From an uncultured Prevotella sp. (lineage in GTDB: Bacteria > Bacteroidota > Bacteroidia > Bacteroidales > Bacteroidaceae): a stretch of DNA of 58,169 bases. The stretch spans positions 1 to 58,169 of the forward strand of contig ONLG01000012.1 in the NCBI GenBank assembly GCA_900318625.1. The letters run 5' to 3'. The notes beneath the pieces are model-generated. The model saw nothing but the letters and a program-made list of their open reading frames with translations, was not told where the DNA came from and searched no databases. Numbering within the stretch: position 1 is the first letter of the stretch; every line of letters begins with the position of its first letter. The translations under genes and the position numbers were made by a program. This document shows positions 1 to 58,169 of the stretch, one piece after another.

Positions 1-281
1 TACGGCCTGCGCTCGAGCTTGCTCGCTTTCAAAACAAAGTGGAGAAAGAAAGGCCAGAAACAAGTCAGCCCAAGGCAACGCCTTGGGGATAGTTCGCAAT
101 CAACATTCGCCCAGAATGGGCAAAAGAATTATTATTCCGCTCACTCCCTTTGCCATTCACTAATGGTGGGCTGTCATTCTTTTGCCCCCTTCGGGGGCGT
201 ATCCCTGCGGCATCCAATTCCCCGGGCGCTGCCCGGGGCTGACATATCAATGCCCCATTCGGGGCGTAACTACCCCCCCCA

Positions 282-419
282 CCCCCTCCCCAAGGGAGGG
301 GAACTGATACCCACCCCCGACCCCTCCCCAAGGGAGGGGAACTGACACCCACCCCCACCCCCTCCCCAAGGGAGGGGGACTGACACCCACCCCCAACCCC
401 TCCCCAAGGGAGGGGAAAT
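282..419. repeat. Four tandem copies of a 38-bp unit with an internal palindrome
   Basis: The core CCCCTCCCCAAGGGAGGGG occurs four times; its central CAAG begins at 291, 329, 367 and 405, an exact period of 38 bases. Between cores lies an ACTGACACCCACCCCC-type spacer. Each core can form a C/G hairpin on either strand. A degenerate fifth hairpin follows at about 468-486. The unit is internally repetitive and shows no unique spacers, so it is not a CRISPR array. Confidence 0.9.
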
Positions 420-696
420 AGAAGCCTACACCTTTATTTCTGACAGAAGGACAAAAGAACATGATACCCCCTCCCTTCGGGAGGGCCGGGGTGGGCTTCT
501 CCATCATCCCTTCGGAAAGGCTACGGGTTCTTGCTCATGCAAGCGAACAAAGTTCGAGCGGGCGAGCTTCGCTCGGGTAATCGACGAAGTCGCTTCGCTT
601 GTCGAAGAATGGGGCCGGGGGTGGTTTCTCCAGTCTGTGGCTGCCGCGCAAAAAACAGCAAGTATCAAGCTGAAAACCAGCAAGTACCAAACGGAA

Positions 697-782
697 AACC
701 AAAACAACTTGTTTTGGTTTGCAATAAGGGCCTAATTGCATTGCAATAAGTACCAAACTGGAGACCAAAACAAGTTGTTTTG
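697..782. repeat. Two copies of a CAAAACAA-N-TTGTTTTG palindrome
   Basis: 697-719 reads AACCAAAACAA-C-TTGTTTTGGTT, a perfect 11-base inverted repeat around one base. 766-782 repeats the inner part, CAAAACAA-G-TTGTTTTG. A direct repeat TGCAATAAG lies between them (720-728 and 742-750). They could be operators or cruciform-type repeats; there is no adjacent gene start to decide. Confidence 0.75.
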
Positions 783-877
783 CTTTATAAGCGTATGCTG
801 GTTATTCCGCAGGCAGGGGCTTACGCCAAATCTTTATCAACTTGAAAGCAATATTGCAGCTGCCAATATACACGAGA

Positions 878-1279
878 TTACTTCTTTACATCAAGTATTC
901 CATCCACTTCATGTGCCACAAACGGGCCTTCTTTACACTCCAGAAGCACACTGGGTTCCAGACATTCTACGCCATGCCATACGTTCTTTGGTATGTCGAC
1001 GCCGTAGGTGCCGCTCTTCGGGCTGATGATGCAAGACTCCAGCACGTCGCCGTCATCGTTGTAGGTCGACACTCTGACCTTGCCCTTCAATATCACAAAG
1101 GTCTCGTCTTTGGTTGGATGGTGGTGTACTGGTATCTGAGTGCCTGGCTCCAGTGCATTGAGGAAGCGGTGGCACTTGTCCTGAAGACTCTGATGGAAGT
1201 TGTAGTTCATTCTCAGCCTCGGCGACTTTCTGGCCTGCTCCGCCACGCTGCTAATCAGTTGTTCGTCAATCACTTTCAT
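878..1279 (-). CDS. WbuC-family cupin-fold metalloprotein
   Basis: A single-domain cupin of 133 residues. Cupin motif 1 is visible as G46, H52, H54, E59 and G66 (HHHPTKDETFVILKGK), and motif 2 as IPKNVWHGVE with H102, giving a three-His/one-Glu type metal site. Length and the N-terminal segment IDEQLISSVAEQARKSPRLR match the WbuC family, found near surface-polysaccharide genes in other bacteria but with no firmly assigned reaction. It lies 48 bases downstream of the YdeI-like gene on the same strand and may share its transcript. The family call is solid; the substrate is unknown. Confidence 0.8.
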   Translation of the reverse strand: MKVIDEQLISSVAEQARKSPRLRMNYNFHQSLQDKCHRFLNALEPGTQIPVHHHPTKDETFVILKGKVRVSTYNDDGDVLESCIISPKSGTYGVDIPKNVWHGVECLEPSVLLECKEGPFVAHEVDGILDVKK

Positions 1280-1327
1280 ACTCGTTATTGTTATATCAAA
1301 GTTGAACTATTATCTCTTCGAAAGCGC

Positions 1328-1675
1328 TTATTTTGCGGCTCGCTGGAGTGCCTCTATGCCAGAAGCTGTCATCAGCCCAGCGGCTTCGAGCTGCCTACAC
1401 CGTTCTTTGTTGAGTTCGGTCCAGTGGCTGCCTTTTCGTCTTGGCGACAGTCGCTGTGCCAATCGTCCGTCGGGGAGTTTCTTAAGGGTAGAATCTATCC
1501 AGCCGAAACACAAGGCTTCTTCCACGATGTCTATGTACGGCAGCGCGTCGGGCCGTGGAGTCTTCGACCTGTTGCAAGCCACCCAGCAGCTCTTCGCTGT
1601 AAGGTGGTTGCGCTCGAGCCATTCCCTGAGCTGCTGTCTGCTGGTAAATATCAGAAGGTTAGTCACTTCCATCAC
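1328..1675 (-). CDS. Truncated YdeI/OmpD-associated family protein
   Basis: 115 residues containing the family signature WIDSTLKKLPDGRLAQRLSPR followed by KGSHWTELNKER, as in the N-terminal part of YdeI/OmpD-associated (OmdA-type) proteins. Those proteins usually run to about 190 residues, with a C-terminal OmdA domain. Here the frame stops after IEALQRAAK and nothing downstream continues the homology, so the C-terminal domain is absent. The start could be either of two adjacent ATG codons (1675 or 1672). The role of the family is poorly known (bacteriocin protection has been proposed). It may be a short natural variant or a decaying gene. Confidence 0.6.
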   Translation of the reverse strand: MMEVTNLLIFTSRQQLREWLERNHLTAKSCWVACNRSKTPRPDALPYIDIVEEALCFGWIDSTLKKLPDGRLAQRLSPRRKGSHWTELNKERCRQLEAAGLMTASGIEALQRAAK

Positions 1676-1757
1676 TATCTTATTCCGAATTTCTTGGGCA
1701 GCTTGCTCACCACGAGGTCGTATGAATGAGCACTCTGTCCTCTCTTTATCGCATCGT

Positions 1758-2414
1758 TCATATATTGTCTGCTATTTCTATGAGTTCGTCTATGCTGTCA
1801 ATGATATAGTCGGCACCAGCCTCCTCAAGCTCCATCCTCTTTCCATTGCCGTATGTCACTCCGCAAGTCTTTGCTCCGGCATTTACTCCCATGAGAATGT
1901 CCACGCTCATGTCGCCAACGACGAGAGTATGACTGGCATCAAAGCCCGTGGCATTGAGAGTTTTCAGCACCGGTTCGGCATTGGGCTTCGCTTTCTCCAC
2001 GTCGTCGGCTCCAACCAAGTAGGACACATACTCGGCTATGCCAAGGTCATGCGTCAGTTCTGAGAGTGATTTGTGCCAGCGCGAGGAAGCAATGGTAAGC
2101 ATATAGCCTTGGCTGTTCAGCGTCGCCAAGGTCTCAATGACTTTAGGAAAAGCTTTTGGCTTGATTGACTGAACATTATCCTCAAAGATTTTCCTGTAGG
2201 TATCGGTACAGAGCAGTATGGTTTCTCTGCTCTCGTTCGGGAACAAAGCCTCAAAGCAACCATCGAGAGGCAGTCCTATCTTCGAGGCACACTCATCGTC
2301 GCTTCGGCTGGGCAGGCCCACTTCGGCTATGGTCATCTGCATCGTTGTAACTATGGTTTGCCTCGTATCTCCGAGCGTTCCGTCAAAATCAAATATAATA
2401 AGTTTAGCTTTCAT
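1758..2414 (-). CDS. HAD-superfamily hydrolase, phosphoglycolate-phosphatase-like
   Basis: 218 residues with all HAD motifs: motif I DFDGT at residues 9-13 with both Asp present, a helical C1-type cap, motif II in LTIASS, a conserved Lys in VEKAKPNAEPV, and motif IV VVGDMSVDILMGVNAGA. This is the Gph/PGMB branch of small phosphate-monoester phosphatases, cytoplasmic and Mg2+-dependent. The substrate cannot be read from sequence; 2-phosphoglycolate or a sugar phosphate is typical. It is separated from neighbours by 65-80 bases and is probably transcribed alone or with the downstream YdeI-like gene. Confidence 0.85.
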   Translation of the reverse strand: MKAKLIIFDFDGTLGDTRQTIVTTMQMTIAEVGLPSRSDDECASKIGLPLDGCFEALFPNESRETILLCTDTYRKIFEDNVQSIKPKAFPKVIETLATLNSQGYMLTIASSRWHKSLSELTHDLGIAEYVSYLVGADDVEKAKPNAEPVLKTLNATGFDASHTLVVGDMSVDILMGVNAGAKTCGVTYGNGKRMELEEAGADYIIDSIDELIEIADNI

Positions 2415-2479
2415 AACTCAGCAATGTTGTGTGCAGTTCCGCTTCCGTCCCATGCCATGCTCGATAAAACTTTGATTAT

Positions 2480-4516
2480 CTACTTAACAAGAATTATCCG
2501 TGCAGACTTGCCATGTTTCTTTTTTTCAATATTGACCCGGTATGAGCAACCATTTATCATTGTTGTACCCTCAATGATGTTTGCCATATTTGAAGTGAAC
2601 GACTTTACACCTACCTGATAGAAACTCCTTGCTTCCTTGCCGTGATTAACGTAGAACCCGTCGATTACGAGCTTCACAGGCTCATCCGTACCGAAGAGGC
2701 TGCCACGCAGGTAGAGTGTAAGCTTGCCGCAAAGGGCATAGTGCAACAGTTCGGGATACCAATGGTTTGTTGTCTGCTTCGCGTCAATTCGCGATTTCCA
2801 CCAATTGGCAGCACGGAAAGTGGCTTTGTGCCCAGCCTCGATGTTAAAGCTGCCGTTCTTGTCTATCTCGAGCACGGTGCCTTTCTTCAGTCTGCCTTCA
2901 GTGTCCTGAAGCGGTGTGACGTAACCGTCTTCAATCTCGAACCATCCATATTTGCCCTCGGGTCCGATTACCAACTCACAACCATTGACATCAATGTCAA
3001 CCTTGTCGGTATGATAGTTTGTTTTCTTGTCCAGACCTACGGCATAGGTGGGGCCAAGGTCGATATTGCTATCCGGCATGGTGTCGTGCATCTCTTCAAT
3101 CTGCCGTGGAGTGAGAGCTGTGGTGATGTAGCCCTCGCGCAGCTCACCGCCATGACGATAGTCCTTCCTGCGACCAAAGCAGTAGCCAACGTAGAAGGTG
3201 ATATTGCCAAAGCGGTTGTTGACCTTCGTTCCTTTGTGCTTGTAAAAATAGTTGCTGTACGAAGCATTGAAGCCAGCCCTCCAGCGGTTGTGGTTGTAGG
3301 TGAGGCTGGCTCTGAGGAAGCCGTTCAGATTCAGATATGTGTCTTTGAAGTGGTAGCGGAAATCCTCAAGCGGCACGTCACGTCCTTCCACATCGCGGAT
3401 AATATCACGGAATATTTCTGCCTTTTCAGCGATGTAGCTTCTGTCATTGTCAGAACGCACCCTCTTCAATCCCGGTGACAAGATAGCTGATATGCCAAAC
3501 AGTAACCGGCGAGAGAATACCAGGTTGTAGGCATAACCCAACTGTATGTGCCAGTCGTCGATGGTGGTGGTGGTGGGAATACGGTTGGTAAGGACATTGC
3601 GCACGGAATTGCCGGCCTCAATCTCTGACAGCTTAGGCCAACCGGCTTGCAGAATCTTCGTAAGCTCGGTATCGTAGGCTGCGGGATTGTTATCGTAGAG
3701 CTGCTCCAGTTCTTTCAGCTTACTCTCGTCGAAAAGCTTACCGTCGTTAGCCTCATTGAGCAGCCCCAGTCCGAGTGTCCCAAAGAGCGATGCCGACTCT
3801 GTCTCCACCTTCTGGCGGGTGTAGCCCAAACCGACTATTGGCGATCCCACCGAACGCAGCTGGATGGCACCTTGGGTGAAAGCCGCAGGGTTGGAGTACC
3901 TCCTATGGTTGACAAAGTAGTTGATATTGATACCCGTAAGACTGTTCTTGGTATAGTCGCCAAGATCCAGGCGGTTCAGGTTCAGCTCGTTCTTCAAATC
4001 AAACGTTCCGTAAACGGGATCGGTGTAGTTAAGCTTGCGCATAGTGAAGTCGCTACCGGTGCGTCGCCGTATCAGATCGATGTTGAACAGGTTGGAATTG
4101 ATTGACAGGGTGAACTCATCCTTGCGCTTGTCAGCTCCCTTTCCTAAAGCAGAGAGATCTATAGTAGTGCCAAAGAACAGAAATCTCCAACCGAAGTACG
4201 GTCCAATGCGATTGCTCACCCTTGAACGCATGTTGAGCTGCACGCCCTGTGGGGTCTCAATGTCTATCCACTCGCATGAGGTTGTGTTCTGAAGATGAAA
4301 TGCCCAGCTGTAGAAAGCAGGGAGCGAATAGTCAGGGTCAAAGTCCGCCCAATTCCTGATAATCCACCTGATAGGCTGAGGCAGCTTATCAACAAAGCTT
4401 TTCTTTTCAGATGCCTTGTCTTTATACCTTGAGGGATATGAAGTTATGCCTGCTACGGTTTGGGCATAGACAGGCGACGTTACCAACAGAGTTATTATCA
4501 ACAATAGATGTTTCAT
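2480..4516 (-). CDS. DUF4421 family secreted protein
   Basis: 678 residues. It begins with a signal peptide (MKHLLLIITLLVTSPVYAQ) and continues with aromatic-rich alternating segments, for example FGWRFLFFGTTIDLSAL and GINYFVNHRRYSNPAAF, typical of the Bacteroidales DUF4421 proteins thought to form an outer-membrane barrel. Residues after about 500 form an extra soluble tail beyond the usual DUF4421 length. No enzymatic motif is visible. The start overlaps the end of the upstream antiporter gene by four bases (ATGA), so the two are translationally coupled. Whether the tail is a separate domain is not clear. Confidence 0.75.
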   Translation of the reverse strand: MKHLLLIITLLVTSPVYAQTVAGITSYPSRYKDKASEKKSFVDKLPQPIRWIIRNWADFDPDYSLPAFYSWAFHLQNTTSCEWIDIETPQGVQLNMRSRVSNRIGPYFGWRFLFFGTTIDLSALGKGADKRKDEFTLSINSNLFNIDLIRRRTGSDFTMRKLNYTDPVYGTFDLKNELNLNRLDLGDYTKNSLTGININYFVNHRRYSNPAAFTQGAIQLRSVGSPIVGLGYTRQKVETESASLFGTLGLGLLNEANDGKLFDESKLKELEQLYDNNPAAYDTELTKILQAGWPKLSEIEAGNSVRNVLTNRIPTTTTIDDWHIQLGYAYNLVFSRRLLFGISAILSPGLKRVRSDNDRSYIAEKAEIFRDIIRDVEGRDVPLEDFRYHFKDTYLNLNGFLRASLTYNHNRWRAGFNASYSNYFYKHKGTKVNNRFGNITFYVGYCFGRRKDYRHGGELREGYITTALTPRQIEEMHDTMPDSNIDLGPTYAVGLDKKTNYHTDKVDIDVNGCELVIGPEGKYGWFEIEDGYVTPLQDTEGRLKKGTVLEIDKNGSFNIEAGHKATFRAANWWKSRIDAKQTTNHWYPELLHYALCGKLTLYLRGSLFGTDEPVKLVIDGFYVNHGKEARSFYQVGVKSFTSNMANIIEGTTMINGCSYRVNIEKKKHGKSARIILVK

Positions 4517-6237
4517 AAATCTTTCTTTTCACGCGCACTGAGATTGTCGGTGAAGTTCTTAGTCAATATATTGCCATGTTTCTCCAGAGCGGAAGAGAAG
4601 TAGATGATAAGCAGGATGGCTATGAGGGCAAACAAGCCAAGCCAGATGTTCCAGGGTATGGCATAATTGACAAAGAAACTAACAAACACTGCCGTAATCA
4701 TTATGCGCAACAGACCGTATGCCGTAATTCTGACACGCCAGCGGGCACCGCTCTCCCATAGTTTGTTGACTTCAGGGCTGTCGGCATCTGCACGCAACAG
4801 CATCCACAAGAATGGTGAGCACAGGATGAGAGCCACAAGAGCCGTGACAGGATGAACCCATTCAGCGGGGACAATGTCGGCTACCAGCGGCTGCCCATAA
4901 TAGTACATGATGCCCATTATAGCTATGCAGAGCACGCTGTTGATAAGCATGGTGAAGACGAAACGCTTGAGACAGTTTTTGTAGATCTGCCGCAGTTCGT
5001 CGGGAGCTTCGTCGTCGCTCTCGTCGGTGTTGCGCTCCAACTTTGCAATCCAGTTGGCTGGCAGCACGCGAGCCACGACGTTGTAGGCAGGCTCTGCCAG
5101 ACGTATCATATAAGGTGTCGTGAATGTCGTGAATACCGAAACTGCCACGACTATGGGGTAAAGGTAGTCGCTTGTCACGTGCAACGACGTGCCAAGTGTG
5201 GCAAGTATAAAAGCAAACTCACCAATCTGTGTCAGCGAGAACGAGCACTGCATAGAGGTCTTCAGCGACTGGCCGGAAAGCAGGAATCCGAAAGTGCTCA
5301 GTATGGTCTGACCCAGTATGACGGCAGCGATGATGCTGATGATGGGCACTATGTATTCGATAATGAGGTTAAGATCGACCATCATGCCCACAGAAACGAA
5401 GAAGATGGCTCCGAAGAGGTTCTTCACCGGGGCTACGAGGTGCTCTATCTGCTCGGCCTCGACGGTCTCTGCGAGGATGCTGCCCATGACGAATGCGCCA
5501 AAAGCTGCGGAGAAACCAGCTTCAGAGGCTGCCACCACCATGCCGAAACAGAGCGCAAGTGAGGTGATAAGCAAGGTCTCGTCGTTCATCAGCGGCTTCA
5601 GCTTGCGCAGAGCCATAGGGATAAAGTAAAGACCCACGGTGAACCAGAGTACGAGGTACACGCCCAACGTCAGGATGGAGTTGAGCATCTGAGTGCCTTC
5701 AAACTCCTTGCTGACAGCCATAGTAGAGAGCATGACCATCAGCACTATGGCAAGGATGTCCTCTATGATGAGTACGCTGAGTACGAGACCTGCGAAACGC
5801 TTCTGCCGCAGTCCCATGTCGTCGAAAGCTTTGAATATTATCGTGGTGGAAGACATTGCCAACATACCTCCGAGGAAGATGCAGTCCATCTTGCTCCACC
5901 CGAAGATTTCTCCCGTGCAAGCACCGATGTACATCATGAACAGGATGATGGACAGGGCTGCTATTATGGGTGCCGCTCCCATGCGCAGTATCTTCTTGAA
6001 CGAGAACTCCAGTCCAAGAGCGAAGAGTAGGAAGATAACACCAATCTCACTCCACACGTGGACACCGTGCATATCGGTGACACTGGGCATATATGGCATA
6101 TTGGGCGAAGCGAGGAAACCCGCTACGATGTAGCCCAGGACGATTGGCTGTTTGAGTCTCTTGAATAGCAGGGTCATTACCCCTGCGCAGATAAGGATGA
6201 GCGCAAGGTCGGCGATAAGTGGTTCAAGGTGTGACAT
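4513..6237 (-). CDS. Kef-type cation:proton antiporter (CPA2)
   Basis: 574 residues of mostly hydrophobic sequence. Residues 1-390 form the Na+/H+-exchanger domain, with the CPA2 hallmark LLFALGLEFS at about 71-80, the early LKQPIVLGYIVAGF segment and the half-helix QIGEFAFILATLG. The C-terminus carries a further set of membrane segments (about 430-560) instead of the cytoplasmic NAD-binding RCK/TrkA-N domain of E. coli KefB/C, so gating by nucleotide or glutathione is not expected. It probably exchanges K+ or Na+ for protons at the inner membrane. A TAAATTTG promoter lies at 6275-6282, and the gene overlaps the DUF4421 gene by four bases. Confidence 0.85.
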   Translation of the reverse strand: MSHLEPLIADLALILICAGVMTLLFKRLKQPIVLGYIVAGFLASPNMPYMPSVTDMHGVHVWSEIGVIFLLFALGLEFSFKKILRMGAAPIIAALSIILFMMYIGACTGEIFGWSKMDCIFLGGMLAMSSTTIIFKAFDDMGLRQKRFAGLVLSVLIIEDILAIVLMVMLSTMAVSKEFEGTQMLNSILTLGVYLVLWFTVGLYFIPMALRKLKPLMNDETLLITSLALCFGMVVAASEAGFSAAFGAFVMGSILAETVEAEQIEHLVAPVKNLFGAIFFVSVGMMVDLNLIIEYIVPIISIIAAVILGQTILSTFGFLLSGQSLKTSMQCSFSLTQIGEFAFILATLGTSLHVTSDYLYPIVVAVSVFTTFTTPYMIRLAEPAYNVVARVLPANWIAKLERNTDESDDEAPDELRQIYKNCLKRFVFTMLINSVLCIAIMGIMYYYGQPLVADIVPAEWVHPVTALVALILCSPFLWMLLRADADSPEVNKLWESGARWRVRITAYGLLRIMITAVFVSFFVNYAIPWNIWLGLFALIAILLIIYFSSALEKHGNILTKNFTDNLSAREKKDL

Positions 6238-6274
6238 AATACATTAAGGTTAGTTTTCTTGTTTGATTTGCAGG

Positions 6275-6282
6275 CAAATTTA
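6275..6282 (-). promoter_or_regulatory. Bacteroidetes -7 box (TAAATTTG) for the antiporter gene
   Basis: The reverse strand reads TAAATTTG, an exact TAnnTTTG match 37 bases upstream of the start at 6237. Confidence 0.6.
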
Positions 6283-6420
6283 ACTATTTTTTCACAAAGA
6301 GCGTGGCCGCAGACACTTTTTCTCAATATTTCTGCTGCTTTTTTACCTTTTTCGTTAAGTCAGAAGAGCAGGCCCAAACTTGCTTGAGCTATATCTTTAC
6401 GAGAAAAGGTGGGATAGGAA

Positions 6421-6684
6421 CTAATCAAAGAGCTTCTTCCAAATCCACAACACCGTTACTGCACCTACGACACAGAACACAAAGTTGGTGAGATAGCCTT
6501 TTCCGAACAGCTCAATGTTGAGCAGATGGCTAATCAACGTACCGGCATAGCTGCCCACTATGCCCACGATAAGGTTCATGCAGCAACCTTTACCCTCGCC
6601 ACTCATTATGCGGTTGGCTATATAACCTATCAGCACGCCAGTGACGATAGGCCATGCCGTGAAATCTGCTATGTGTTCTAACAT
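6421..6684 (-). CDS. GlsB/YeaQ/YmgE family small membrane protein
   Basis: 87 residues with three hydrophobic helices and glycine-rich turns: WPIVTGVLIGYIANRIM, then GKGCCMNLIVGIVGSYAGT, then a C-terminal TM. The pattern G-I-A-x-x-I-M followed by a cytoplasmic basic loop is the transglycosylase-associated/GlsB signature. Members are induced by stress and sit in the inner membrane; the molecular function is unknown. It lies 32 bases downstream of the tautomerase gene on the same strand and probably shares its promoter at 6973-6980. Confidence 0.8.
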   Translation of the reverse strand: MLEHIADFTAWPIVTGVLIGYIANRIMSGEGKGCCMNLIVGIVGSYAGTLISHLLNIELFGKGYLTNFVFCVVGAVTVLWIWKKLFD

Positions 6685-6716
6685 ATATCCCTTACCTTAT
6701 TATAAATTAAACGTCC

Positions 6717-6944
6717 TCAATACTTCTTCTCCCCATTCAGCACAAGCATCTTGTCTGCATTGGGTTCTATCTCTGCTTTCTCCACTTTCTCCACCCAGTC
6801 TTCGGGTGCAACTTCCTCTATCGATATACTGATAGCCTGCGGAGAACAGCCCCAGTTGTCCACAAAAACCTTGTTGATGGCCTCAACAACTTTCTCTTTC
6901 GTCGCCTGATCTTTGGGATAGGCTTTAATTCTGATGTATGGCAT
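6717..6944 (-). CDS. 4-oxalocrotonate tautomerase family protein
   Basis: 75 residues starting MPYIRIKAYP, so removal of Met would expose the catalytic Pro1 of the tautomerase superfamily. The segment KEKVVEAINKVFVDNWGCSPQ and the strand SISIEEV fit the beta-alpha-beta fold. Members interconvert keto/enol acids; no pathway partner is nearby, so the substrate is unknown. Its start is only 97 bases from the divergent acetyltransferase start, and each direction has its own -7 box in that gap. Confidence 0.8.
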   Translation of the reverse strand: MPYIRIKAYPKDQATKEKVVEAINKVFVDNWGCSPQAISISIEEVAPEDWVEKVEKAEIEPNADKMLVLNGEKKY

Positions 6945-6972
6945 AAGCTGAAAACTAAATGATTACGCCTGA

Positions 6973-6980
6973 CAAAGATA
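6973..6980 (-). promoter_or_regulatory. Bacteroidetes -7 box (TATCTTTG) for tautomerase-GlsB genes
   Basis: The reverse strand reads TATCTTTG, an exact match 29 bases upstream of the tautomerase start. Confidence 0.7.
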
Positions 6981-7013
6981 GTGGTTTTAGTCTATATTCA
7001 CAAAAAATATCAT

Positions 7014-7021
7014 TATCTTCG
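7014..7021 (+). promoter_or_regulatory. Near-match -7 box (TATCTTCG) for the acetyltransferase gene
   Basis: TATCTTCG differs from TAnnTTTG at one base. It lies 20 bases upstream of the ATG at 7041, which argues against the alternative upstream start at 6981. Confidence 0.5.
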
Positions 7022-7040
7022 TGCCGAAAAACAAGCAGAA

Positions 7041-7631
7041 ATGACTTCAAGACAAATAGCAATGACTGAAATGGAGAAGATGAAGGCCGGCCTTGAATAC
7101 ACATACGCCGACCAAGAACTGATAGCACGCAAGACGCAGGCTATCGAGTGGTGCGAGGAATACAATGCCATCGACGGCAGAGACTATGCCCGGCAATATG
7201 AATGTCTTAAGAAAATGCTCGGAAGCGTTGGCGAAAGAGTATGGATTTCAAAGACGTTCGGCTGCGACTGCGGTAAAAACATATTCATCGGCAACGACTT
7301 CACCGGCAATTTCAACCTCACCATCCTCGACATTCGCGAGGTGTTTATCGGCAACAATGTGATGATAGGGCCCAACACGCTTATCACCACCGTGGGCCAT
7401 CCGCTCTCGCCCAAGGCAAGAAGGGGCTACATGGCAAAGGCCGCTCCCGTGAGAATAGGCAAGGACGTATGGCTTGGCGGCAACGTCACCATCCTTCCGG
7501 GTGTCACCATCGGCAACAACGTCGTAGTAGCTGCCGGAGCGGTCGTCAACAAGGATGTACCCGACAACAGTCTTGTCGGCGGTGTCCCTGCCAAACTTAT
7601 TCGGAAAATAGAGAATGACACTGAGGAGTAA
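7041..7631 (+). CDS. Sugar O-acetyltransferase (Maa/NodL-like)
   Basis: 196 residues from the ATG at 7041. An N-terminal maltose-acetyltransferase-type helix (MEKMKAGLEYTYADQELIAR) is followed by a left-handed beta-helix of hexapeptide repeats. Conserved landmarks are NFTGNFNLTILD-type rungs, the catalytic-region TTVGHPL, and IGKDVWLGGNVTILPGVTIG. The enzyme transfers acetyl from acetyl-CoA to a sugar or oligosaccharide hydroxyl in the cytoplasm. The frame extends upstream to 6981, but that lies before the -7 box, so 7041 (or ATG 7062) is the likelier start. The true acceptor is unknown. Confidence 0.85.
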   Translation: MTSRQIAMTEMEKMKAGLEYTYADQELIARKTQAIEWCEEYNAIDGRDYARQYECLKKMLGSVGERVWISKTFGCDCGKNIFIGNDFTGNFNLTILDIREVFIGNNVMIGPNTLITTVGHPLSPKARRGYMAKAAPVRIGKDVWLGGNVTILPGVTIGNNVVVAAGAVVNKDVPDNSLVGGVPAKLIRKIENDTEE

Positions 7632-7829
7632 CGGTTTAATATTTATATACTAAATAAATACCGACTCTATTTGCCAACAACAGAAGGAATGATCAATGAA
7701 ACAGACGAGGTGAAACTATTGCCTCTCTTTTAGCGGACAACTACACGTGCTCCACTTCCTGCTGAAGGGCTGTCAACCCATCGTTGCTGGGCTTGTCCGA
7801 TGAATCACAAGGTTATTCCCGATAATAAT

Positions 7830-7861
7830 TGAAAGAGGCTCTGACTCCAGAACCTCTTTCA
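7830..7861 (-). terminator. Hairpin between convergent genes
   Basis: TGAAAGAGGCTCTG (7830-7843) faces CAGAACCTCTTTCA (7848-7861) across a 4-base loop. In minus-strand RNA the only non-Watson-Crick pair is a G-U, so it suits the leftward cupin gene best; it also lies beyond the acetyltransferase stop. The U-tract is weak. Confidence 0.55.
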
Positions 7862-7912
7862 AATCATCTCCACATCATCGGCAATGCGACAGGCGAAGGG
7901 CCGCTCCCCACA

Positions 7913-8368
7913 CTACCACTTCAGTTCCTCGGGCAATATAACGCCATCGGTCATGGGACTGTCGGCCTCGGTGAAGGCATTTGCCTTGTACTGGATGCAG
8001 AGCATCGTGAGGTTGTCAGAACCATTGTTCTTCAGCGCACGCTTGCCATCGGGCGACACGCGGATAACTGTTCCTTCGCTTACCGGAAACACCTCGCCAT
8101 CGACCTGATACAGTCCTTCGCCTTTGAGAATGATGTAGAGTTCCTCGTGGGTCTTGTGAGTATGCAGAAAGCCATTGTCCTGCCCGGGCACAAGAGTCTG
8201 GAACGACAGTTCGCTGCCTGTTGCACCAACAGCCTGACCGACAAACACCTTGCCCTGAATGGTGACATCCGGGCCCATCGGCAACTCATGGGCGATTATC
8301 TCGTCCATCCTACCAACACTCACTGCGGCATAATTCTTGCCTTCCTTGATACTTTCAATCGTTTTCAT
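7913..8368 (-). CDS. Cupin-domain protein
   Basis: 151 residues from the ATG at 8368. Cupin motif 1 is HTHKTHEELYIILKGEG, followed by YQVDGEVFPVSEGTVIRVSPDGKRAL, a small metal-binding barrel as found in oxygenases, isomerases and sensors. The frame can be read from 8431, but the -7 box at 8406-8413 lies inside that extension, so MKTIESIKEGKNYA is the likely N-terminus. The gene diverges from an HxlR regulator, a common layout in which the regulator controls its neighbour. Substrate unknown. Confidence 0.8.
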   Translation of the reverse strand: MKTIESIKEGKNYAAVSVGRMDEIIAHELPMGPDVTIQGKVFVGQAVGATGSELSFQTLVPGQDNGFLHTHKTHEELYIILKGEGLYQVDGEVFPVSEGTVIRVSPDGKRALKNNGSDNLTMLCIQYKANAFTEADSPMTDGVILPEELKW

Positions 8369-8405
8369 AACACTTGTTGTTTGTTCGTTTTCACTAATTA
8401 TGTTG

Positions 8406-8413
8406 CAAAAGTA
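8406..8413 (-). promoter_or_regulatory. Bacteroidetes -7 box (TACTTTTG) for the cupin gene
   Basis: Exact TAnnTTTG match on the reverse strand, 38 bases before the ATG at 8368; it decides that start. Confidence 0.65.
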
Positions 8414-8557
8414 TTGAATATCCGGCAACAAAACAACAGGGCACTTTTTGGTGGGATAGTTACCAAAAAGTAGGAATTGGGCAGCAATGGGCTTTCGGGC
8501 TCTATCGGTTTAACTCAGATTAACACAGTAACGTGCCGTAACTTAGTTTCCATTTGT

Positions 8558-8565
8558 TACCTTTG
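8558..8565 (+). promoter_or_regulatory. Bacteroidetes -7 box (TACCTTTG) for the HxlR gene
   Basis: Exact match 18 bases upstream of the start at 8583, implying a very short leader. Confidence 0.65.
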
Positions 8566-8582
8566 CGATATAATCATACGCT

Positions 8583-8996
8583 ATGGAAGAAATGAAGAGT
8601 GCGGTGAGACATCCGCAAAGCCCCCTCAGCTCACTTAAATGGGTCAGCAACGAAGAACGTACCCGCAGCGAATACCTATCATGCCCCATCAGACACGTCA
8701 TCAGCCGCTTCGGTGACAAATGGTCGCTGCTTGTTCTTTTCCTGCTCAACAGCAGTCAAAGCGGCACATTACGCTTCAGCGAGCTACGCAGAATGATGAC
8801 CGACTGCTCGCAGAAGATGCTTTCGCAGACTCTGAAGAACCTGGAGCAGACACATCTTGTCCACCGCGAGGTGTTCCCAGAGGTGCCGCCACGTGTGGAG
8901 TATTCGCTCACCGACACCGGTCGTTCGCTGATGCCGGCTCTGTCACAGCTCGTAGAATGGGGAATAGAACACTTCAACGAGGTTGTGACGAAGTGA
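8583..8996 (+). CDS. HxlR-family winged-helix transcriptional regulator
   Basis: 137 residues. The HxlR signature C-P-I-R-H-V-I-S-R-F-G-D-K-W starts at Cys34, a position often redox- or thiol-sensing in this family. It is followed by the winged helix LRFSELRRMM, the recognition helix SQKMLSQTLKNLEQTHLV and a wing PPRVEYSLTDTG. Members bind as dimers to inverted repeats and respond to electrophiles, aldehydes or oxidants. It is divergent from the cupin gene with 214 bases between the starts, so it may control that gene and itself. The 30-residue N-terminal extension before Cys34 is longer than usual. Confidence 0.88.
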   Translation: MEEMKSAVRHPQSPLSSLKWVSNEERTRSEYLSCPIRHVISRFGDKWSLLVLFLLNSSQSGTLRFSELRRMMTDCSQKMLSQTLKNLEQTHLVHREVFPEVPPRVEYSLTDTGRSLMPALSQLVEWGIEHFNEVVTK

Positions 8997-9104
8997 CTTT
9001 GATCTTTCCTTCAGACAGCCAAACGCCTTTCCCCCTCGGGCAAACCGGCACGACAGGGCGGAAAAGCAGATTATCAACCAAACAGACATGACACTCTCCG
9101 GGCT

Positions 9105-9407
9105 ATGGCACTACCTAAATTCATAATAACGATGGACGGACATTTCCGTCTCGGCATGGTCAATCAGCACCGCGACCTTCTGAAACCAGGCGACCAATGC
9201 ATTGGCGGTGGATACTATCACTTCGACTACACGTCAAACAGGATTGTCCTCGACCGCTCGTCATACGACTTCGGCAAACCCAAATGGCACTGGCTCGACT
9301 GCCTGAAGGTGCCGTCGGCCTACCGGGGCTTAACTCTCGTTTACCTCGACGACGACGGCAGCACGTTCGATGTGAGCCAGGAGCTGCACATCGAACACTA
9401 TGGCTGA
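9105..9407 (+). CDS. Small hypothetical protein
   Basis: I do not recognise a named family. The 100 residues are well composed for a folded cytoplasmic protein, with no signal peptide or TM segment, rich in His, Tyr and Asp: KFIITMDGHFRLGMVNQHRD, GGGYYHFDY and the tail ELHIEHYG. The N-terminal pattern of a strand with HFRLGMVNQHRDLL suggests a compact beta-rich protein. Codon use matches neighbours. No -7 box is evident in the 108 bases after the HxlR stop, so it could be read from that transcript. Confidence 0.6.
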   Translation: MALPKFIITMDGHFRLGMVNQHRDLLKPGDQCIGGGYYHFDYTSNRIVLDRSSYDFGKPKWHWLDCLKVPSAYRGLTLVYLDDDGSTFDVSQELHIEHYG

Positions 9408-9441
9408 TTGAGAATTGCCGCTCACCATTAGCGGCAGAATA

Positions 9442-9767
9442 TCATTTCACAATACTTCCAATCCACCTGAACAGCTCGTCGAGCGAGTAGTCGCCGCTGT
9501 GTGGACGGTTCCAGGCCAGCAGGAAGTTCACATCCTTGCCTTCGTTCTGCAACTTCAATGCAAAATTGACGGGTACCGGGAAAGCCGTGTCTCGGTCTTT
9601 TGCCCCGTGACGGATGTACCAATGGAAGGAGTGACCGCCAGACGAAGGTTCAGCAGCGAACTGTCAGCCAATGACGACATCTCGTCATTCATCATAAAGA
9701 CAAACGCAGACCCTGCCATCGTGCCGACAAGCGGCAGCAGCAAACCTATTACTAAACTATTCCACAT
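9442..9767 (-). pseudogene. Chimeric remnant: ZIP transporter start joined to tannase-like hydrolase tail
   Basis: From 9767 the reverse strand encodes MWNSLVIGLLLPLVGTMAG followed by SAFVFMM, which looks like the first helix of a ZIP-family metal transporter, but the homology ends after about 35-40 residues. From about 9640 to the stop at 9442-9444, in a different frame, it reads HWYIRHGAKDRDTAFPVPVN, then NFLLAWNRPHSGDYSLDELF. This is the C-terminal end of a subtype-B tannase/feruloyl-esterase-like alpha/beta hydrolase, with the catalytic-His region RPHSGDY. No frame joins the two. I read it as the scar of a deletion that fused the ends of two genes; neither can be functional. Confidence 0.7.
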
Positions 9768-9916
9768 TATTTATATACTGATTGTTTTCAAACTACAATG
9801 TTACGACTTTTTACTGACAATCGAAAACAAAACGATAAAAGAATCAGAATGTCCTCAGTTCAGAAGATGTAACCATATCGTAACATGATATTCTGGGCTA
9901 ACTCGCAGCATGAGCC

Positions 9917-9924
9917 TATCTTTG
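9917..9924 (+). promoter_or_regulatory. Bacteroidetes -7 box (TATCTTTG) for the Na/Pi cotransporter gene
   Basis: Exact match 58 bases upstream of the start at 9982, the only one in the gap after the gene remnant. Confidence 0.65.
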
Positions 9925-9981
9925 CGGCAGGTTATGGAAATTATATGTAAGAATATCGAAACATTAAAGTTACAGTAACGT

Positions 9982-11703
9982 ATGGAAACAAATCACAATT
10001 ATGTAATGATTGCAATGCAACTGCTTGGCTCTCTGGGTCTGCTTATCTACGGTATGCGCATGATGAGCGAAGCTTTGCAGAAGATGGCCGGCCCGGGGCT
10101 CCGCCACATCCTGGCCAAGATGACCACCAACCGCATAACGGGTATGCTCACCGGAACGCTCGTCACGTGTGCCGTGCAGTCGTCATCGGCAACAACGGTT
10201 ATGACCGTTTCGTTCGTATCGGCGGGCTTGCTCACTCTGGCTCAGGCCATATCTGTTATCATGGGAGCCAACATAGGCACCACCCTCACCGCATGGATCA
10301 TGTCGCTGGGCTACAGCGTCGACCTGACAAACGTTGTCTACCCCGCCTTCTTCCTCGGAATGTTGCTTATCTACAAGAAACGCCACCGCTACGTGGGCGA
10401 TTTCCTCTTCGGAACGGCCTTCATGTTCCTCTCGCTTGTGATGCTCAGCGCTTCGGGCAAGGCAATGGACCTGGAACACAACGAGGCTGTCATATCTTTC
10501 TTCGGCTCGTTCAACACTGAGAGCCACCTCACCATCATCGCCTTCCTTGCCATCGGCACACTGATAACCTGCATCGTGCAGTCGTCGGCTGCCGTGATGG
10601 CCATCACCATACTGCTCTGCTCCACGGGAGTGCTCCCCATCTACTTAGGCATAGCCCTCGTGATGGGCGAGAACATCGGCACCACGGCCACTGCCAACCT
10701 CGTTGCGCTGGGTGCCAACACACAGGCTCGACGCGCGGCACTGGCCCACTTGTTGTTCAATGTCTTCGGAGTAATCTGGGTGCTCATAGTGTTCTACCCC
10801 TTCGTGAGCATGGTCTGCCACCTTGTGGGCTACGACCCCGAAGCTGGCGGACAGGCTAAGCTTCTGCCTGTGGTGCTGGCAATGTTCCACACCTGCTTCA
10901 ACGTAATCAACACTGCCATCCTCATAGGCTTCATACCGCAGATAGAGCGTGCTGTGTGCTGGCTGCTGCCCGAGAAGGAGCACGAGAAGAAGGCTGCCTT
11001 CCGTCTGCAATACATTCAGTCAAATCTGGTGCAGACTCCTGAAATCTCAGTGCTGCAGGCACAGAAGGAGACTGCCGCTTTTGCCCAGCGTATCGGCGAG
11101 ATGTTCGGCATGGTGCGCCAGCTGTTCATTGAGTCTGACGAGCACCTGCTCAAGGCTCAGCCCGATGTCAAGCCGATGGATAGCAACGAGCGTTTCAGCC
11201 AGATAGAGAACGAGGAAGACACCACCGACAAGATCGAGATAGAGATAGCCCGCTACCTGGAGCAGGTGAGCGACGACCACCTGAGCGACGAGACCAAGCA
11301 GAAGATACGCCAGATGATGCGCGAGATCAGCGAGCTGGAGTCTATCGGCGATGCCTGCTACAAGCTGGCGCGCACCATGCAGCGCAAGCAAGAAGCAAGC
11401 AAACAGTTCACCGAGCATCAGAACGAGCAGCTGCTGGCCATGATGAAGCTCTGCGACGAGGCTCTCGTACAGATGTGCACCGTGATGCGCGGCCACCGCA
11501 GCGACCACAACATAGGTGAGACCTTCCGCATTGAGAACGACATCAACCAGCTGCGCTATCGACTGAAGAACGAGAACGCCGAGTCGGTCAACGAGCACGA
11601 ATACGACTATGCCATAGGCACGCTCTACATCGACCTCGTCAACGAGCTTGAGCGCCTTGGCGACTATGTAGTGAATGTGGTTGAGGCTCGTTTTGGCAAA
11701 TAA
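9982..11703 (+). CDS. Na/Pi cotransporter family protein with PhoU-like tail
   Basis: 573 residues. The inverted-repeat transporter core (about 10-330) carries the two family motifs VQSSSATTV (Q66-S69) and VQSSAAVMA (Q200-S202), each preceding a GANIGTT or GENIGTT segment. Residues from about 360 form PhoU-like helical bundles (REISELESIGDACYKLA; VNELERLGDYVVNVVEA) that would sit in the cytoplasm. The architecture matches NptA/YjbB-type proteins, which move Na+ with phosphate or export phosphate; direction cannot be told. A TerC gene and a two-component pair follow closely. Confidence 0.9.
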   Translation: METNHNYVMIAMQLLGSLGLLIYGMRMMSEALQKMAGPGLRHILAKMTTNRITGMLTGTLVTCAVQSSSATTVMTVSFVSAGLLTLAQAISVIMGANIGTTLTAWIMSLGYSVDLTNVVYPAFFLGMLLIYKKRHRYVGDFLFGTAFMFLSLVMLSASGKAMDLEHNEAVISFFGSFNTESHLTIIAFLAIGTLITCIVQSSAAVMAITILLCSTGVLPIYLGIALVMGENIGTTATANLVALGANTQARRAALAHLLFNVFGVIWVLIVFYPFVSMVCHLVGYDPEAGGQAKLLPVVLAMFHTCFNVINTAILIGFIPQIERAVCWLLPEKEHEKKAAFRLQYIQSNLVQTPEISVLQAQKETAAFAQRIGEMFGMVRQLFIESDEHLLKAQPDVKPMDSNERFSQIENEEDTTDKIEIEIARYLEQVSDDHLSDETKQKIRQMMREISELESIGDACYKLARTMQRKQEASKQFTEHQNEQLLAMMKLCDEALVQMCTVMRGHRSDHNIGETFRIENDINQLRYRLKNENAESVNEHEYDYAIGTLYIDLVNELERLGDYVVNVVEARFGK

Positions 11704-11728
11704 GCTAACACAAAATCACAAACATATT

Positions 11729-12730
11729 ATGGCATCACTAAGTCTGCCCCTGTGGGCATGGGTGGTTTTCTACGCAGCGGTGTTGCTTATGCTGATAGCC
11801 GACCTCAAGCTGTTCGGTAAGAAAGGACAGCACGAGGTGGGCATCAGAGAGTCGCTCATAATGACAGCCGTATGGATAGGAGTGTCGCTGCTGTTCTGCG
11901 CCGCCATCTACCTGTTCTACCCCACCGAGCCCCACGAGATGGCAATGGAGTTTCTTGCCGGCTACCTTATTGAAAAATCGTTGTCGATGGACAACCTCTT
12001 TGTGTTCCTCATGCTCTTCTCCTACTTCGGCATAGAGCGCAAGTACCAGCACAAAGTGCTGTTCTGGGGAATATTCGGAGCCCTCGTGCTGCGCAGCGTG
12101 TTCATCTTTGCCGGTGCGGCGATGATAGAGCGGTTTGAGTGGGTACTGGGGCTGTTTGGCCTGTTCCTCCTCTACACCGGCGCAAAGATGTTCGGCCACG
12201 ACGACGGCCAGCAGGCCGATCCCTCTAAGAACTTCATCGTGAGGTGGTTCCGACGTATGTATCCCGTCACCGACACCCACCACGGCGACCGTTTCTTAAT
12301 CGTTCAGGACGGCAAGCGCATGGCCACACCCTTGTTTGTGGCTCTGCTCGTCATCGAGACCACCGACGTGGCCTTCGCCGTCGACAGCATACCAGCCGTG
12401 TTCAGCGTAAGCCGCGACCCGTTCATCGTGCTGACGAGCAACATCTTCGCCATACTCGGACTGCGCGCGCTCTACTTTGCGCTGGCTGCCGTAGCCAAGT
12501 ACTTCAAGTTCCTCAAATACGGGCTCGGCATCATCCTCATTTTCGTAGGCATCAAGATGCTGCTTGCCATGAACGAGTATACCAATGCCCTCGCTGCCCT
12601 TGCCGGACTCGAGCTTGACCTGCCCCATATCGTGATACCCACACCGCTGAGCCTGGCCTTCATCTTCGGCGTTCTGCTGCTGTCGATGCTCGTTTCTGTT
12701 CTTTTCACGTCGCGAAAGGCTGTTCATTGA
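11729..12730 (+). CDS. TerC-family membrane protein (Alx-like)
   Basis: 333 residues from the ATG at 11729, 25 bases after the cotransporter stop. There are about nine hydrophobic helices. Signature segments are EKSLSMDNLFVFLMLFSYF and ETTDVAFAVDSIPAVF, whose buried acidic residues are proposed to bind cations. E. coli Alx, of this type and size, is linked to Mn2+ homeostasis and alkaline pH; some TerC proteins assist membrane-protein metallation. A longer frame starts at 11675 inside the previous gene, but MASLSLPLWAWV fits the family N-terminus. Ion specificity is inferred only. Confidence 0.88.
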   Translation: MASLSLPLWAWVVFYAAVLLMLIADLKLFGKKGQHEVGIRESLIMTAVWIGVSLLFCAAIYLFYPTEPHEMAMEFLAGYLIEKSLSMDNLFVFLMLFSYFGIERKYQHKVLFWGIFGALVLRSVFIFAGAAMIERFEWVLGLFGLFLLYTGAKMFGHDDGQQADPSKNFIVRWFRRMYPVTDTHHGDRFLIVQDGKRMATPLFVALLVIETTDVAFAVDSIPAVFSVSRDPFIVLTSNIFAILGLRALYFALAAVAKYFKFLKYGLGIILIFVGIKMLLAMNEYTNALAALAGLELDLPHIVIPTPLSLAFIFGVLLLSMLVSVLFTSRKAVH

Positions 12731-12741
12731 AGGATATTTTG

Positions 12742-12749
12742 TACTTTTA
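12742..12749 (+). promoter_or_regulatory. Possible weak -7 box (TACTTTTA) for the two-component genes
   Basis: One mismatch from TAnnTTTG, lying only 10 bases upstream of the response-regulator start. This makes a separate promoter possible but uncertain. Confidence 0.3.
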
Positions 12750-12758
12750 CGGCTGGTT

Positions 12759-13451
12759 ATGGAACAGAAAAGAATATTAGTCGTCGACGACGAACGCGAC
12801 TTGTGCGACATACTGCTGTTCAATCTTCGCTCAGCAGGCTACCAAGCCGAGGCCGCCTACTCGGCTGAGGAAGCTCTTGACATGGGCATCGAGGGCTTCC
12901 ATCTGCTGCTGCTCGACGTCATGATGCCCGGAATGTCGGGCTTCGAGCTGGCGCAGCAGCTCAAAGGCGATGCCTCAACCAGCCACATCCCCATCATTTT
13001 CCTCACGGCTAAAGATACCGAGGACGACACGCTTCAGGGCTTCGAGCTGGGAGCCGACGACTATGTGGCCAAGCCGTTCTCGGTGCGCGAGGTGATAGCC
13101 CGCGTCAAGGTGGTGCTCAGCCGCGCCCATTCACGCCAGCCCCAACAAGAGAGTCCGCTGACCTTCGGCTCGCTTGTCATCACACCGGCCAGCATGACCG
13201 TCACCATCGACGACCAGCCCATAGCCCTCACACGCACCGAATACGACCTGCTCTACCTGCTGCTTGCCAACCGCGGGCGCGTCTACAACCGCCAGCAGCT
13301 GCTCGAGACCGTGTGGCCGCAGGACGTCATCGTCACCGACCGCACTGTCGACGTGAACATAGCGCGCCTGAGAAAGAAGTTGAACCGCTACGCAGCCTGC
13401 CTCGTCTCGCGCACGGGCTTCGGCTACAGCTTTGACACCACGGCACTATGA
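12759..13451 (+). CDS. OmpR/PhoB-family response regulator
   Basis: 230 residues. The receiver domain (about 5-118) has the acidic pocket D10-D11, phospho-acceptor D53 in LLLLDVMMPGMSG, the switch Thr in FLTAKD and the conserved Lys in DYVAKPFS. A C-terminal winged helix (about 133-226) contains LTRTEYDLLYLLLANRGRV and VTDRTVDVNIARLRKKL. The protein would bind direct repeats at target promoters when phosphorylated by the kinase encoded next, with which it overlaps by four bases. Its position after a Na/Pi cotransporter makes phosphate control plausible but unproven. Confidence 0.93.
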   Translation: MEQKRILVVDDERDLCDILLFNLRSAGYQAEAAYSAEEALDMGIEGFHLLLLDVMMPGMSGFELAQQLKGDASTSHIPIIFLTAKDTEDDTLQGFELGADDYVAKPFSVREVIARVKVVLSRAHSRQPQQESPLTFGSLVITPASMTVTIDDQPIALTRTEYDLLYLLLANRGRVYNRQQLLETVWPQDVIVTDRTVDVNIARLRKKLNRYAACLVSRTGFGYSFDTTAL

Positions 13452-14353
13452 GCGAAGGACGAAAGATGTGGCTCAGTGTGATGGCCATCTTCCTGGTCTA
13501 CGCGGTGGTGTTCATCCTCTTTGAGGACTACAACCGCAAGTTCGTCATGCCCTTCAACGAGGTGAGCGACTGGCAGCTGCTCGTCTTCTCGATAGTGGTG
13601 ATGGCCGGACTGGGCTTCCTGCTCTACCGCTATGCCCACCGCATGGACGAGCGCATCAGCCGAGAACAGGCTGAGAAGGAGAACCGGCTGCGCCGAGAGC
13701 TGACCCACAACATCTCGCACGAACTCAAGACCCCCGTGGCAAGCATCCTCGGCTACACCGACACCATACTGGAAAGCCCCGACATCAGCGAGGACATGAA
13801 GCGCCTGTTCATCGAGCGCACCAACGTGCAGGCCAAGCGCCTCTCGGCACTGCTCCAGGACATATCGGCACTGAACCGCATGGACTATGCCAAGGACATG
13901 ATTGCCGTAGACGTGTCGGCACTCTTTGCCGCCATACTGCAGGAAACCACACTTGCCGTGCAGCGCAGAGCGATGAGCGTGAGAAACTATCTGCCTCAGA
14001 ACATCATCGTGCGCGGCAACCGCTCGCTGCTCTACAGCATATTCCGCAACCTCATCGACAACGCAGTGAACTATGCCGGACAGGGCACCACCATCGAGGT
14101 GAGCGCCACCGAGCAGCAAGGCTTCTGGCTGTTCACCTTCAGCGACAACGGCATAGGCATACCGGCAGAGCACCTGCCGCGCATCTTCGAGCGCTTCTAC
14201 CGCATCGACAAAGGCCGCAGCCGCGACATGGGCGGCACGGGACTGGGGCTGGCCATCGTGAAGAACGCCGTGCAGCTCCACGGCGGCACCATCAATGTCA
14301 GCTCGCCGGCCACGGGAGGCCTCACGTTTGAGTTCACGCTCAAGGCTCCCTAA
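13448..14353 (+). CDS. Membrane sensor histidine kinase
   Basis: 301 residues. Two N-terminal TM helices (about 8-25 and 43-61) enclose a very short periplasmic loop, so the signal is probably sensed in or near the membrane. A dimerisation/phosphoacceptor helix follows, with H91 in NISHELKTPVASILGY. The ATPase domain has N-box NLIDNAVNYA, G1 DNGIGI, F-box FERFYR and G2 GGTGLGLAIV. There is no HAMP or PAS domain. It overlaps the response-regulator gene by four bases and resembles a compact PhoR-type kinase. Confidence 0.93.
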   Translation: MSEGRKMWLSVMAIFLVYAVVFILFEDYNRKFVMPFNEVSDWQLLVFSIVVMAGLGFLLYRYAHRMDERISREQAEKENRLRRELTHNISHELKTPVASILGYTDTILESPDISEDMKRLFIERTNVQAKRLSALLQDISALNRMDYAKDMIAVDVSALFAAILQETTLAVQRRAMSVRNYLPQNIIVRGNRSLLYSIFRNLIDNAVNYAGQGTTIEVSATEQQGFWLFTFSDNGIGIPAEHLPRIFERFYRIDKGRSRDMGGTGLGLAIVKNAVQLHGGTINVSSPATGGLTFEFTLKAP

Positions 14354-14421
14354 GCAATCGTTCCGAAAGCTTTGCTCACTTTTATCTGTCAGAAGCAAAG
14401 CGCATTATACCAAAAAAACAG

Positions 14422-14429
14422 TAACTTTG
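14422..14429 (+). promoter_or_regulatory. Bacteroidetes -7 box (TAACTTTG), probably for greA
   Basis: Exact match in AT-rich DNA 65 bases after the kinase stop. No closer match was seen before greA. Confidence 0.55.
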
Positions 14430-14485
14430 CAGCCGCAAGGCCAACGGCTCCATGCCGCAGCCAAGCCGGGGCACAGTAATATGAG

Positions 14486-14560
14486 TCATATTACCAACCA
14501 ATATGGGCCATATTACCAACCAATATGGGCCATATTACCGACCAATATGGGCCATATTGG
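14486..14560. repeat. Tandem 22-bp palindromic iterons (CATATTACCAACCAATATGG)
   Basis: CATATT begins at 14486, 14509, 14531 and 14553, a spacing of 23, 22 and 22. Each junction forms an inverted repeat; the last, 14542-14560, is the perfect palindrome CCAATATGG-G-CCATATTGG. Such an array looks like multiple binding sites for a dimeric DNA-binding protein, lying between the probable promoter and greA. Confidence 0.85.
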
Positions 14561-14597
14561 TTAATGAATAATAAACAATGAATAATGAACAATTACC

Positions 14598-14775
14598 TCC
14601 TCCCACCTTGGGGGGAGCCAAAAGGCTCTCACATAAGGCATATAAGTCCTATAAGTCCCATAAGCCTTATAAGACCTATAAGCCTTCCTCCCCACCCTGG
14701 GGGGAGCCGAAAGGCTCTCACATAAGGTATATAAGTCCTATAAGTCCCATAAGCCTTATAAGACCTATAAGCGTT
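14598..14775. repeat. Two 89-bp direct repeats carrying TATAAG 9-mer arrays
   Basis: The segment with CACCTTGGGGGGAGCC, GGCTCTCACATAAGG and a run of TATAAG units occurs twice in tandem; GGCTCTCACATAAGG starts at 14624 and 14713, 89 apart. Within each copy, six 9-base units of the type TATAAGNCC follow directly (14632-14685 and 14721-14774). The same 9-mer array recurs at 26944-26997. Confidence 0.85.
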
Positions 14776-14858
14776 CCTCCCCACCTTGGGGGATTGAGGG
14801 GGGCTCCTTCGGGGGGCCTGAGGGGGCTTCTTGGGGAAGTCTTTAAAAACGACGCACT

Positions 14859-15323
14859 ATGGAATATATGTCACAAGAAGGCTACGACAAGCTTGTAGCC
14901 GAACTACGCCAGTTAGAGAACGAGGAACTGCCACGCGTGCGCGAGGCCATTGCTGAAGCACGCGACAAGGGCGACCTGAGCGAAAACTTCGAGTATCATG
15001 CCGCCAAGCGCGAGCAGGGACGACTGCTGGGGCGCATACGCTTCAAGCAGAGGGTGCTCGAACACGCACGTGTGATTGATACCACACGCCTCAACAGCGA
15101 CAACGTCGGACTGTTGAGCAAGGTGAAGATAACCAATCTGGCCAGCGATGCCAGCATGAGCTACACCATCGTGAGCCCTCACGAAGCTAACATGAGCGAG
15201 GGAAAAATCTCAATAAAGTCGCCCATCGCCCAGGCGCTGATGGGACACAAGGCCGGCGACACCGTCGAGGTAACGGTGCCTGCCGGAAAGCTGCGGCTGA
15301 GAATCGACAGCGTGGCCCTGTGA
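14859..15323 (+). CDS. greA: Transcription elongation factor GreA
   Basis: 154 residues, the standard GreA length. The N-terminal coiled coil carries the catalytic tip ARDKGDLSENFEYHAAK, whose two acidic residues (D and E of GDLSEN) bring Mg2+ into the RNA-polymerase channel to cleave backtracked transcripts. The C-terminal FKBP-like domain has ISIKSPIAQALMGHKAGD and VEVTVPAGKLRLRI. It is preceded by an unusually long repeat-filled leader and followed by an independent promoter. Confidence 0.96.
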   Translation: MEYMSQEGYDKLVAELRQLENEELPRVREAIAEARDKGDLSENFEYHAAKREQGRLLGRIRFKQRVLEHARVIDTTRLNSDNVGLLSKVKITNLASDASMSYTIVSPHEANMSEGKISIKSPIAQALMGHKAGDTVEVTVPAGKLRLRIDSVAL

Positions 15324-15420
15324 GCCAGAGGCGACGAGCCTCCCGCAGTGTGCAATCGTTGTCAAAGCCTGACAGAAACTTTCCCACCGCCAGCCACACC
15401 TTATTATAAATGCTTTCTCG

Positions 15421-15428
15421 TACCTTTG
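15421..15428 (+). promoter_or_regulatory. Bacteroidetes -7 box (TACCTTTG) for the CotH gene
   Basis: Exact match 48 bases upstream of the ATG at 15476. It lies inside the longer frame beginning at 15410, and so rules that start out. Confidence 0.7.
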
Positions 15429-15475
15429 CAAGAGTTCGAACAAAAAACCAACGAAATCTAAACACAACAGAAACA

Positions 15476-17218
15476 ATGAAACGTATCTACACTTTTCTGC
15501 TACTGCTGTGTGCCGCCGGTATCGTGAAAGCTGCCGACGTGCCCACTGGCTGTTCGGGTACTCTGCCCGTGCTTTTTATCAACACCTCCGAAGCCGCTGA
15601 CGTGCCAGCCTGCTGCACATACGAAGACGGCTACTACTTTGCCTACTTCGAGAACTCGCAGCAGTGGACCGAGGTGGGCTGCTACGTTTGGGACGACAGC
15701 GACCGCACCATCGCAGGCTCATGGCCCGGCGAGAAGTGCGAGCTCGTGGGCACCGCCGCCAACGGCAACCAGATATGGCGATGGAAGAGCCAAGCCCCGG
15801 CATCGGAGCTCGATGCGCCAAAGCACATCATCTTCAACAGCAACGAGAACGTGAGCGGCATACAGACCGTGAACCTAACCTTCACCAACGGAGGCTACTA
15901 CACCTACTCCATGCAGAAAGACGCAAGCCCCGAGGTGCGCATCACAGCCACGGGAGCCGTGGGCAAGGCCGTGCCAATAGTGTCGAAAGAGGAGTATGTG
16001 GCAGGCACTTACTACATCGATGCCCTCGGACTGCAAGGCTACGAGTCGCTCGGAAGCGAGGCTAAGCCGCTGCCGCTGCAAATCAGGGGACGCGGCAACT
16101 ACACATGGAAGGACTTCGACAAGAAACCATACCGCCTGAAGTTCGACAAGAAGGCCAGTCCGCTGGGCATGAACAAGAGCAAACACTTCGTTCTGCTGGC
16201 CCATGCCGACGACAATATGTGCTTCCTGCGCAACACCGTGGGCTTCGAACTGAGCCGACAGCTGGGTCTGGCCTACACGCCGGAGCAGCGACCGGTGGAA
16301 GTGGTGCTCAACGGCGACTACATCGGACTGTATATGCTCAACGAGAACATACGCGTAGATGCCGACCGGGTTAACATAACCGAGCAGGCCGACGAGGAAA
16401 CGCTGGCCGAGAACATCACCGGCGGATGGCTCCTCGAAATCGACAACTACGACGACGAGGCGCAGGTGGCCTTCAACGAGGGCAACGGAGAGTGGATACG
16501 CTTCACCTATCACTCGCCCGAAGTGCTCTCTGACGCGCAGAAGGACTATCTCACCACATTCCTCAAGGCTGCCGACAACGCCATCTACAACACCAACAAG
16601 CAGAGCACCAACTGGGAATACTACATCGACATCGACGCGCTGGCACGCTTCTACATAGTGCAGGAGGTAATGGACAACGCTGAGTCGTTCCACGGCAGCT
16701 GCTATATGCACAAAGACCGCGGCGAGAACACCAAGCTCGTGTTCGGCCCCGTGTGGGACTTCGGCAACAGCTACCACCGAGGCTACAACAAGTTTATCTA
16801 TCAGGACTCGCCTTTCGGCATGAACTGGATTGGCGAGATAGCCAAGTTTCCGCGCTTCCAGACTCAGGTGAAGAACATCTGGCAGCCATTCCTGGGCGAC
16901 AACTATCCTTCCATCGACAGCTACATCGACCAGTTCATCGACCAGATTGCCGATGCTGCCAAGTGCGACGCAGCCCGATGGCCACGCTATGGCACCACCG
17001 ACATCGACGGCAAGAAGCGCAGCTTCAAGAACGCGATGCAACAGAAGGTGGAGTTTCTGCGCCAGCAGTGGGGCGATGCCATCACCGGGATAAGCGAAAT
17101 CACTGCCGCAGGCAGCACCCGCGACGTGTGGTACACCCTTGGCGGACAGCGACTCGACCGCAAACCCACGCTCAAGGGCATATACATCCGCAACAGCAAG
17201 AAGGTGATTGTGGACTAA
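15476..17218 (+). CDS. Secreted CotH-family protein with CBM26-like domain
   Basis: 580 residues from the ATG at 15476. A signal peptide (MKRIYTFLLLLCAAGIVKA) is followed by a starch-binding CBM26-like module (YFENSQQWTEVGCYVWDD to IWRWKS, about 50-105). A CotH kinase-like domain follows, about 150-510, with IRGRGNYTWKDFDKKPYRL, the core FGPVWDFGNSY and a DNMCFLRNTVGFELS segment. CotH proteins are atypical secreted protein kinases. The C-terminus DVWYTLGGQRLDR...KGIYIRN resembles the short tail common on secreted Prevotella proteins. Acting on glycans or surface proteins outside the cell is inferred from the CBM. Confidence 0.85.
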   Translation: MKRIYTFLLLLCAAGIVKAADVPTGCSGTLPVLFINTSEAADVPACCTYEDGYYFAYFENSQQWTEVGCYVWDDSDRTIAGSWPGEKCELVGTAANGNQIWRWKSQAPASELDAPKHIIFNSNENVSGIQTVNLTFTNGGYYTYSMQKDASPEVRITATGAVGKAVPIVSKEEYVAGTYYIDALGLQGYESLGSEAKPLPLQIRGRGNYTWKDFDKKPYRLKFDKKASPLGMNKSKHFVLLAHADDNMCFLRNTVGFELSRQLGLAYTPEQRPVEVVLNGDYIGLYMLNENIRVDADRVNITEQADEETLAENITGGWLLEIDNYDDEAQVAFNEGNGEWIRFTYHSPEVLSDAQKDYLTTFLKAADNAIYNTNKQSTNWEYYIDIDALARFYIVQEVMDNAESFHGSCYMHKDRGENTKLVFGPVWDFGNSYHRGYNKFIYQDSPFGMNWIGEIAKFPRFQTQVKNIWQPFLGDNYPSIDSYIDQFIDQIADAAKCDAARWPRYGTTDIDGKKRSFKNAMQQKVEFLRQQWGDAITGISEITAAGSTRDVWYTLGGQRLDRKPTLKGIYIRNSKKVIVD

Positions 17219-17321
17219 CTAATCATCGACAACTTAACAAACAAGAGCAATAGGGCAGCAGCTCCACTCTGCCCTATTGCTCCACACACACCGTTTAGAC
17301 ACGAGCAGGGGCATAAATAAA

Positions 17322-17361
17322 GACGAAGCAGAAGGTTGAGATTTCAACTTTCTGCTTCGTC
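17322..17361 (-). terminator. 18-bp hairpin terminator after tRNA-Thr and CotH genes
   Basis: GACGAAGCAGAAGGTTGA (17322-17339) faces TCAACTTTCTGCTTCGTC (17344-17361) over a 4-base loop, with one G-U or mismatch depending on strand. It ends 7 bases beyond the tRNA and about 100 bases after the CotH stop, so it may stop transcription from both sides. Confidence 0.75.
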
Positions 17362-17368
17362 CGCTTTG

Positions 17369-17442
17369 AGCCTCTTGTCGGATTCGAACCAACGACCCCG
17401 AGATTACAAATCACGTGCTCTGGCCAACTGAGCTAAAGAGGC
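17369..17442 (-). tRNA. tRNA-Thr (anticodon TGT)
   Basis: The reverse strand folds into a complete 74-nt cloverleaf. The acceptor is GCCTCTT/AAGAGGC, the D-stem GCTC/GAGC, the anticodon loop TTTGTAA with anticodon TGT, and the T-arm GTTGG-TTCGAAT-CCGAC. The discriminator base is T and CCA is not encoded. The anticodon stem CGTGA/TCTCG has a T-T mismatch at its third pair, which is unusual. It lies only five bases downstream of the SRP RNA and is probably cut from the same transcript. Confidence 0.93.
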
Positions 17443-17447
17443 GGGGT

Positions 17448-17543
17448 GGGCAAGCTACCTACATCGCGCCGCTACAACCAACTACCTTTGCTACGTTCCC
17501 GTCCTGGAGGATTCGAAGGGAGCTGGCCGTGTAGGACTTGCCC
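17448..17543 (-). ncRNA. ffs: Signal recognition particle RNA (small bacterial type)
   Basis: The reverse strand gives a 96-nt hairpin closed by GGGCAAG/CTTGCCC and TCCTACA/TGTAGG. Its tip holds the conserved Ffh-binding element: CAGG, ACG, the GGAA tetraloop, CGT and AGCA, as in domain IV of 4.5S RNA. This RNA pairs with Ffh to target nascent membrane and secretory proteins. A TACCTTTG -7 box lies 23 bases upstream, and tRNA-Thr follows after five bases. The exact ends are estimated from the closing stem. Confidence 0.9.
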
Positions 17544-17565
17544 ATGTGCTTCGTAAAAAGCGGTG

Positions 17566-17573
17566 CAAAGGTA
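17566..17573 (-). promoter_or_regulatory. Bacteroidetes -7 box (TACCTTTG) for ffs and tRNA-Thr
   Basis: Exact match on the reverse strand with a T-rich upstream side, just ahead of the SRP RNA. Confidence 0.7.
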
Positions 17574-17701
17574 GTTTTTTTCACGGAAAGGACGAGAAAG
17601 AAAGGCAAGAAACATCCAATAATTAACATTGTTTAAGATATAATTCTATACCCTTTAGCCTAATTTCCAGCACTCAAACCTGTGGTTTGGATAATTCTTT
17701 G

Positions 17702-17709
17702 TACTTTTG
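17702..17709 (+). promoter_or_regulatory. Bacteroidetes -7 box (TACTTTTG) for the DUF4199-GT2 gene run
   Basis: Exact match 39 bases before the ATG at 17748. It lies within the longer open frame starting at 17682, which is therefore rejected as the start. Confidence 0.65.
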
Positions 17710-17747
17710 CACGCGGATATTGCGAACTAATTAGAGAAATCAAGACC

Positions 17748-18284
17748 ATGACAATAGACGACATACAGCAGCTGAAACGCTACTCCCTCTACGACGGCAT
17801 CTATCTGGCAGTGCTCTGGTCGGCCAGCTTCGCCTGCCTGATACTCACCGACCGCTATCAACCGCTGAGCATCGGCTTCATGCTCGCAGCCGTGAGCACC
17901 CCCTTCTTCGTAGGCTGGCGACTGAAGAAATACCGCGACGAGGGGTTGCAGGGAACCGTGAGCTTCCGCCGCGCACTGTTCTACTGCCTGCGAGTGTTCT
18001 TCAACGGCGCGCTGCTCTTCGCCATAGTGCAGTATTTCTACATGAAATACATGGACTGCGGACACCTTTTCAATATGCTCACTTCGACGCTTATGACTGC
18101 CGAAGCCACTGGGATGATGAAGCAGATGAACCTCGACATCGAACAGATGCGCACGGCGTTCGAGAGCATCGGAGCAACCCAGTTTGCGCTGACATACTTC
18201 GTCGAGAACCTCATCATAGGCATATTGCTGAGCCTTCCGATATCATTCATTATGAAATCGACAAACAGCATACCCCAATCCTGA
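17748..18284 (+). CDS. DUF4199 family membrane protein
   Basis: 178 residues from the ATG at 17748, with about four membrane helices (YDGIYLAVLWSASFACLIL; GFMLAAVSTPFFVGWRL; LFYCLRVFFNGALLFAIVQ; a C-terminal helix LIIGILLSLPISFIM). The loop KKYRDEGLQGTVSFRRALFY between helices two and three is typical of DUF4199 proteins, which are Bacteroidetes-specific. They very often stand immediately before a dolichol-phosphate-mannose-synthase-like GT2 gene, as here (26-base gap). This suggests a role in lipid-linked sugar handling, but no function is proven. Confidence 0.8.
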   Translation: MTIDDIQQLKRYSLYDGIYLAVLWSASFACLILTDRYQPLSIGFMLAAVSTPFFVGWRLKKYRDEGLQGTVSFRRALFYCLRVFFNGALLFAIVQYFYMKYMDCGHLFNMLTSTLMTAEATGMMKQMNLDIEQMRTAFESIGATQFALTYFVENLIIGILLSLPISFIMKSTNSIPQS

Positions 18285-18310
18285 TACAGAAACCATCATA
18301 TTTTCCAACT

Positions 18311-19264
18311 ATGGACATATCGGTAATCGTACCTTTATATAATGAGGAAGAGTCGATAAGCGAGCTCTTCGAGTGGATCAAGCGAGTGATGCAGGCCGAA
18401 CGGTACAGCTACGAGGTGATATTCGTCAGCGACGGCTCTACCGACCGCTCATGGGACATCATCGAAGAACTTCAGAAAAACAACCCAGAAGTAAGGGGAA
18501 TAAAGTTCCGCCGCAACTACGGAAAGAGTCCCGCGCTTCACTGCGGCTTCAAACAGGCCAAGGGCGACGTAGTCATAACGATGGATGCCGACCTGCAAGA
18601 CTCCCCCGACGAGATTCCCGGACTCTACAAGATGATTACCGAGGACGGCTTCGACCTCGTTTCGGGCTACAAGCAGAAACGCTACGACCCACTGTCGAAG
18701 ACCATTCCGACAAAGCTTTTCAATGCCACGGCACGCAAGATAAGCGGAATACCAAACCTGCACGACTTCAACTGCGGCCTGAAAGCCTACCGCAAGGATG
18801 TGGTTAAGAACATTGAGGTCTACGGCGAGATGCACCGCTACATACCATATCTGGCAAAGAACGCCGGCTTCAGCAAGATAGGCGAGAAGGTGGTGCACCA
18901 CCAGGCTCGCAAATACGGCAGCTCCAAGTTCATGGGACTGAACCGTTTTGTCAACGGCTACCTCGATTTGCTCACTCTGTGGTTCCTCAGCACCTTTGGC
19001 AAGAAGCCCATGCACGTGTTCGGTTTTCTCGGTTCGGTGGTGTTCTTCATAGGCTTCATCGCTGCTGCGGCTATCGGAGTGAACAAGATTATCGACCTGC
19101 ACAACGGCATCTACCACCATCTCGTCACCGACTCGCCATGGTTCTACATTGCGCTCACCACCATGATGATAGGCACTCAGCTGTTTCTGGCAGGCTTCAT
19201 CGGCGACCTTGTGAGCCGCTCTTCGGCCAACCGCAACGACTATCAGATAGAGAAAACCATCTAA
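18311..19264 (+). CDS. GT2-family polyprenyl-phosphate glycosyltransferase
   Basis: 317 residues. The GT-A domain begins ISVIVPLYNEEESI, has the nucleotide-binding FVSDGSTDRSWDI, the metal-binding MDADLQDSPDEIP and the acceptor-side DFNCGLKAYRKDV. After about residue 225 come two TM helices (MHVFGFLGSVVFFIGFIAAAAIG; WFYIALTTMMIGTQLFLAGFIG). This is the GtrB/DPM1-like architecture: transfer of a sugar from UDP- or GDP-sugar to undecaprenyl phosphate at the inner membrane, for later surface glycosylation. The sugar is unknown. Confidence 0.9.
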   Translation: MDISVIVPLYNEEESISELFEWIKRVMQAERYSYEVIFVSDGSTDRSWDIIEELQKNNPEVRGIKFRRNYGKSPALHCGFKQAKGDVVITMDADLQDSPDEIPGLYKMITEDGFDLVSGYKQKRYDPLSKTIPTKLFNATARKISGIPNLHDFNCGLKAYRKDVVKNIEVYGEMHRYIPYLAKNAGFSKIGEKVVHHQARKYGSSKFMGLNRFVNGYLDLLTLWFLSTFGKKPMHVFGFLGSVVFFIGFIAAAAIGVNKIIDLHNGIYHHLVTDSPWFYIALTTMMIGTQLFLAGFIGDLVSRSSANRNDYQIEKTI

Positions 19265-19278
19265 CCGGCATTTTCCAC

Positions 19279-19797
19279 ATGGATACCAACACTCGAAACA
19301 AAGCTAACAGCACGGGCCTGGGCCCTAAGCGCATAGCCGTAGCCATAGTGCTTGGACTGCTGATGTTCACGGCTTGCACCTCGATAGACTGCCCGATGAA
19401 CAACAGCGTGATGCTGAAGATGGTCTTCAAGGGCGATGTGACTACCCTGACAGACACCCTTACTATCACTGCCATACGCACGGGCGCGGAAGACACCATA
19501 GTATATTATAAAGGTGTGAACATATCCAGCGTGTCGGTGCCCATGAGCTACTCGCGCGACGTTGACAGCTACAGGCTCACCTTCAAGACTGCCGACGACG
19601 TAGAGACAGAAGACGTGATAGAAATCAAGAAGACCAATGAGCCTGCTTTCACCTCGGTAGACTGCAGTCCGGCGTACTATCACACCCTTACCGAGGTGAG
19701 CACGACCAACAACCGTCTTGAACAAGTCACCATCAACAACTCTAAAGTAAACACCGATGCCACGCAAGAACATCTGTATCTTTATCTCCGTCCTTAG
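19279..19797 (+). CDS. DUF6452 family lipoprotein
   Basis: 172 residues from the ATG at 19279, 14 bases after the GT2 stop. A basic N-terminus and hydrophobic stretch lead to a lipobox-like LLMFTAC, with Cys33 as the lipidation site. The mature part opens SIDCPMNNSVMLK and has beta-rich sequence DTLTITAIRTGAEDT, VSVPMSYSRDVDSYRLTF and HTLTEVSTTNN, which fits DUF6452 of Bacteroidales. Function unknown. The last 41 bases overlap the start of the DUF6048 gene in another frame, a pairing that implies joint function. Confidence 0.75.
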   Translation: MDTNTRNKANSTGLGPKRIAVAIVLGLLMFTACTSIDCPMNNSVMLKMVFKGDVTTLTDTLTITAIRTGAEDTIVYYKGVNISSVSVPMSYSRDVDSYRLTFKTADDVETEDVIEIKKTNEPAFTSVDCSPAYYHTLTEVSTTNNRLEQVTINNSKVNTDATQEHLYLYLRP

Positions 19798-20452
19798 CTT
19801 CGTGCTGTCGGTGGGTGCTCCCCGGACTGCCTTGGCACAGCAGACAAAAGACATTCTGCCTGTGCCGGCGAGCCGCGACAGCATTGGGACCTTTCGCGGA
19901 GTGGCCGTGAGCATCGATGCCGTGGGACTGCTGCAACGCGCCTTGAGCAGCTACGGTCAGTATGAGGCCGCTGTCAGGGTGAACATCAAGGACCGCTTCT
20001 TTCCCGTAGCTGAGCTGGGATGGGGCTCGGCCAACACCACTAACGAGTTGAAAGGCACCAACTACAAGACACGGGCACCTTACGGACGCATCGGCTGCGA
20101 CATCAACGTGGCTAAGAACCGCCACGACGACTACCGCATATATGCCGGTGTGCGCTATGCCCTGACAGCTTTCAAGTACGACGTAAGCTCTTCCACCGTC
20201 AAGGATCCTATATGGGGAAACTACATCAAGTATGAAAGTCTGGGCAACAAATGCGTCTACCACTGGATAGAAGCCTGCATAGGCATAGATGCCAAGATAG
20301 CCGGCCCGTTGCGCCTGGGGTGGATAGCCCGCTACAGGGGACGCATCCACCAGAGTCATCCCGAAGTGGGCGAGCCGTGGTATGTGCCCGGATTTGGAAA
20401 GAAAGGCTCGTCGCGGTTGGGAATAACATTCAACGTAATCTTTGAACTGTAA
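19757..20452 (+). CDS. DUF6048 family outer-membrane protein
   Basis: 231 residues with a signal peptide (MPRKNICIFISVLSFVLSVG to ALAQQ), then amphipathic strands with turn residues: YEAAVRVNIKDRFFPVAELG, RIGCDINVAKN, YRIYAGVRYALTAFKYDV, and a C-terminus SRLGITFNVIFEL ending in an aromatic/hydrophobic strand. This suggests a small outer-membrane beta-barrel. It overlaps the DUF6452 lipoprotein gene by 41 bases and is followed 11 bases later by apbE. The DUF6452-DUF6048 pair probably works together at the cell surface; no activity is known. Confidence 0.75.
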   Translation: MPRKNICIFISVLSFVLSVGAPRTALAQQTKDILPVPASRDSIGTFRGVAVSIDAVGLLQRALSSYGQYEAAVRVNIKDRFFPVAELGWGSANTTNELKGTNYKTRAPYGRIGCDINVAKNRHDDYRIYAGVRYALTAFKYDVSSSTVKDPIWGNYIKYESLGNKCVYHWIEACIGIDAKIAGPLRLGWIARYRGRIHQSHPEVGEPWYVPGFGKKGSSRLGITFNVIFEL

Positions 20453-20463
20453 GCCATATCACC

Positions 20464-21504
20464 ATGAACAAGACGCGCAAACGACACCTTTGGTGGCAGT
20501 TGCCACTGCTGCTGGTACTGATAGCCGGTACGGCATACGTCATAGGGCAGAACTATTATGCTCCCTACAAGACGTGCCAAGGCAACATCTTCGGTACCAC
20601 ATACCACATAACATACCAGCACTCCACCGACCTGCAACCGCAGATAGAGGCTGAGCTGATGCGTGTTGACAGCGCGCTGTCGATGTTCAACAGCCAGTCG
20701 GTGCTCTCGCTAATCAACCGCAACGACCCAAAAGGTATTCCCAATGAAATGTTCGTCGAGGTGTTCCGTCTGGCCCAGCAGGTTTCGGAAGCTACAGACG
20801 GTGCTTTCGACATCACCGTTGCGCCGCTCGTGAACCTCTGGGGCTTCGGTTTCAAGAATGGGCAGATGCCCAGTCAGGAGCGTGTAGACAGCATACTGAA
20901 GTTCGTTGGCTACAAGAAGGTAAGGCTCGACAACCACAACCGCATAGCTAAAGACGACCCACGTCTGATGCTCGACTGCTCAGCCATAGCCAAAGGCTAC
21001 GGCGTGGACCGCGTGGCGCGCCTTCTCGAAAGCCGCTCGATAGACAACTTCACAGTCGAGATAGGCGGCGAGGTGGTCACACGAGGTCTCAGCCCGCGCC
21101 ATGAGCCCTGGCGCGTAGGCATAACGAAGCCCGTAGAGAACGATTCCACCGAGGTTGCAGGCAACCAAACGGTTATGACACTCACCAACAAAGCTATGGC
21201 TACGAGCGGCAACTATCGCCGCTTCTACTACAAAAACGGTCGTCGCTATGCCCATACCATCAATCCGAAGAGCGGACAACCCGTAGACCACTCGCTGCTC
21301 TCGGCTACGGTGATGGCCAAGAACTGCGCCACTGCCGATGCCTATGCCACCGCCTTCATGGTGATGGGCACCGATAAGGCCAAGGCTTACCTTGCTTCCC
21401 ACCCCGAACTATCGGCCTATCTCATCTACACCGACAAAAAAGGACAATACGCCACATGGCATTCCCCGCAACTCTCAGCAGTCTTCCAATCTTCCAAGGA
21501 ATGA
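20464..21504 (+). CDS. apbE: FAD:protein FMN transferase (ApbE)
   Basis: 346 residues. An N-terminal TM anchor (HLWWQLPLLLVLIAGTAYVIG) is followed by the ApbE domain: GTTYHITY, ALSMFNSQSVLSLINRN, the substrate-site LDCSAIAKGYGVDRVA, GGEVVTRG, SGNYRRFYYKNGRRYAH and NPKSGQPV. The enzyme attaches FMN from FAD to Thr residues of exported flavoproteins such as RnfG and NqrC, using Mg2+, on the outer side of the inner membrane. No Rnf/Nqr genes are in this window. Its last 49 bases overlap the Crp/Fnr gene. Confidence 0.93.
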   Translation: MNKTRKRHLWWQLPLLLVLIAGTAYVIGQNYYAPYKTCQGNIFGTTYHITYQHSTDLQPQIEAELMRVDSALSMFNSQSVLSLINRNDPKGIPNEMFVEVFRLAQQVSEATDGAFDITVAPLVNLWGFGFKNGQMPSQERVDSILKFVGYKKVRLDNHNRIAKDDPRLMLDCSAIAKGYGVDRVARLLESRSIDNFTVEIGGEVVTRGLSPRHEPWRVGITKPVENDSTEVAGNQTVMTLTNKAMATSGNYRRFYYKNGRRYAHTINPKSGQPVDHSLLSATVMAKNCATADAYATAFMVMGTDKAKAYLASHPELSAYLIYTDKKGQYATWHSPQLSAVFQSSKE

Positions 21505-22124
21505 GCGGTGCTGATATGGAGCAGGTTATTGCCCATACCAAGTTCGATTTCCGAAAGGTTGATGCCGGCAAAACGATTGTTAGCGAGGGCGATGCGTGCC
21601 GTCAATGGCTTTTTCTGCTGAGCGGAGAAGGCTGCATGGTGAGCCGTCCGGCAGGCAACAAATATGCCGTGAGCGAGGAAATCGCCGGCCCATTGCTGCT
21701 TCAGCCCGAACGTCTTTTCGGTCTGACGCAACACTACACCGCCACTGTCACCGCCCAAACCACGTGCCACCTGCTTGCCCTCGACAAGCAAGAGGTGATA
21801 AGACTGTCGGGCGAGCAGTTCATCTTCAGGCTTAATATGCTCAACATACTGTCTACCGCCGCGCAGCGATGGGCTGCCCGGCCATGGCGCAGCACCGTCG
21901 TCACCCTGCGCCAACGCCTCGTGCGCTTCTTCGAGCAACACTGTCAGCGACCGGCTGGGCCCAAGGTGTACCACATTCTGCGCACCGACCTTGCCTCCGA
22001 AGTGGCCGACATCCGGCTGAACACCAGCCGCGAGCTTGTCAAGATGCAGCAGGAAGGACTGCTCAAACTCAGCCGAGGCAAGATAATCATCCCACAGATA
22101 GAAAAGCTTATAGCAGCCCAATAG
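21456..22124 (+). CDS. Crp/Fnr-family transcriptional regulator
   Basis: 222 residues. The N-terminal cNMP-binding-like barrel (PIFQGMSGADMEQVIAHTKF to about 115) is followed by a dimer helix and a winged helix with the recognition segment ASEVADIRLNTSRELVKMQQEG and KLSRGKIII. There are no four Cys residues for an Fe-S cluster, so it is not a classic FNR; the ligand is unknown. The start at 21456 lies 49 bases inside apbE, but the fold requires those residues. The tight overlap suggests co-translation with apbE. Confidence 0.85.
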   Translation: MAFPATLSSLPIFQGMSGADMEQVIAHTKFDFRKVDAGKTIVSEGDACRQWLFLLSGEGCMVSRPAGNKYAVSEEIAGPLLLQPERLFGLTQHYTATVTAQTTCHLLALDKQEVIRLSGEQFIFRLNMLNILSTAAQRWAARPWRSTVVTLRQRLVRFFEQHCQRPAGPKVYHILRTDLASEVADIRLNTSRELVKMQQEGLLKLSRGKIIIPQIEKLIAAQ

Positions 22125-22199
22125 CCCGTGAAAATAACAAATATGGTTAAAAAACGTGTCTATTGCCAACCTATCCAACGCTATATCTATGTTTTTTTT

Positions 22200-22207
22200 T
22201 ACTTTTG
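22200..22207 (+). promoter_or_regulatory. Bacteroidetes -7 box (TACTTTTG) for the M3 peptidase operon
   Basis: Exact match after a T-tract, 69 bases upstream of the start at 22277. Confidence 0.65.
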
Positions 22208-22276
22208 CAACTTGATAAAAACAAATCAGGCAGCCTACAGACTGACAACCGAAAACAACCCGTTATCTACTAATCA

Positions 22277-24373
22277 ATGGAAGCTACGACGCATAAAAAC
22301 CCGTTCTTGCACCCCTACGACACACCCCACGATACCGTTCCGTTCGACAAAATCACCTTGGCCGACTACGAGGAGGCCATGATGGAAGGCATACGCCGCG
22401 AGAAAGAAGAGCAGGAGATAGTCATCAACGACCCTGCCGAGCCAACATTCGAGAACACCCTCGACCGCGACGACGATCCCGAAGACAACAAGCACTACTA
22501 CGATCTCTTGGGGAGAACCACCTCGGTGTTCTACAATATGCTCAGTGCCGAAACCAACGACGACATGGACGAGCTGGCGCAGAAGATGAGTCCGATACTC
22601 ACCAAGCACGGAAACGACATCAGCCTGAACGAGAAAATGTTCAAACGGGTGAAGGCTGTCTACGATAGTCACCCGCAGCTCACGCCCGAACAGCAGAAGC
22701 TCCTTGAGGATTCGTACCAAGGTTTCGTGCGCAGCGGAGCACTCCTCGACGAGGAAGGCAAGCAGCGACTTCGCCAGTTGACCGAAGAAGCCAGCCTGCT
22801 ATCACTGCAATTCTCGCAGAACCTTCTCAAGGAAAAGAAGGAATTTTCACTCCATATCACCGACGAGGCACAACTCGAAGGGCTTCCCGACAGCTCGATA
22901 GCCGATGCACGCGAGGCGGCTGACGAGAAAGGTGTCGACGGATGGGTGATAACACTCGACGCACCAAGCTACGGGCCCTTTATGATGTACAGCACACAGC
23001 GAGAGCTTCGCCGCCAACTCTACATGGCATACAACACTCTCTGCATAAAAGACAACGACAGCAACAACCTCAAGATATGCCAACGGCTTATCAACCTGCG
23101 CCGCGAGCTGGCACAGCTGCTGGGCTACGACACCTATGCCGACTACGTCATGGAGCACCGCATGGCCACAACCACCGACAATGTCTACAAACTGCTCCAC
23201 TCGCTCATTGATGCCTACAAGCCCACGGCAGAGAAAGAACGACAGGAACTGCGCGACTTCGTAGCTGCCAAGTATGCTGACGACCTCGACAAAGACCCTG
23301 AAACCGGCAAGCCCGTCATCGAACCGTGGGACCTTGCCTACTATAGCCAAAAGCTGAAGCTCGAGAAATACAACCTCGACCCTGAGATGCTGCGCCCCTA
23401 TCTGGAGCTCAACAACGTGATACGCGGTGTGTTCGGACTTGCCACGAGGCTCTACGGAATAACCTTCAAGGAGAACAGCGCCATCCCGGTGTACCACAAC
23501 GACGTGAAGGCATACGAGGTGTTCGACCGTGACGGCTCCTATCTGGCAGTGCTCTACGTTGATTTCCATCCGCGCAAGGGCAAGCAGGGCGGTGCCTGGA
23601 TGACTGAGTTCCAGGGACAGTACATCGAAAAAGACGGCGAGAACGTGCGTCCCCACGCCAGCCTCGTTATGAACCTGAGCAAGCCTTCCGAAGAAAGCCC
23701 TGCACTGCTGAGGCTCGGCGAGGTAGAGACATTCCTCCACGAGTTCGGCCATTCGCTCCACGGGATGTTTGCCAACACTCACTACGAGGCTCTCAGCGGC
23801 ACCAACGTGTGGTGGGATTTCGTAGAGCTGCCATCACAGTTCATGGAGAACTATGCTGTGGGAAAGGAGTTCCTGCGCACCTTTGCCTTCCACTACAAGA
23901 CCGGCGAACCCATGCCCGACGAGCTTATCGACCGCATCGTGGCAAGCCGCAACTTCAATGCAGCCACAGCCTGCCTGCGTCAGGTGTCCTTCGGACTGCT
24001 CGATATGGCCTACTACACCCAGCGCGAGCCGTTCGATGAAGACATTATGACCTTCGAGAAGCAGGCCTGGAGCGAGGCCATCCTCGGCAAGCAGCGCACC
24101 GACACCTGCATGACGACCCAGTTCTCGCACATCATCTCCGGCGGATATGCAGCCGGATACTACAGCTACAAGTGGGCAGAAGTGCTCGATGCCGATGCTT
24201 TCAGCGTGTTCAAGCGCGAGGGCATATTCAATCCCGACACCGCACAGCGTTTCCGCGACTGCGTTCTCTCAAAGGGAGGAACCGAGCATCCCATGACTCT
24301 CTACAAGCGCTTCCGGGGCGGCGAGCCTACTATCGATGCCCTGCTCGAACGAAACGGTATAAAAAATGGATAA
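22277..24373 (+). CDS. dcp: M3-family peptidyl-dipeptidase (Dcp-like)
   Basis: 698 residues, matching the length of Dcp and oligopeptidase A. The N-terminal NPFLHPYDTPHDTVPFDKI and TFENTLD are family landmarks. The zinc site is HEFGH with H488, E489 and H492, followed by the downstream glutamate region FVELPSQFMENYA. There is no signal peptide, so it is probably cytoplasmic or periplasmic without a classical leader. It removes C-terminal dipeptides from short peptides. It heads a tightly packed operon with the deaminase, protease and cyclo-ligase genes; the next gene overlaps by eight bases. Confidence 0.93.
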   Translation: MEATTHKNPFLHPYDTPHDTVPFDKITLADYEEAMMEGIRREKEEQEIVINDPAEPTFENTLDRDDDPEDNKHYYDLLGRTTSVFYNMLSAETNDDMDELAQKMSPILTKHGNDISLNEKMFKRVKAVYDSHPQLTPEQQKLLEDSYQGFVRSGALLDEEGKQRLRQLTEEASLLSLQFSQNLLKEKKEFSLHITDEAQLEGLPDSSIADAREAADEKGVDGWVITLDAPSYGPFMMYSTQRELRRQLYMAYNTLCIKDNDSNNLKICQRLINLRRELAQLLGYDTYADYVMEHRMATTTDNVYKLLHSLIDAYKPTAEKERQELRDFVAAKYADDLDKDPETGKPVIEPWDLAYYSQKLKLEKYNLDPEMLRPYLELNNVIRGVFGLATRLYGITFKENSAIPVYHNDVKAYEVFDRDGSYLAVLYVDFHPRKGKQGGAWMTEFQGQYIEKDGENVRPHASLVMNLSKPSEESPALLRLGEVETFLHEFGHSLHGMFANTHYEALSGTNVWWDFVELPSQFMENYAVGKEFLRTFAFHYKTGEPMPDELIDRIVASRNFNAATACLRQVSFGLLDMAYYTQREPFDEDIMTFEKQAWSEAILGKQRTDTCMTTQFSHIISGGYAAGYYSYKWAEVLDADAFSVFKREGIFNPDTAQRFRDCVLSKGGTEHPMTLYKRFRGGEPTIDALLERNGIKNG

Positions 24374-24806
24374 GAAACAGCAACTGCTCGATGCCCGCTA
24401 CCTGCGCATGGCGCGCATCTGGGCCGAAAATTCCTACTGCCACCGCCGACAGGTCGGTGCGTTGGTGGTCAAGGACAAGATGATAATCAGCGACGGATAC
24501 AACGGTACGCCCAGCGGCTTCGAGAACATTTGCGAAGACGAAACAGGCGTTACCAAACCATACGTGCTCCATGCCGAAGCCAACGCCATAACCAAACTGG
24601 CGCGCTCGTCGAACAATTCCGACGGCTCAACGCTCTATGTCACAGCCTCGCCGTGCATAGAATGTGCCAAACTGATAATCCAAGCCGGCATACGCCGCGT
24701 AGTATATGGAGAGCAATATCGCCTCGCCGACGGTATCGAACTGCTTCAGCGCGCAGGCATCGAAGTGGTCTACCGCGACATAAACACCCTCAACGACAAT
24801 GAATAA
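24366..24806 (+). CDS. dCMP deaminase-family protein
   Basis: 146 residues of the cytidine/deoxycytidylate deaminase fold. Zinc ligands are H69 of HAEANAITK, with E71 as proton shuttle, and C97 and C100 of PCIECAKLI. The allosteric-type region VVKDKMIISDGYNGTPSGFEN is as in ComEB/dCMP deaminases. It converts dCMP to dUMP for thymidylate synthesis. It overlaps both neighbours by eight bases, so it is translationally coupled to the peptidase and the S41 protease. Confidence 0.9.
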   Translation: MDKKQQLLDARYLRMARIWAENSYCHRRQVGALVVKDKMIISDGYNGTPSGFENICEDETGVTKPYVLHAEANAITKLARSSNNSDGSTLYVTASPCIECAKLIIQAGIRRVVYGEQYRLADGIELLQRAGIEVVYRDINTLNDNE

Positions 24807-26418
24807 GAACAATCTCATGCCCCTGCTCCTGGCCCTGTGCGTCGTCATAGGCATCCTGATTGGCACCTTCTATGCCAATCACTTCTCGGGAAACAGGCTC
24901 AACATCATCAACAGCGGTTCCAACAGACTCAACAATCTGCTGCATATTGTCGACGACCAGTACGTCGACTCGGTCAACATAGACGACCTCGTAGAGAAAG
25001 CTATGCCCCAGATACTGTCGGAACTCGACCCTCACTCGGTCTACATCAGTGCCAAAGACGTGCAGCGCGCCAATGACGACCTGAAGGGTTCGTTCTCCGG
25101 CGTGGGCATCGAATTTGTCATTCGCAAGGACACTCTGCACGTGCAGAACGTGCTGTCGGGCGGTCCGGCTGAGAAGGCAGGGCTGCTGGCAGGCGACAAG
25201 ATAGTGTCTATCGACGGCAAGCCCTTCACCGGCAAGGAAGCCACCAATGAGGAAGCCATGCACCGCCTCAAGGGAAAGCGCGGCACAACGGTAAGCGTTG
25301 GAGTTCTGAGATACAAGGAGAAGAAAGTCAGATACTATACTATCACGCGCGACAACATAATCACCCACAGTGTCACCGCAACCTATATGCTCGACGAAAA
25401 GACGGGCTACATACGCATAAAGAACTTCGGCGACCGCACCTACAATGAGATGCTGGCTGCCCTGACGCAGCTCACCATGAGCTCGCTCAACTTCAGCCAG
25501 CTCGTGATAGACCTGCGCGACAACACCGGCGGCTACCTTCAGGCTGCAACGATGATGGTCAACGAGTTCCTTCCCAAGAACCGACTGATTGTCTACACGC
25601 AGGGCCGCAAGTCGCCCAGAGCCGACTACCGCAGCGACGGACGCGGCAGCTACCAGGAAATTCCGCTCGTAGTGCTCATCAACGAGAACTCGGCATCGGC
25701 ATCGGAGATATTCGCCGGAGCAATACAGGACAACGACCGAGGCACCATCATTGGCCGACGCTCGTTCGGCAAGGGTCTTGTGCAGCAGCAGATAGGCTTC
25801 CCCGACGGCTCCATGATACGCCTGACGGTGGCCCGCTATTACACTCCCTCGGGCCGATGCATACAGAAGCCTTACACCATGGGCGACGAGGCCGACTACC
25901 AGCACGACCTTGTGGAGCGCTACAAGCACGGAGAGTTCTTCTCTGAAGACAGCATCCACCACACCGGACCGGCCTACCACACGCTGCTCGGGCGCACCGT
26001 CTACGGCGGAGGAGGCATCACGCCCGACATCTTCATTGCCGAGGACACCACGGGCATCACTTCCTACTACAAGGAAGCCCTCATGAGCGGACTGATAATG
26101 CAGTATGCCTTCGGCTATACCGACGAGAACCGCCCCCGCCTGAAGGACTTCGACGAGATGTCGCAGCTGGCAAACTATCTCGAGAAGCAAAATCTCGTAG
26201 AGCAATTTGCCACATACGCCGACAAGAACGGGCTGCGCAGGCGCAACCTTATGATACGCAAGTCGCACTCGCTATTAGAGAAATTCATCAACAGCCGCAT
26301 CATTTACAATATGTTAAGCGAAGAGGCGCTGACCCAGTACACCAACCGCGACGACGAGGCCATACGCAAAGCCCTCGAAGCTTTCAAGAATAACCGAGCG
26401 TTCCCAACAAAAAAGTGA
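24799..26418 (+). CDS. S41-family C-terminal processing protease (CtpA-like)
   Basis: 539 residues. A TM/signal segment (NLMPLLLALCVVIGILIGTF) is followed by a helical part and a PDZ domain (about 95-180; FSGVGIEFVIRKD, VLSGGPAEKAGLLAGDKIV). The S41 catalytic domain has a dyad S300 in NENSASASEIFAGA and K325 in RRSFGKGLVQQQ, the 25-residue spacing seen in Tsp. It cuts near C-termini of envelope proteins. A C-terminal helical region of about 100 residues follows. The stop overlaps the cyclo-ligase start (TGATG). Confidence 0.93.
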   Translation: MNKNNLMPLLLALCVVIGILIGTFYANHFSGNRLNIINSGSNRLNNLLHIVDDQYVDSVNIDDLVEKAMPQILSELDPHSVYISAKDVQRANDDLKGSFSGVGIEFVIRKDTLHVQNVLSGGPAEKAGLLAGDKIVSIDGKPFTGKEATNEEAMHRLKGKRGTTVSVGVLRYKEKKVRYYTITRDNIITHSVTATYMLDEKTGYIRIKNFGDRTYNEMLAALTQLTMSSLNFSQLVIDLRDNTGGYLQAATMMVNEFLPKNRLIVYTQGRKSPRADYRSDGRGSYQEIPLVVLINENSASASEIFAGAIQDNDRGTIIGRRSFGKGLVQQQIGFPDGSMIRLTVARYYTPSGRCIQKPYTMGDEADYQHDLVERYKHGEFFSEDSIHHTGPAYHTLLGRTVYGGGGITPDIFIAEDTTGITSYYKEALMSGLIMQYAFGYTDENRPRLKDFDEMSQLANYLEKQNLVEQFATYADKNGLRRRNLMIRKSHSLLEKFINSRIIYNMLSEEALTQYTNRDDEAIRKALEAFKNNRAFPTKK

Positions 26419-26948
26419 TGACTAAAGAGGAACTGCGCAGACTGGTGAGAAGCCAGAAACGGATGTATTCAGCCCCACAGCTGCAAGCCATGTCAGCCGA
26501 GGCTGTGGCGCGCCTGATGGCTCTGCCCCAGATGGCTGCTGCCAAGACGGTGATGCTCTACTACTCGCTGCCCGACGAGGTATCGACCCACGAACTTGCC
26601 GACAGACTCGTGGAGCGCGGCAAGGTGGTGGTGCTGCCTGTGGTCACGGGGCCTGCCGAGATGGAGTTGCGCCGTTACCGCTCGGCAGACGACCTGAGCA
26701 TGGGAGCGTTTGGCATCATGGAACCAACAGGGGAACCTTTCACCAGCCTCGCAGAAATAGACCTCGCCGTGGTGCCGGGCATGGCGTTCGACACTCGTGG
26801 CAACCGTCTCGGAAGGGGAAAGGGCTACTACGACCGTTTCCTGAGCCAGCTGCCGCAAGCCACAAAGGTGGGACTGTGCTTCCCCTTCCAGAAGTTTCCA
26901 GGAGTGCCTACTGATGAAAACGATGTCAGGATGGACTTAGTGATATAA
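26418..26948 (+). CDS. 5-formyltetrahydrofolate cyclo-ligase
   Basis: 176 residues from the ATG at 26418, which shares its A with the stop of the preceding gene; a GTG three bases earlier is a weaker alternative. Family landmarks are the N-terminal RRLVRSQKR, the ATP/folate-site VMLYYSLPDEVSTHELAD and the C-terminal GMAFDTRGNRLGRGKGYYDR. The enzyme converts 5-formyl-THF plus ATP to 5,10-methenyl-THF. The stop codon itself is part of the first unit of a 9-bp TATAAG repeat array. Confidence 0.92.
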   Translation: MTKEELRRLVRSQKRMYSAPQLQAMSAEAVARLMALPQMAAAKTVMLYYSLPDEVSTHELADRLVERGKVVVLPVVTGPAEMELRRYRSADDLSMGAFGIMEPTGEPFTSLAEIDLAVVPGMAFDTRGNRLGRGKGYYDRFLSQLPQATKVGLCFPFQKFPGVPTDENDVRMDLVI

Positions 26949-26997
26949 GTCTTATAAGCTTTATAAGACCTATAAGCCCCATAAGACCTATAAGCTT
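26944..26997. repeat. Six tandem 9-bp TATAAGNCC units between convergent genes
   Basis: Units run without gaps: TATAAGTCT, TATAAGCTT, TATAAGACC, TATAAGCCC, CATAAGACC, TATAAGCTT. The array starts inside the cyclo-ligase stop codon and ends 11 bases before the DUF721 stop, filling the whole convergent gap. It matches the arrays at 14632-14685 and 14721-14774. Confidence 0.9.
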
Positions 26998-27008
26998 AAC
27001 CTAATCCT

Positions 27009-27299
27009 TCAGAATATTCTCAGTTCGGAAATGACGTATGCGCCCACCTTTTCGTTGAGCCTGCGCACTATATCCGAGCGCATCATGGTGAGATCCTGCC
27101 GCAGGGCTGGGTTCACTATCTTCACGAAAAGGGTCTGGTTCTTGATGAATTTGTCGCCCGTGTATCGCGCCACGGTCTCTCCCATCACCTCGTCCCAGGC
27201 ATAGATGATTCGCTTTTGCAGCAAAGGAGTCTCCAGACCCTCTTGCCGCATCACGCGCTGAAGCACATCCGACAGTTTCTCTACAGATTTCCTAAACAT
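27009..27299 (-). CDS. DUF721 (DciA-like) protein
   Basis: 96 residues. KSVEKLSDVLQRVMRQ, the central IIYAWDEVMGETVARYTGD and the strand TLFVKIVNPALRQDLTMM define the DUF721 fold, a KH-like domain. DciA, of this family, helps load the replicative helicase in bacteria lacking DnaC. This copy is the short Bacteroidetes form. It starts six bases after recF ends and is surely co-transcribed with it, consistent with a DNA-replication role. Confidence 0.85.
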   Translation of the reverse strand: MFRKSVEKLSDVLQRVMRQEGLETPLLQKRIIYAWDEVMGETVARYTGDKFIKNQTLFVKIVNPALRQDLTMMRSDIVRRLNEKVGAYVISELRIF

Positions 27300-27305
27300 A
27301 GCTCC

Positions 27306-28427
27306 CTACTCTCTTATCACGCCATCTGCCACCTTGAACAGTTTGTAGTCGAACCCACTGTGGCTCAGTATCTTGTCAAGGTGGTCGCGGTTTGTATCGG
27401 TTATGAATATCTGTCCGTAGTCGCTGCCGCACACCAGATGCACAATCTTCTCCACGCGATGGCTGTCGAGTTTGTCGAATATGTCGTCGAGCAGCAGCAA
27501 GGGAGTGGTGCGGTTTGCAGTCTGCTTGAGGAAACTGAACTGCGCAAGCTTCAGTGCCAAAGCGAAAGTCTTGTTCTGGCCCTGGCTCCCCTCGCGTCTG
27601 ATGGGATAGCCACCTATCAGCATCTCGAGATCATCGCGGTGAGCGCCGTGCAGCGAATAGCCAACGGCAAGGTCTTTATGCCTGTCGCGCTGTATAACAT
27701 CGAGCAAAGGACCTCGCTGGCAGTGCGACACATAGCGCAGCGACACCTGTTCGTGGCCTGCGGCAATAGTGTTGTAAACGTGCTGGAACACAGGCTGCAC
27801 GGCACTGATAAAGGCATTGCGCTTGGCAAAGAGGGCCTCGCCGCTGGCTGCCATCTGCTGTTCGAGGATGTCGAGAAGCATCAGGTCGGCCCCCTCTTCC
27901 TGCTTGAGGAGGGTGTTGCGCTGCTGAAGCGCACGGTTGTAAGCCGACAGCTGCTCTATGTATTCGTGGTCGTACTGGGCTATAACCATATCCATGAGCC
28001 GGCGGCGTTCCTCGCTGCTGCCCTCAATGAGCGACACGTCGGACGGCGAAACCATCACGAGCGGCACAAGACCGATGTGTTGCGACAGCCGCTTATATTC
28101 CTTCTTGTTGCGCTTGAAATGTTTTTTAGTGCCACGCTTCATGCCGCAGTAGATTGTTTCGGAGGGGCGCACTGGGGGCAGCGACTGCCCTGCCGCGTCG
28201 TGGCAATACTGCCCTTCAACGACAAAGAAGTCCTTGTCGTGGGCTATCACCGACGAATCGGGCACACCCGAAGCACTCCGGCAGAACGACAGATAGTACA
28301 CGACATCGAGAAAGTTGGTCTTCCCCACCCCGTTGTTGCCGATGAAACAGTTGAGCTTTGGCGACAGCTCGAGCTCAGCAGCCTCAATGTTCTTGTAATT
28401 TAGTATCGATATATGCTTGAGAAACAT
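27306..28427 (-). CDS. recF: DNA replication and repair protein RecF
   Basis: 373 residues of the SMC-like ABC ATPase. It has Walker A GNNGVGKT in LNCFIGNNGVGKTNFLD, the signature EGSQGQNKTFALALKLAQ and Walker B LLLLDDIFDKLD, plus the N-terminal LKHISILNYKNIE. RecF with RecO and RecR loads RecA at single-stranded gaps during repair and replication restart. A TACCTTTG -7 box lies at 28455-28462 and the DUF721 gene follows directly. Confidence 0.95.
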   Translation of the reverse strand: MFLKHISILNYKNIEAAELELSPKLNCFIGNNGVGKTNFLDVVYYLSFCRSASGVPDSSVIAHDKDFFVVEGQYCHDAAGQSLPPVRPSETIYCGMKRGTKKHFKRNKKEYKRLSQHIGLVPLVMVSPSDVSLIEGSSEERRRLMDMVIAQYDHEYIEQLSAYNRALQQRNTLLKQEEGADLMLLDILEQQMAASGEALFAKRNAFISAVQPVFQHVYNTIAAGHEQVSLRYVSHCQRGPLLDVIQRDRHKDLAVGYSLHGAHRDDLEMLIGGYPIRREGSQGQNKTFALALKLAQFSFLKQTANRTTPLLLLDDIFDKLDSHRVEKIVHLVCGSDYGQIFITDTNRDHLDKILSHSGFDYKLFKVADGVIRE

Positions 28428-28454
28428 TCCCCTTGCTCTTCATTTTTTGCCCAA

Positions 28455-28462
28455 CAAAGGTA
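28455..28462 (-). promoter_or_regulatory. Bacteroidetes -7 box (TACCTTTG) for recF
   Basis: Exact match on the reverse strand 28 bases upstream of the recF start. Confidence 0.7.
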
Positions 28463-28524
28463 GCCACTTGGGGCGTAAAACGAAAAAAATCTACAATAAA
28501 TTTCACTGTCTAAGATAAAAACCT

Positions 28525-28532
28525 TAATTTTG
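28525..28532 (+). promoter_or_regulatory. Bacteroidetes -7 box (TAATTTTG) for the TPR protein gene
   Basis: Exact match 72 bases upstream of the start at 28604. Confidence 0.65.
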
Positions 28533-28603
28533 CAACGCTTTATGCGATATGCGTTTTGCGCACCAATAAACGTCAGAAAAACAAAAAAAACAAAACATAA
28601 ATA

Positions 28604-29308
28604 ATGGCAACAAAACAGCAAAACAAGGACATCGCCGAGATGGGCGAAACCCTTAACACATCTGAAGCTTTCTTCCTGAAGTACAAGAAGGCCATCCTCT
28701 GTGGTCTGGCGGCAATAGTAGTGATTGTCGTAGGCTGCATACTCTACAACAACTATGTAGCAGTGCCCCACGAGCAAGAGGCCAGCACCGCACTTGCCAA
28801 GGGTCAGGAGTATCTGGACAACGAGCAGTTCGACAAGGCTCTCAAGGGCGACGGCGCAGGCTTTGCAGGCTTCGCCAAGATAGCCGACGACTTCAGCGGA
28901 ACCGATGCGGGCAACCTTGCCAACCTCTATGCAGGATTGTGCTATGCCAATCAGGAGAAACCCGACTGGAAGAAAGCTCTCGAGTATGTAGAGAAGTTCT
29001 CGCCCAAGGGTGATATGCTTATCAGTCCGGCTTCACAGATGGCGCTGGGCGACATATATGCCAACAATGATCAGGTGGACAAAGCAGTGGAAAGCTTCAA
29101 GAAAGCAGCTGCCATGGCCGACAAGAAAGCTACCGACGACACCAACAACAGCGTGGCTCCGGTAGCAATGAGGAAAGCCGGCGTGCTGCTCGAGGCTACT
29201 GGCAAGAAGGCCGAAGCGCTCCAGATATACAAGGACATCAAGGCTAAATACGTCAACTCTGCCGTATTCCAGGACATAGACAAGTACATCGAACGCGCAT
29301 CTCGCTAA
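28604..29308 (+). CDS. Membrane-anchored tetratricopeptide-repeat protein
   Basis: 234 residues. A soluble N-terminus (about 28) is followed by one TM helix (AILCGLAAIVVIVVGCILYNN), then TPR-like helical pairs: ALAKGQEYLDNEQFDKALKG, NLANLYAGLCYANQEKPDWKKALEYV, SQMALGDIYANNDQVDKAVESFKKAA and EATGKKAEALQIYKDIKAKY. The layout resembles YfgM/BamD-like periplasmic scaffold proteins anchored in the inner membrane. Partners are unknown. It is three bases from ribH and co-transcribed with it. Confidence 0.85.
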   Translation: MATKQQNKDIAEMGETLNTSEAFFLKYKKAILCGLAAIVVIVVGCILYNNYVAVPHEQEASTALAKGQEYLDNEQFDKALKGDGAGFAGFAKIADDFSGTDAGNLANLYAGLCYANQEKPDWKKALEYVEKFSPKGDMLISPASQMALGDIYANNDQVDKAVESFKKAAAMADKKATDDTNNSVAPVAMRKAGVLLEATGKKAEALQIYKDIKAKYVNSAVFQDIDKYIERASR

Positions 29309-29311
29309 GCT

Positions 29312-29788
29312 ATGGCTACCGCACTTCAAGTTAACAACAACACTGCCTACGACAATGTGCCCGATGCAAGCAACATGAACTTCGGCATTGTCGTGGCTGA
29401 GTGGAACTCCGAGATTACCGGCGCGCTGCTCAAAGGTGCCATCGAGACCCTCGAGGCCCACGGCACTCTCACCGAGAACATCCACGTGAAGCACGTGCCG
29501 GGCAGCTTCGAGCTCATCTACGGTGCCCGAATGATGACTCTCCGCGGCGACTACGATGCCATTATCATCCTTGGCAGCGTTATAAGGGGCGAGACACCAC
29601 ACTTCGACTACATCTGTCAGGGCGTGACCTACGGCATCTCGCGCATCAATGCCACGAGCGAGATACCCGTCATCTACGGTCTGCTAACCACCGAAAATAT
29701 GCAGCAAGCCCTCGACCGCTGCGGTGGAAAGCTCGGAAACAAAGGTGCCGAGTGTGCTATAACGGCCATCAAGATGGCTAAATTCTAA
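29312..29788 (+). CDS. ribH: 6,7-dimethyl-8-ribityllumazine synthase
   Basis: 158 residues, the normal size. [20 protein letters not shown] gives the aromatic substrate-stacking site, and [32 protein letters not shown] and [19 protein letters not shown] are the binding and catalytic segments, with the His of PHFD as proton acceptor. It condenses 5-amino-6-ribitylaminouracil with 3,4-dihydroxy-2-butanone 4-phosphate in riboflavin synthesis and forms icosahedral or pentameric assemblies. No FMN riboswitch is seen upstream. Confidence 0.96.
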
Positions 29789-29814
29789 GAAACCGAAACC
29801 TCAACACTCTGGTT

Positions 29815-30171
29815 ATGACGTTCCAACAACTGCTGAAAGCCTACGAATTTGGCGAGCTTTTCCCCGAGATAGTCACCATGCTGCCTCAGGCAAGAACCAT
29901 GAGGAGGCGCTTCGAGCAAGCCTACGACGAGCTGAGCACCCTGCGCCCGGTGGCATCGAAGAAGGTTATACGCTACGAGCTGATGCACGACCCGGACTCG
30001 AAGGAGGACTTTGTCGGTGCAGACGACGAGTGCTTTCGCGCCACTTGGGACGTTCTGGCCGGCAAGGAGGTGAAGAAAGGCCCTCACGCCGACCTCACCG
30101 ACCTGGAGATGACTGCCAACTGCCTGCTCAACGCAGTGCTGCAAGGCAGCAGCCCACACTCAAGACGATAA
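29815..30171 (+). CDS. Conserved-looking small protein of unknown function
   Basis: I do not recognise the family with confidence. The 118 residues are acidic/basic and helical with no signal peptide: MTFQQLLKAYEFGELFPEIV, MRRRFEQAYDELSTLRPV, then VIRYELMHDPDSKEDFVGAD and a C-terminal helix LTDLEMTANCLLNAVLQGS. It starts 26 bases after ribH and ends just before a strong terminator, so it is the last gene of the TPR-ribH unit. Codon use matches its neighbours, and a real gene is likely. Confidence 0.7.
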   Translation: MTFQQLLKAYEFGELFPEIVTMLPQARTMRRRFEQAYDELSTLRPVASKKVIRYELMHDPDSKEDFVGADDECFRATWDVLAGKEVKKGPHADLTDLEMTANCLLNAVLQGSSPHSRR

Positions 30172-30185
30172 ACGCAAGCTATACA

Positions 30186-30244
30186 AAAGAGCCTCACCAC
30201 CAGCCTTTCTCCGACAAAGGAGAGTGCCAGTGGTGAGGCTCTTT
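30186..30244. terminator. 15-bp hairpin terminator between convergent genes
   Basis: AAAGAGCCTCACCAC (30186-30200) faces GTGGTGAGGCTCTTT (30230-30244), a perfect inverted repeat with A and T runs at its outer ends, so it can act in both directions. A smaller TCTCC/GGAGA stem sits inside the loop. It lies between the unknown gene (stop 30171) and the DUF4738 gene (stop 30253). Confidence 0.85.
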
Positions 30245-30252
30245 CTGTGTCC

Positions 30253-30810
30253 TTACTCTTCTTCCTGACCGTTGCCGGAGTCGAGCTGCATGTCTTTCTT
30301 CACGTCAATATCCCCCATGCGGCTCACTGTGAGCACCAAGGGAATATACTCGTCGCTCATGGTGTCGGGCGAACCAACGCTCACAGCAAAGCTCAGATAG
30401 TCGCCCTCGGCCTTGTCGAACACGATGCCGAGCAGTGCTCCGTCGGCGGCAAAGGTTGGCGAGAGATGCTCGCGGAAGTCGGTCTTGGCGAAATCACGGT
30501 TGAAGAAGGTGCTTCCGTCGGCACGAGTGACCGTCACATTGACCTTGTTATCATAGTACTTGTTGCCTTGCTCGTCCTTTGTCATGGGCAGCGACTTGTC
30601 TGCGCGGCGCACAATCTGCACCTTGTAGCTGCTGCCTACCCATGCCACGGTCTTGCTCCACTGAGAGTCCGACATGGCCTTCGGTCCACTGCTGACAGGT
30701 TTCTTCACAACTTTCTTGGTAATGATAATGTCGTCTTGCTTCTTCTCCTTGCACGAAGACAGGCAGAACAGTCCCAAAGCAAACGACAGGATGTATGTAG
30801 TCTTTCTCAT
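30253..30810 (-). CDS. DUF4738 lipoprotein
   Basis: 185 residues. The signal peptide ends in a lipobox, LFCLSSC, so it is probably a lipid-anchored envelope protein. The mature region contains the DUF4738-type pattern YKVQIVRRADKSLPMTKDEQ, NKYYDNKVNVTVTRADGS and TFFNRDFAKTDF, beta-rich and typical of Bacteroidales. It ends in an acidic tail (NGQEEE). Function unknown. It diverges from a DUF4230 lipoprotein gene; each has its own -7 box in the 124-base gap. Confidence 0.75.
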   Translation of the reverse strand: MRKTTYILSFALGLFCLSSCKEKKQDDIIITKKVVKKPVSSGPKAMSDSQWSKTVAWVGSSYKVQIVRRADKSLPMTKDEQGNKYYDNKVNVTVTRADGSTFFNRDFAKTDFREHLSPTFAADGALLGIVFDKAEGDYLSFAVSVGSPDTMSDEYIPLVLTVSRMGDIDVKKDMQLDSGNGQEEE

Positions 30811-30831
30811 AATTCACATTTTCCAACTCAG

Positions 30832-30839
30832 CAAAATTA
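30832..30839 (-). promoter_or_regulatory. Bacteroidetes -7 box (TAATTTTG) for the DUF4738 gene
   Basis: Exact match on the reverse strand 22 bases before the start at 30810. Confidence 0.65.
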
Positions 30840-30891
30840 CTATTTACGGAGCTAAAAGCCAAATATATTTTGCTATTTACGGCCTTTTACT

Positions 30892-30899
30892 TACTTTTG
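30892..30899 (+). promoter_or_regulatory. Bacteroidetes -7 box (TACTTTTG) for the DUF4230 pair
   Basis: Exact match 36 bases before the start at 30935. Confidence 0.65.
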
Positions 30900-30934
30900 C
30901 GCTTAGTTTTTAGCTATTTCAATTACATATCACG

Positions 30935-31582
30935 ATGCTACGAGCAGCTATTATCATCAGCAGTGCAGTGCTTCTACTGCTATCGTGCGGTAAGAAGGCC
31001 GAGCCAGCAACTGCCCCCGAGCCTGTCGACACGATACCAATGATGATCAGCCAACTGCGCAAGTGCTCGCGACTCTACACCTCGGAATACCGCATCCACA
31101 AGATTATCACGCACGAAGACCAGGTGAAGCTCTCGGGCACAGTGCTGCAAAAGGACTTCAACATCGACCTGCCCATCGGCGAGAGGCGCATAGCCATACC
31201 GATGGAAGCCACAGTGAAGGCATACGTAGACTTCTCAAAGTTCTCGAAAGACAACGTTGAGCGGCGCGGCGACAAGCTCACCGTCTACCTTCCCGACCCA
31301 CAGATAGTACTCACCTCAACGCGTATCAACCACAAGGAGATACGCCGCCAGGTGGCCCTCATGCGCCGCAACTTCTCTGACAAGGAGCTTGCCGACTACG
31401 AGCAGCAGGGCCGCAAGGCCATAGTGGAGGCCACAAAGCAGATGGACATCGACGAAAACGTGCGCCAACACGCCGCCAACACAATCATCCCGATGATAGT
31501 GGCGATGGGCTTCAGGCAGGAAGACATCACCGTGACGTTCCGAAAACCTGGCAACAGTGCCATAACGACTATATTAAAATAG
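30935..31582 (+). CDS. DUF4230 lipoprotein
   Basis: 215 residues with a lipoprotein signal (LLLLSCGKKA). The DUF4230 body starts LRKCSRLYTSEYRIHKIITH, followed by IPMEATVKAYVDFSKFS, LTVYLPDPQIVLTSTRINHK and a long helix with FSDKELADYEQQGRKAIVEA. The family is widespread, of unknown function, and often occurs as tandem paralogues, as here with the next gene. It ends directly before the second copy. Confidence 0.82.
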   Translation: MLRAAIIISSAVLLLLSCGKKAEPATAPEPVDTIPMMISQLRKCSRLYTSEYRIHKIITHEDQVKLSGTVLQKDFNIDLPIGERRIAIPMEATVKAYVDFSKFSKDNVERRGDKLTVYLPDPQIVLTSTRINHKEIRRQVALMRRNFSDKELADYEQQGRKAIVEATKQMDIDENVRQHAANTIIPMIVAMGFRQEDITVTFRKPGNSAITTILK

Positions 31583-31621
31583 GTGGAGGCGAAGGCTCCC
31601 ATCATACTCCGAAACGACAAG

Positions 31622-32293
31622 ATGCAAGATACTACCGACAAGATACTGCGATTTCTCAGAAGCATGGGCATGATGCTGTGGCTCAGCATCATAGCCGTGG
31701 TGGTGCTGATTGGCGGCTTCGCGTGGTGGGGATGGTGGATAAACCGCGACAACCACATATCAGTGAGCACCAACCGCAATATCGACATCACCCCACAACA
31801 GATACAATCAATCCAGCGGATAGGCCAGTGGGAGTTTCTCTCGGTGAGCGACGAGGAGATTGCCGACACCGTGAGGCGCGGCTTTTTCAGTGACAGCGAG
31901 CTGGCACGCATCTACTATGGCACCCTCCGCATAGGCATTGACCTGCACAAGGCGGGTCCTAAGTGGCTCCGCACAGAGGATTCCACTGTGGTGGCAACGC
32001 TGCCGCCGATAGAACTTCTGGACCGAAACTTCATCGACGAGGCCCGCACACGTGCCTTCATAGAGAGCGGGGAGTGGGATGCCAGTGCATACGATGCGCT
32101 CTACCGGCAGGCATACCGCAAGATGATAGCCCGCTGCATGACCGAAGAAAACCTGCGCACGGCGGAGAACAACGCACGCGAACAGTTCACCAATATGCTG
32201 CGTTCGATGGGCTTCAAGTATGTCACCGTGGAGTTTGAAAAGCCTGCCTCGCCCTCACAACCTACACTTAACGACCCAAAATGGAACAGATAA
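31622..32293 (+). CDS. DUF4230 membrane-anchored protein
   Basis: 223 residues from the ATG at 31622, with one N-terminal TM helix (MLWLSIIAVVVLIGGFAWWG) and a DUF4230-like body: SIQRIGQWEFLSVSDEEIAD, FFSDSELARIYYGTLRIGID, LPPIELLDRNFIDEARTRAF. The region resembles the preceding lipoprotein, so the two are probably paralogues facing the periplasm from the outer and inner membranes. A GTG at 31583, directly after the upstream stop, is an alternative start. It overlaps the symporter gene by 13 bases. Confidence 0.75.
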   Translation: MQDTTDKILRFLRSMGMMLWLSIIAVVVLIGGFAWWGWWINRDNHISVSTNRNIDITPQQIQSIQRIGQWEFLSVSDEEIADTVRRGFFSDSELARIYYGTLRIGIDLHKAGPKWLRTEDSTVVATLPPIELLDRNFIDEARTRAFIESGEWDASAYDALYRQAYRKMIARCMTEENLRTAENNAREQFTNMLRSMGFKYVTVEFEKPASPSQPTLNDPKWNR

Positions 32294-33744
32294 ACGACTT
32301 TCTCTCCTCGGCCAGCAACCTGCTATGGGGCTGGCCAATGATTATTCTGCTGCTCGGCACACACATCTTCCTCACCATACGCCTGCGCTTTCCGCAGCGC
32401 AACCTGTTCACGGCGATACGCCTGTCGGTGAAAAGCGACAAGAAGTCGACCGGCGACGTGTCGCAGTTCGGCGCACTGGCTACCGCCCTGGCAGCCACCA
32501 TAGGCACCGGCAACATCGTGGGCGTGGCTACGGCAGTGGCATTAGGCGGTCCGGGAGCAGTGCTGTGGTGCTGGCTGACAGGTGTTTTCGGCATAGCCAC
32601 AAAATATGGCGAGGGTCTGCTGGCAATAAAATACCGCATCAGGTCAGCCGACGGCCACATGATGGGCGGCCCGATGTATGCCTTGGAGCGCGGTCTGGGC
32701 ATGAAATGGCTTGCCGTGTGCTTTGCAGTGTTTACGGCAGCGACCTCCTTCGGCATCGGCAACTCGGTGCAGGCCAATGCCATAGCCACCCTTGGCTACG
32801 ACACCTTCGGCATCAATCCTGCCGTGACTGGAGTCGTGGTGGCCCTTGTGACGGCTGCCGTCATCCTCGGCGGAGTGAAGAGCATCGCCCGAGTATGCGG
32901 TATGCTGGTGCCTGTTATGGCCATACTCTACATCATAGGCTGCTGCTATATCCTCGTCTTAAACAGCGAATACATCTGGCCTGCGATACGGATTATAGCA
33001 GAGAGTGCCTTCTCTCCCGAGGCGGCAGGTGGCGGACTGGCTGGCAGCGGCATAATGATAGCCGCACGCTTCGGCATAGCCCGGGGCCTGTTTTCCAACG
33101 AGTCGGGACTGGGTTCGGCTCCCATCGTGGCAGCCGCAGCACAGACTCGCAACCCGGTGAGGCAGGCACTGGTGTCATCGAGCGGCACTTTCTGGGACAC
33201 GGTGATAATCTGCGCCCTCACCGGACTGGTCATCGTGAGCAGCATACTGGCCTATCCCGAGATAGACTACAAAAACGGGGCTGTGCTGACTCACGCCGCC
33301 TTCAGCAAGATTCCCGTCATCGGGGCACCGCTGCTGTCGTTCGGACTGCTCACTTTCGCCTTCACAACAATTCTGGGATGGAGCTATTACGGGGAGAAAG
33401 CCATCGAATACCTCGTGAAAGGAAAGCAGGCAAGCCCAACTCAATCCACCCAAGGGAGGCAGAATGGTCCGTCGCCATCAGCAGAAACACCACTCCACCA
33501 TCACCACTTCACCATCATCGTCTACCGAATACTCTACTCCATAGCCACCTTTGTGGGCAGTACGGCCAACCTTGCAGTGGTTTGGTCGCTTGCCGACTGC
33601 ATGAATGCGCTCATGGCAATACCAAACCTAATATCACTATTGTTGCTCAACGGTGTGATTGTGGCCGAAACGCGCAAGTATCTGTGGAGCGGTCGTCTGC
33701 TCGAAAGCGACGACGAAGACGACGACGAAGCCCTGCCTGACTGA
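32281..33744 (+). CDS. Alanine/amino acid:cation symporter (AGCS family)
   Basis: 487 residues with about eleven TM helices. Family landmarks are FGALATALAATIGTGNIVGVATAV, GPGAVLWCWLTGVFGIATKY, GGPMYALERG, GLFSNESGLGSAPIVAAAAQT and GWSYYGEKAIEYL. It imports alanine, glycine or a related amino acid with Na+ or H+. Between the GWSYYGEKA helix and the next TM there is an insertion of about 30 residues, Gln/Ser/Pro-rich and ending in HHHH (near residues 381-412), where homologues have a short loop. The C-terminus is a run of Asp/Glu. Confidence 0.9.
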   Translation: MEQINDFLSSASNLLWGWPMIILLLGTHIFLTIRLRFPQRNLFTAIRLSVKSDKKSTGDVSQFGALATALAATIGTGNIVGVATAVALGGPGAVLWCWLTGVFGIATKYGEGLLAIKYRIRSADGHMMGGPMYALERGLGMKWLAVCFAVFTAATSFGIGNSVQANAIATLGYDTFGINPAVTGVVVALVTAAVILGGVKSIARVCGMLVPVMAILYIIGCCYILVLNSEYIWPAIRIIAESAFSPEAAGGGLAGSGIMIAARFGIARGLFSNESGLGSAPIVAAAAQTRNPVRQALVSSSGTFWDTVIICALTGLVIVSSILAYPEIDYKNGAVLTHAAFSKIPVIGAPLLSFGLLTFAFTTILGWSYYGEKAIEYLVKGKQASPTQSTQGRQNGPSPSAETPLHHHHFTIIVYRILYSIATFVGSTANLAVVWSLADCMNALMAIPNLISLLLLNGVIVAETRKYLWSGRLLESDDEDDDEALPD

Positions 33745-33850
33745 TATCATGCACTATGGAAACATCTTGCAGGTATGGCTTTGCAAACGTTTACCCACCA
33801 CAAACGTATGTTTTTTGCATAAAAAGCTTCTCGGCAACGGCCAAAAGTCA

Positions 33851-33953
33851 TACCTTTGCATCAGTAAAGAGAACATGAGTAATGAATAGTTGATAATAAG
33901 TTAGTTAGAAAAAGTGAATCAGTGTCGTTGTGAAACGATGCTGATTTTTTGTT
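33851..33953 (+). ncRNA. Candidate small RNA: promoter box to terminator without a gene
   Basis: TACCTTTG at 33851-33858 is an exact -7 box. About 58 bases later, AATCAGTGTCGTT (33917-33929) pairs with AACGATGCTGATT (33934-33946) over a GTGA loop with two G-U pairs, followed by TTTTGTTTT. The only start codon between them gives a four-codon peptide (MSNE). A transcript of about 80-90 nt is predicted. It could also be a leader whose gene has been lost. Confidence 0.5.
33917..33953 (+). terminator. Intrinsic terminator (13-bp stem plus U-tract)
   Basis: AATCAGTGTCGTT/AACGATGCTGATT stem with a GTGA loop and an immediate T-tract; both irregular pairs are G-U in plus-strand RNA. Confidence 0.8.
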
Positions 33954-33967
33954 TTCAGGCCATTCCC

Positions 33968-34077
33968 AAGGGCTCCGTAAACTTTCTCCAAGATAGCTGT
34001 AACATTGCTCCAAGGCAGTTGGAGTGTTGCTCCGGGGCTGCTGTAGCAATGCTCCGGAGCAGCTGGAGAAAGTTTAC
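33968..34077. repeat. 110-bp element of five 22-bp units (copy 1)
   Basis: Five consecutive 22-base units begin at 33968, 33990, 34012, 34034 and 34056; most end in TTNCTCC or TTTAC. The outer sequences CCGTAAACTTTCTCCA (33975-33990) and TGGAGAAAGTTTACGG (34064-34079) are a perfect 16-base inverted repeat, and inner units contain GCTCC/GGAGC pairs, so the whole can fold into a branched hairpin. A related element with the same period is at 53883-53992. Confidence 0.88.
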
Positions 34078-34141
34078 GGGCCGACGACGGAAAATGGCAA
34101 TAGCTTTCCTTAGAAGAAATATCAGCATAAACGATTGATGT

Positions 34142-36700
34142 TCAGAAAGAAAGGCTAAATCCCAATCGCACTCCGTGCTTGCTGATATTAGGCTCGTGGG
34201 TGTAGGTGAGTCGCCTTACGTAGTCAACTTCGAGGAAATGCAGAATGTTGTGGATGCCCACCAGCATCTCCACGTATGGGTCGGAGCGCATCACTCCGCA
34301 CTCCGGTGGCAGGCTGAACAGCTCCTTGTCGCCACTGTTCTGACTCAGCAGCGGATTGTTCTTGTCGGTAAGATGGCCCCACATGGCTTTAACAGCCACA
34401 TATTCGCGCAGCTTCAGCTTTCTGATGAGCGGCAACCTGTTGAACAGCTTGCCGTTCAGCGTCCATGCCACGGTGAGCTGCGCCATGCGGTCGTTGAGAA
34501 ATTCCATGTTTCGCATTGTGCTGAAGGCCTCCGACTGTTCAAATATCGATGTGTTGACGGGTGGCATAAGCAGCAGCGGAAAGGGCACCTTCTGCCACTC
34601 GGCGGCAGCTTTTGCCGTGGCATCAATATGTCCCCAGCTTCCTAACCAGAAGCGTTTATACAGGCTCAGCTCCGTGAGCTGTCTGCCGTGGGTGCTGCCC
34701 AACACGCCTTTCAGCCCCACGGTGTGGCTCAGCGTGAAACGAGGCGCATTGCGGCTTGCCTCGAAGCGCTGCTCTTTCGAGGTTATGAAGGTCTGTCCGG
34801 GCTGATAGTTGAGCGACAGCGACACCTCGGTGGTGCGCATCTTGGGCAGCTCCACGCCGTCGGCGAGCCTCGTATAGGTGAGCCGTCCGGCAGGCATGGT
34901 CTTCTCGAGCTTCACCCCCAGCGAGGCACGCAGCCCATAGGCGGTTTCCCATGTGAAGTCGGCAGCCTGCCGTTTGTAGAAATACATCAGCTCGGTGGGG
35001 TTGCTTCTAATCACCTGAAACACATTGTCCTTGCCATAGCGGAGGTATCTGTCTGATGCTGCGGCAACATCATAGGCCGAGGAAACCGACAGGGTGCGCA
35101 TCGGAAACTCGTGTGGCAGGTAGGCTTTGCGGTTGAACGACCATGTGGCCTTTGCCTCATAATAGGTCTTGTGCGACTTTTTTCCCCGTGCCAGATAGCC
35201 TTCAACGAAGAAGTGGGGCATGAGGTGAGCCGTGGTCTTGGCTCCTATTCGCATACGCAGTCCGTCGACGGGATTGCTCGAGACCACCGAGAGCACAGGT
35301 CCGATGTCTACCTTGCTCGGAGTCTTTGCCGAACCAGTCTCGATATAGTTCTCGAGCAGGGTCTTCAATGCAAACAAGGTCCATCTGAAACGTCGTGTTC
35401 TGGCAAGCTGCCGCATGAAGTCGTCCATCGTTTCCTCGCCTTTGCCGAGGTTGAAGCGGCGGTTAGCAGCCCAGAAAGAGCCGTCGCGCAGCCTTGCCTG
35501 TGGGTCGTAGCTGACAAGGTTGCGCCCCCTGAAGCTTCGCGAAGGTATCGGTGTGAAGTCGTAATGGCTGTAAATGGTGTTGCGCAGCACGGCAGCCTGC
35601 TGCAATTTCTGGCTGAGCGAGAGCTCGATGAGCATATTGTCGGTTGTGACAGCCCAGCAACTGTCGGGCTGCAAACCGAAATACTGCTCCACTCGCAGCG
35701 ACCTGACGAAGTTTACTCCGGTGCCAGCCGGTAGCCTGAGGTCGCATTTTCGGAGACGATAGGTGCCGTCGGTCATCACCATCAGCTCGCCTCTGAAGCC
35801 GAAATCCTGATTGTTGACGGGTGTGAAAGCCACCCTTACGCAACTGTCGCCCTCTACCCGGAGCGAGTCTTCGATGTAGAAATGGTAGAAGGAGATAGCC
35901 GTTGGTCCGATGGGACTTGGAAAGCGTTGTCCGAGAAGGTCTATCTGGTTGTCGAGAAGGTCTACGTCGCGGAAGTATTCCTTCATCAGCACAGCGAGGT
36001 TCTGCCCCGTTTCGAGGAACTGTCCCACTCCGCTTGTTTTCTCTCCGGTGACAATCTGCCTGAATGTTGCCGGTCTTTTGCGATAGAGGTGTCGGCTTGT
36101 TGTCTCGGTGAGCGATATGGGCAGTATGAGCTTGTTGTTCATCTCGCATGGCTGCACGTGGTCCATCATCCACGGCTCTTCGCGGAAGAAGTCGCTTTCG
36201 ATGTCTTGCTGTGTGATGTTGTTGATGGCGAGAGTCAGCTTCTGGTACTTTTCCCAGCTTGCATAGTCGCGGCTCAGGGGGCTGTAGCGCTTCTTTGCGG
36301 CTATCACTCGGCGCATCAGCTCCACTGCGGGATTGCCTTTTCGCGAATAGCGGCGCACCCTTCGGCCTTCGACCACCACTTCGCCGAGGTGTTTTCCCTC
36401 AGCCTGCATCACCACGTGGAGCTCTTCCGGGGTATTGCGGTCAATCTTCACTCTGCGCCGCCGATAGCCTTCAGCCGTCAAGCTGATGGTTCCGCTCTTG
36501 GTGCGCGGCAGTGTGAAGCGACCCAGCGAGTCGGCGGTGATGCTTTCGTGAAAGAACTTTGCCGTAGCTACGGCATGGGGTATGCCTTGGGAGGTGAGCC
36601 TGTCGACCACGTATACATGAATAACGTTCTGGGCATGAGCCGCTACGGCCCACACCCAGAACGTCAATAGGATAAAACTCAGCTTAGTCGATTTCCTCAT
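34142..36700 (-). CDS. DUF5686/carboxypeptidase-regulatory-like outer-membrane protein
   Basis: 852 residues. A signal peptide (MRKSTKLSFILLTFWVWAVA) is followed by a CarboxypepD_reg-like beta-sandwich (about 26-100; IHVYVVDRLTSQGIPHAVAT, GEVVVEGRRVRRYSRKGNPA). The DUF5686 region follows (AAKKRYSPLSRDYASWEKYQ; FFREEPWMMDHVQPCEMNNK) and a long C-terminal barrel ends with the aromatic strand HGVRLGFSLSF. It should sit in the outer membrane; the substrate is unknown. Its start overlaps the end of the inositol-phosphate synthase gene by 17 bases, so it is the last gene of the inositol run. Confidence 0.82.
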   Translation of the reverse strand: MRKSTKLSFILLTFWVWAVAAHAQNVIHVYVVDRLTSQGIPHAVATAKFFHESITADSLGRFTLPRTKSGTISLTAEGYRRRRVKIDRNTPEELHVVMQAEGKHLGEVVVEGRRVRRYSRKGNPAVELMRRVIAAKKRYSPLSRDYASWEKYQKLTLAINNITQQDIESDFFREEPWMMDHVQPCEMNNKLILPISLTETTSRHLYRKRPATFRQIVTGEKTSGVGQFLETGQNLAVLMKEYFRDVDLLDNQIDLLGQRFPSPIGPTAISFYHFYIEDSLRVEGDSCVRVAFTPVNNQDFGFRGELMVMTDGTYRLRKCDLRLPAGTGVNFVRSLRVEQYFGLQPDSCWAVTTDNMLIELSLSQKLQQAAVLRNTIYSHYDFTPIPSRSFRGRNLVSYDPQARLRDGSFWAANRRFNLGKGEETMDDFMRQLARTRRFRWTLFALKTLLENYIETGSAKTPSKVDIGPVLSVVSSNPVDGLRMRIGAKTTAHLMPHFFVEGYLARGKKSHKTYYEAKATWSFNRKAYLPHEFPMRTLSVSSAYDVAAASDRYLRYGKDNVFQVIRSNPTELMYFYKRQAADFTWETAYGLRASLGVKLEKTMPAGRLTYTRLADGVELPKMRTTEVSLSLNYQPGQTFITSKEQRFEASRNAPRFTLSHTVGLKGVLGSTHGRQLTELSLYKRFWLGSWGHIDATAKAAAEWQKVPFPLLLMPPVNTSIFEQSEAFSTMRNMEFLNDRMAQLTVAWTLNGKLFNRLPLIRKLKLREYVAVKAMWGHLTDKNNPLLSQNSGDKELFSLPPECGVMRSDPYVEMLVGIHNILHFLEVDYVRRLTYTHEPNISKHGVRLGFSLSF

Positions 36701-37991
36701 CGGCCTCGTATCCGCCCATTTCGCGGATGGCGTTCTTCAGCATGGTGTACTGCTGATAGAGGTTGTTGACGGCCTCTTCGCCTTTGGTGTAGTCGTGCAT
36801 AGGACTCTTGAGGAAGAAGCTCAGGAAGCGCTGTGTGCCATATCGTCCGGCACGCGCAGCCAGGTCGCTCAGCAGACAGAGGTCGAGCAGCAGCGGAGCA
36901 GCAAGGATGGAGTCGCGGCAGAGGAAGTTGATCTTGATCTGCATGGGGTATCCCATCCATCCGAAGATGTCGATGTTGTCCCATCCCTCCTTGTTGTCGT
37001 TGCGCGGCGGATAGTAGTTGATGCGCACCTTGTGGTAGTAGTCGGTGTAGAGGTCGGGCTGTACGTCGGCCTTGAGAATGGTCTCGAGGGTAGAGAGCTT
37101 GCTCACTTCCTTGGTGCGGAAGTTGTCGGGCTCGTCGAGCACCAGTCCGTCGCGGTTGCCCAGGATGTTGGTTGAGAACCATCCGCTCAGTCCGAGGTTT
37201 CTCACTCCTATGATAGGAGCAAATCCCGACTTAACGAGTGTCTGGCCAGTCTTGAAGTCCTTGCCGGCTATCGGCATCTTGGTCTTCTCTGCCAGCTCCC
37301 ACATTGCAGGTATGTCCACTGTGGTGTTGGGCGCTCCCATGATGAACGGTGCTCCCTCCGACAGTGCTGCGTAGGCATAGCACATACTCGGTGCGACGTG
37401 TTCGCGGTCGTCGTCGCGCATGGCCTGCTCCAGTGCGGCGAGGCTGTAGTGTACCTTTTCGTCGACTGGCACGTATATCTCCGTCGACGCAGCCCATATC
37501 ACGACGATGCGGCTGAGCTGTTTCTCGGCCTTGAAACGGCGTATATCCTCGCGCAGAGCCTCAACCATCTCCCATCGTGTGGCACAGTCTTTCACGTTGT
37601 CGCCGTCCAGACGCTTGGCATAGTTCTTGTCAAAAGCAGCCTTCATAGGTACTATCTTCTCAAGCTCATCGCGCACGGGGTTGATGTCTTTCTCCTTGAG
37701 CACCTCGGCATACATGGCAGCCTGATATGCGTTCTGGGGATAAACGTCCCATGTAGCAAACTCTATGTCGTTGAGATTGGCGATAGGCACAATCTCGCCC
37801 ACGTGCAGATACTTCTTGTCGGCACCCTTGCCCACGCGCACCTTGTCGTACTGTGTCATCGAGCCGATGGGTTTTGCCAATCCCTTGCGAGCCATGAGCA
37901 CTCCCGTCATGAACGTTGTTGCGACTGCTCCGCAGCCTACAACCATAATACCTAACTTGCCGTCAGCCGGCTTAACGTTTGTTTGTTTCAT
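36684..37991 (-). CDS. myo-Inositol-1-phosphate synthase (inositol-3-phosphate synthase)
   Basis: 435 residues. An N-terminal Rossmann motif (LGIMVVGCGAVATTFMTGVL) leads into the synthase core with SRIVVIWAASTEIYVPVDEK, SEGAPFIMGAPNTTVDIPAM and the catalytic-Lys segments MPIAGKDFKTGQTLVKSG and DLYTDYYHKVRINYYPPRND. It converts glucose 6-phosphate to inositol phosphate with bound NAD+. In Bacteroides the homologue starts inositol-lipid synthesis, and it stands in a cluster with a CDP-alcohol phosphatidyltransferase, as here. The upstream HAD gene ends 60 bases before this start; no -7 box is seen in that gap. Confidence 0.93.
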   Translation of the reverse strand: MKQTNVKPADGKLGIMVVGCGAVATTFMTGVLMARKGLAKPIGSMTQYDKVRVGKGADKKYLHVGEIVPIANLNDIEFATWDVYPQNAYQAAMYAEVLKEKDINPVRDELEKIVPMKAAFDKNYAKRLDGDNVKDCATRWEMVEALREDIRRFKAEKQLSRIVVIWAASTEIYVPVDEKVHYSLAALEQAMRDDDREHVAPSMCYAYAALSEGAPFIMGAPNTTVDIPAMWELAEKTKMPIAGKDFKTGQTLVKSGFAPIIGVRNLGLSGWFSTNILGNRDGLVLDEPDNFRTKEVSKLSTLETILKADVQPDLYTDYYHKVRINYYPPRNDNKEGWDNIDIFGWMGYPMQIKINFLCRDSILAAPLLLDLCLLSDLAARAGRYGTQRFLSFFLKSPMHDYTKGEEAVNNLYQQYTMLKNAIREMGGYEADEEID

Positions 37992-38051
37992 TTCTGTATA
38001 TTTTTAAGGTTTTTTGAATATTCATACCTAATTAAGTCGATGCGCTGCTCA

Positions 38052-38759
38052 CTACATCCTTGTCAGCTCGGCAAGCGAGTGGATGATGTGGTCAGCAGCA
38101 GAGTGGTCTTCCTTTTCATCGGTCCATCCCTCGCCCTCTATCCACACCGTCTGGCAACCAATCTGCTTGGCTGGCACTATATCCTTGCGCAAGCTGTCGC
38201 CCACTACCACCACCTGCCGTGGCTCCATCTGCAGGGCTTCCACTCCGATGCGGAAGATAGCCGGGTCGGGCTTTCTCACTCCCACCACAGCCGACTCCAC
38301 CACTTGGGCAAACAGCCCGTCGAGTCCGAACTCGTCGAGCACCACACCAATATTGCCGTAGAAGTTGCTCACGAGCACCATCCTGTGCTGCCTGCCTATC
38401 TGGGTGAGCACCTCACGGCTGCGTGCAGTCTCGGCCTTCACTCCTTCGTAGAGGTCGTCGAGCAGCGCGGCGCGCATACTGGCAGCGGTAAAGTTGCCCA
38501 CGCTGAGGTAGCCCCGCTCCTCCAGACAGTCGAACTCTATCCTAAGTTTCGTTTCGAGAGTCTTGCGGAAGGTGTAGCTCGGCTGGATGATGGGGTTCTT
38601 GCCCAGCTCTCGCTCCGCATAGACGTAAGCCTCGCGGAAGTGCTCCTCGCACACCGGCACCTGATGGCGCTCGTAGGCGTGCCACAGCATCTTGCCCCAG
38701 TGACACCCACAGGTGTCGATGGTTCCGCCGTAGTCGAAGATGTATCCCTTAGCTTCCAT
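38052..38759 (-). CDS. HAD-superfamily protein lacking the second motif-I Asp
   Basis: 235 residues from the ATG at 38759. Motif I reads FDYGGT: nucleophile D9 is present but the usual general acid at D+2 is Gly11. Other motifs remain: VLVSNFYG (motif II), VGVRKPDPAIFRIGVEALQ (Lys) and VVVGDSLRKDIVPAKQIGC (motif IV). A C1 cap lies at about 25-100. In the inositol cluster it would be the obvious candidate for removing phosphate from phosphatidylinositol phosphate or a related product. The missing Asp makes ordinary phosphatase activity uncertain, although DYGGT forms occur in related proteins. It overlaps the upstream phosphatidyltransferase gene by 11 bases. Confidence 0.8.
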   Translation of the reverse strand: MEAKGYIFDYGGTIDTCGCHWGKMLWHAYERHQVPVCEEHFREAYVYAERELGKNPIIQPSYTFRKTLETKLRIEFDCLEERGYLSVGNFTAASMRAALLDDLYEGVKAETARSREVLTQIGRQHRMVLVSNFYGNIGVVLDEFGLDGLFAQVVESAVVGVRKPDPAIFRIGVEALQMEPRQVVVVGDSLRKDIVPAKQIGCQTVWIEGEGWTDEKEDHSAADHIIHSLAELTRM

Positions 38760-39714
38760 ACTGCGAGAGTTTTTCGTCAAGCACGGCACAGAGAGTCTCG
38801 TGCTTCTTGTGCATATATATATATATTATGGTGAGCACCACAATCTCGAAGAGCATATATGCCCACGGCATATCGAGCAGACAAGTGAGGTAGAGCGCTA
38901 TGGCGCGCGTGTTGAACGTCAGAATGTTGGTAAGGGGCATCAGCGGTTTGCTGCCTCGTCTGAAGTCGTCGCGCAACTGCTGCGGCGTATTCTCCACCGC
39001 TCCCCATCGGGCGAGCATATTGGCATGAAAGCGCTGGAACATCGGAGTGCGCCTCTCCTGGCTCTTGCAGTAGTTCTGATAGTTGTAGTAGAAGATACGC
39101 TCCATCCATCGTCCACTCTTGGGCAGGCTCTCGTAGATGGCGTGCTGGTTGGCATACGAGTCGAGCTCGGAGCCAACCTTGCCCTTGATAAAGTAGAGGT
39201 GAATCTGCCTGTAGTAGTCGGCCAGGGAAGCCTGCGGCGAATGGCACAGGAAGCCTGCCACCACGCCCAGCATCCATATCCACGGCCCCCAGCACACGTC
39301 GGTTAGGGGCATGGGCTGCTGCATGAGCCTCAGACAAAGCGCCACGTAGATAGCCGCGAACCACAAGTCGCCAGCAAAGCCGTCAAGTATACGCCCTATG
39401 AGTGTCTTCTGCCCCGTGAGCCGAGCCAGCTGGCCGTCGGTGGAGTCGCAGAAGTTGGCAAAAATTAGCAGCACCACTCCTGCCACGTTGGCCCATAGGT
39501 CGGTAGAGTAGAACATAACGCCAGCTGCAACTCCGAGAAATATGGATATGATGGTTACGACATTGGGATGCACACCGAGGCGCTTCCACACGAGCGCAAA
39601 GAACAATCCGATGGGGCGCGTGAAATGCACGTCGAGCCACTCCTCGGTATCCTCCGACTTGAACGATGCCTGTAGCATCTGCCTGAATGTCATGTTATCT
39701 GTTTCTGTAGTCAT
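38749..39714 (-). CDS. CDP-alcohol phosphatidyltransferase (probable inositol-lipid synthase)
   Basis: 321 residues, membrane-embedded. The family signature is DSTDGQLARLTGQKTLIGRI followed by LDGFAGDLWF. The D-xx-DG-xx-AR part, the Gly and the third Asp fit the canonical motif, but the fourth Asp is one position late (LDGFAGD). The neighbouring inositol-phosphate synthase makes phosphatidylinositol-phosphate synthase the best guess: CDP-diacylglycerol plus inositol phosphate gives PIP and CMP. An alternative is CDP-inositol as the donor, given the NTP-transferase two genes upstream. A soluble N-terminus (about 45) and a cytosolic loop with TPKSGRWMERIFYYNYQN-like sequence flank the helices. 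Confidence 0.85.
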   Translation of the reverse strand: MTTETDNMTFRQMLQASFKSEDTEEWLDVHFTRPIGLFFALVWKRLGVHPNVVTIISIFLGVAAGVMFYSTDLWANVAGVVLLIFANFCDSTDGQLARLTGQKTLIGRILDGFAGDLWFAAIYVALCLRLMQQPMPLTDVCWGPWIWMLGVVAGFLCHSPQASLADYYRQIHLYFIKGKVGSELDSYANQHAIYESLPKSGRWMERIFYYNYQNYCKSQERRTPMFQRFHANMLARWGAVENTPQQLRDDFRRGSKPLMPLTNILTFNTRAIALYLTCLLDMPWAYMLFEIVVLTIIYIYMHKKHETLCAVLDEKLSQYGS

Positions 39715-39734
39715 TCTTCTTTATTTATTTTTGA

Positions 39735-39795
39735 GGGGTGAGAGTCATATAACATCTTTAACATTTTAATATTTTAATGTTTCAACATTTTTAAT
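39735..39795 (+). repeat. AATGTTTCAACATT intergenic repeat (copy 1)
   Basis: GGGGTGAGAGTCATATAAC (from 39735) and the near-palindrome AATGTTTCAACATT (39776-39789) sit in AT-rich DNA. The same two blocks appear in the same order on the opposite strand at about 42721-42769. The two copies bracket a G+C-rich block holding three genes. Confidence 0.7.
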
Positions 39796-39798
39796 GTT

Positions 39799-40620
39799 TT
39801 AATCTTTTCCTCCCCTCACCAACCTCGCTATAGCCCTTGCCGCCTCAGTACGGCAGCGGGCAAAGCTGGGCCAGTCGTTGAAATCGATGATGCAGTAGCT
39901 GCCGTCGGGCCTCACTATGGCATCGCCGCCATAGACTGCCACACCCGTCAACCTTGCCGTCCGTTCGGCATCAGCCCTGAGCGAGCCGAGACTGAAGGCA
40001 TAGTGGATGGGCGTGCCATTGCGCGCTTCGTCGCCAAACTTGCTCATACCGTCGTCGCCTGGGTAGAACACCCGGAACATCCCCTCGTCCTCAGCTGCGC
40101 CAGAAGGCGCAAGCACACCGTAGAACTTCACGAGATCGCCCACCACGTGGGCCCTTACGGTCATGTCGCTGATACCTCGGCTGCGAAAGCGCTCCACCGC
40201 CCTCGCCAGCTGCTCTCGGTCGGTACAATAAACCACGTCGCCCGGCCCCTGCGCCGCCTCGTCACCGCGCTTCAGCCAGTAGCCGTCAGGACCCTCATGT
40301 GGTGGCAGCGGAATGCCCTCGCGCTCCATCAGCGCCTCCACACTGCTGCGACGACAGAGGGCCACACCCTCAGGCGAGTTAACAACCAGCGCGCCGTCGG
40401 CCTCGCATCGGGACAGGAACGCCAACGCGCGCTTGCCCCGGGCCATCGACAGCACCACGTCGGCTCCGCGCAGGTCATCTGCCAGAAGACTTTCCTCGTT
40501 CAAGAGACGCGCGCCCGTCAGCTCGGCCACTGCACGCAGTATGGCCTCGTCCTTAGCCACGCTGTTGGGCGAGAAGCGCACCGCGCGGCCCACAGCCACG
40601 ACGTTTACCCCCCCAGTCAT
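39799..40620 (-). CDS. ATP-grasp domain protein
   Basis: 273 residues from the ATG at 40620, overlapping the NTP-transferase gene by four bases. Features of an ATP-grasp enzyme are a central VNSPEGVALCRRSSVEALME, the ATP-binding Lys in GYWLKRGDEA, the strand MTVRAHVVGDLVKFYGVL and the metal-binding end AIVRPDGSYCIIDFNDWPSF (Asp and Asn). It resembles RimK/inositol-polyphosphate-kinase-like folds. It could ligate an amino acid to, or phosphorylate, a product of the inositol cluster; the reaction is unknown. The gene is notably G+C rich. A longer reading to 40827 runs into the upstream gene and is not supported. Confidence 0.75.
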   Translation of the reverse strand: MTGGVNVVAVGRAVRFSPNSVAKDEAILRAVAELTGARLLNEESLLADDLRGADVVLSMARGKRALAFLSRCEADGALVVNSPEGVALCRRSSVEALMEREGIPLPPHEGPDGYWLKRGDEAAQGPGDVVYCTDREQLARAVERFRSRGISDMTVRAHVVGDLVKFYGVLAPSGAAEDEGMFRVFYPGDDGMSKFGDEARNGTPIHYAFSLGSLRADAERTARLTGVAVYGGDAIVRPDGSYCIIDFNDWPSFARCRTEAARAIARLVRGGKD

Positions 40621-41339
40621 CTGAGCAGCTCCTCCGCCTTGGCTATGTCGGCTGCATGATCCACGTCGAGCACCTTGCCGAAGGCGTGGGCCCTCAGCCG
40701 CAGGCCCTCGGCAAGCAGCGCACGCTGAAAGTTGCGCATACGGCTCTCGCCACGCGCCACGCACCTCTCCAGCACGTCCAGAGCACATGGCATCAGCCCA
40801 TAGATACCAGCCGACACATAGCGGCACCCCTCCGGTCGGTCGTCGCAGAAAGCGGTGACAGCCATCGCCTCGTCGGTGGCCACATAGAGGGGGCGCTCGT
40901 CGTCAACGTATGAAGTAACGCCCATCAGACCGTCATAGCCTTCGGCCACGGCGCGCCGCAGAGCTGCCACATAAGCCGTAAACTCGTCGTCGCGGAACAC
41001 CGTGTCCACCGTAGTCACCACCACCGGCCCCTCGCCCTGACGCAGCCAGGGAGCCAGCGCGTGCAGGCTGTGCATAGAGCTGGGCGTGGAGCGCACCATG
41101 AAGCGCAACCGCGCAGCGCAGGCAGTACGGGCGCGCTGCTGCGCGTCCAAATAGGCTGCCACGTCGGGGCTGCTGCCCCTGCACACCACGGCCACCTCCT
41201 CGGCATCATTCTCGCCGAACACCCTCAGCAGGCGGCCAAGAAGAGGCTCGCCGCCCACCCTCACCAAAGGCTTGGGCTGGCTGATGCCTTCAGAAGCGAG
41301 GCGCGAGCCCTCGCCGGCGGCTATTATTGCATATCTCAT
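40617..41339 (-). CDS. MobA-like/sugar-phosphate NTP-transferase
   Basis: 240 residues. The nucleotidyltransferase signature AIIAAGEGSRLASEGISQPK followed by PLVRVGGEPLLGR is at the N-terminus. The metal Asp lies in VVTTVDTVFRDDEF, and DVDHAADIAKAEELL ends the fold. Such enzymes make NDP-alcohols or NDP-sugars. In an inositol cluster it may make CDP-inositol, like thermophile inositol-1-phosphate cytidylyltransferase, or activate another head group. Heading the leftward run, it has a TATCTTTG -7 box 56 bases upstream. Base composition is much richer in G+C than most of the window. Confidence 0.82.
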   Translation of the reverse strand: MRYAIIAAGEGSRLASEGISQPKPLVRVGGEPLLGRLLRVFGENDAEEVAVVCRGSSPDVAAYLDAQQRARTACAARLRFMVRSTPSSMHSLHALAPWLRQGEGPVVVTTVDTVFRDDEFTAYVAALRRAVAEGYDGLMGVTSYVDDERPLYVATDEAMAVTAFCDDRPEGCRYVSAGIYGLMPCALDVLERCVARGESRMRNFQRALLAEGLRLRAHAFGKVLDVDHAADIAKAEELLR

Positions 41340-41394
41340 CTCTCAGAAGTTGTCGGCCTGTTCTGCCGTGATTTGTTTTTCGTATTCTGATTTG

Positions 41395-41402
41395 CAAAGA
41401 TA
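41395..41402 (-). promoter_or_regulatory. Bacteroidetes -7 box (TATCTTTG) for the inositol gene run
   Basis: Exact match on the reverse strand. No other good match was seen within the run down to 34142. Confidence 0.65.
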
Positions 41403-41735
41403 GATAATGCAAACGAAACGAGAAAACTTTTCAGATAAATTTTGTTTCCTTCGCCGCTGCTGCCGCCCTGCGCAGCTGCAAAGTGAGGGCGGAGGGAGAG
41501 CCTGAAGCAGAATAAGGGGGCTCACTTTCTACTGAGCACGGTTTTGACTTATTTTCCGTATCAACGATGTATGTGTGTCACTGTGACATTATTACGCCCC
41601 GTTATTAACTGAGGTATTTTTATTTGCATACATTTCAAGAATGATTTGCGCTGCAAAATTATGTCTTTTTGCTGTAAAGAGAGAACAAGATTGAGAAAAA
41701 AGCAAAACCATTGCGCTACATTGTTGGCGTTTTAG

Positions 41736-41743
41736 TACCTTTG
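41736..41743 (+). promoter_or_regulatory. Bacteroidetes -7 box (TACCTTTG) for serine acetyltransferase
   Basis: Exact match 24 bases before the ATG at 41768. It lies within the longer frame from 41711 and excludes that start. Confidence 0.7.
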
Positions 41744-41767
41744 CAAGCAAAACAACAACAGAGAGTG

Positions 41768-42703
41768 ATGATGGAGAGTAAGGAGAGTGCTGGGCTCGGC
41801 GTGATAGGCAGAGCCGTGGAGGAACTGACGGCGAGCGGCGGCCTGGGTCTTTGCGCCCTGCACGGCGAGGAGGAGGGCGCGCGGCTACCTTCGGCCCAGG
41901 CTCTGGCCGAGATAGTGGAGCTGGCGCGAGCAGCGGTGTTTCCGGGGTTCTACGGTAGGTCGACGGTGAGGCCGTCGACGATGAGGTACCAGATGGGTGT
42001 GAGCGTGGAACGGCTCCACGGGCTGCTATGCGAGCAGGTGGCTGCGGGCCTGTGCTTCGGCGGCGGCGTGGCTCGCGAGAGGCGCGGCGAGGTGGCCGAG
42101 CAGGTGGCGGGGCAAGTGGTGGAGCGGCTGCCCGAGCTGCGGCGCGTGCTGGCTACTGACGTGGAGGCTGCCTACCGCGGCGACCCTGCTGCCACGGGAT
42201 GGGGCGAGATAATTGCGTGCTATCCGGCGATAAGAGCTCTGACGTGCTACCGGCTGGCCCACGAGCTCCACGTGCTGGGCGTGCCGCTGATACCGAGGAT
42301 GATGACCGAGATGGCTCACTCGGAAACGGGCATCGACATTCATCCAGCGGCAACCATCGGCCACCATTTCACCATAGACCACGGCACGGGCGTGGTGATA
42401 GGTGCGACGTGCGTGATAGGCAACAACGTGAAGCTCTATCAGGGCGTTACGCTGGGGGCCATCAGCTTCCCCTTAGACGAGGCGGGCAACCCGATAAAGG
42501 GCATTCCGCGCCACCCGATTGTGGAAGACGACGTGGTGATTTATGCCAATGCCACGGTGCTCGGACGGATTACGATAGGACGGGGATGCGTGGTGGGAGC
42601 CAACGTGTGGGTTACGAAGAGCATGAAGCCCGGTACCAAGAAGTATAACCGTGAGAGGGTGAACCCGATGGACATGGAGTTCAGCCACGGCATGGGGATA
42701 TGA
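41768..42703 (+). CDS. cysE: Serine O-acetyltransferase
   Basis: 311 residues from the ATG at 41768 (41771 also possible). A helical N-terminal domain (to about 165) precedes a left-handed beta-helix: GWGEIIACYPAIRALTCYRL, HSETGIDIHPAATIGHHFTI with the catalytic His region DHGTGVVIGATCVIGNNVKL, YQGVTLGA, then VVIYANATVLGRITIGRGCV. It acetylates serine with acetyl-CoA, the first step of cysteine synthesis. The length suits the EpsC-type enzymes rather than the 270-residue CysE. No cysK is adjacent. The first 500 bases are extremely G+C rich (47 of 60 bases at 42061-42120). Confidence 0.9.
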   Translation: MMESKESAGLGVIGRAVEELTASGGLGLCALHGEEEGARLPSAQALAEIVELARAAVFPGFYGRSTVRPSTMRYQMGVSVERLHGLLCEQVAAGLCFGGGVARERRGEVAEQVAGQVVERLPELRRVLATDVEAAYRGDPAATGWGEIIACYPAIRALTCYRLAHELHVLGVPLIPRMMTEMAHSETGIDIHPAATIGHHFTIDHGTGVVIGATCVIGNNVKLYQGVTLGAISFPLDEAGNPIKGIPRHPIVEDDVVIYANATVLGRITIGRGCVVGANVWVTKSMKPGTKKYNRERVNPMDMEFSHGMGI

Positions 42704-42720
42704 GGAGAATTTAAAAATTA

Positions 42721-42769
42721 AAAAATTGAAATGTTGAAACATTAAGTTATTTGACACTCACCAACCACC
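42721..42769 (-). repeat. AATGTTTCAACATT intergenic repeat (copy 2, inverted)
   Basis: The reverse strand carries GGTGAGTGTCAAATAAC and AATGTTTCAACATT (42730-42743), matching copy 1 at 39735-39795 in order but in opposite orientation. Confidence 0.7.
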
Positions 42770-42791
42770 ACTCACATAATAAAGAAGAACA

Positions 42792-44288
42792 ATGGATTTC
42801 GAGATGATAGCCAAGACCTTCATGGGTCTTGAAGACGTGCTGGCCGAGGAGCTGACGCAGCTCGGTGCCAACAACATCGTGAAGGGAAGACGCATGGTGG
42901 CCTTCACGGGCGACAAGGAGATGCTCTATCGCGCCAACTTCCACCTGCGCACAGCCATACGCATACTGAAACCGATAGCCCACTTCCGCGCGCGCTCGGC
43001 TGACGACGTGTATGAGGGGGTTAGGGCAATAGACTGGAGCCAGCTCATAGCCCGCGGCAAGACCTTTGCCGTGGACTCGGTGGTGTATTCCGAGGAGTTT
43101 CGCAACTCGCGCTTCGTGACCTACAAGGTCAAGGATGCCATCGTGGACCAGCTGCGCGAGTGCACGGGCGAAAGACCAAACATCTCGGTGAGCAATCCCG
43201 ACCTGAGGCTCAACATCCACATTGCCGAAGACCGCGCCACGCTGTCGCTCGACTCGTCGGGCGAGTCGCTGCACCGACGCGGATACCGTCAGGAGAGCGT
43301 GGAGGCTCCGCTGAACGAGGTGCTGGCAGCGGCGATAGTTCTGATGACGGGATGGAGGGGCGAGAGCGACTTCATAGACCCGATGTGCGGAAGCGGCACG
43401 CTGCCCATCGAGGCGGCGCTCATAGCGAGAAACATTGCCCCGGGCGTGTTCCGCAAGGAGTATGCATTCGAGAAATGGGCCGACTTCGACCGCGACCTGT
43501 TTGATGCCATCTACAACGACGACTCTGCCGAACGCCCCTTCGACCACCACATCTACGGCTACGACACGGACATGAAGGCCGTAAATACGGCGTCGTTCAA
43601 CGTCAGGGCTGCCGGGCTAAGCAAGGATATAACCATTGAGCAGCGCGACTTCAAGGACTTCACCAACCCCGGCAAGCCAAGCATCATCGTGACCAATCCG
43701 CCCTACGGCGAACGCATCACCACACCCAACCTGCTGGGCACCTACAGGATGATTGGCGAGAGGCTGAAGCACGAGTTTGCCGGCAACGAGGCATGGGTGC
43801 TGAGCTATCGCGAGGAGTGCTTCGACCAGATAGGGCTTAAGCCCTCGGTGAAGGTGCCCCTATACAACGGCTCGCTGGAGTGCGAGCTGAGAAAATATAC
43901 CCTGTTCGACGGCAAGATGCGCTCGTTCCGCGAAGAGGGCGGCATCGTGAAGACCGAACGGGAAAAGGAGGAGATGGCGCAGAAGCACCGCTTCAAGCGC
44001 AACAGGGAGTTCAAGCAGAGGCTGGCTGCCGAAAACGACAACGAGAACGGCGACATTCGCTCATTCCGCTTCAGCTCATTGGAGATGAACCATCTGGGGC
44101 AGCCCAAGAACAGGCCCACGGGCAAGAGGAGGATGCGAGGCGAAGAGGCCGACGACAGACACGACAGGGGCCGACGACGCAACGACAACAGGCAGCACGG
44201 CAAGCCCTTCAGACAGCAGCCCGACGACAGCCGACGACGCGGAAAGTCTGACACCGACAAGCGAAGGAGGATGTTCGGCGATGACTGA
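42792..44288 (+). CDS. THUMP-domain 23S rRNA guanine-N2 methyltransferase (RlmL-like)
   Basis: 498 residues. The ferredoxin-like/THUMP region (about 1-155; EDVLAEELTQLGANNIVKGR, FAVDSVVYSEEFRNSRFVTY) binds RNA. The methyltransferase domain has motif X/I DPMCGSGTLPIEAALIARNI and catalytic NPPYGER starting at N302. It resembles the N-terminal half of RlmL, which makes m2G2445. The last ~110 residues are Arg/Lys/Asp-rich and disordered (RKRRMRGEEADDRHDRGRRR), likely extra RNA contact. It overlaps the DPP IV gene by eight bases. Confidence 0.9.
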   Translation: MDFEMIAKTFMGLEDVLAEELTQLGANNIVKGRRMVAFTGDKEMLYRANFHLRTAIRILKPIAHFRARSADDVYEGVRAIDWSQLIARGKTFAVDSVVYSEEFRNSRFVTYKVKDAIVDQLRECTGERPNISVSNPDLRLNIHIAEDRATLSLDSSGESLHRRGYRQESVEAPLNEVLAAAIVLMTGWRGESDFIDPMCGSGTLPIEAALIARNIAPGVFRKEYAFEKWADFDRDLFDAIYNDDSAERPFDHHIYGYDTDMKAVNTASFNVRAAGLSKDITIEQRDFKDFTNPGKPSIIVTNPPYGERITTPNLLGTYRMIGERLKHEFAGNEAWVLSYREECFDQIGLKPSVKVPLYNGSLECELRKYTLFDGKMRSFREEGGIVKTEREKEEMAQKHRFKRNREFKQRLAAENDNENGDIRSFRFSSLEMNHLGQPKNRPTGKRRMRGEEADDRHDRGRRRNDNRQHGKPFRQQPDDSRRRGKSDTDKRRRMFGDD

Positions 44289-46479
44289 CCTCACCCTACT
44301 CTCACTCCGCAGAAGGCTCATAGCCCTATGCGCGGCTGCTATCACGGCTACTACGATGACAATGGCTCAAGAACAACAACTCAGAACGTTCACCCTGGAA
44401 GACCTGAACTTCGGCGGCAACAACTACCGAAACATGGTGCCACAGATGCGCTACACCGCATGGTGGGGCGACAGGCTGGTGAGCCTGGACGACGAGCAGT
44501 GCTCGCTGGTAGACGGCAATGGGCGCGAGACCACGCTCTTCACCCTCGAACAGATGCAGCTCGCCACCGGAGGCGACGACCACAGCCGCCTGAGACACCT
44601 CTACAACTGCGAGTTCCCATACAAAGACAAGCCCGTGGTGAGGCTGCTCACCGGCAAGGAGCTCATTCTGGCCGATTGGAAGAAAGGCAAGGTGGTATGT
44701 CGCTTCAACCGCGACGGGGCTCAGGCCGAAGCCCTGGCTCCGCAGTCGAAGGCTCTTGCCACTGTCAGAGACAGCCAGCTGTGGGTGGCCGTGGCTCAGG
44801 ACGACGGCGCTGAGCCTGTGGAAACGCAGCTGACGACTGACGGTTCGCGACATATAGTTTACGGACAGAGCGTACACCGCGACGAGTTCGGCATAGACAG
44901 GGGGCTCTTCTGGAGCCCCGACGGACGGAAGCTGGCCTTCTACCGCATGGACCAAAGCATGGTGGCCGACTATCCGCAGGTGGAGATAACCGACAGCATG
45001 GCACAGTGCAAGCCTGACAAATATCCCATGGCCGGACAGACATCACACAAGGTGACGGTGGGAGTCTACGACATCGACACCCGCAAGACCATATACCTGC
45101 AGGCAGGCGACCCCACAGACAGATATTTCACCAATGTGGCATGGAACCCGGAGAGTTCGCAGCTGTATATGTTCGAGCTAAACCGCGACCAGAACGACTG
45201 CCGGCTGACCTGCTACGATGCCGCCACCGGGCGGAAGCTGAGTGAGCTGTATCGCGAAACCGATGAGAGATACGTGGAGCCGCTGCACCCAATAGTGTTC
45301 CTGCCTTGGGACAAGACCAAGTTCGTAATGCAGAGCCAGCGCGACGGATACAACCACCTATACCTCTTCGACCGCAACGGAAAGCAGCTGCGACAGCTCA
45401 CGTCGGGGCAGTGGGTGGTGATGGAGCTGGTGGGCTTCTGCAAGAAGCTCCATTCGGCTATCATCGTCGCCAACAAGGCAAACCCCATTCAGGCTAACAT
45501 ATATCTGCTGAACATCGACAACGGCAAGCTTACTCCCCTCGACAACGGCGCGGGCTATCACCATGCCCTGCTCTCCGACGGTGGAAACCGTCTGCTTGAC
45601 ATATATTCTGCCCCCGACACTCCGCGAAACATCGACATCATCACGCTCGCCGACAAGCCATCCACGCAGAGGCTGCTCACTGCTCCCGACCCCTGGCAGG
45701 GCTACGAGATACCGCACTTCGAGAGCGGAACCATCACCGCCGCCGACGGCATCACGCCGCTCTACTACCGAATGGTGAAGCCGGCAAGCTTCGACCCGTC
45801 GAAGAAATATCCCACCGTGGTATATGTCTACGGCGGACCTCATGCCCACCTCGTGGATGCCAGATGGCACTGGGGCGCACGCTCATGGGAAACATACATG
45901 GCGCAAAAGGGATACATAGTTTTCGTGCTCGACAACCGAGGCAGCGAAAACCGAGGAAAAGCCTTTGAACAGACCACTTTCCGCCAGCTCGGACAGGTGG
46001 AGATGCAGGATCAGGTGAAGGGAGTGGAGTATCTATGGACTCTGCCCTACGTGGACAAGAAGCGGATGGGCATACACGGATGGAGCTTCGGAGGCTTTAT
46101 GACTATATCCATGATGACAAACTTTCCCGACCTGTTCAAGGTTGGAGTGGCCGGTGGCCCAGTGATTGACTGGAAATGGTATGAGGTGATGTATGGCGAA
46201 CGCTATATGGACACCCCACGGCAGAACCCCGAAGGCTATGCCAGGACCTCACTGCTTGACAAGGCTCGAAACCTGAAAGGCAAGCTACAGATCATCACCG
46301 GATACAACGACCCAACCGTGGTGCCCCAACACTGTCTCTCGTTTCTGGCAGCTTGCATTGAAGCCGGCACACAGCCCGACTTCTTCGTCTATCCCGGTGA
46401 GCCCCACAACATGAGAGGCCATCAGAGCGTTCACCTGCATGAGCGCATAACCCAATACTTCGACGATTATCTGAAATAA
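44281..46479 (+). CDS. Dipeptidyl-peptidase IV (S9B prolyl peptidase)
   Basis: 732 residues. The N-terminal signal region ([20 protein letters not shown] to MTMAQ) suggests export to the periplasm. It is followed by the DPP IV beta-propeller (about 45-470; [19 protein letters not shown]) and the alpha/beta-hydrolase domain. The catalytic triad is S602 in [10 protein letters not shown]677 in GYNDPT and H709 in GEPHNMRG. It removes X-Pro or X-Ala dipeptides from peptide N-termini, important for peptide-feeding Bacteroidales. A start internal to the rRNA methyltransferase gene couples the two. Confidence 0.93.
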
Positions 46480-46510
46480 CACATCAACAAACAATACACC
46501 TTATTATATT

Positions 46511-47800
46511 ATGAACATACTACTCTTGGGCAGCGGCGGACGCGAACACGCCCTGGCATGGAAGATAGCTCAGAGCGAGCAAGTGGACAACCTCTACATA
46601 GCACCCGGCAATGCCGGAACGGCTGGCATGGCGATGGCCAATGGCTCGCTGAGCAGCAACGTGGCTATCAAGGCCGACGACTTCGAGGCTATAAAGGCTT
46701 TTGCCGTCGACAACAACATCGACATGGTGGTCGTAGGCCCCGAAGACCCTCTGGTGAAAGGCATCTACGACGAGATGCAATCTGACCCCAAGACGGCCCA
46801 CATACCAGTGATAGGCCCGTCGAAGGCCGGAGCTCAGATGGAAGGCTCCAAGGACTTTGCCAAGGCTTTCATGCAGCGGCACTCCATACCGACAGCTCGC
46901 TATCAGACCTTCGACGGCGAACATCTTGCCGAAGGCATTGCCTTCCTCGAGACATTGCAGCCGCCATACGTGCTCAAGGCCGACGGACTGTGCGCAGGAA
47001 AGGGTGTGCTCATACTGCCCACTCTCGACGAAGCCAAGCAAGAGCTGAAGGAGATGCTCGGCGGAATGTTTGGCAATGCCTCGGCAAGGGTGGTCATCGA
47101 GGAGTTTCTCAGCGGCATAGAGTGCTCGGTATTCGTGCTCACCGATGGCCAGAACTACAAGATACTGCCCGAAGCAAAGGACTACAAGCGCATCGGAGAG
47201 GGCGACACCGGACTGAACACCGGCGGCATGGGCAGCGTGTCGCCAGTGCCGTTCGCCACCAAAGAGTGGATGGACAAGGTGGAACAGCGCATCATCCGCC
47301 CCACCGTTGAAGGTCTGGCAGAGGAAGGCATCGACTATAAAGGCTTTATCTTCTTCGGCCTTATCAACGTCGGCGGCAATCCAATGGTCATCGAATACAA
47401 CTGCCGAATGGGCGACCCCGAAACAGAAAGCGTGATGCTAAGGCTGAAAAGCGACATCGTCGACCTGTTCAAGGGTGTGGCTGAGGGCAATCTGGCCGAG
47501 CGCAAAGTGGAGTTCGACGACCGTGCAGCAGTGTGCGTGATGCTCGTCAGCGGCGGCTATCCCGAGGCTTACAGGAAAGGCTACGCCATCGAAGGCATCG
47601 ACAAGGTAGAAGGCAGCATCGTTTTCCACAGCGGCACAGCCACTCTCGACGGCAAGACAGTGACCAACGGCGGACGAGTCATTGCCGTTTCGAGCTACGG
47701 CAAAGACAAAGACGAGGCGCTTGCCAAGAGCTTCAAGGAAGCACAGAAGATAACATTCACCGACAAATACTTCCGCAGCGACATCGGTTTCGACCTGTAA
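46511..47800 (+). CDS. purD: Phosphoribosylamine-glycine ligase
   Basis: 429 residues. It starts [19 protein letters not shown], the family N-terminus, and carries the ATP-grasp segments [38 protein letters not shown] and the signature [12 protein letters not shown] and [14 protein letters not shown]. It joins glycine to 5-phosphoribosylamine to form GAR, the second step of purine synthesis. No other pur genes are close. It lies 31 bases after the DPP IV gene and is followed by a strong hairpin. Confidence 0.97.
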
Positions 47801-47822
47801 CCACAGCTGAAACAGCCTGGGA

Positions 47823-47860
47823 GCTTCGGCGGGAGGCCCGTCGGCCTACCCCACCGAAGC
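47823..47860. repeat. Strong hairpin between purD and the membrane-protein gene
   Basis: GCTTCGG-C-GGG-AGGCC-CGTC-GGCCT-A-CCC-CA-CCGAAGC forms a near-continuous stem with a 4-base loop. No T-tract follows (CCATAAACGG), so it is not a clear intrinsic terminator; it may be a repeat element or an attenuator of read-through into the next gene, which starts at 47878. Confidence 0.6.
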
Positions 47861-47877
47861 CCATAAACGGATGAGGA

Positions 47878-48810
47878 ATGAACAAGAAGAGATTTCAGAA
47901 CATCGTTGCAGAGAGCCGTTTCTCGCTCACAATCACCGCCGTGGCGTGCGGTCTGGTATGGGCAGCGGCCTGCTTTCTCAACCATGCCCTGCTACCGTCG
48001 CTGGCAATGATGGTTGTTACCACCTATCTTATGGTGGAAATAAACAACTCCAACTCGCTCATACGCATCTACAGCCGTATGGTGTCGTGTGCGTTCCTCG
48101 CACTATCAACAATGACGATAGGCACCTTCACCTCATGGCAGACCACCCTTGTCATGCTATGTCTGGCGGTGTTCTATCGCATCACATTCAGCTGCTATCA
48201 GGACAAGGCAGCTGTGGGCAGGATATTCCACGCCTTTCTCGCCATAGGACTGGCCAGCTGCGTCTTCGCAAAGATGCTGTTTCTGTTGCCGGTGTTGTGG
48301 ATTATCGTGGCTGTCAACCTGCAAGCCATGACATTAAGGAACTTCTGCGCCTCGCTGCTCGGACTGGCTACGCCCTACTGGTTCCTCATAGCTTTCGCCG
48401 TAATGACCGACAACGTCGACGGCTTCGTGGCTCATTTCACGTCACTTGCCGACTTCGGAAAGCCGTTCGACATTACAGTCCTGAGCCTCAACAGCATCAT
48501 CAACATTGCTTTTGTCGCCGTGCTCAACATCATAGGAACGTTCCACTTCGTCCTAAACAAGCTCAACGACAAGATAAAGACACGCACCCTCTACAACATT
48601 TTCATCATTATGAGCCTTGCCACGGTGGTATTCATCGCTGTGCAACCGCAACACGCCGACCTGCTAACGAGCCTGCTGATCGTCAACACCTCACCACTCA
48701 TAGCACATTTCATTGCCCTCACCCGAGGCAGATGGACCAACCTGGCCACCATCGTCATAATGATTGCAACCCTTTCACTGACATTCTTCAATCTATGGAC
48801 AGCATTATAG
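47878..48810 (+). CDS. Polytopic membrane protein of unknown function
   Basis: 310 residues, with about nine TM helices, for example FSLTITAVACGLVWAAACFL, LFLLPVLWIIVAVNLQAM, SLLGLATPYWFLIAFAVMTD and IVIMIATLSLTFFNLW. The central signature NLQAMTLRNFCASLLGLATP resembles a Bacteroidales-conserved membrane family that I cannot name. No transporter motifs or charged pairs are visible. It overlaps the downstream YqaA gene by 16 bases, so a joint role is possible. Confidence 0.75.
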   Translation: MNKKRFQNIVAESRFSLTITAVACGLVWAAACFLNHALLPSLAMMVVTTYLMVEINNSNSLIRIYSRMVSCAFLALSTMTIGTFTSWQTTLVMLCLAVFYRITFSCYQDKAAVGRIFHAFLAIGLASCVFAKMLFLLPVLWIIVAVNLQAMTLRNFCASLLGLATPYWFLIAFAVMTDNVDGFVAHFTSLADFGKPFDITVLSLNSIINIAFVAVLNIIGTFHFVLNKLNDKIKTRTLYNIFIIMSLATVVFIAVQPQHADLLTSLLIVNTSPLIAHFIALTRGRWTNLATIVIMIATLSLTFFNLWTAL

Positions 48811-49247
48811 AGCTTCTGACGAGCTGGGGATACTGGGGTATGCTGGCATCAGCATTCCTTGCCGGCAGCGTGCTGCCTTTCAGTAGCGAAATTGTCATGG
48901 CAAGCCTGCAGGCCGCCGGACTCGACGTATGGCAGCTCGTGGCATACGGAACCATTGGCAACGTGCTCGGAGGAGCATTGAACTACGGTGTTGGACGGCT
49001 CGGAAACCTATACTGGATAGAGCACTACCTGCACGTGAGCCGCGAAAAACTGGAAAAGACCGAACGCTTCATGGGAGGACGAGGCGCACTGATGGGCTTC
49101 TTCGCGTTCCTCCCCATACTCGGCTCGGCAATAACCGTTGTGCTCGGACTCACCAAAGCCAACATTCCGCTGTCGCTGCTGAGCATGACGGCTGGCAAGC
49201 TGCTGCGCTACCTGCTGCTGGTCTACAGCATGGGCCTAATGCTTTGA
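48795..49247 (+). CDS. YqaA/DedA-like (SNARE-associated) membrane protein
   Basis: 150 residues from the ATG at 48795. The first re-entrant helices read YWGMLASAFLAGSVLPFSSE and the family signature NVLGGALNYGVGRLGN follows. A later helical pair is FFAFLPILGSAITVVLGLTK. DedA-family proteins act in membrane lipid flipping (for example undecaprenyl phosphate recycling) and support envelope integrity. The YqaA branch lacks some DedA residues and its substrate is uncertain. It overlaps the previous gene by 16 bases. Confidence 0.85.
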   Translation: MDSIIELLTSWGYWGMLASAFLAGSVLPFSSEIVMASLQAAGLDVWQLVAYGTIGNVLGGALNYGVGRLGNLYWIEHYLHVSREKLEKTERFMGGRGALMGFFAFLPILGSAITVVLGLTKANIPLSLLSMTAGKLLRYLLLVYSMGLML

Positions 49248-49326
49248 ATGACACCGCAGCCCGTTCCAAATTGCTAAATAATATTAACAGAAAAGACATA
49301 TTGCAAAGCACTTGGGCGAAAAGACG

Positions 49327-49334
49327 TAACTTTG
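49327..49334 (+). promoter_or_regulatory. Bacteroidetes -7 box (TAACTTTG) for the DUF2723 gene
   Basis: Exact match 51 bases before the start at 49385. Confidence 0.65.
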
Positions 49335-49384
49335 CACAGCTTTTTGCGCTAAGCTGAAAGATAATATTTCAATTTCAAACATAC

Positions 49385-52300
49385 ATGAAACAGTTTAGAT
49401 TGGTAGACAACGTGCTGGGATGGGTGACTTTCCTCATCGCAGCGGTAGTCTATTGCTCAACTATCGAGCCGACAGCCAGTTTCTGGGACTGTCCCGAGTT
49501 CATCACAACAGGCTACAAGTTGGAAGTTGGACACCCGCCAGGTGCCCCCTTCTTCATGCTTACGGCCAATCTCTTCTCGCAGTTTGCCAGCGATGCCACA
49601 CAGGTAGCACGCATGGTGAACACCATGAGCGCACTGCTCAGCGCGGTATGCATAATGTTCCTCTTCTGGACCATTACCCACCTGACACGCCGACTCATAC
49701 TGAGCGACTGGCAATCGCTCACCACTGGCAAGCTCATTGCAATAGAGGCATCGGGCCTGGTGGGAGCGCTCATTTATACTTTCAGCGACACCTTCTGGTT
49801 CTCGGCTGTCGAAGGCGAAGTGTATGCCTACTCCTCGGCCTTCACGGCTGTGGTGTTCTGGCTCATACTCAAGTGGGAAGACAATGCCGACAAACCTCAC
49901 AGCGACCGCTGGCTCGTGCTCATAGCCTACATGACGGGCCTCAGCATCGGCGTACATATGCTTAACCTGCTCTGCTTACCTGCCATTGTGCTGGTCTACT
50001 ACTACAAGAAGGTGCCCGATGCCAATCTCAAGGGCTCGCTGCTCGCACTGCTTCTGGGCTTCTGCATCGTGGCAGTCGTGCTCTACGGAGCCATACCCGG
50101 CATCATAACCGTGGGCGGATGGTTCGAGCTGTTCTTCGTGAACACCCTCGGTATGCCGTTCAACACCGGCGAGATTGTCTACATAGCCCTGCTCGTGGCG
50201 ATAGTGATCTGGGCCATCTACGAAACCTACACCGACCGAAGCACCATGCGCCAGAACATAGCCTTCGTGGCTTCGGTTGGCTTGCTGGGTATCCCCTTCT
50301 ACGGCTACGGAATCATGGCCTTCATCACTGGCATCGTAGTGCTCGCCGGACTGTGGTTCCTCGTCAACTGGAAGAGGAAGGGAGTGCTGCTGCTGAGCGC
50401 ACGCGTGAAGAACACGGCCCTGCTCTGTATGCTGATGATAATGATTGGCTTCAGCACATACGCCGTAATCGTTATCCGTTCGGCAGCCAACCCGCCTATG
50501 GACCAGAACTCTCCCGAAGACATATTCACCCTCGGAAACTACTTCAGCCGCGACCAGTACGGAGATACACCGCTGTTCTACGGACAGGCATACACCTCTG
50601 AGCCGGCCATTGCCGAGGACGGTATGCACTATGCCATGACCGAAGGTGCACCAATCTACCAGCGCAAGGAGAAAGCCAACCCCGACGAGAAAGACTCCTA
50701 CTACCTCGTTCGCCACAAGAGCAAGTACATCTACGCGCAGAATATGTTCTTCCCGCGTATGCACAGCTCGGCACACGCAGCCCAATACGATTCATGGCTG
50801 GGTGGCGTGAAGGGCCACGATGTCGACGGAGTGAAGATGCCTACACAGTGGGAGAACCTCAAGTTCTTCCTTTCCTACCAGTGCAATTTCATGTATTGGC
50901 GCTACTTCATGTGGAACTTCGCAGGCCGACAGAACGACATTCAGGGCAATGGCGAACTCGAAAATGGCAACTGGATTACCGGCATACCGTTTATCGACAA
51001 CCTGATGTACGGCGACCAGAGCCTGCTGCCCGACGTGATCAAGGAGAACAAAGGTCACAACGTGTTCTACTGTCTGCCCTTGCTGCTCGGTCTGATTGGA
51101 CTCTTCTGGCAGGCTTGGCGCGGACGAAGGGGCATACAGCAGTTCTGGGTGGTGTTCTTCCTGTTCTTTATGACCGGTCTGGCCATCGTGCTCTACCTCA
51201 ACCAGACTCCCTCGCAGCCACGTGAACGCGACTATGCCTATGCAGGCTCGTTCTATGCCTTCGCCATCTGGTGCGGACTGGGTGTGGCTGCTCTCATTGA
51301 CTGGGTGAAGAAACTCAAAGTCAACGGCACCGTGGCGGCCATCGCCATAAGCGTGCTTACACTGCTCGTGCCAATACAGATGGCGAGCCAGACATGGGAC
51401 GACCACGACCGCAGCGGACGATACACCTGCCGCGACTTCGGACAGAACTACCTGATGTCGATGCAACAGAAAGGCAACCCCATCATCTATACCAACGGCG
51501 ACAACGACACCTTCCCACTCTGGTACAACCAGGAGGTAGAGGGAGTGCGCACCGATGCCCGAGTATGCAATCTCAGCTACCTGGTGACCGATTGGTACAT
51601 CGACCAGATGAAGCGCCCGGCCTACGACTCGCCGTCACTGCCTATCAGCTGGCCTCGTCTCGACTATGTCAGCGGAACCAACGAGTACGTCCGCGTAGTG
51701 CCTGAACAGGAGAAAGACCTGCTCGACTACTACAAATCCGACCCCGAGGCGGCACGACAGCAGTTTGGCGACGAGCCCTTCGAGCTGAAGAACGTGCTGA
51801 AGTACTGGGTGCGCAACTCAGACCCGCAGCTGCACTTCATACCCACCGACACGCTCTACGTCACTATCGACAAGGATGCCGTGCGCCGAAGCGGAATGAT
51901 GATGGCCTCCGACAGCATACCCGACCGCATGGTTATCTCGCTCAAGGACAAGGACGCGCTCTACAAGGGCGACCTGATGATGCTCGAGATGATTGCCAAT
52001 GCCAACTGGACAAGGCCCATCTACGTGGCTCTGACCGTAGGAGCAGAGAACTACATGAACCTTGGCGACAACTTCATACAGGAGGGACTCGTCAACCGCA
52101 TCACGCCGTTCACTACCCGCAACGCCAAGAACTTCGACACAGAGAAGACCTACGAGGCTGTGATGAAACGCTTCAAGTGGGGCGGATTGTCGGCCAAGGG
52201 GCTATACATCGACGAAACTGTCATGCGGATGTGCTACACCCATCGCCGCCTCATGGCCGAGCTGGCCATGCACCTGGTCAGCGAGGGCAAGCTCAACAAG

Positions 52301-52666
52301 GCTCTGAACGTGCTGCAGAAGTGCGAAAAGGAAATACCGAGCTACAACGTGCCGATGACCTACCTCAGCGGAGCTGCCGACATGGCTACCGCCTACGGGC
52401 TGCTCGGCAAGAAAGCACGCGCCTTCAGCATCTACGACGAGCTGTGGAAGACCAGCACACAGTATGTCAACTACTATCTGTCGCTCTCGCCGAGGGGCTT
52501 CGCCATGTCGCAGTCGAGCTGCCTCATGCAGTTCCAGATCATGCTTGCCATTATTCAGCAGGCCGACAGCGTCGACGAGTCGTGGGGCGACAAGCACGAA
52601 GGCCAGCTCGAACAGCTCATAAACCGCTACAAACAGCTGGGCGGAGAAATGCCGCAATATGAATAA
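49385..52666 (+). CDS. DUF2723 protein, TMEM260-like glycosyltransferase
   Basis: 1093 residues. The N-terminal membrane domain (about 1-690) begins NVLGWVTFLIAAVVYCSTIE and carries the DUF2723 hallmark FWDCPEFITTGYKLEVGHPP, with a conserved acidic pair likely at the active site. The C-terminal periplasmic part contains TPR-like helices (LMAELAMHLVSEGKLNKALN). Human TMEM260 in this family is a protein O-mannosyltransferase using a lipid-linked sugar, so a lipid-phosphate-sugar dependent enzyme in the inner membrane is expected; the bacterial substrate is not known. It is followed three bases later by a polysaccharide deacetylase gene. Confidence 0.87.
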   Translation: MKQFRLVDNVLGWVTFLIAAVVYCSTIEPTASFWDCPEFITTGYKLEVGHPPGAPFFMLTANLFSQFASDATQVARMVNTMSALLSAVCIMFLFWTITHLTRRLILSDWQSLTTGKLIAIEASGLVGALIYTFSDTFWFSAVEGEVYAYSSAFTAVVFWLILKWEDNADKPHSDRWLVLIAYMTGLSIGVHMLNLLCLPAIVLVYYYKKVPDANLKGSLLALLLGFCIVAVVLYGAIPGIITVGGWFELFFVNTLGMPFNTGEIVYIALLVAIVIWAIYETYTDRSTMRQNIAFVASVGLLGIPFYGYGIMAFITGIVVLAGLWFLVNWKRKGVLLLSARVKNTALLCMLMIMIGFSTYAVIVIRSAANPPMDQNSPEDIFTLGNYFSRDQYGDTPLFYGQAYTSEPAIAEDGMHYAMTEGAPIYQRKEKANPDEKDSYYLVRHKSKYIYAQNMFFPRMHSSAHAAQYDSWLGGVKGHDVDGVKMPTQWENLKFFLSYQCNFMYWRYFMWNFAGRQNDIQGNGELENGNWITGIPFIDNLMYGDQSLLPDVIKENKGHNVFYCLPLLLGLIGLFWQAWRGRRGIQQFWVVFFLFFMTGLAIVLYLNQTPSQPRERDYAYAGSFYAFAIWCGLGVAALIDWVKKLKVNGTVAAIAISVLTLLVPIQMASQTWDDHDRSGRYTCRDFGQNYLMSMQQKGNPIIYTNGDNDTFPLWYNQEVEGVRTDARVCNLSYLVTDWYIDQMKRPAYDSPSLPISWPRLDYVSGTNEYVRVVPEQEKDLLDYYKSDPEAARQQFGDEPFELKNVLKYWVRNSDPQLHFIPTDTLYVTIDKDAVRRSGMMMASDSIPDRMVISLKDKDALYKGDLMMLEMIANANWTRPIYVALTVGAENYMNLGDNFIQEGLVNRITPFTTRNAKNFDTEKTYEAVMKRFKWGGLSAKGLYIDETVMRMCYTHRRLMAELAMHLVSEGKLNKALNVLQKCEKEIPSYNVPMTYLSGAADMATAYGLLGKKARAFSIYDELWKTSTQYVNYYLSLSPRGFAMSQSSCLMQFQIMLAIIQQADSVDESWGDKHEGQLEQLINRYKQLGGEMPQYE

Positions 52667-52669
52667 GAG

Positions 52670-53281
52670 ATGATTATCGAGCAACCCTCCAAGTGGCTAC
52701 GATGGCTCTACCCGAAGGCCGTGTGGCGCATGAACCCGGAGGAGCACGCCGTCTACCTCACCTTCGACGACGGGCCCATCCCCGAAGCCACACCCTTCAT
52801 ACTCGACACTCTGGCGCAGTATGGGGCCAAGGCCACGTTCTTCATGGTGGGCGACAACGTCAGGAAGCATCCCGAACTGTTCAAACGCATCGTTGACGAA
52901 GGACACCAGGTGGGGAACCACACCTACCACCACCTCGGTTCCCTTCGTCACTGGACAGCCACCTACCTCGTCGATGCCATGAAAGCCAACAAGCTTATCA
53001 ATGCCCACCTCTTCCGTCCGCCACACGGATGGATGCGGTGGAGCATATATTGGGTGATACACAGAAGGTACAAGATCATCATGTGGGACCTCGTGACGCG
53101 CGACTACTCCAAATGGCTCACTGCCGATGACGTGTTCAACAACGTAAAGAGATACGCACGCAACGGCTCCATCATCACTTTCCACGACTCACTCAAGAGC
53201 ATCGACAAGCTCAAGACCGCACTGCCCCAGTCGCTGCAGTGGCTCAAGGAGCAGGGCTATGCCTTCAAGACATTCGATTAG
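52670..53281 (+). CDS. Polysaccharide deacetylase (NodB domain)
   Basis: 203 residues of the CE4 fold. Motif 1 TFDDGP contains D33 and D34, motif 2 GNHTYHH gives the metal His pair, motif 3 RPPHGWMRW, and the later WDLVTRDYSKW and ITFHDSLKS supply the other catalytic residues. There is no clear signal peptide, and the basic N-terminus KWLRWLYPKAVWR may bind the membrane. It would N-deacetylate a glycan such as peptidoglycan or an exopolysaccharide. Together with the DUF2723 gene three bases upstream it suggests surface-glycan work. Confidence 0.9.
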   Translation: MIIEQPSKWLRWLYPKAVWRMNPEEHAVYLTFDDGPIPEATPFILDTLAQYGAKATFFMVGDNVRKHPELFKRIVDEGHQVGNHTYHHLGSLRHWTATYLVDAMKANKLINAHLFRPPHGWMRWSIYWVIHRRYKIIMWDLVTRDYSKWLTADDVFNNVKRYARNGSIITFHDSLKSIDKLKTALPQSLQWLKEQGYAFKTFD

Positions 53282-53340
53282 CCCGACACACATACCGGGC
53301 TGACCGGCAACCCACGAAACCTCAAGGTACAAGCAACAAG

Positions 53341-53826
53341 ATGTCACGCGAACAAATGCAACAGCGCATAAGGCAAAGCAGGTCATGGGCAGCCATGAAG
53401 CGCTTGCAGAAAGTGCTCGACGACTACTACATCGATGCCATGGCAGGTCTGCTGCCATGGGGCATCGGTGACATAGCCACCGCACTGTTCGCCCTCGTGT
53501 ATATATGGTTTGCAGCAACAAAGGTACGGTCGCTCGCACTCACGCTGGCCGTCGTCAACAATTCGCTGCGCGACATTGCCCTCGGACTAATCCCTTTCTA
53601 CATCGGTGATGTGATAGACTTCTTCTATCGCTCCAACAAACAGAATATGCAGCTGATAGAAGGCTTCGTTGAAGGCAACCAGGAAATCATCGCCGCTGTC
53701 AACAAAGGGGCCATCCGGGCTGCTTGCTTCATCTGCCTGAGCATATTCTTCATTGCTTTTATGCTCTGGACTGTATTCCAGCTGTCTGTCTGGCTGTGGC
53801 ATACTATCAGCGCGGCACTATCCTGA
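53341..53826 (+). CDS. DUF4112 membrane protein
   Basis: 161 residues from the ATG at 53341. The basic N-terminal helix (QQRIRQSRSWAAMKRLQKVL) leads to the DUF4112 core: DDYYIDAMAGLLPWGIGDIA, LALTLAVVNNSLRDIALGLIPFY and IGDVIDFFYRSNKQNMQLIE. Two further TM helices are at the C-terminus. Many bacteria have this family; its function is unknown. A longer frame starts inside the deacetylase gene but is not needed. It follows the deacetylase by 59 bases. Confidence 0.82.
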   Translation: MSREQMQQRIRQSRSWAAMKRLQKVLDDYYIDAMAGLLPWGIGDIATALFALVYIWFAATKVRSLALTLAVVNNSLRDIALGLIPFYIGDVIDFFYRSNKQNMQLIEGFVEGNQEIIAAVNKGAIRAACFICLSIFFIAFMLWTVFQLSVWLWHTISAALS

Positions 53827-53882
53827 CGCTTGCCTACATATACTACAGCTGCCACACAGCAACTCCACGGCAAGTTTTTCCC

Positions 53883-53992
53883 AACCGCTCCGTAAACTTC
53901 TTCCAACAGCCCCGGAGCAACCTTCCAGCTGCCTTGGAGCATTGCTCCAGAGCCTCTGTAGCAATGTTACATAGCAGTTGGAGAAACATTCC
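53883..53992. repeat. 110-bp element of five 22-bp units (copy 2)
   Basis: Units of 22 bases start at 53883, 53905, 53927, 53949 and 53971. They carry the same themes as copy 1 (CCGTAAACTT at the left, GTAGCAATG inside, CAGTTGGAGAAA at the right), but with many base differences. The period and number of units are identical to 33968-34077, while the flanks differ. Confidence 0.85.
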
Positions 53993-54297
53993 CAGCAATA
54001 TTCCTATTTTCATGGCGGCTGAGAGCCCGTTTCCCAGTCTTGATTTCGCCCTTCCTGAGTGGATCGGCTGTGTCAGACCGGGCATCAGCGGCAGGGTAGG
54101 GCTGTGGTAGATGGCTAAGTAGGGTGATGCACATGAAACGGGCTAACTAAAAGTCGTCGTCAATCTACTTCCAATCTACTTTGCAGAAAAATCATAAATG
54201 TGTAACGTCTGCGCTGTCAGGATGTTGCGCCGAGCATCCTTTTCCCGATTTCTACTTACCTGCCTACTTGCCCATACAGCTTGTTAACGTTTGTTTA

Positions 54298-54305
54298 TAA
54301 CTTTG
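54298..54305 (+). promoter_or_regulatory. Bacteroidetes -7 box (TAACTTTG) for the SusC/SusD genes
   Basis: Exact match, leaving a leader of about 145 bases before the SusC start at 54457. Confidence 0.65.
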
Positions 54306-54456
54306 CCGACGATTAGATTCAACTATTCATTTGTCCAGAGATGTGATATTTGTAAGGCAAAAACTACTTGATAATTCATATTAACTTAACCTGGCCGAGT
54401 GCGGCTTGCCGCATTTAGCCGACCCTTAAATTATTAACCTAAAATTCAAAAAAATT

Positions 54457-57423
54457 ATGAGTAAAATCATTAAGAAGTCACTGCTGTTGCTTGCCGGGCT
54501 CTTTCTGACCGTCTCAGGCTTCGCCCAGAGTTCCGTCAGCGGAAGAGTGAACGACGAGAATGGTGAGTCGCTTATTGGTGCCAGCGTGATGATTGCAGGC
54601 ACAAGTTCGGGAACGGTAACTGACATCGAAGGCAACTACACCGTTGCCAACGTGCCCAAGAACGGCACCCTGCGCGTTTCCTACATTGGCTACAAGAGCG
54701 AGGACGTGGCCGTGGGCGGTCGCACCCGCATCGACGTCACCCTGAAGCCCGACAATGCCCTGCTCGACGAGGCCATCGTCGTGGGCTATGCCGTAGGCAG
54801 CAAGCGCACCGTCTCGGGAGCCATCGACCGCGTGAAGAAGGAGGATATGAACAAAGGCGTCATCACCGGACCGGCAGAAGCCCTGAAGGGCAAGGTGGCC
54901 GGAGTGGTGATCTCGCAGTCGGGCGGCGACCCCATGGGCAACGCCAACATCCGTGTGCGCGGAACCACGTCGCTCTCAGGCGGCAACGACCCGCTGATAA
55001 TCATCGACGGAGTGTTCTCGGACATGACCATGTTCAACTCGCTTGCACCGAGCGACATCGAGAGCATGACCATACTGAAGGATGCTTCCGAAACGGCGCA
55101 GTATGGTTCGCGCGGTGCTTCCGGCGTTATCGTTGTCACCACCACGCGCGGCAAGGCCGGCTTCACCAGCCTCAACTACACCGGACAGTTCGGTCTGAAC
55201 ACGGTGTTCAAGAACCTCAAGATGCTTTCGGCTTCCGACTACCGCTCCACGGCCAACCGCCTCGGCCTCACGTTCACCGACATGGGCGGCAACACCAACT
55301 TCCTCAAGGAGATAGAGCGCAGCGTGGGCATCACCCAGAACCACAACGTGTCGTTCACCACGGGCAACGACAACTCCAATATGCGGGCATCGCTGGGCTA
55401 CATACTCAAGCAGGGCGCGCTGAAGAACTCCGACATGAAGAACTACACCGTGAAGCTCGATGCCACGCAGTATGCCTTCAACAAGCACCTGAAGCTGGAA
55501 CTCGGCGTGCTGGGCTCGCAGCGCGACGGCAACATCCAGTATTCTATGCAAAAGATGTTCTATTCGGCTGCTTCCTACAACCCCACCTATCTCACCCACA
55601 AGAACGCCAACGGAGTGTGGGACGAGGATCTGCTGGCCAATGAGATATACAACCCGCTGGGTCAGCTCGAGATAAGCAACTACTACAAGGACACCTCGGC
55701 CAACGTTCACGGCAAGGCCACGTGGAGCATCATCGACGGACTGTCGCTCTCGGCCTTCGGTTCCTACTCCTACTGGGGACGCGACAACAAGTTCTACATT
55801 CCAAACGACATCCGCCAGGGCGAGCTCAACGGCAACGGATGGGCCTACATAGCCAACACCAACCGCAAGGACCTCATGGGCAACATACAGCTCAGCTTCA
55901 CCAAGGACTTCGGTGCGCACCACATCGATGCTCTCGCACTCATGGAGGGACAACGCTACAAGACCTTCTGGGTGGCTACCCAGGCCAAGGGCTTCGCAAC
56001 CAACTACTTCGAGTTCAACAACCTCAAGGCCGGTGCCAACGTGGCATGGGGCGACAATGCCTCGGATGCCAAGGACTACACCCTGAGCAGCTACATGGCC
56101 CGACTGAACTATATGTTCAACGACCGCTACATAGCCACCGTCAACTTCCGCACCGACGGCTCGTCGAAGCTGGGCAGCGGCAAGAAGTGGGGCGTGTTCC
56201 CCTCGGCATCGGCAGCATGGGTCATCAGCAACGAGCCGTGGATGAAGAAGGTGCGCAGCATCGACAACCTGAAGGTGCGCGTGGGCTACGGCGTGACGGG
56301 CAACCAGGATGCCATCGAGCCCTACAACTCGCTTGCACTCATGGAACCCAACGGCGTGACGACAGTCAACGGTGTCAACACCACCACCTTCGCCGTAACA
56401 TCGAACAACAATCCCGACCTGAAGTGGGAGGTGAAGAAGACCTTTGATGCCGGAATAGACCTCTCGATGTGGGGCGGGCGCTTCAACCTCACCTTCGACT
56501 GGTACACCTCCACCACGAGCGATATGCTCTACACCTACACCGTGCCCGTGCCGCCGTTCACCTACGACCGTCTGCTGGCCAACATGGGCAAGATGCAGAA
56601 CACCGGCTTCGAGCTGGCTGTCAGGGGAGACATCGTCAAGACCAGGAACTTCACCTTCAACAGCGGCATCAACCTGGCCTACCAGAAGAACAAGCTCAAG
56701 AGTCTCAGCGGCACCTACATGGGCCAGCCTCTGACCACGAGCGAGCACATAGCAGTGTCGAACGTGAGCGCAGCCGGACTGACACAGAACACCGGCGTGA
56801 GCTATCTCATTGAAGGACAGCCCATCGGCGTGTTCTACCTGCCCCACTGCACAGGCATCGACGAGAAAGGACAGTACATCCTTGAAGACCTCGACGGCGA
56901 CGGAAGCATCGACACCGGCGACAGCGGCGACCGTCAGGTGTGCGGACAGTCTATTCCTAAGTTCTATCTGGGATGGGACTTCAACTTCAAGTACAAGAAC
57001 TGGGACCTGACAATGCAGTTCAACGGTGCCTTCGGCCACAAGATCTACAACGCCACGTCGATGACCTACAGCAACATGAGCAACTTCCCCACCTACAACG
57101 TGCTCAGCGACGCACCGTCGATGAACGGCGGCAAGGGCATCTACGACATTCAGATTTCGGACTACTGGCTCGAGAAGGGCGACTACCTCAACTTCGAGTA
57201 TGCCTCGCTGGGCTACAACTTCACCCGTGAGAAACTTGGAGTGAAGTGGATTCAGAACCTGCGCCTGGCCTTCTCGTGCAACAACATCTTCACGCTGACA
57301 AGCTACAAGGGCCTCACCCCGATGATCAACTCGGCCAGCCTGTCAGACAACATCGGCCTCGACGACAAGCAGATATATCCGCTCTGCCGCACCTTCACAC
57401 TCTCTATGTCAGTCACTTTCTAA
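54457..57423 (+). CDS. SusC/RagA-family TonB-linked outer-membrane transporter
   Basis: 988 residues. A signal peptide (MSKIIKKSLLLLAGLFLTVS to FAQ) is followed by a CarboxypepD_reg-like domain (about 25-105), the TonB box/plug region DEAIVVGYAVGSKRTVSGAI with RVRGTTSLSGGNDPLIIIDG, and a 22-strand barrel ending RTFTLSMSVTF. It imports glycans or peptides with the SusD-like lipoprotein encoded next (28 bases later), powered by TonB. No extracytoplasmic-sigma-factor N-terminal extension is present. The substrate is unknown, since no glycoside hydrolase lies inside the window. Confidence 0.95.
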   Translation: MSKIIKKSLLLLAGLFLTVSGFAQSSVSGRVNDENGESLIGASVMIAGTSSGTVTDIEGNYTVANVPKNGTLRVSYIGYKSEDVAVGGRTRIDVTLKPDNALLDEAIVVGYAVGSKRTVSGAIDRVKKEDMNKGVITGPAEALKGKVAGVVISQSGGDPMGNANIRVRGTTSLSGGNDPLIIIDGVFSDMTMFNSLAPSDIESMTILKDASETAQYGSRGASGVIVVTTTRGKAGFTSLNYTGQFGLNTVFKNLKMLSASDYRSTANRLGLTFTDMGGNTNFLKEIERSVGITQNHNVSFTTGNDNSNMRASLGYILKQGALKNSDMKNYTVKLDATQYAFNKHLKLELGVLGSQRDGNIQYSMQKMFYSAASYNPTYLTHKNANGVWDEDLLANEIYNPLGQLEISNYYKDTSANVHGKATWSIIDGLSLSAFGSYSYWGRDNKFYIPNDIRQGELNGNGWAYIANTNRKDLMGNIQLSFTKDFGAHHIDALALMEGQRYKTFWVATQAKGFATNYFEFNNLKAGANVAWGDNASDAKDYTLSSYMARLNYMFNDRYIATVNFRTDGSSKLGSGKKWGVFPSASAAWVISNEPWMKKVRSIDNLKVRVGYGVTGNQDAIEPYNSLALMEPNGVTTVNGVNTTTFAVTSNNNPDLKWEVKKTFDAGIDLSMWGGRFNLTFDWYTSTTSDMLYTYTVPVPPFTYDRLLANMGKMQNTGFELAVRGDIVKTRNFTFNSGINLAYQKNKLKSLSGTYMGQPLTTSEHIAVSNVSAAGLTQNTGVSYLIEGQPIGVFYLPHCTGIDEKGQYILEDLDGDGSIDTGDSGDRQVCGQSIPKFYLGWDFNFKYKNWDLTMQFNGAFGHKIYNATSMTYSNMSNFPTYNVLSDAPSMNGGKGIYDIQISDYWLEKGDYLNFEYASLGYNFTREKLGVKWIQNLRLAFSCNNIFTLTSYKGLTPMINSASLSDNIGLDDKQIYPLCRTFTLSMSVTF

Positions 57424-57451
57424 CTAATAAAACATATAAACAGAATAAAAC

Positions 57452-58169
57452 ATGAAAAAACATATATTTGGTTCGCTGATCCTTTCAGCGGCTCTGCTCA
57501 CCAGCTGCTCGCTCGACGAGACACCGCAGAGCAAGTTCAGCGAGAGCGAGGCTTTCAAGAGTAGCACCCTGATCTACGTGAACACCGTGGCAAACGTCTA
57601 CTCGGCCATAGGCAACGGACTCTACGGCAGCGACGGCAGCAGCGTGCACACCCTGCAGGAGTTCTCTTCCGACGCAACGATGCTGCCCGGACGACAGGGC
57701 GACTGGGTCGACGGAGGCAAGTGGCAGAACATGTTCCTGCACAACTTCGAGTCGTCGGTGGACTCATACAACAACGTGTGGAACAACCTCTACAGCATCA
57801 TCGGCCTATGCAACTCGTCGATAGACAAGCTGCAGAGCTTCGCCGACGAGAACCCCGACTGCCAGACCTACATCTACGAGCTGCGTGCGCTGCGCGCCCT
57901 CTACTACTACAATGCCATGGACCTGTTCGGGCAGATACCCATCGTCACCTCGTCAGCGGTGAGCATATCCGACGTGGCTCAGTCGAACCGCAGCGACGTG
58001 TTCAAGTTCGTCGTAGGTGAGTTGGCAGAGTGCATCCCCTATCTCTCTGACGGCAAGTGCCAGAACACGGGCGAGTACTACGGTCGCATGACCAAGGCCG
58101 TGGCCTATATGTGCATGGCCAAGTGTGCCGTCAATGCCCCCGTGTTCACCACCGACGACACCTCCGACA
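57452..58169 (+). CDS. SusD/RagB-family lipoprotein (cut by window end)
   Basis: About 239 residues are present; the frame runs off the right edge. The signal peptide ends in the lipobox ALLTSC, so the mature protein is lipid-anchored at the cell surface. The SusD N-terminal region NTVANVYSAIGNGLYG, with LYSIIGLCNSSIDKL and ELRALRALYYYNAMDLFGQI, a TPR-like scaffold, is clear. It would cap the SusC channel and bind the nutrient. It starts 28 bases after the SusC stop and shares its promoter. Confidence 0.93.
   Translation, partial: MKKHIFGSLILSAALLTSCSLDETPQSKFSESEAFKSSTLIYVNTVANVYSAIGNGLYGSDGSSVHTLQEFSSDATMLPGRQGDWVDGGKWQNMFLHNFESSVDSYNNVWNNLYSIIGLCNSSIDKLQSFADENPDCQTYIYELRALRALYYYNAMDLFGQIPIVTSSAVSISDVAQSNRSDVFKFVVGELAECIPYLSDGKCQNTGEYYGRMTKAVAYMCMAKCAVNAPVFTTDDTSD

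Follow-up and report, generated by a model that had tools for sequence, protein, structure and literature searches.

Which lipid is made by a run of six genes in an uncultured Prevotella sp., and what does an ATP-grasp enzyme contribute to it? The run lies within the 58,169-nucleotide stretch of DNA analyzed here (the window) and encodes an NTP transferase, an ATP-grasp protein, a CDP-alcohol phosphatidyltransferase, a HAD-family protein, a myo-inositol-1-phosphate synthase (MIPS) and a DUF5686 protein. In Bacteroides thetaiotaomicron, inositol lipids have been tied to colonization, capsule and resistance to antimicrobial peptides, as set out in sections of Heaver et al. (PMC9246714). The ATP-grasp gene is the new element relative to the text of that paper, and sequence comparisons suggest that its product probably phosphorylates inositol before the lipid is built.

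Gene content and layout of the locus

All six genes are encoded on the minus strand (Table 1), and the open-reading-frame read-out of the window reproduced the strand and coordinates given in a preliminary description of this DNA, which had reported a leftward run with small gaps and overlaps. The NTP transferase and ATP-grasp genes overlap by 4 bp; since the ATG of the latter overlaps the stop codon of the former as ATGA, we assign the ATP-grasp protein a length of 273 aa rather than that of a longer, GTG-initiated frame. A gap of 84 bp separates it from the phosphatidyltransferase gene, which in turn overlaps the HAD gene by 11 bp (ATG start) to 41 bp (GTG start), with the ATG at 38759 being the likely start by comparison with relatives. 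The HAD and MIPS genes are separated by 60 bp, and the MIPS and DUF5686 genes overlap by 17 bp. Since scores of genomes carry this gene set, it is not a chance assembly.

Table 1 Features of the six-gene run and the region upstream of it (window coordinates)
Feature	Coordinates	Strand	Details
Possible -7 promoter box, TATCTTTG	41395..41402	-	55 bp before first ATG
NTP transferase	40617..41339	-	240 aa; NTP_transf_3 1.8e-12, NTP_transferase 2.1e-8 (Pfam)
ATP-grasp protein	39799..40620	-	273 aa; profile matches to solved ATP-grasp proteins including ITPKs; pLDDT 94.5
CDP-alcohol phosphatidyltransferase	38749..39714	-	321 aa; CDP-OH_P_transf 6.7e-13 (Pfam)
HAD-family protein	38052..38789 (GTG start)	-	PF00702 7.8e-15; motif I D-x-G-G-T
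myo-Inositol-1-phosphate synthase (MIPS)	36684..37991	-	435 aa; PF07994 2.4e-100, PF01658 3.3e-30
DUF5686 protein, CarboxypepD_reg-like N-terminus	34142..36700	-	PF18939 4.3e-40

Functionally, the NTP transferase is predicted to be a CTP:inositol-phosphate cytidylyltransferase, and the HAD protein a phosphatase acting on a phosphorylated intermediate. The phosphatidyltransferase carries the motif DX2DGX2AR...GX3DX4D, and the MIPS is the sole PF01658 match in the source genome, which is 84.7% complete. The HAD protein had been singled out as unusual, but its D-x-G motif I is a feature of the group, present in 74 of 80 relatives, and was dropped as an oddity of this gene.

The good promoter previously placed at the head of the run found weak support. 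The box itself is present, of the TAnnTTTG form that we take to be the Bacteroidota -7 type consensus, but this form has 35 matches in the window, where 17 would be expected, and the two-box promoter pattern was not found at the site, leaving a weak candidate. Three sigma-70-like sites were found between positions 33600 and 41800, none of them at the head of the run.

A known cluster with an additional gene

In gene content, the run is an instance of the inositol-lipid cluster termed 'alternative' in Heaver et al. 2022, with a MIPS gene that has an NTP transferase, a CDP-alcohol phosphatidyltransferase and a HAD gene nearby, and is not of the BT_1522-1526 type. As a gene set for inositol lipids, this alternative cluster is known but unproven. 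In the sections of that paper that describe it (PMC9246714), it is represented in B. vulgatus by BVU_RS13095/13105/13115, is common in Prevotella, has a carboxypeptidase-regulatory-like (BT_1527-type) gene nearby, and occurs in species reported to make inositol phosphoceramide without further groups. The locus here shares the NTP transferase, phosphatidyltransferase, HAD and MIPS genes, and its DUF5686 gene is probably, as matched by description, the BT_1527-type gene noted near both clusters. The early assignment to an inositol-lipid cluster with CDP-inositol logic was thus right, whereas the likeness it drew to BT_1522-1526 was not borne out. The B. thetaiotaomicron route (BT_1522/1523/1525/1526) likewise has a MIPS, a CDP-alcohol phosphatidyltransferase and an inositol (sphingo)lipid product, but it has a BT1523-type PIP synthase that was not found here: the score against the BT1523 synthase model NF052561 was 19.3 bits against a cut-off of 350, and the sole match in the source genome (84.7% complete) was the cluster's own transferase, at 7.3e-4. 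A di-inositol-phosphate solute pathway was likewise set aside, with the NTP transferase (21.2 bits) and phosphatidyltransferase (19.0 bits) far below the cut-off of 580 bits for the Thermococcales model NF041135 of the bifunctional CDP-inositol/di-inositol-phosphate enzyme.

In the published scheme for the alternative cluster, the NTP transferase makes CDP-inositol from Ins3P, the phosphatidyltransferase makes PI-DAG, and the HAD protein makes PI-DHC (PMC9246714, relevant sections). The ATP-grasp gene of our locus has no counterpart in this account, as the term 'ATP-grasp' occurs 0 times in the main text of the paper. The skipped locus tags BVU_RS13100 and BVU_RS13110 would fit candidate ATP-grasp and LPG-synthase genes, as found in loci L126 and L127. 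These two loci belong to one genus with large genomes. A literature search of CC-licensed PMC papers found no description of the ATP-grasp step, in agreement with the earlier impression that it was undescribed.

The ATP-grasp gene is a core member of the alternative cluster

Across 151 genomes of the family, the ATP-grasp gene was found in 92 and a strong relative of the cluster phosphatidyltransferase in 105, with the transferase present in 91 of the 92 ATP-grasp genomes (Fisher 8.5e-25, kinship ignored). The preliminary description had made its proposal hinge on whether the ATP-grasp and NTP transferase genes are absent from related clusters; counted from the transferase side, where the search did not require ATP-grasp presence, the ATP-grasp gene is there in 91 of 105 genomes. 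From the MIPS side (n = 102), 80 genomes had the ATP-grasp gene, 14 a B. thetaiotaomicron-type synthase and 8 neither, and none of the 17 genomes carrying a BT1523-type synthase had the ATP-grasp gene (p 2e-8, kinship ignored). The ATP-grasp gene is a regular, core part of the alternative cluster. The 14 genomes with the phosphatidyltransferase and without the ATP-grasp gene are a different variant: no NTP transferase gene of the cluster type was found beside their transferase, and 12 of them have an IspD-like gene there (four typed). It therefore seems that the transferase family accompanies head groups activated by CDP and that the ATP-grasp gene belongs to the inositol version.

Gene order was compared in 80 named loci, which were collected with the ATP-grasp query itself; adjacency was counted from tblastn, as greedy open-reading-frame tables can miss overlapping genes. 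The NTP transferase gene adjoins the ATP-grasp gene in 73 of the 80 and the phosphatidyltransferase gene does so in 69, with a HAD gene found in 79 and DUF5686 in 69. No NTP transferase gene was found beside the ATP-grasp gene in three of the 80, nor in loci L131 and L138 (15 and 18 kb). Several genomes carry fusions, joining the ATP-grasp protein to the NTP transferase, to both the NTP transferase and the phosphatidyltransferase, to the phosphatidyltransferase, or to the HAD protein. Weak matches to ATP-grasp proteins of about 500 aa were seen in 12 of 296 genomes. The gene in G602 is cut by a contig end and was left out.

Remote similarity to inositol phosphate kinases

On its own, the window ATP-grasp protein has no Pfam match at E 0.01, and its ATP-grasp nature is assigned from profile matches to solved ATP-grasp proteins and from a confident alpha/beta model (Table 1). 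A profile of 34 diverse members matched 7drm (8.4e-6), which we take to be an ATP-grasp peptide ester ligase and not a kinase, followed by AtITPK4 (4e-5), the Entamoeba histolytica ITPK (3e-4) and human ITPK1 (1.4e-3); 3vpb, synapsin and glutathione synthetase, which are also ATP-grasp proteins, appeared only above 0.5. Only these three ITPKs matched, with the solved maize and potato ITPK1 structures absent at E 10, and their matches fall mostly within the C-terminal quarter of the ATP-grasp protein; the 7drm match covers more. At the level of Pfam models, PF05770 (ITPK) matched one of 30 members (E 0.052) and PF14243 (R2K clade) two of 30 (best 4.6e-4), the window protein being among neither.

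Seven residues (K165, F166, Y167, D246, N248, P251 and S252) are invariant in all 34 members. K165-F166-Y167 aligns with K-F-Y of AtITPK4, where 7drm has Arg, in a segment that alone scores below zero, and D-x-N-x-x-P-S aligns with the ITPK motif D-x-N-x-x-P-[SG]. In the account of Trypanosoma cruzi ITPK1 (PMC12077091), the predicted contacts with InsP include K242, Y244, N374, P377 and G378, a K242A variant did not rescue yeast, and ITPK1 is said to use Ins3P, the MIPS product; passages of PMC7614388 state that AtITPK4 does not. From their spacing, we infer that the T. cruzi contacts occupy the same positions as the invariant residues here. The cluster protein would share the ATP-grasp family and perhaps the two motifs with the ITPKs of eukaryotes and Lokiarchaeota, and its gene lies beside that of MIPS, whose product ITPK1 can use; it differs in being bacterial, in falling below the PF05770 level, in a likeness that is mostly C-terminal and in its occasional fusion to a nucleotidyltransferase.

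We predict that the ATP-grasp protein is an ITPK-like inositol or inositol-phosphate kinase, and put the probability that it acts as a kinase on the cyclitol before lipid transfer at roughly 0.55, a value held down by the solved ITPKs that did not match and by the two loci that lack an NTP transferase gene. As to the earlier suggestion that the enzyme adds an amino acid or a phosphate, the ITPK-like profile and motifs favor the phosphate and disfavor the amino acid.

Proposed pathway and its alternatives

We posit that the cluster makes inositol (sphingo)lipids through CDP-inositol, with the ATP-grasp protein as the core, inositol-specific kinase of ITPK type. MIPS would make Ins3P, the kinase would phosphorylate its C1 to give Ins(1,3)P2 (or Ins1P where free inositol is used), the HAD protein would strip the phosphate that Ins3P already carried, either ahead of transfer or following it, the NTP transferase would form CDP-inositol, and the phosphatidyltransferase would place phosphoinositol on ceramide or diacylglycerol. 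Stereochemically, the extra kinase step would lead to the usual D-1 linkage; CDP-activation of Ins3P, the product of MIPS itself, would not. We infer each catalytic step, and take the order from the ADP-heptose pathway, in which an isomerase, a kinase, a HAD bisphosphate phosphatase (GmhB) and a nucleotidyltransferase act, kinase and nucleotidyltransferase being fused in HldE. Both systems would start from a phosphorylated compound, have a HAD bisphosphate phosphatase and include kinase-nucleotidyltransferase fusions; the ADP-heptose pathway, however, uses heptose and ATP rather than a cyclitol and presumed CTP, and its kinase has a fold unrelated to ATP-grasp. The exact bisphosphate order is tentative and, in our estimate, less likely than not. 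Alternative-cluster species, many Prevotella among them, would then differ from the published three-gene proposal in an early step, and naming the missing gene makes the alternative pathway directly testable.

A Kennedy-type route without a bisphosphate is possible but doubtful. Free inositol, imported or released from Ins3P by the HAD protein or another phosphatase, would be phosphorylated by the ATP-grasp protein to Ins1P, converted by the NTP transferase to CDP-inositol and transferred to the lipid. Such a route would suit the 12 ATP-grasp genomes in which no MIPS was detected (79-99% complete), five of which include a FucP-like sugar transporter gene among those of the cluster (family typed on L127) and 10 of which have a PF00459 inositol monophosphatase, and a dehydrogenase/aminotransferase variant of the cluster (below) resembles inosamine synthesis from free inositol, in which the kinase step comes after. 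However, every MIPS-less genome that could be assessed, 11 of 11, retains the HAD gene (in the twelfth, the contig stops short). An Ins3P phosphatase would be idle in them, which argues against the HAD protein being only that; the same retention fits poorly with a HAD protein acting only on a MIPS-derived bisphosphate. Nor is the PF00459 family required, since it is lacking in 37 of the 80 genomes with MIPS and ATP-grasp genes (present in the other 43), and none was found in the source genome.

Unlikely, in our estimate, is dephosphorylation at the level of the lipid, whereby Ins(1,3)P2 from the ATP-grasp kinase would be converted by the NTP transferase to CDP-inositol-phosphate and transferred to give a PIP-type lipid, on which a membrane-tethered HAD protein would act much as BT_1525 does in the B. 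thetaiotaomicron route. The HAD gene lies beside the transferase gene in 66 of the 80 named loci, and the HAD protein is fused to the phosphatidyltransferase in L075 (P. vespertina) and, according to a passage of Heaver et al. (PMC9246714), in P. veroralis, and to an LPG-synthase-type membrane protein in L132, L134, L139 and L143. Against this, the HAD gene directly adjoins the ATP-grasp gene in 11 of the 80 (in L059 the transferase gene comes next on the opposite strand, and in L092 no transferase was seen), and the two are fused in L082. Gene splits were set aside as a test of pathway order, as these 11 loci are countered by G005, where HAD stays with the phosphatidyltransferase and the NTP transferase and ATP-grasp genes lie about 1.1 Mb away; so were fusions, which join neighbors and decide little.

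Most ATP-grasp families are ligases, and the best solved match, 7drm, with its wider coverage, together with the R2K-clade match of two members, would suit an enzyme that attaches an amino acid or another carboxylate, with inositol, CDP-inositol or the lipid as acceptor. Alternative-cluster species are nevertheless reported with plain inositol phosphoceramide in the sections cited above (PMC9246714), where perhaps only expected lipids were sought. The fusions to a soluble nucleotidyltransferase and the ITPK-type Lys in place of the 7drm Arg also make a ligase quite unlikely. Improbable above all is that the three-gene scheme is complete and the ATP-grasp gene an accessory with an unrelated role, given the 91 of 92 co-occurrence, the exclusion from the other route, the several fusions and the fact that we know of no precedent for a HAD protein as PI-DHC synthase, even if the scheme does explain the lipids seen without invoking ATP-grasp (PMC9246714, as cited).

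A predicted amino-inositol variant

Elsewhere in the phylum, clusters from other families also carry an aminotransferase gene and an IolG-like (inositol-dehydrogenase-like) gene. An ATP-grasp copy with Gln in place of Arg61, a residue conserved in other respects, is found in 14 of 14 distant loci with these two genes and in one of seven without. On the tree, the Arg/Gln change amounts to at least four changes and one or two independent contrasts, too few for significance, with bootstrap support not settled. As the substitution tracks the aminotransferase/dehydrogenase loci, it seems to be the cyclitol itself that the ATP-grasp protein senses, and the extra genes together with the Gln copy lead us to predict that the variant clusters make amino-inositol lipids. 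If the protein is a kinase, ITPK-like inositol chemistry would extend to bacteria, and a class of amino-inositol lipids would be indicated; neither 'aminoinositol' nor 'inosamine' occurred among the papers listed in our literature search on such lipids. More speculatively, both parts may hold together: an ITPK-like cyclitol kinase would be the hidden CDP-inositol step of Bacteroidota, so that bacteria would make Ins1P or an inositol bisphosphate expressly as a lipid precursor, and in other families a dehydrogenase, an aminotransferase and a retuned (Arg to Gln) or duplicated kinase would lead to amino-inositol phospholipids, which an adjacent Mla-type transporter may move. The one exception to the pairing of Gln with the two extra genes is locus L183, which has the Gln and lacks both genes.

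A conserved ATP-grasp gene within a published cluster

The six-gene, minus-strand run read in the preliminary description was borne out by the gene layout, and five of its six labels (NTP transferase, CDP-alcohol phosphatidyltransferase, HAD, myo-inositol-phosphate synthase (MIPS), and DUF5686) were confirmed by family searches; the promoter proposed for the run was weakly supported. The remaining protein found no Pfam or NCBIfam match at E 0.01, but is nonetheless ATP-grasp-like in sequence, since profiles of its relatives match solved ATP-grasp proteins.

Coordinates of features in the window and, in the last row, in locus L118
Feature	Position	Strand	Remark
Six-gene run	41339-34142	(-)	
ATP-grasp protein	39799-40620	(-)	273 aa; start ATG overlaps NTP stop
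Phosphatidyltransferase	38749-39714	(-)	
Second short CDP-alcohol phosphatidyltransferase-like protein (L118)	8399-9085		229 aa; Pfam 2.6e-6; directly follows the transferase/IspD-like pair

The cluster is already published and functionally unproven, and the ATP-grasp gene within it is an overlooked, conserved, and route-specific member. Heaver et al. 2022 (PMC9246714) outline an alternative cluster in Bacteroides and Prevotella, with NTP transferase, CDP-alcohol phosphatidyltransferase, and HAD genes near MIPS and gene functions given as unconfirmed; the same paper reports that B. vulgatus and P. veroralis, both without the B. theta genes, contain PI-DHC. The term ‘ATP-grasp’ does not occur in the main text of that paper, and its locus tags skip BVU_RS13100 and 13110; given these skipped tags and the gene order in two loci of one genus, perhaps a Phocaeicola-like one (L126, L127: NTP, ATP-grasp, CDP-OH, LPG-synthase-type, HAD), BVU_RS13100 is probably the ATP-grasp gene. 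Among later CC-licensed PMC papers we found no description of this gene, and the relevant part of a 2025 review gives the Prevotella synthesis just as ‘a variant form’ (PMC12482443).

Across 151 genomes of the window organism’s family, the ATP-grasp gene occurred in 92 and a strong phosphatidyltransferase relative (our cut, E<1e-20) in 105, with both together in 91; in the sole ATP-grasp-only genome (G083) the gene lies at a contig edge. Among the best 80 of 581 named loci, which were found by the ATP-grasp query itself and whose record titles almost all name Prevotella, Prevotellaceae, or a close genus, 77 had an NTP transferase, 76 a phosphatidyltransferase, 79 a HAD, 29 MIPS, and 69 DUF5686 within the DNA read, with the immediate ATP-grasp neighbours being NTP in 73 and phosphatidyltransferase in 69. 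Two loci (L131, L138) had no NTP gene within 15-18 kb, with ATP-grasp, transferase, and HAD all present. Fusions joined NTP to ATP-grasp (L044; L067, P. multiformis; L076, P. jejuni; L088, P. denticola; L007, L008, L020, L023, the last two being the same loci as L132 and L134), NTP to ATP-grasp and transferase (L128), ATP-grasp to transferase (L129), ATP-grasp to HAD (L082), transferase to HAD (L075, P. vespertina), and LPG-synthase to HAD (L132, L134, L139, L143). In L084 and L186 the cluster is split into halves, each trailed by one of two DUF5686 genes.

Route specificity

The BT1523-type synthase of the B. theta route (NF052561; our cut, E<=1e-70, with four above the curated cut-off) was found in 17/151 family genomes, 14 of them with MIPS, and none of the 17 carried the ATP-grasp gene. 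Both solutions coexist within genera: g1 has two BT1523-type genomes (G075, G136) versus eight ATP-grasp genomes including the window’s, and g3 has four versus four. In eight MIPS-bearing family genomes, some incomplete, both the ATP-grasp route and a BT1523-type synthase went undetected (G017, G022, G057, G065, G100, G123, G134, G141).

All loci of the 14 genomes with phosphatidyltransferase and no ATP-grasp gene were examined: neither a cluster-type NTP gene nor MIPS adjoined the transferase in any, the one 38-bit NTP match lying inside the IspD-like gene of L124, and a cluster-type HAD was present in one (L125). An IspD-like gene stood beside the transferase, or one short ORF off, in 12/14; four of these 12 were typed, and that of L117 passed the D-ribitol-5-phosphate cytidylyltransferase cut-off (181 versus 166 bits). 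We infer that CDP-activated head groups are the substrates of this transferase family and that ATP-grasp and HAD go with its inositol version. The transferase and IspD/ribitol-5-P-cytidylyltransferase-like pairs themselves (L112-L124) point to another CDP-activated head-group lipid. The window transferase and 76 relatives have one additional residue in the final catalytic spacing, ending in GX3DX4D in 68/77 and in neither expression in 9/77, whereas the published GX3DX3D pattern appears in 0/77.

Why a kinase

Functionally, the ATP-grasp protein is most likely an ITPK-like (inositol-phosphate kinase-like) cyclitol kinase; like every activity assigned here, this one is inferred. Against solved structures, a profile of 30 relatives matched 7drm (7.6e-4), AtITPK4 (0.002), E. 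histolytica ITPK (0.003), and human ITPK1 (0.03), and a second profile, built from 34 more diverse relatives, matched the same molecules at 8.4e-6, 4e-5, 3.4e-4, and 1.4e-3; with this second profile three of the four best molecules are ITPKs (from Arabidopsis, E. histolytica, and human), with remaining ATP-grasp proteins at E >0.5 and the solved maize and potato ITPK1 absent from the structure matches. The window model is confident (pLDDT 94.5, pTM 0.91). Sixteen positions are invariant over the 34 members, including K117, K165-F166-Y167, D233, D246, N248, P251, and S252; K-F-Y aligns to K-F-Y of AtITPK4, where 7drm has Arg, and D-x-N-x-x-P-S aligns to the ITPK motif. Against a kinase, the top match, 7drm, which we take to be a peptide ester ligase, is longer than the ITPK matches, and the Pfam ITPK model matches 1/30 members (E 0.052), as compared with 2/30 for R2K_3 (best 4.6e-4). 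In the sections of the T. cruzi ITPK1 study that bear on this, residues whose spacing matches that in the ATP-grasp protein are predicted inositol-phosphate contacts, K242A fails to rescue yeast, and ITPK1 enzymes are said to take Ins3P, the product of MIPS (PMC12077091); AtITPK4 is described as not using Ins3P (PMC7614388), and ITPKs are reported from Lokiarchaeota (PMC8024741).

Order of steps

The favoured order is modelled on ADP-heptose synthesis, in which a kinase-nucleotidyltransferase fusion acts alongside a HAD bisphosphate phosphatase. Such an order would account for the absence of PF00459 phosphatases from the window genome (2.38 Mb, 84.7% complete, one PF01658 (MIPS) match) and from 37/80 genomes with MIPS and ATP-grasp, as well as for HAD lying directly beside ATP-grasp in 11 of the best 80 of 581 loci. 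It leaves unexplained G005, where HAD remains with the transferase, and 12 ATP-grasp genomes with no detected MIPS (completeness 79-99%), of which 11 keep HAD (the contig of the twelfth, L135, ends too soon), 10 have PF00459, and five carry a FucP-like transporter in the cluster; we therefore hold the exact order only tentatively, at about 0.3. FucP-like MFS transporters lie within the cluster in L126, L127, L133, L134, L137, L141, and L142, MIPS-less genomes among them, and are possible inositol importers.

A distant variant across the phylum

A phylum sample gave matches in 24/296 genomes: 12 were strong (E<1e-50), two of these lying in the window’s own family, and the other 12 were weak and came from proteins of about 500 aa; in other families, L156-L167 hold frames of about 480-650 aa with weak ATP-grasp profile matches (E 2e-8 to 8e-4). 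Further searches of overlapping sets gave matches in 16/245 and 14/79 genomes. In the 21 distant loci read (20 genomes), ATP-grasp, phosphatidyltransferase, and HAD were present in all, NTP in 20 (L195 is cut by its contig), MIPS in 19, and MlaE/MlaF/MlaD-type genes in 13. Fourteen, most with Mla-type genes (L174, L176, L177, L179-L182, L190-L196), also have a gene pair for an aminotransferase of class III and an IolG-like dehydrogenase; the latter is of Gfo/Idh/MocA type, and its best model is inositol 2-dehydrogenase at 80 bits, far below the 355 cut-off. These Mla-type, aminotransferase, and dehydrogenase assignments were read on L174 and partly L176, elsewhere by similarity.

All 14 of these loci have an ATP-grasp copy with Gln replacing Arg61, four of them with a second, Arg-bearing copy; the seven distant loci lacking the gene pair have Arg in six and Gln in one (L183, on a very long branch), and Arg occupies this position in 30/30 family rows. 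The association gives a Fisher value of 1.3e-4 with kinship ignored, and a tree made without the position-61 column implies at least four state changes and just one or two independent contrasts. On a simple reading, position 61 would face the cyclitol, and the bacteria with the gene pair would make an amino-inositol head group, and so the predicted amino-inositol lipids.
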